Origin: an uncultured Chromatiaceae bacterium | Lineage (GTDB): Bacteria > Pseudomonadota > Gammaproteobacteria > Enterobacterales > Alteromonadaceae | Length of the DNA: 12,074 nt | Direction: 5' to 3' | Assembly (NCBI GenBank): GCA_946482325.1 | Contig: CAMLRA010000128.1 | Coordinates: forward strand, 1 to 12,074 | Shown here: one piece after another, positions 1-12,074 of the stretch | Position numbering within the stretch: position 1 is the stretch's first letter | Layout: each line of letters starts with the position of its first letter | Position numbers and translations under genes: made by a program | The notes under the pieces: generated by a model | What the model saw: the letters and a program-made list of their open reading frames with translations, nothing else | What the model was told of the DNA's origin: nothing | The model's database searches: none

Positions 1-64
1 GACACACTAGCTTCAGGTGTTAGCGCTTCGCGGCGTGGGGGTTCGAGTCCCCCCCTAGGCACCA
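1..64 (+). tRNA. tRNA-Leu(CAG), 3' part; 5' end lies outside the window
   Basis: The 3' part of a class II (long variable arm) tRNA is visible. The anticodon stem CTAGC (7-11) pairs with GTTAG (19-23) around the loop TTCAGGT, giving anticodon CAG at 14-16. A long variable arm with a CGC/GCG-type stem follows (about 24-36). The T arm is GGGGG-TTCGAGT-CCCCC (37-53), the acceptor 3' strand is CCTAGGC (54-60), the discriminator is A61 and CCA is encoded at 62-64. The anticodon arm matches the enterobacterial leucine tRNA reading CUG, as I remember it. About 20 bases (acceptor 5' strand and most of the D arm) lie before position 1. Confidence 0.95.
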
Positions 65-67
65 AAT

Positions 68-100
68 AATCCAGCTTTATGCTGGATTTTTTGTTTTTTA
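68..100 (+). terminator. Rho-independent terminator after tRNA-Leu
   Basis: An 8-bp stem AATCCAGC (68-75) / GCTGGATT (81-88) encloses the loop TTTAT and runs straight into a T-rich tract (87-99, interrupted by one G). It starts four bases after the encoded CCA, so it is the natural end of the tRNA transcript. Its distal arm and T tract are also the first part of the dispersed repeat at 81-132. Confidence 0.88.
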
Positions 101-132
101 CGTCCCTGTAAAAAATTGCTTCGCAACCAGCC
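81..132 (+). repeat. Dispersed intergenic element, copy 1
   Basis: This 52-bp stretch aligns without gaps to 9613-9664, with 46 of 52 bases identical. It consists of a terminator distal arm, a T tract, an imperfect palindrome (TTTTTTAC at 94-101, GTAAAAAA at 108-115) and the fully conserved block TTGCTTCGCAACCAGCC (116-132), which begins with a TTGC/GCAA mini-hairpin. Weaker similarity continues to about 160: CCAAAAA (131-137), GGAC (146-149) and TTTTT (156-160) recur in the same order in copy 2. It contains no ORF. It resembles the REP-like or terminator-linked intergenic repeats of gammaproteobacteria. I do not recognise a named family. Confidence 0.75.
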
Positions 133-227
133 AAAAATCCCTGCAGGACCCTCCGTTTTTCTGCTGCTGTCTTGTTGTTGTCATCTCAATAGCCGACACT
201 GGTTCTTGCATAGAACACGGAGGCTCA

Positions 228-719
228 ATGTCTGTTCAAACCATTTATCTGTTACGTCATACCAAAGCTGAAGATCGTTCTGTGCTGCGTGCTGATGTGG
301 ACCGTTGCCTGGTGGAAAAGGGCAGGCAGCAGGCGTTGCGGATTGGTGCTTTTATCCGCCGTCAGCAATTGGAGCCTCAACTGGTGTTGACCAGTCCGTA
401 TCCACGCGCGTTGCAAACAGCGATGCTGCTGGCCGCCAGTGCTGATTTGTCCTGTGATGTGACAGAGGCTTTATGGTTGTCGCATGGCACTGCAGCGCAG
501 ACACAATATCAGCAGCTGTTGCAGGCATTGCCAGACTGGCCGGCGCGGACTTTATTAGTCGGCCATGAACCAGAATTGTCCGCATTATTGGCGCTCTGTC
601 TGGATCAGCCCGAGTCAGCAGTACAAATCAAAAAAGGCACTTTGTTGTGTTTACAGTACGCGCCTGCAACCGGTTTTCGGCTGCAATGGCTGTTGCCGTG
701 TCAGTTGCTGCGTTCATAG
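228..719 (+). CDS. sixA: SixA-like phosphohistidine phosphatase (histidine phosphatase superfamily)
   Basis: This 163-aa cytoplasmic protein belongs to the short SixA branch of the histidine (phosphoglycerate mutase-like) phosphatases; E. coli SixA is about 161 aa. SixA removes phosphate from phosphohistidine on carriers such as the nitrogen phosphotransferase system. Visible catalytic-pocket elements are R10-H11 in LLRHTKAE (nucleophile His11), the arginine in LTSPYPRALQTA (R60) and the second histidine in VGHEPELS (H113). The usual RHG or RHA tripeptide reads RHT here. The ATG at 228 is supported by a strong GGAGG six bases upstream. The gene is alone between the tRNA/repeat region and a new promoter, so it appears monocistronic. 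The family call is firm; the exact substrate is inferred. Confidence 0.88.
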   Translation: MSVQTIYLLRHTKAEDRSVLRADVDRCLVEKGRQQALRIGAFIRRQQLEPQLVLTSPYPRALQTAMLLAASADLSCDVTEALWLSHGTAAQTQYQQLLQALPDWPARTLLVGHEPELSALLALCLDQPESAVQIKKGTLLCLQYAPATGFRLQWLLPCQLLRS

Positions 720-801
720 CGTCGGCGTTGATGAGGGGGCAGTGGCCAGATTTCCTGACTATCCCTGCTTGTCCCATTTAAGCCCGTCCAGTCACAAATA
801 A

Positions 802-834
802 TTGACAAAATCCATGTTGTTAGCGTAAAGCTAA
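802..834 (+). promoter_or_regulatory. Candidate promoter of the lipoprotein-peptidase pair, with a small inverted repeat
   Basis: A perfect -35 hexamer TTGACA lies at 802-807. Seventeen to eighteen bases further on, only a weak -10 (GTAAAG or TAAAGC, 825-831) is present. An inverted repeat TTAGC-gtaaa-GCTAA (820-834) covers the -10/start region and could be an operator or a 5' hairpin. Transcription would begin around 835-840, which argues against the in-frame ATG at 838 and for the start at 892. The 172-bp gap 720-891 holds nothing else that I can identify, including no clear terminator for the preceding gene. Confidence 0.45.
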
Positions 835-891
835 AGGATGCTTTTCTGGCTGCAGCCAGATAACAACAACAGCGATGGCCGGAGGTGTGTG

Positions 892-2067
892 ATGTGGCGA
901 TTGATCCTGATTTTAACTGCCCTGAGCCTGAGTGCCTGTCAGCAAATGCCGACTACAGCGGAGTCCGTTGCGCCTGAGGATTTGCTCAATAATCAGGCAT
1001 TTATGCCGGTGAATACCCAGATTGAAACCAAAACACAAATTTTTGCTTTGCCGGAAGCCCTCATTACTGCTGCCCGCCAGGACGTGCTGGCCTATGGCAT
1101 GCCGCGGGACCGTAGTCTGGCATTACTGAAGTTTATTTTCCGCGAACAACAAGACCCACTGCAGTATGTCAATAACGCGACACTCACAGCATTACAAACC
1201 TATGAACAACGCGAAGCCAATTGTCTGTCGTTAACCATTTTGTCTTATAGCCTGGCACGGGCTCTGGGTTTTCGTGCGCAATTTCAGGATGTACAGATCC
1301 CGGAGTACTGGATCACACGCAATGGCACCAGCGTGTTAAATGGTCACGTTAATCTGGTCGTGACGCCGCCTTATATGCAGACTCTGGCCAAAACCTTTAT
1401 CTCTTCAGATCACAATTTTCTGATTGATTTTGAACGTGCCGGTGGTTCACGCGAGCGGTTACCGGTGCGTAAAATCAGTGAGAACGACATTGTTGCGTTG
1501 TTTTATAACAATAAAGCGGCCGATGCGATGCTGACTCAGCAATTTGATTTGGCATATCGTTATTTGCAGGGGGCCGCCGAAATCGCGCCCGGAGTTGCCG
1601 CAACCTGGAATAATCTGGCCGTGTTATACCGGCAACGGCAAATGCCGGTTTATGCCGAACGCGCGTATTTGCAGAGTTTGAAGTTGGAACCGGAACATCC
1701 CAATACGATGGCGAATCTGGCCATTCTGTATGCAGCGATGGGGCGGCAGCAGGAAGCTGCGGCGCTTGAAGCCAAAGTGGAGCAAACCCGCTTACGCAAT
1801 CCGTATTATTTTGTCATGCAAGGCAATGAGGCGCTGAGTCAGCAACGGTTGGCCGATGCTGAACTGGCCTTTCACCGCAGTATCCGTTTACAGCCAAAAA
1901 TGTCCGAAGCGCTGTTTGGATTGGCTAAAGTGGCTATCATGCAGCATGACTATGCTGCGGCTACCAGTTACCTGCAACGCGCACGTTTGCATGCACCGGC
2001 CGGGGCCGACCGGCGCTTGTACGATCATAAAATTGAGATGTTAAATGCAGTGGCGCAGGCGGATTAG
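892..2067 (+). CDS. Lipoprotein with papain/transglutaminase-like region and TPR repeats
   Basis: This is a 391-aa envelope protein. The in-frame ATG at 838 would give 409 aa, but the ATG at 892 has GGAGG six bases upstream and begins a classic lipoprotein signal (MWRLILILTALSLSAC, lipobox LSAC, lipidated Cys16). Residues about 55-190 resemble a transglutaminase-like cysteine fold: Cys111 heads a helix (NCLSLTILSYSLARALG), with His152 (NGHVNLVV) and Asp179 (FLIDFERAGG) as possible triad partners. Residues about 200-390 hold several TPR motifs, for example around 237-268, 271-300 and 337-366. The last codons overlap the M28 peptidase gene by 23 bp, so the two are probably translationally coupled and both act outside the cytoplasm. 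No specific function is known to me. The catalytic role of the Cys/His/Asp set is inferred from spacing. Confidence 0.8.
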   Translation: MWRLILILTALSLSACQQMPTTAESVAPEDLLNNQAFMPVNTQIETKTQIFALPEALITAARQDVLAYGMPRDRSLALLKFIFREQQDPLQYVNNATLTALQTYEQREANCLSLTILSYSLARALGFRAQFQDVQIPEYWITRNGTSVLNGHVNLVVTPPYMQTLAKTFISSDHNFLIDFERAGGSRERLPVRKISENDIVALFYNNKAADAMLTQQFDLAYRYLQGAAEIAPGVAATWNNLAVLYRQRQMPVYAERAYLQSLKLEPEHPNTMANLAILYAAMGRQQEAAALEAKVEQTRLRNPYYFVMQGNEALSQQRLADAELAFHRSIRLQPKMSEALFGLAKVAIMQHDYAAATSYLQRARLHAPAGADRRLYDHKIEMLNAVAQAD

Positions 2068-3010
2068 CCTCGTTTTAGCCCTGAGCGCGTGCTTCGGGCT
2101 TGTGCCGTCAGCACGGGCAGCGACGCTGCAAGCGGTATCTGCACATGAAGCGCAGGCCTGGCAGGATTTGCAGCAATTAGCCGCAGATGACATGGCCGGG
2201 CGGTCGACGGGCAGTGCCGGCAGTCTGCTGGCACAGCAATATTTGCAAAGGCGTTTTGCCGCTTTGGGGCTGCAACCTATTGGTAACGATTATTTGCAGC
2301 CTTTTAGTTTTCATGAGGGTTTCAGTGAAAGGCACGGCGTCAATGTGCTGGGTTTGCGACCAGGCTGTGGCCAACCGCAGCGTTATATTGTCGTGACTGC
2401 GCACTATGATCATCTCAAACCGCGCGGAAAGAAGATTTTTAACGGCGCCGATGATAATGCCTCAGGGGTCGCTGGGTTGTTATATCTGGCGGCTCAAACG
2501 CAACAGAGCTGTCCGTTATATTCTTATTTGTTTTTGGCTACAGATGCCGAAGAGCTGGGCTTAGATGGCGCCAAAGCATTTATGGCCAAACCGCCGGTGG
2601 CGCCGGAGGCCATAGTGCTGAATATCAATCTGGATATGATTAGCCGCGGTGAAAGTAATCAGCGTTTATATCTGGCCGGCAAAAAGCAGTTACCGCAATT
2701 GACTCAGTTTGCCGAACAGGCAAAGACGCCGCTGAAGCTGACACTGGCGCACGACGGCCGGCAAAGTAGTTTGGGGCGGCGCAGTCAGCCGCCGGTCGAC
2801 TGGAGTAATGCCAGTGACCACGCGGTGTTTCGTAAAGCCGGTATTCCGTTTCTGTATTTTGGCGTTGATGTGCACCCGCAATACCACACGCCACAAGATG
2901 ACTGGCAACGCATTGATCCACAGTATTTCTTTGCTGCGCTGAGGCTGATTGAACAAAGCCGGCGCTGGCTGGAAAGTCTGCCGCCACAGACGCTGGAGCG
3001 TCCCCTATAA
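2045..3010 (+). CDS. Secreted M28-family zinc aminopeptidase
   Basis: This 321-aa protein is a probable exported di-zinc exopeptidase of family M28. An N-terminal signal peptide (MQWRRRISLVLALSACF, cleavage after PSARA near residue 25) sends it to the periplasm or outside. All M28 metal and catalytic positions can be seen: H120 and D122 in AHYDH, the bridging Asp in NGADDNASG (D136/D137), the base/ligand pair E169-E170 in TDAEELGLDGA, D197 in NLDMISR and H281 in YHTPQDD. The ATG lies inside the preceding lipoprotein gene (23-bp overlap), and the signal peptide starting right at this Met supports the choice. Its stop overlaps that of the opposing photolyase gene by 6 bp. Family assignment is strong; the peptide substrate is unknown. 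Confidence 0.9.
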   Translation: MQWRRRISLVLALSACFGLVPSARAATLQAVSAHEAQAWQDLQQLAADDMAGRSTGSAGSLLAQQYLQRRFAALGLQPIGNDYLQPFSFHEGFSERHGVNVLGLRPGCGQPQRYIVVTAHYDHLKPRGKKIFNGADDNASGVAGLLYLAAQTQQSCPLYSYLFLATDAEELGLDGAKAFMAKPPVAPEAIVLNINLDMISRGESNQRLYLAGKKQLPQLTQFAEQAKTPLKLTLAHDGRQSSLGRRSQPPVDWSNASDHAVFRKAGIPFLYFGVDVHPQYHTPQDDWQRIDPQYFFAALRLIEQSRRWLESLPPQTLERPL

Positions 3011-4534
3011 ATCCAGCAGCAACTGCGGCTGTTGCTTTTGTTTTGCAGATGTCGCCGCGCGACGCTCTGGCGGTCTTTTCCGGCTGGCGTGACGCTCGCG
3101 CACCGCTTCCCGGCCTTGTTGCCATTGTTGTTTTGCGTATCGGGCATGCCAGTCTTTTAATTTGTGACGGGCCTGACGGATGGCCTGCTGCAGGTCGACC
3201 ACCGGCGCCGGATAATCGACATCCAGCCGCATGCCATATTGCAGTTGCAGCGCCGGCGGCAATAACCAGGGCTGATGCAGCCATTCATTGGGTAGCCGCG
3301 ACAGTTCCGGGCACCAACGCCGGATAAATTGGCCTTGAGGGTCCTTCAACAGGCTTTGTTTCAACGGGTTGTACATCCGGTTGGGATTAATTGACGTGGT
3401 GCCGGCTTGCATCTGGATCTGCGGATAATGGATGCCGGGTTCATAGTCAGTGAAACATCGCGCCAGATGCAGCGCAACCGGCCGCCAGTCCAGCCACAAC
3501 TGGTAACTGGCGAAAGCCACTAACATGGCGCGGGCACGAAAATGCAACCAGCCGGTGGCGAGCAGACAACGCATCGCCGCGTCAATCATCGGGTAACCGG
3601 TTTCACCGCATTGCCAGGCCTGAAACAAACGCGGCTCAAACTGGTCACGCATGCCCTGATAAAGTGGATTCATCGGCACGAATTCAATTTGCGGCTCGTC
3701 TTCCAGCTTCTGCATAAAATGGCAGTGCCAGCGCAGCCGACTAAAGAACGCTGCGAGCGCATGTTGGTCGCGCCCTTCCGGCAATAGTTTGATCTGACGG
3801 TAAGTCTGTTGTTGCAGTAGCCTCAGACTCAGCTGACCGTAGGCGAGATAGGGGCTCAACCTGGAGCAGCTATGGCTGGCTTTGGCGGCTATTGAGATAT
3901 CACGTTGATAGTTTTTACTGCGGCTATGCCAGAATGACTGCAAAGTTGCATCGAGCTCGTCAGCCTGTTGGCAAAGTTGCGGTTGGCAGAGTGGCAATTC
4001 GCGACGCTGTGGAGCTTGCCACAAAGCTTGCGGCCAGGGCGCGTCCACAATCAGTGGTAACGACCTCGGGGCCTGAAAAGTCGGGCTTTTTAAAAAAGCA
4101 TCAGCCTGAAGGAACCATTGATCGCGGTCGTGCAGGTGACGCTGTACTGCGTGTTGGCGATATTGCCGCCAGGGCAGGCCCAACTCACGGCATAAACGCG
4201 CTACAGCCTGATCGCGCTGATAGGTCCATAAGTTACCGGTTTCCTGATGACTGACCATTTGCTGGACTGCAAATTCACGTGTCAGTTCCCGCAGTACCCG
4301 GCTAGCCGGACCACGCCGCACCAATAGCGGCTGACCCAGTGCTTTGAGCTGCTGATACAGCAAGTAGACGGCATCCTGATTAAACTGCCATTGCCGCAGC
4401 GAGGTATCTGGCTGCTGCCAATAATCCGGCTCGATGATATACACGGGCAGCACAGCGCCTTGCTGTGCGGCGAGTGCAAGCGGTTCGTGATCTTCCAGCC
4501 TTAGGTCGCGTTTAAACCACACCAAGGTCAGCAT
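3005..4534 (-). CDS. Photolyase/cryptochrome-family FAD protein, class-I-like proteobacterial clade
   Basis: This 509-aa flavoprotein is the last gene of the three-photolyase operon. The N-terminal Rossmann (photolyase) domain opens with VWFKRDLRLEDHEPLALAA. The C-terminal FAD-binding domain shows SRLSPYLAYG (224-233), TGYPMIDAAMRCLLATGWLHFRAR (about 312-335) and RMYNPLKQS plus FIRRWCPEL (386-411). Against E. coli PhrB, as I remember it, the NNGGWQW stretch carrying the FAD-proximal tryptophan reads HYPQIQM here. I recall that this DYEPGIHY-QMQAG-INP signature marks a distinct proteobacterial clade, so electron transfer or function may differ. The C-terminal 40 residues are strongly basic (ERHASRKRPPERR), possibly DNA-binding. 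Only 3 bp separate it from the Cry-DASH gene, with no strong ribosome site, so translation is probably coupled. DNA repair activity is inferred from the family. Confidence 0.87.
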   Translation of the reverse strand: MLTLVWFKRDLRLEDHEPLALAAQQGAVLPVYIIEPDYWQQPDTSLRQWQFNQDAVYLLYQQLKALGQPLLVRRGPASRVLRELTREFAVQQMVSHQETGNLWTYQRDQAVARLCRELGLPWRQYRQHAVQRHLHDRDQWFLQADAFLKSPTFQAPRSLPLIVDAPWPQALWQAPQRRELPLCQPQLCQQADELDATLQSFWHSRSKNYQRDISIAAKASHSCSRLSPYLAYGQLSLRLLQQQTYRQIKLLPEGRDQHALAAFFSRLRWHCHFMQKLEDEPQIEFVPMNPLYQGMRDQFEPRLFQAWQCGETGYPMIDAAMRCLLATGWLHFRARAMLVAFASYQLWLDWRPVALHLARCFTDYEPGIHYPQIQMQAGTTSINPNRMYNPLKQSLLKDPQGQFIRRWCPELSRLPNEWLHQPWLLPPALQLQYGMRLDVDYPAPVVDLQQAIRQARHKLKDWHARYAKQQWQQGREAVRERHASRKRPPERRAATSAKQKQQPQLLLDL

Positions 4535-4537
4535 GGC

Positions 4538-5911
4538 TTATTCAGCTCTGAGCTGTTGCAGATATTGTAGCCATTGCCACGCTTGCGGCTCGGACCATCC
4601 TGCCAGCGCATAAGGTTGATGCCGGTGATAGCCATTCTCTGCCGGACCTAACAGCAATTCGGTGAAATTGGCAGTAGGGTCGTATTCCAGGGCCTGTTTT
4701 AACGCATTAAAGCTACGCGGGGCCGAATACAAAGCGCCGGCAATATAAGCCCAGTTCCCCCAGTTACTGGCGACGTCATAATCCAGCAATTGTTGCTCAA
4801 ACCAGGCGGCGCCGTGGCGCCAGTCACAGCCGAGCTGAAACATCAGATAGCTCGCCACGTTTTGCCGGCCACGATTTGACATCCAGCCGGTTTGTGCCAG
4901 CAATTGCATATTGGCATCGATAAAAGGCAATCCGGTTTGGCCTTGCTGCCAGCGCAGCAACGCTTCGCCGGCCGCGCCTGCGCTACCGGGCACCTGATGC
5001 AGACCTAAACCGCCATGCCGGAAAAAAGCCAGTGGATGTTTGCGCTGCAAATGACGGAAATACTCGCGCCATAACAATTCAAACCGCAGCCAGTAGCTTG
5101 ATTCTGTCTGACCATATTGCTGTTCGTGTGCGCGGATCAACTGCCAGGCGCGTCGCACCGACACAGTGCCGCGACTCAGTGGCAATGACAAAAAACTCGC
5201 AAAATCTGCACCGATTAATGCATTGCGACTGAGCTTGTAATGAGACAAGTGCTGCTGCAGATACTGTGAAAAATCTGCCAGCGCAGCCGGCTCGCAGTGT
5301 TGCTGCCAACACGAGAAATGCGTAGGGAGCTGATGAGACAGCGCCACAGGCAGCGACTGGTCTGGTTCCGCCTGGGGTAAATCTGACAATTCAAGCGCGG
5401 CGGCTACCGACAATATTTTGTTCAGCGCCTGTGTTGAAGGTTGTATTTGCTGTGGCGGCAATACCAGCAGTTCAGGTTCTCTTTGCTGGCGAAATGCAGT
5501 GAAGCTGCGTGGCAGTGTATAAAGATCGGGCCTGAGTTTATCCGCCAATAATGAATTGGCATCCAGCCATTGCCAGTTGAGCCCGACTGCCCAACGATAC
5601 TCTTCCGGTGCCGTTGGCTCGGCAGCAACGACGTATTCCAGCTGATATTGCGCAAGCAGTTGGGATATGATCTCCGCCGGGTCGCCAACCCGCAGCAACA
5701 GTGGGATACCAATAGCCGCCAAACGCTGCTGAAAATCCCGTAATAAACCCAGCTGCAATTTCAGGCGTCGCGCACTGGCGCGATTAGGTCTGAACTGGCG
5801 CTGCGGCAGGATACAAACCGCCACGGCCGCATCAGCATTGCCCGGCAGGCTCAGCAACGGGTTGTCATCCAGCCGCAGCAAGTCGTTGCAAAACAGCAGA
5901 TAACGGCTCAT
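4538..5911 (-). CDS. Cry-DASH-like cryptochrome (divergent)
   Basis: This 457-aa flavoprotein is best placed in the DASH branch, whose members repair CPDs mainly in single-stranded DNA or act as blue-light sensors. The strongest marks lie in the FAD domain: GQTGLPFIDANMQLLAQTGWMSNRGRQNVASYL (about 324-356) and YDVASNWGNWAYIAG (378-392), which keeps the tryptophans near FAD. Departures from the family are clear. The N-terminal FRNDLR-type motif reads LLFCNDLLRLDDN. The FAD phosphate-binding FSPWLALG-type segment reads FLSLPLSRG (240-248). The usual DPR-RFN segment after YIAG reads ALYSAPRSFN. It overlaps the upstream FeS photolyase gene by 4 bp (ATGA), a typical coupled arrangement. It is an intact ORF, so it appears functional but unusual. 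Confidence 0.85.
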   Translation of the reverse strand: MSRYLLFCNDLLRLDDNPLLSLPGNADAAVAVCILPQRQFRPNRASARRLKLQLGLLRDFQQRLAAIGIPLLLRVGDPAEIISQLLAQYQLEYVVAAEPTAPEEYRWAVGLNWQWLDANSLLADKLRPDLYTLPRSFTAFRQQREPELLVLPPQQIQPSTQALNKILSVAAALELSDLPQAEPDQSLPVALSHQLPTHFSCWQQHCEPAALADFSQYLQQHLSHYKLSRNALIGADFASFLSLPLSRGTVSVRRAWQLIRAHEQQYGQTESSYWLRFELLWREYFRHLQRKHPLAFFRHGGLGLHQVPGSAGAAGEALLRWQQGQTGLPFIDANMQLLAQTGWMSNRGRQNVASYLMFQLGCDWRHGAAWFEQQLLDYDVASNWGNWAYIAGALYSAPRSFNALKQALEYDPTANFTELLLGPAENGYHRHQPYALAGWSEPQAWQWLQYLQQLRAE

Positions 5912-7431
5912 AGCTGCTCCAAATGGATTAGCAACTCTGCGGCTTTGGCGCGAAGCAGCTGTTGGTCGCCGGCTGATTTACGCCGCCATTGCTGATAGGT
6001 CAGCTGCATCCGGGCGTTATTGCCAAGCTTGTCTTCATGGCGGGCGATAAAATCCCAGTACAACGCATTAAAAGGGCAGGCGCGTTCGCCAGTGCTTTGT
6101 TTGACGTCGTAATCGCAGTGTTGGCAGTAATTACTCATTTTGGCGATGTAATTGCCGCTGGCCGCATAAGGTTTCGACGCCAACAAACCACCGTCGGCAA
6201 ATAACGCCATGCCGAGAGTGTTGGGCAATTCGACCCACTCATATGCATCGGCATACACCGCAAGATACCAGTCCGTTATCTCATCAACTGACAAACCGGC
6301 CAGTAAGGCAAAATTACCGGTCAGCATCAGCCGCTGAATATGGTGAGAGTAGGCGTGACGAATGGTATGACCGATGGCCTGCGACAGGCAGTTCATCCGG
6401 GTCTGCCCTGTCCAGTACCAGGACGGTAATGGCCGGCTGGCAGAAAAAAAGTTTTGCTGACGGTATTCAGGCATCTTTAGCCAATACAGGCCGCGCACAT
6501 ACTCCCGCCAGCCGATGATTTGCCGGATAAAACCCTCGGCGGCATTGAGCGGCACTAAACCGGCTTTCCATGCCTGTTCAACCTGCAGGCAAAGCCAGCG
6601 CGCGTCCAGTAAGCCGCAGTTGAGGTACATTGATACCAGACTATGAAACAAAAATGGCTCATCCTGACGCATCGCATCCTGATATTTGCCAAACAGCGGC
6701 AGCCGGTGCTGCAGAAAATGTAAAAAAGCGGCTCGGGCATCCTTGCCTGTCACCGCGAAAACAAACTGGTTTGCCTGTCCCATGTGACTGGCAAAATGCC
6801 GCTGTACTAAGGTGATCACGTCCAGGGTTATGGCATCAGGCTTAAAATCGGGTGCAGCCGGGATTTGCACCTCGGCCGGACAGGCCTGACGGTTCTCGGC
6901 GTCAAAATTCCACTGACCACCGGCCGGCGTATTGCCGTCCATCAGCAAGCCGGTGTAACGGCGCATTTCGCGATAAAAATATTCCATGCGGAAACTTTGC
7001 CGGCCATCTGCCCAGCGCCGGAACATGGCGTGGTTACAGATAAAACGGTCATCTTCAATTACATCTACCGGCAAGCCCAGCGTTTGTGGCCAGCTGGCGA
7101 CTTCTTGCATCAGTCGGTATTCAGCCAGTTCAGTGAGCCGCACCCGTTGCAACTGTGGTTGCTGCTGCAAAACCTGCTGCACAGCGGCCAGTAATGACGC
7201 TACTTGCTGGTCATAATCGACATAATGCACCCGATGCCCCTGCGCCTGAAGTGCCGCGGCAAAGTGACGCATGGCACTGAACAACAACACGATCTTCAGC
7301 TGATGATGCGGCGCATAATGGGCTTCGGCCGCAACTTCAGCCAACAGAATATGGTCACCCGGCTGGATGTCCCGCAATGAACTCAATGCCGGGCTCAGCT
7401 GGTCAGCAGTGATCAGAATAAGTGCTGCCAT
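5908..7431 (-). CDS. phrB: Iron-sulfur bacterial cryptochrome/(6-4) photolyase (FeS-BCP)
   Basis: This is a 507-aa member of the FeS-BCP group (deoxyribodipyrimidine photolyase-related proteins), which repair (6-4) photoproducts with FAD, a lumazine antenna and a 4Fe-4S cluster. Family marks are DRFICNHAMFRRW (128-140), RMEYFYREMRRYTGLLMD (148-165) and GGQWNFDAENR (171-181). Cluster ligands are visible as C348, C436, C439 and C452. Their spacing equals that of the four cluster cysteines of Agrobacterium PhrB as I recall them (350/438/441/454). The His pair in YSHHIQRLM (H363/H364) matches its active-site histidines with the same offset. I chose the ATG at 7431 over a TTG two codons upstream, because MAALILITADQL is the usual family N terminus. 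It is the first gene of the operon. Confidence in the family is very high. The symbol follows the Agrobacterium protein and is not E. coli phrB. Confidence 0.92.
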   Translation of the reverse strand: MAALILITADQLSPALSSLRDIQPGDHILLAEVAAEAHYAPHHQLKIVLLFSAMRHFAAALQAQGHRVHYVDYDQQVASLLAAVQQVLQQQPQLQRVRLTELAEYRLMQEVASWPQTLGLPVDVIEDDRFICNHAMFRRWADGRQSFRMEYFYREMRRYTGLLMDGNTPAGGQWNFDAENRQACPAEVQIPAAPDFKPDAITLDVITLVQRHFASHMGQANQFVFAVTGKDARAAFLHFLQHRLPLFGKYQDAMRQDEPFLFHSLVSMYLNCGLLDARWLCLQVEQAWKAGLVPLNAAEGFIRQIIGWREYVRGLYWLKMPEYRQQNFFSASRPLPSWYWTGQTRMNCLSQAIGHTIRHAYSHHIQRLMLTGNFALLAGLSVDEITDWYLAVYADAYEWVELPNTLGMALFADGGLLASKPYAASGNYIAKMSNYCQHCDYDVKQSTGERACPFNALYWDFIARHEDKLGNNARMQLTYQQWRRKSAGDQQLLRAKAAELLIHLEQL

Positions 7432-7471
7432 TAGCAATAGCGCCTTGATTTGTTTGGCATTTGGGGAAAAC

Positions 7472-7553
7472 TCGCTGCGAACTGGCGGATAACTGGCACT
7501 ACGCCAAAATTTTTTGATTGGATCAGCAATTCGCAGCGATTGGCTGATTTACA
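7472..7553. promoter_or_regulatory. Divergent control region between photolyase operon and sensor kinase
   Basis: The 128-bp gap 7432-7559 separates two divergent transcription units and is rich in symmetry. A perfect 10-bp inverted repeat, TCGCTGCGAA (7472-7481) / TTCGCAGCGA (7530-7539), lies 48 bp apart. The direct repeat AACTGGC occurs at 7480-7486 and 7491-7497, 11 bp apart and so on the same helix face. GATTGG occurs at 7516-7521 and 7538-7543. ATCAGC (7522-7527) mirrors GCTGAT (7543-7548). TTTACA (7548-7553) followed 17 bp later by TAGCTT is a weak candidate promoter toward the kinase. These could be operators for a light- or stress-responsive regulator. No known regulator motif is recognised. 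Confidence 0.45.
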
Positions 7554-7559
7554 ACCGCG

Positions 7560-8954
7560 ATGCTTTTCGCTAGCTTAAATTTTAATCTGGCAGGCGGCGG
7601 GGTTGACGTGGATCCTTTTGAGCATATTTTATTGGATGTGTCGGCATCGCCGCTGATTGACCTTGGCGCATGGGAGCAGGCCAGTCAGCTGATTTTGCAG
7701 AGTCTGCAAAAGGGCTTGGCCGTGCAGCGGGTCAGTCTGTGGCTGTACGACCTTGGTGATCAGAGTATGGTCTGTCAGTTGTTGCTTGATGGCGAGCGCT
7801 TCGCAACTGAACCGTTGCGCCTGCAGGCCAGCCAGTTCCCGGCTTATTTTCAGGCGCTGCGCCGCGAGCGTGCTATTGTGGCACATGACGCACGTGTCGA
7901 CCCGCAGACCGCAGAATTTCTTGATTATCTGCAAAACCATCAGATATTTTCCATGCTGGACCTCCCGGTTCGGCACTTGGGCAAAATGATTGGCATTATT
8001 TGTTGTGAACATACCCTCCGCTGCCGCCAATGGACTGACAATGAAGTCCGTTTTGCCGCCGCCATGGCTGATCAGGTCGGGCGTGCATTAAATGCTGACC
8101 GTTTCCTGAGTGCGCAAAGCCAGCTGGAGCAGCTGAACCTGCAGCTGGAGCAGAGGGTTGAGCAGCGTAGTCAACAGCTGGCGGACACTGATGAATTAGT
8201 GCGGCGCGCCCACCAGCAGATGGAAGCACAGGCCCGGCTCGCTACTTTAGGCGGCATTGTTGCTGGTGTGGCGCATGAAGTGAATTCACCGCTTGGTGTT
8301 GCACTGACAGCCAATACATTGTTGGAGCAACGGCTGCAGGACTTTATCTTTGGCATGCGTGAGCGGTCGATCAGTGCGTCGCAGGCGATGAGTTTATTAG
8401 TGCAAATGCATGAGAGTTCGCTGTTGGTGACTGCCAATTTGCAGCGCGCCCAGCGCCTGATGGCGCAGTTTAAAGAAACTGCGGCGCATCAGACCCGGGT
8501 GGAATCGGCGCCTGTGGCGTTTCGTCAGCTGGTGGTTGATTTGCTGGCCAGTCTGACGCCGGCAACACGGCAAGTTCCGGTGTTTCCCGATGTGTACATA
8601 GACCCCAATCTGACGCTCATCACGGCAGCAGATGTGTGGCTGCAAATTCTGACCAATCTGGTGCTCAATAGTTGCCTGCATGCGTTTAGCGGCACCGCAC
8701 ATCCGGCCATTAGTATCAGCGCCACGTTGAACGACCAGCATGAGCTGCAGTTTGTCTACAAGGACAATGGCTGTGGTTTAACTCCGCAGGTGCGCCAGCA
8801 GATTTTCGAACCGTTTTTTACCACAAAGCCCAATGCCGGCGGCACTGGTTTGGGCATGTCGATTTTAAAACAGCTGGTCGAGAAAAAACTTTGTGGTGAG
8901 CTGAAATTGCTGGAAGAGCCGGGGTTCGGCCTGCAAATTTGTTGTCTGGCCTGA
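7560..8954 (+). CDS. GAF-domain sensor histidine kinase
   Basis: This 464-aa protein lacks an obvious signal peptide or membrane span, so it is a cytoplasmic sensor. Order: GAF-type sensor domain (about 30-180), coiled coil (about 185-225), dimerisation/phosphoacceptor helix with H239 in GVAHEVNSPLG, and an ATPase domain with N box (NLVLNSCLHAF, 366-376), G1 (DNGCGL, 402-407), F box (FEPFFTTK, 416-423) and G2 (GGTGLGMS, 427-434). It has no receiver domain, and no response regulator is encoded in the window, so the partner is unknown. The ATG at 7560 has no clear ribosome site. An in-frame GTG at 7608 (MDPFEHILLD) follows a GGCGGGG stretch and would remove an AT-rich, promoter-like segment, so it may be the true start. 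It diverges from the photolyase operon, which makes a light or oxidative signal possible but unproven. Confidence 0.88.
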   Translation: MLFASLNFNLAGGGVDVDPFEHILLDVSASPLIDLGAWEQASQLILQSLQKGLAVQRVSLWLYDLGDQSMVCQLLLDGERFATEPLRLQASQFPAYFQALRRERAIVAHDARVDPQTAEFLDYLQNHQIFSMLDLPVRHLGKMIGIICCEHTLRCRQWTDNEVRFAAAMADQVGRALNADRFLSAQSQLEQLNLQLEQRVEQRSQQLADTDELVRRAHQQMEAQARLATLGGIVAGVAHEVNSPLGVALTANTLLEQRLQDFIFGMRERSISASQAMSLLVQMHESSLLVTANLQRAQRLMAQFKETAAHQTRVESAPVAFRQLVVDLLASLTPATRQVPVFPDVYIDPNLTLITAADVWLQILTNLVLNSCLHAFSGTAHPAISISATLNDQHELQFVYKDNGCGLTPQVRQQIFEPFFTTKPNAGGTGLGMSILKQLVEKKLCGELKLLEEPGFGLQICCLA

Positions 8955-8990
8955 TTGTCAGGCGGCAGCGACTACTGTCAGAGTTGTTAT

Positions 8991-9005
8991 TGTGATAGTG
9001 TCACA
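8991..9005 (+). promoter_or_regulatory. Putative Zur operator over an extended -10 (DUF2796 gene)
   Basis: TGTGATAGTGTCACA is a near-perfect palindrome. Its 13-bp core GTGATAGTGTCAC matches the gammaproteobacterial Zur-type consensus GTTATAnTATAAC at 9 of 12 fixed positions. The segment TGTGATAGT also reads as an extended -10 (TGn-GATAGT), so a bound repressor would block RNA polymerase. Transcription would begin near 9006, about 40 bases before the ATG at 9047. The 8955-9046 gap holds nothing else that I can name. Zur control of DUF2796/ZrgA genes is known in Vibrio; here it is inferred. Confidence 0.55.
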
Positions 9006-9046
9006 TCTTTTCTCAGCCTGATGGCGGGTTTATGTGGAGATTAGAC

Positions 9047-9577
9047 ATGCGCAATTTGGTAAAAGGGTTATTGTTGTGCATAGCTACGGGGCCGGTATTC
9101 ACTGCAGCCTGCGGGGAACCCGGCCATGAAGCACATGGTGCCCATTTGCATGGCGAGGCTCAGCTCATGCTGGCAACCGACGGCGGACTGCTGGAAATAA
9201 TGCTTGAAAGCCCGGTGGGCAATTTGCTTGGTTTTGAACATAACCCCGGCACTGCAACGGAACAGCAAGCCTGGCAGCAACAACAAGCCTTGTTAAAAAG
9301 CGGACAGTGGCTGCAACTGCCGTCGTCAGCCCAATGTGTATTGCAACAGCAGCAGCTGGAAGACCCATGGGCCAAAGCCGGGCAGCACGCCGATATCAGC
9401 ATCAGTCTGAGTTATCAATGTAGTGCAGCTGAATTACTGAATGAGGTGAAAGTCATATTGTTCACAACAGCCGCTGACTTGCAGCAAATCGACGTGCAAT
9501 GGGTCAGTGGCGGCCAGCAGGGCGCGGCTACTTTGAGCGCAAAACAGCCGGTGCTGCAGTTACCCGGCACCGAATAG
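9047..9577 (+). CDS. zrgA: DUF2796 / ZrgA-like periplasmic zinc-locus protein
   Basis: This 176-aa exported protein has a signal peptide (MRNLVKGLLLCIATGPVFTAA). The ATG at 9032 would add five residues but lacks a ribosome site, whereas the ATG at 9047 has GGAGA six bases upstream. The mature start GHEAHGAHLHGEAQL (histidines 27, 30, 33, 35) and the LGFEH motif (61-65) are typical of DUF2796. This family includes ZrgA of the Vibrio ZrgABCDE zinc-uptake system. C97 and C125 may form a disulfide. The long His/Asp-rich loop often present between these cysteines is almost absent here (one His, H114). Cys22 follows the signal (TAAC), but the lipobox is poor. It is separated from the ABC genes by an opposing gene yet shares a similar upstream operator with them. 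Confidence 0.85.
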   Translation: MRNLVKGLLLCIATGPVFTAACGEPGHEAHGAHLHGEAQLMLATDGGLLEIMLESPVGNLLGFEHNPGTATEQQAWQQQQALLKSGQWLQLPSSAQCVLQQQQLEDPWAKAGQHADISISLSYQCSAAELLNEVKVILFTTAADLQQIDVQWVSGGQQGAATLSAKQPVLQLPGTE

Positions 9578-9591
9578 AAGCAGTTGTCCCC

Positions 9592-9629
9592 AAAACAAAA
9601 AACACAGCAATAGCTGTGTTTTTTGTTTT
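9592..9629. terminator. Bidirectional terminator between convergent genes
   Basis: This is a perfect 17-bp inverted repeat: AAAACAAAAAACACAGC (9592-9608) and GCTGTGTTTTTTGTTTT (9613-9629) around the loop AATA. It has a GC-containing tip and T-rich runs on both strands, 14 bases after the DUF2796 stop and before the stop of the opposing DUF3299 gene at 9725. It can end transcripts from either side. Its right arm is the start of repeat copy 2. Confidence 0.9.
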
Positions 9630-9664
9630 CTACATCCATGTAGAAAATTGCTTCGCAACCAGCC
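9613..9664 (+). repeat. Dispersed intergenic element, copy 2
   Basis: This is the second copy of the 52-bp element at 81-132, with six differences. Its palindrome is better than in copy 1: TTTTCTACAT (9626-9635), CC, ATGTAGAAAA (9638-9647). Two of the six differences are a matched pair (T to C at 9630 and A to G at 9643) that keeps the stem paired. The block TTGCTTCGCAACCAGCC (9648-9664) is identical. Weaker similarity continues to about 9696 (CCAAAAA at 9674, GGAC at 9687, TTTTT at 9692) after a 9-base insertion (9665-9673). The remaining gap to 9724 shows nothing else. Confidence 0.75.
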
Positions 9665-9724
9665 TGTGGCTGTCCAAAAACGTTCCGGACATTTTTGTGT
9701 TTTGGCGCCACCGCTTTCACTGAT

Positions 9725-10336
9725 TTACTCGTAAACGTACTCGCTGATTTTGTCGACTTTCAGGCTATAAGCGGAATTGGCCAGGTCATGGCTCATCGTA
9801 TCCGTGGTCATAGTGCCTTCGATCCAGAATGGGTTGTAAATCAGGTCGGCTTTTAAGTTTTTGGCGCCACTGACATAGACAATCTGGTTTGGTGGCGGCG
9901 GTGGCACGTGGATACAAGCGCCGAAATAGGGCACCAGAAAAAATGCAGTGATGTTCTGGTCAGCGTCGTATTCAATCGGCACGACAAAACCCGGTAATTT
10001 CACTTTGCGGCCGTTCAGTTCAGCACGCACGTTGGCTGACGACATCACATCGGCCCAGGCTTTCATCGATGGGTCATTACTGGCATTAAAGTTTTTGTTG
10101 ATTGCAGAGCCGGCGCCTTCGCCGCCTTCATGACTGACTTCTGGCAAGGCTTCCATTTTTTGTAAGTCAGCATCCGGTAATAAATCTGTCCATTCCAATT
10201 CTATGACTTTGCTTTTATCTGCCGGCAGGCTGCGCGTTGCAGGCGCCTGTTCAGCGGTTTTTGCAGTTTCGGCAGCCATCGCTGGCGCAGATGCGACCAG
10301 TGCCAGAATAGTTCCTATTAACAACGGTTTGAACAT
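9725..10336 (-). CDS. DUF3299 periplasmic protein of the zinc ABC locus
   Basis: This 203-aa exported protein has a clear signal peptide (MFKPLLIGTILALVASAPAMA, cut near residue 21). An Ala/Thr-rich linker precedes a DUF3299 domain (about 45-203) with LPGFVVPIEYD (114-124) and FFLVPYFGACIHVPPPPPN (132-150). C141 and H143 in GACIHVPPPPP are the obvious candidates for metal or redox contact. DUF3299 proteins are commonly found with DUF2796 and MacB-like ABC genes, which suggests a periplasmic accessory of the same transporter; the biochemical role is not known to me. Upstream, GGAAGAAG lies about seven bases before the ATG. The gene runs opposite to its presumed partners, sharing its upstream region with the ABC operon and converging on the DUF2796 gene. 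Confidence 0.85.
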   Translation of the reverse strand: MFKPLLIGTILALVASAPAMAAETAKTAEQAPATRSLPADKSKVIELEWTDLLPDADLQKMEALPEVSHEGGEGAGSAINKNFNASNDPSMKAWADVMSSANVRAELNGRKVKLPGFVVPIEYDADQNITAFFLVPYFGACIHVPPPPPNQIVYVSGAKNLKADLIYNPFWIEGTMTTDTMSHDLANSAYSLKVDKISEYVYE

Positions 10337-10357
10337 TGGAGCTTCTTCCCGACTATA

Positions 10358-10371
10358 TGTTATAAAATCAC
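10358..10371 (+). promoter_or_regulatory. Putative Zur operator over an extended -10 (ABC operon, divergent DUF3299 gene)
   Basis: GTTATAAAATCAC (10359-10371) has a perfect left Zur half (GTTATA) and a 4/6 right half. It is identical to the site at 8992-9004 at 9 of 13 positions, including the right end TCAC. Preceded by T, it also forms an extended -10 toward the ABC genes (TGT-TATAAA, 10358-10366). The distance from the TG to the GTG start at 10415 is 57 bp, against 56 bp at the other site. It lies 22 bp before the DUF3299 start on the other strand, so one site could control both directions. Confidence 0.5.
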
Positions 10372-10414
10372 GGTTTTTCCCATCATATCATTATTCAAAG
10401 GGCTGCTTGTCGCC

Positions 10415-11116
10415 GTGGATCTGAATATTCCCGCAATTGAACTCAAAAATCTGCGCCATCAATGGCCGGGGCAGGCGTTTTGTCTGCAGATCCCGGCGCT
10501 GACTTTGGCGGTTGGACAACATCTGTTTATCCGGGGAGCTTCGGGCTCCGGCAAAACCACCTTACTGAATCTGCTGTGTGGAGTGCTGAGCATCCAGCAG
10601 GGCGAAATCCGCTTGGCAGGTGAGCTGCTGCAACCCAATTCAGCGGCCAAACGTGACCAGCTGCGCGCCCGCCGGATCGGCGTGGTGTTCCAGCAGCTTA
10701 ACCTGATCCCGTATTTGTCGGTGCTGGACAATGTGCTGCTTGGCCAGGCGTTTAGTGGCAAGCCGGCAGACACTGCACGGGCAAAGCAGTTGTTGCAGGC
10801 GCTGCAATTGCCTCAGGATCTTTGGCAGCAAGCCGCTGCGGCACTGAGCGTTGGTCAACAGCAGCGGGTTGCCATCGCGCGGGCTTTGCTGGGCAAGCCA
10901 ACGTTATTAATCGCAGACGAACCGACTTCTGCACTGGACGCCGATAACCGCGATGCTTTTATGCGGGTGCTGTTACAGGAAGCCAATGCGGCCGGGAGTA
11001 CCGTGATTTTTGTCAGCCATGATCAGGCGCTGGCCGGTTATTTCCAGCATCAGCTGGATATGGGCCGGCTTAGCGATGGCGTCGTGGCCGTGCGGGGAGA
11101 AACAGCATGTTGTTGA
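10415..11116 (+). CDS. ABC transporter ATP-binding protein (MacB/LolD-like, zinc locus)
   Basis: This 233-aa cytoplasmic ATPase should drive the FtsX-like permease encoded next. Motifs in order: Walker A GASGSGKT (41-48), Q-loop VFQQLNL (Q93), signature LSVGQQQR (144-151, Val where LSGGQ has Gly), Walker B TLLIADEP (163-170), D-loop SALD (172-175) and H-loop SH (H202). It belongs to the MacB/LolD-type group. Translation starts at GTG 10415. No strong ribosome site is visible, although AAAGGG lies about 12 bases upstream. Its end overlaps the permease ATG by 10 bp, implying coupling. By context with DUF2796 and DUF3299 it fits the ATPase of a ZrgABCDE-like zinc system; the exact cargo is inferred. 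Confidence 0.9.
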   Translation: MDLNIPAIELKNLRHQWPGQAFCLQIPALTLAVGQHLFIRGASGSGKTTLLNLLCGVLSIQQGEIRLAGELLQPNSAAKRDQLRARRIGVVFQQLNLIPYLSVLDNVLLGQAFSGKPADTARAKQLLQALQLPQDLWQQAAAALSVGQQQRVAIARALLGKPTLLIADEPTSALDADNRDAFMRVLLQEANAAGSTVIFVSHDQALAGYFQHQLDMGRLSDGVVAVRGETACC

Positions 11117-12074
11117 AATTAGCCCGGCAAAGTCTGTGGAGCCGGCGGGGCACCGCCTGGCTGACCTTGTGTTCTTTGATCATCTCGCTGAGCCTGTTAC
11201 TCGGCATTGACCATTTGCGCCTGGAAGCCAAACGCAGTTTTACCAGTACGGTTGCCGGCACTGATTTGATTGTCGGCGCCCGTTCCGGCCAGCTGAATTT
11301 GTTGCTGTACACCGTGTTTCGCATCGGCAATGCCACCAATAACATCAGCTACGCGCATTATGAGCAAATCAGCAAGCACCCGCAGGTGCGCTGGGCTATC
11401 CCGCTGGCGCTGGGCGATTCGCATCGTGGTTTTCGTGTGCTCGGTACCAACACTGACTATTTCCGCTATTTCCGTTACGGCGAGCAGCAGTCGTTGCAGT
11501 TAGCGGCCGGGCGTGAATTCAGCACTGTGTATGAAACCGTGCTCGGCGCGGATGTGGCGAAAAAACTCGGTTATCAACTCGGGCAGGAAATTGTGTTGTC
11601 GCACGGTGTCGGCAAAGTCAGTTTCAGTCAGCATAAAGACCAGCCATTTACCGTGGTCGGGATTCTGGCACCGACCGGTACGCCGGTTGACCAGTCGGTG
11701 CATGTCAGCCTGACGGGGATTGAAGCTATCCATCAGGGCTGGCAAAACGGTGCGCCTGCCATGCGTAAACCCAAAACTGTGTTGTCTGAGGCCGAGCTTT
11801 CGGCGCTTAAGCCGACAGTGCTGACCGGCGCTTTGCTTGGACTTAAATCTAAAGTGGCGACTTTTGCTGTGCAGCGGCAAATCAATGAATTTAAGGCTGA
11901 ACCTTTAACCGCGATTTTACCGGGCGCGGCGCTGGCAGAGCTGTGGCAAATGCTGGTACTGGTGGAAAATCTGTTGCTGGTGATCACTGCGCTGGTGTTG
12001 CTGGCAGCCTTAATTGGCCTGACCACCACTTTATTGGCAGCGCAACGGGAGCGGGCGCGTGAACTGGCGATCCT
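11107..12074 (+). CDS. FtsX/MacB-like ABC permease, 3' end beyond the window
   Basis: The frame stays open from the ATG at 11107 to the window edge (322 full codons). It opens with MLLKLARQSLWSRRGTAWL and a membrane helix (about 17-34), as in MacB-type permeases. A large periplasmic MacB-PCD-like domain follows (about 40-270), with typical strands such as GTDLIVGARSG, GREF and FTVVGILAPTGTPVD. The second membrane span (about 281-310) then begins and leads into the FtsX core (AAQRERARELAI). The remaining helices lie outside. It overlaps the ATPase gene by 10 bp. It is the membrane partner of that ATPase, probably in a DUF2796/DUF3299-linked zinc system. No frameshift is seen in the visible part. 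Confidence 0.88.
   Translation, partial: MLLKLARQSLWSRRGTAWLTLCSLIISLSLLLGIDHLRLEAKRSFTSTVAGTDLIVGARSGQLNLLLYTVFRIGNATNNISYAHYEQISKHPQVRWAIPLALGDSHRGFRVLGTNTDYFRYFRYGEQQSLQLAAGREFSTVYETVLGADVAKKLGYQLGQEIVLSHGVGKVSFSQHKDQPFTVVGILAPTGTPVDQSVHVSLTGIEAIHQGWQNGAPAMRKPKTVLSEAELSALKPTVLTGALLGLKSKVATFAVQRQINEFKAEPLTAILPGAALAELWQMLVLVENLLLVITALVLLAALIGLTTTLLAAQRERARELAI

Follow-up and report, generated by a model that had tools for sequence, protein, structure and literature searches.

Results

A trio of photolyase-family genes in a Rheinheimera-like bacterium

The stretch of DNA analysed here, referred to as the window (12,074 nucleotides), comes from a Rheinheimera-like gammaproteobacterium, and the named close homologues are proteins of Rheinheimera, Arsukibacterium, Alishewanella and Alkalimonas. 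On its minus strand lie three intact open reading frames of the cryptochrome/photolyase family, genes A, B and C, the last of which is called X throughout. The features are as follows.

7500..7525, minus strand: TGATCC-N16-CGTA, a promoter-like sequence of RpoE-ChrR (ECF11) type, 68 nt upstream of the start codon (ATG) of gene A
5908..7431, minus strand: gene A, predicted FeS-type bacterial (6-4) photolyase (FeS-BCP, PhrB type), 507 aa, first gene of the putative operon
5908..5911, minus strand: junction of genes A and B, a 4-nt ATGA overlap read from the sequence
4538..5911, minus strand: gene B, predicted Cry-DASH-type protein, 457 aa
4535..4537, minus strand: junction of genes B and X, a 3-nt gap after the TAA stop of gene B, read from the sequence
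3005..4534, minus strand: gene C (X), uncharacterised cryptochrome/photolyase subfamily, 509 aa

Read from its ATG, gene A encodes 507 aa. Its frame also remains open back to a TTG at 7437, but lengths of 507-510 aa predominate among the 120 listed homologues. At the other end of the trio, a gene for an M28 peptidase converges with X and overlaps its end by 6 nt. A GAF-domain histidine kinase is encoded divergently at 7560-8954 (plus strand), starting 128 nt upstream of gene A and beside the putative operon promoter. It was considered as a conserved light sensor and rejected in that role, as it is absent from every neighbour cluster of at least four loci. Farther along, 9032-12072 of the window encodes a ZrgA-like zinc-uptake protein, a protein with DUF3299, and an ABC transporter together with the membrane protein belonging to it; homologues of these genes also occur near X in the five relatives L001-L005.

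A first-pass annotation had described this locus as a tightly packed set of three different subfamilies that did not arise by tandem duplication, and had named conserved synteny as a check. The 4-nt overlap and the 3-nt gap bear out the packing. All five relatives L001-L005 keep the same three families in the same order and on the same strand, and the trio is therefore not a chance arrangement. Genes B and C separate in a tree, gene A is set apart by its match to PhrB, and tandem duplication was ruled out as the origin of the trio since three separate branches are represented.

Genes A and B are predicted to encode an FeS-type (6-4) photolyase and a Cry-DASH-type protein

The labels originally given to genes A and B held when each was compared with characterised proteins. 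Gene A matches PF04244 with 257 bits (cut-off 22) and PhrB of Agrobacterium (4dja) with 587 bits across residues 1-504. Its cysteines C348, C436, C439 and C452, which we take to be the ligands of the FeS cluster, do not vary among 15 homologues and are matched by cysteines in the alignment to 4dja. On these grounds gene A is predicted to be an FeS-type (6-4) photolyase. Gene B falls within a DASH clade of 15 rows that includes Synechocystis 1np7 (support 100/99), and its best PDB matches are 6kii (204 bits) and 1np7 (198 bits). TIGR02765 is its best-scoring model, with 287.4 bits, which is below the cut-off of 317.05, and the placement in the tree points to a Cry-DASH-type protein.

X belongs to a separate subfamily

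X contains PF00875 and PF03441, and its AlphaFold model (pLDDT 92.3) has the full family fold; no NCBIfam model matches it above cut-off. In a tree without rows for eukaryotic (6-4) photolyases, animal cryptochromes, class II, SPL or FeS-BCP, X forms its own clade of 19 rows with support of 100/100, outside both the branch of class I, class III and plant cryptochromes and the DASH clade. The closest PDB entries by sequence are DASH proteins, and similarity to the eukaryotic (6-4) photolyases and animal cryptochromes, which have no tree rows, is not above that to other classes. Two residues of X, F332 and A336, presumably occupy the positions of the eukaryotic (6-4) active-site histidine pair.

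Two assignments were tried and rejected. As a Cry-DASH, X fails on its position outside the DASH clade and on a score of 144.6 bits against TIGR02765 (cut-off 317). As a class I or class III enzyme it fails on its own fully supported clade, on the replacement of the E. coli Phr catalytic residues, and, for class I, on a PRK10674 (NCBIfam) score of 158 bits under a cut-off of 506. The previous description of gene C as a class-I-like photolyase is not supported: the protein lies outside the class I/III branch, has neither the catalytic nor the FAD-proximal residues of E. coli Phr, and is accompanied in 29 of 31 X genomes by another PF03441 protein whose score is of class I/III type. The double-strand CPD part of the lesion cassette that had been suggested is accordingly left unproven.

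Among 299 sampled genomes of the phylum, 24 carry X (>370 bits). In a sister protein of the X clade, encoded on a Nostoc plasmid (L122:2998-4542), the FAD-proximal Trp is retained while Asp occupies the position of N378, so that its active site is intermediate. The C-terminal extensions of three of the proteins (P0074, P0076 and P0068) contain no Pfam domain. X is most likely a flavoprotein of a separate and widespread subfamily, as predicted from these comparisons.

The predicted active site of X is conserved yet unlike that of any class compared

Aligned with E. coli Phr, the X protein of the window has R266, F332, A336, I373 and M375 in place of E274, N341, M345, W382 and W384. The residue on the N5 side of FAD, N378 in E. 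coli Phr, is His369 in 60 of 60 X proteins. Across the same 60 proteins R266, W269, H272, F332, H369 and M375 are invariant, and A336 is present in 59. The FAD-proximal Trp (W382) is replaced by Ile, Val, Met, Ala and the like, and, position 370 aside, 59 of the 60 have no Trp anywhere in positions 366-380. The distal positions of the triad are largely retained, with W350 in 60/60 and W307 in 57/60, and position 370 is aromatic in 59/60. Some of the E274, N341 and M345 positions are changed in Arabidopsis CRY1 as well in this alignment. The putative active site of X is thus conserved yet unlike any class in the comparison.

X recurs beside photolyases of several kinds

The genomic company of X was surveyed in 81 loci, namely the window and the best 80 of at least 590 relatives found by a scan of genome contigs; these loci are related and partly redundant. 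Within this set, X has at least one other gene of the family no more than 2 kb away in 44/81 loci, and two such genes in 19/81. The two partners are a DASH and an FeS gene in 10 loci (six of which are the window and L001-L005), a NewPHL-like and an FeS gene in 6 (one of them, L070, by a weak 105-bit match) and a class III and an FeS gene in 3. In the remaining 37 of these 81 loci (best 80 of at least 590, plus the window), no other family gene lies within 2 kb of X, and some of the contigs end near X. The class III partners have Agrobacterium PhrA as their best match (438 bits). Next to X, the place of Cry-DASH is taken in Rhodobacteraceae and certain other genomes by a protein of some 400 residues whose FAD domain is N-terminal (L028:2076-3314, L039, L049, L052, L057, L026 and others); in L028, PF03441 matches residues 89-236 of 413. 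We call this partner NewPHL-like on the assumption that it has the published inverted topology. The partner of X varies by lineage, and X with an FeS photolyase recurs.

Among the same loci (window and best 80 of at least 590), few neighbours of at least 90 residues are kept across several lineages; one of the seven members of neighbour cluster 4 (L071) was dropped as an apparent shadow ORF. Six loci of different lineages among the best 80 of at least 590 (L055:10522-11502, L007:2215-3261, L033, L032, L035 and L061) encode a flavin amine-oxidase-like protein near X; this protein is a possible electron or flavin partner. DUF2256 (PF10013), a Cys-rich protein of 45 residues (for example L119:4142-4279), is encoded beside X or its partner photolyases, at most 3 kb from X, in 35 of the best 80 of at least 590 loci. 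It is absent from the loci of the window and L001-L005, and is found elsewhere in the genomes of the L001-L005 relatives. Of 35 genomes with X, 34 encode DUF2256; in the sample of one order described below, the figure is 59 of 197.

In two Deinococcus species, X is joined to a second domain. The D. aetherius protein (L117:3992-6313) has 773 residues, with X as its first part and a uracil-DNA glycosylase (UDG) domain at its end. In D. gobiensis (L120:5001-7262) a single open frame spans X and UDG, and the annotated ung starts inside the X part; two further Deinococcus plasmid records have "ung" annotated beneath the X match. The fusion was seen in Deinococcus only.

Co-occurrence and arrangement in a sample of one order

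An unselected sample of 197 genomes of one order was then considered, in which X was called at 342 bits or more, with the next matches under 220. X was found in 31 genomes, PF04244 (FeS) in 64 and DUF2256 in 59. X and an FeS photolyase occur together in 29 genomes versus 10.1 expected (Fisher p 9e-15, ignoring kinship), and X and DUF2256 in 30 versus 9.3 expected (Fisher p 6e-18, again ignoring kinship). By PF03441 score and profile range rather than by tree, 28 of the 31 X genomes also have a DASH-type gene and 29 a class I/III-type gene. In six of the 31 X matches (G103, G039, G169, G110, G143 and G082), the matched region is interrupted by one or two stop codons.

The trio of X, DASH-type and FeS photolyase genes falls within 8 kb in 17 of the 31 genomes, in three arrangements: DASH-X-FeS (12), FeS-DASH-X (2), and FeS with a class I/III-type gene divergent from DASH-X (3). 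A 74-bit fragment in G144 was left out of this count. In nine of the 31, X lies apart from both the DASH and the FeS genes. Because the members of the trio occur in differing orders, the association argues for a functional bond beyond inherited synteny.

A promoter-like site of the RpoE-ChrR type precedes gene A

The motif TGATC-N17-CGTA precedes gene A in the window and in all five relatives, L001-L005. In the 81 loci (1.27 Mb; window and best 80 of at least 590) it occurs 15 times, and 9 of these sites lie within 250 bp before an ORF of the family. Other spacings after TGATC were found before a family gene in 0 of 2 (N15), 0 of 7 (N16), 0 of 1 (N18) and 1 of 20 (N19) cases. Over all loci the strict form TGATCC-N15-17-CGTA is not enriched, with 9 sites against 4.4 in shuffled sequence (up to 12); the TGATC-N17-CGTA signal is positional. 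A generic scan for sigma-70 promoters and terminators gave nothing above chance (2 against 3.1 expected and 5 against 6.2), and such elements were rejected as candidates.

The mapped RpoE2 promoters of Shewanella are described as having the same boxes and spacing as the window site, and the regulon is predicted to include photolyase genes (PMC4336711). In V. cholerae, expression of family genes increases under blue light, and a set of genes that depend on ChrR/sigma-E and have a similar motif is described (PMC5241685). ChrR scores above cut-off in the genomes of all five relatives. From the motif we infer that the operon is under RpoE-ChrR (ECF11) control.

Discussion

The trio is probably a single photorepair transcription unit of the photo-oxidative stress response, which would combine (6-4) repair, repair of CPDs in single-stranded DNA, and a part for X in photorepair on a lesion or DNA context not covered by A, B or an ordinary class I enzyme. 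Blue light or singlet oxygen would free an RpoE-type sigma factor from ChrR, as the promoter-like site suggests and as has been established for Shewanella and Vibrio. Transcription from this sigma factor would then start near 7495, giving what the packing and its conservation suggest is a single mRNA with genes A, B and X. By homology, gene A would repair (6-4) photoproducts and gene B CPDs in single-stranded DNA; X itself would take part in photorepair, acting outside the range of A, B and class I enzymes.

Three observations make photorepair the most likely role for X: an active site that differs from the usual one but does not vary, recurrent linkage to photolyases of four kinds, and fusion to UDG in Deinococcus. 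Against this stand the 37 of 81 loci (best 80 of at least 590, plus the window) without a family neighbour within 2 kb and the nine of 31 genomes in which X lies apart, as well as the confinement of the fusion to Deinococcus. Moreover, the loss of the catalytic residues is just as compatible with a sensor or with a protein that does no photochemistry.

The first of these, a cryptochrome-like light sensor or regulator in an operon that combines repair and sensing, seems rather unlikely. It would accommodate the changes at the E274, N341 and M345 positions, some of which Arabidopsis CRY1 shares, and the His369 found in all 60 proteins on the N5 side of FAD. However, the recurrent partners of X are repair enzymes and not signalling genes, X is fused to a uracil-DNA glycosylase, the X protein of the window has no output domain, and the GAF histidine kinase beside the operon appears in no neighbour cluster of at least four loci. 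Since its partners are repair enzymes and a fused glycosylase, we hold to photorepair rather than sensing.

It is improbable that X has no photochemistry of its own and binds lesions or partner photolyases, as in docking, flavin handling or an antenna role. Replacement of the catalytic residues, loss of the FAD-proximal Trp (with no Trp at 366-380, position 370 aside, in 59/60) and physical linkage to several photolyase classes are what such a protein would show; the retained W350 (60/60) and W307 (57/60), together with the aromatic residue at 370 (59/60), would nevertheless allow another electron path, and 37 of the 81 loci (best 80 of at least 590, plus the window) have X without a linked photolyase. 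The first proposal, that X is an ordinary if divergent CPD photolyase, is very improbable given its own clade (100/100), the replacement of E274, N341, M345 and W384, and the presence of one more class I/III-type gene in 29 of the 31 genomes with X.

Within the photorepair reading, a more specific and unlikely proposal is that X founds a functionally new photolyase class whose chemistry is its own, Arg, two His and Met taking the place of the Glu/Asn/Met/Trp set, and that it repairs a cytosine UV product (deaminated or cytosine-containing dimers, or Dewar forms). If so, the Deinococcus fusion would be explained, the restored uracil being removed at once, and so would the retention of X in bacteria together with (6-4) and single-strand CPD photolyases, the three enzymes forming a fixed kit for photorepair.

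Among the closest described systems is a UV-B-inducible operon of two overlapping photolyase genes in Synechococcus sp. PCC 7335, presented as the first of its kind, whose authors knew only two earlier reports of photolyases in operons, each with a non-photolyase partner (PMC9649867). As described there, it resembles the window trio in its overlapping photolyase genes in one operon and differs in that its genes are two, one for a photolyase and the other for a putative CPD/(6-4) enzyme related to class II. The RpoE2-ChrR regulon of Shewanella oneidensis (ybgA-phrB, SO_4169) similarly places photolyase genes behind TGATCC-N16-CGTA promoters; unlike the window, the relevant passages of that report mention no three-photolyase operon and no X (PMC4336711). 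In Great Lakes Nitrospira, an FeS-BCP adjoins a member of an "uncharacterized CPF-related family", an arrangement like that of the window, although its FAD domain and C-terminal part without known domains fit, by description, the NewPHL-like proteins and not X (PMC9239080).

X may be on record unnamed or under another name, such as the "DASH-like" group of a 574-protein tree, to which we liken it by description only, its best PDB relatives being DASH proteins; the pertinent section of that study gives the group no function (PMC9178010). A search of the open-licence full-text literature, which leaves most subscription papers outside, found no three-photolyase operon, and no paper containing both "Rheinheimera" and "photolyase" or both "DUF2256" and "photolyase".

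Photolyases are usually studied singly, and a recurring cluster with a constant uncharacterised partner suggests that bacteria treat photorepair as a kit. The cluster points to a large X subfamily with a conserved, distinct active site, whose lesion or signal is directly testable, and the predicted RpoE-ChrR control would tie this photorepair kit to the singlet-oxygen response.
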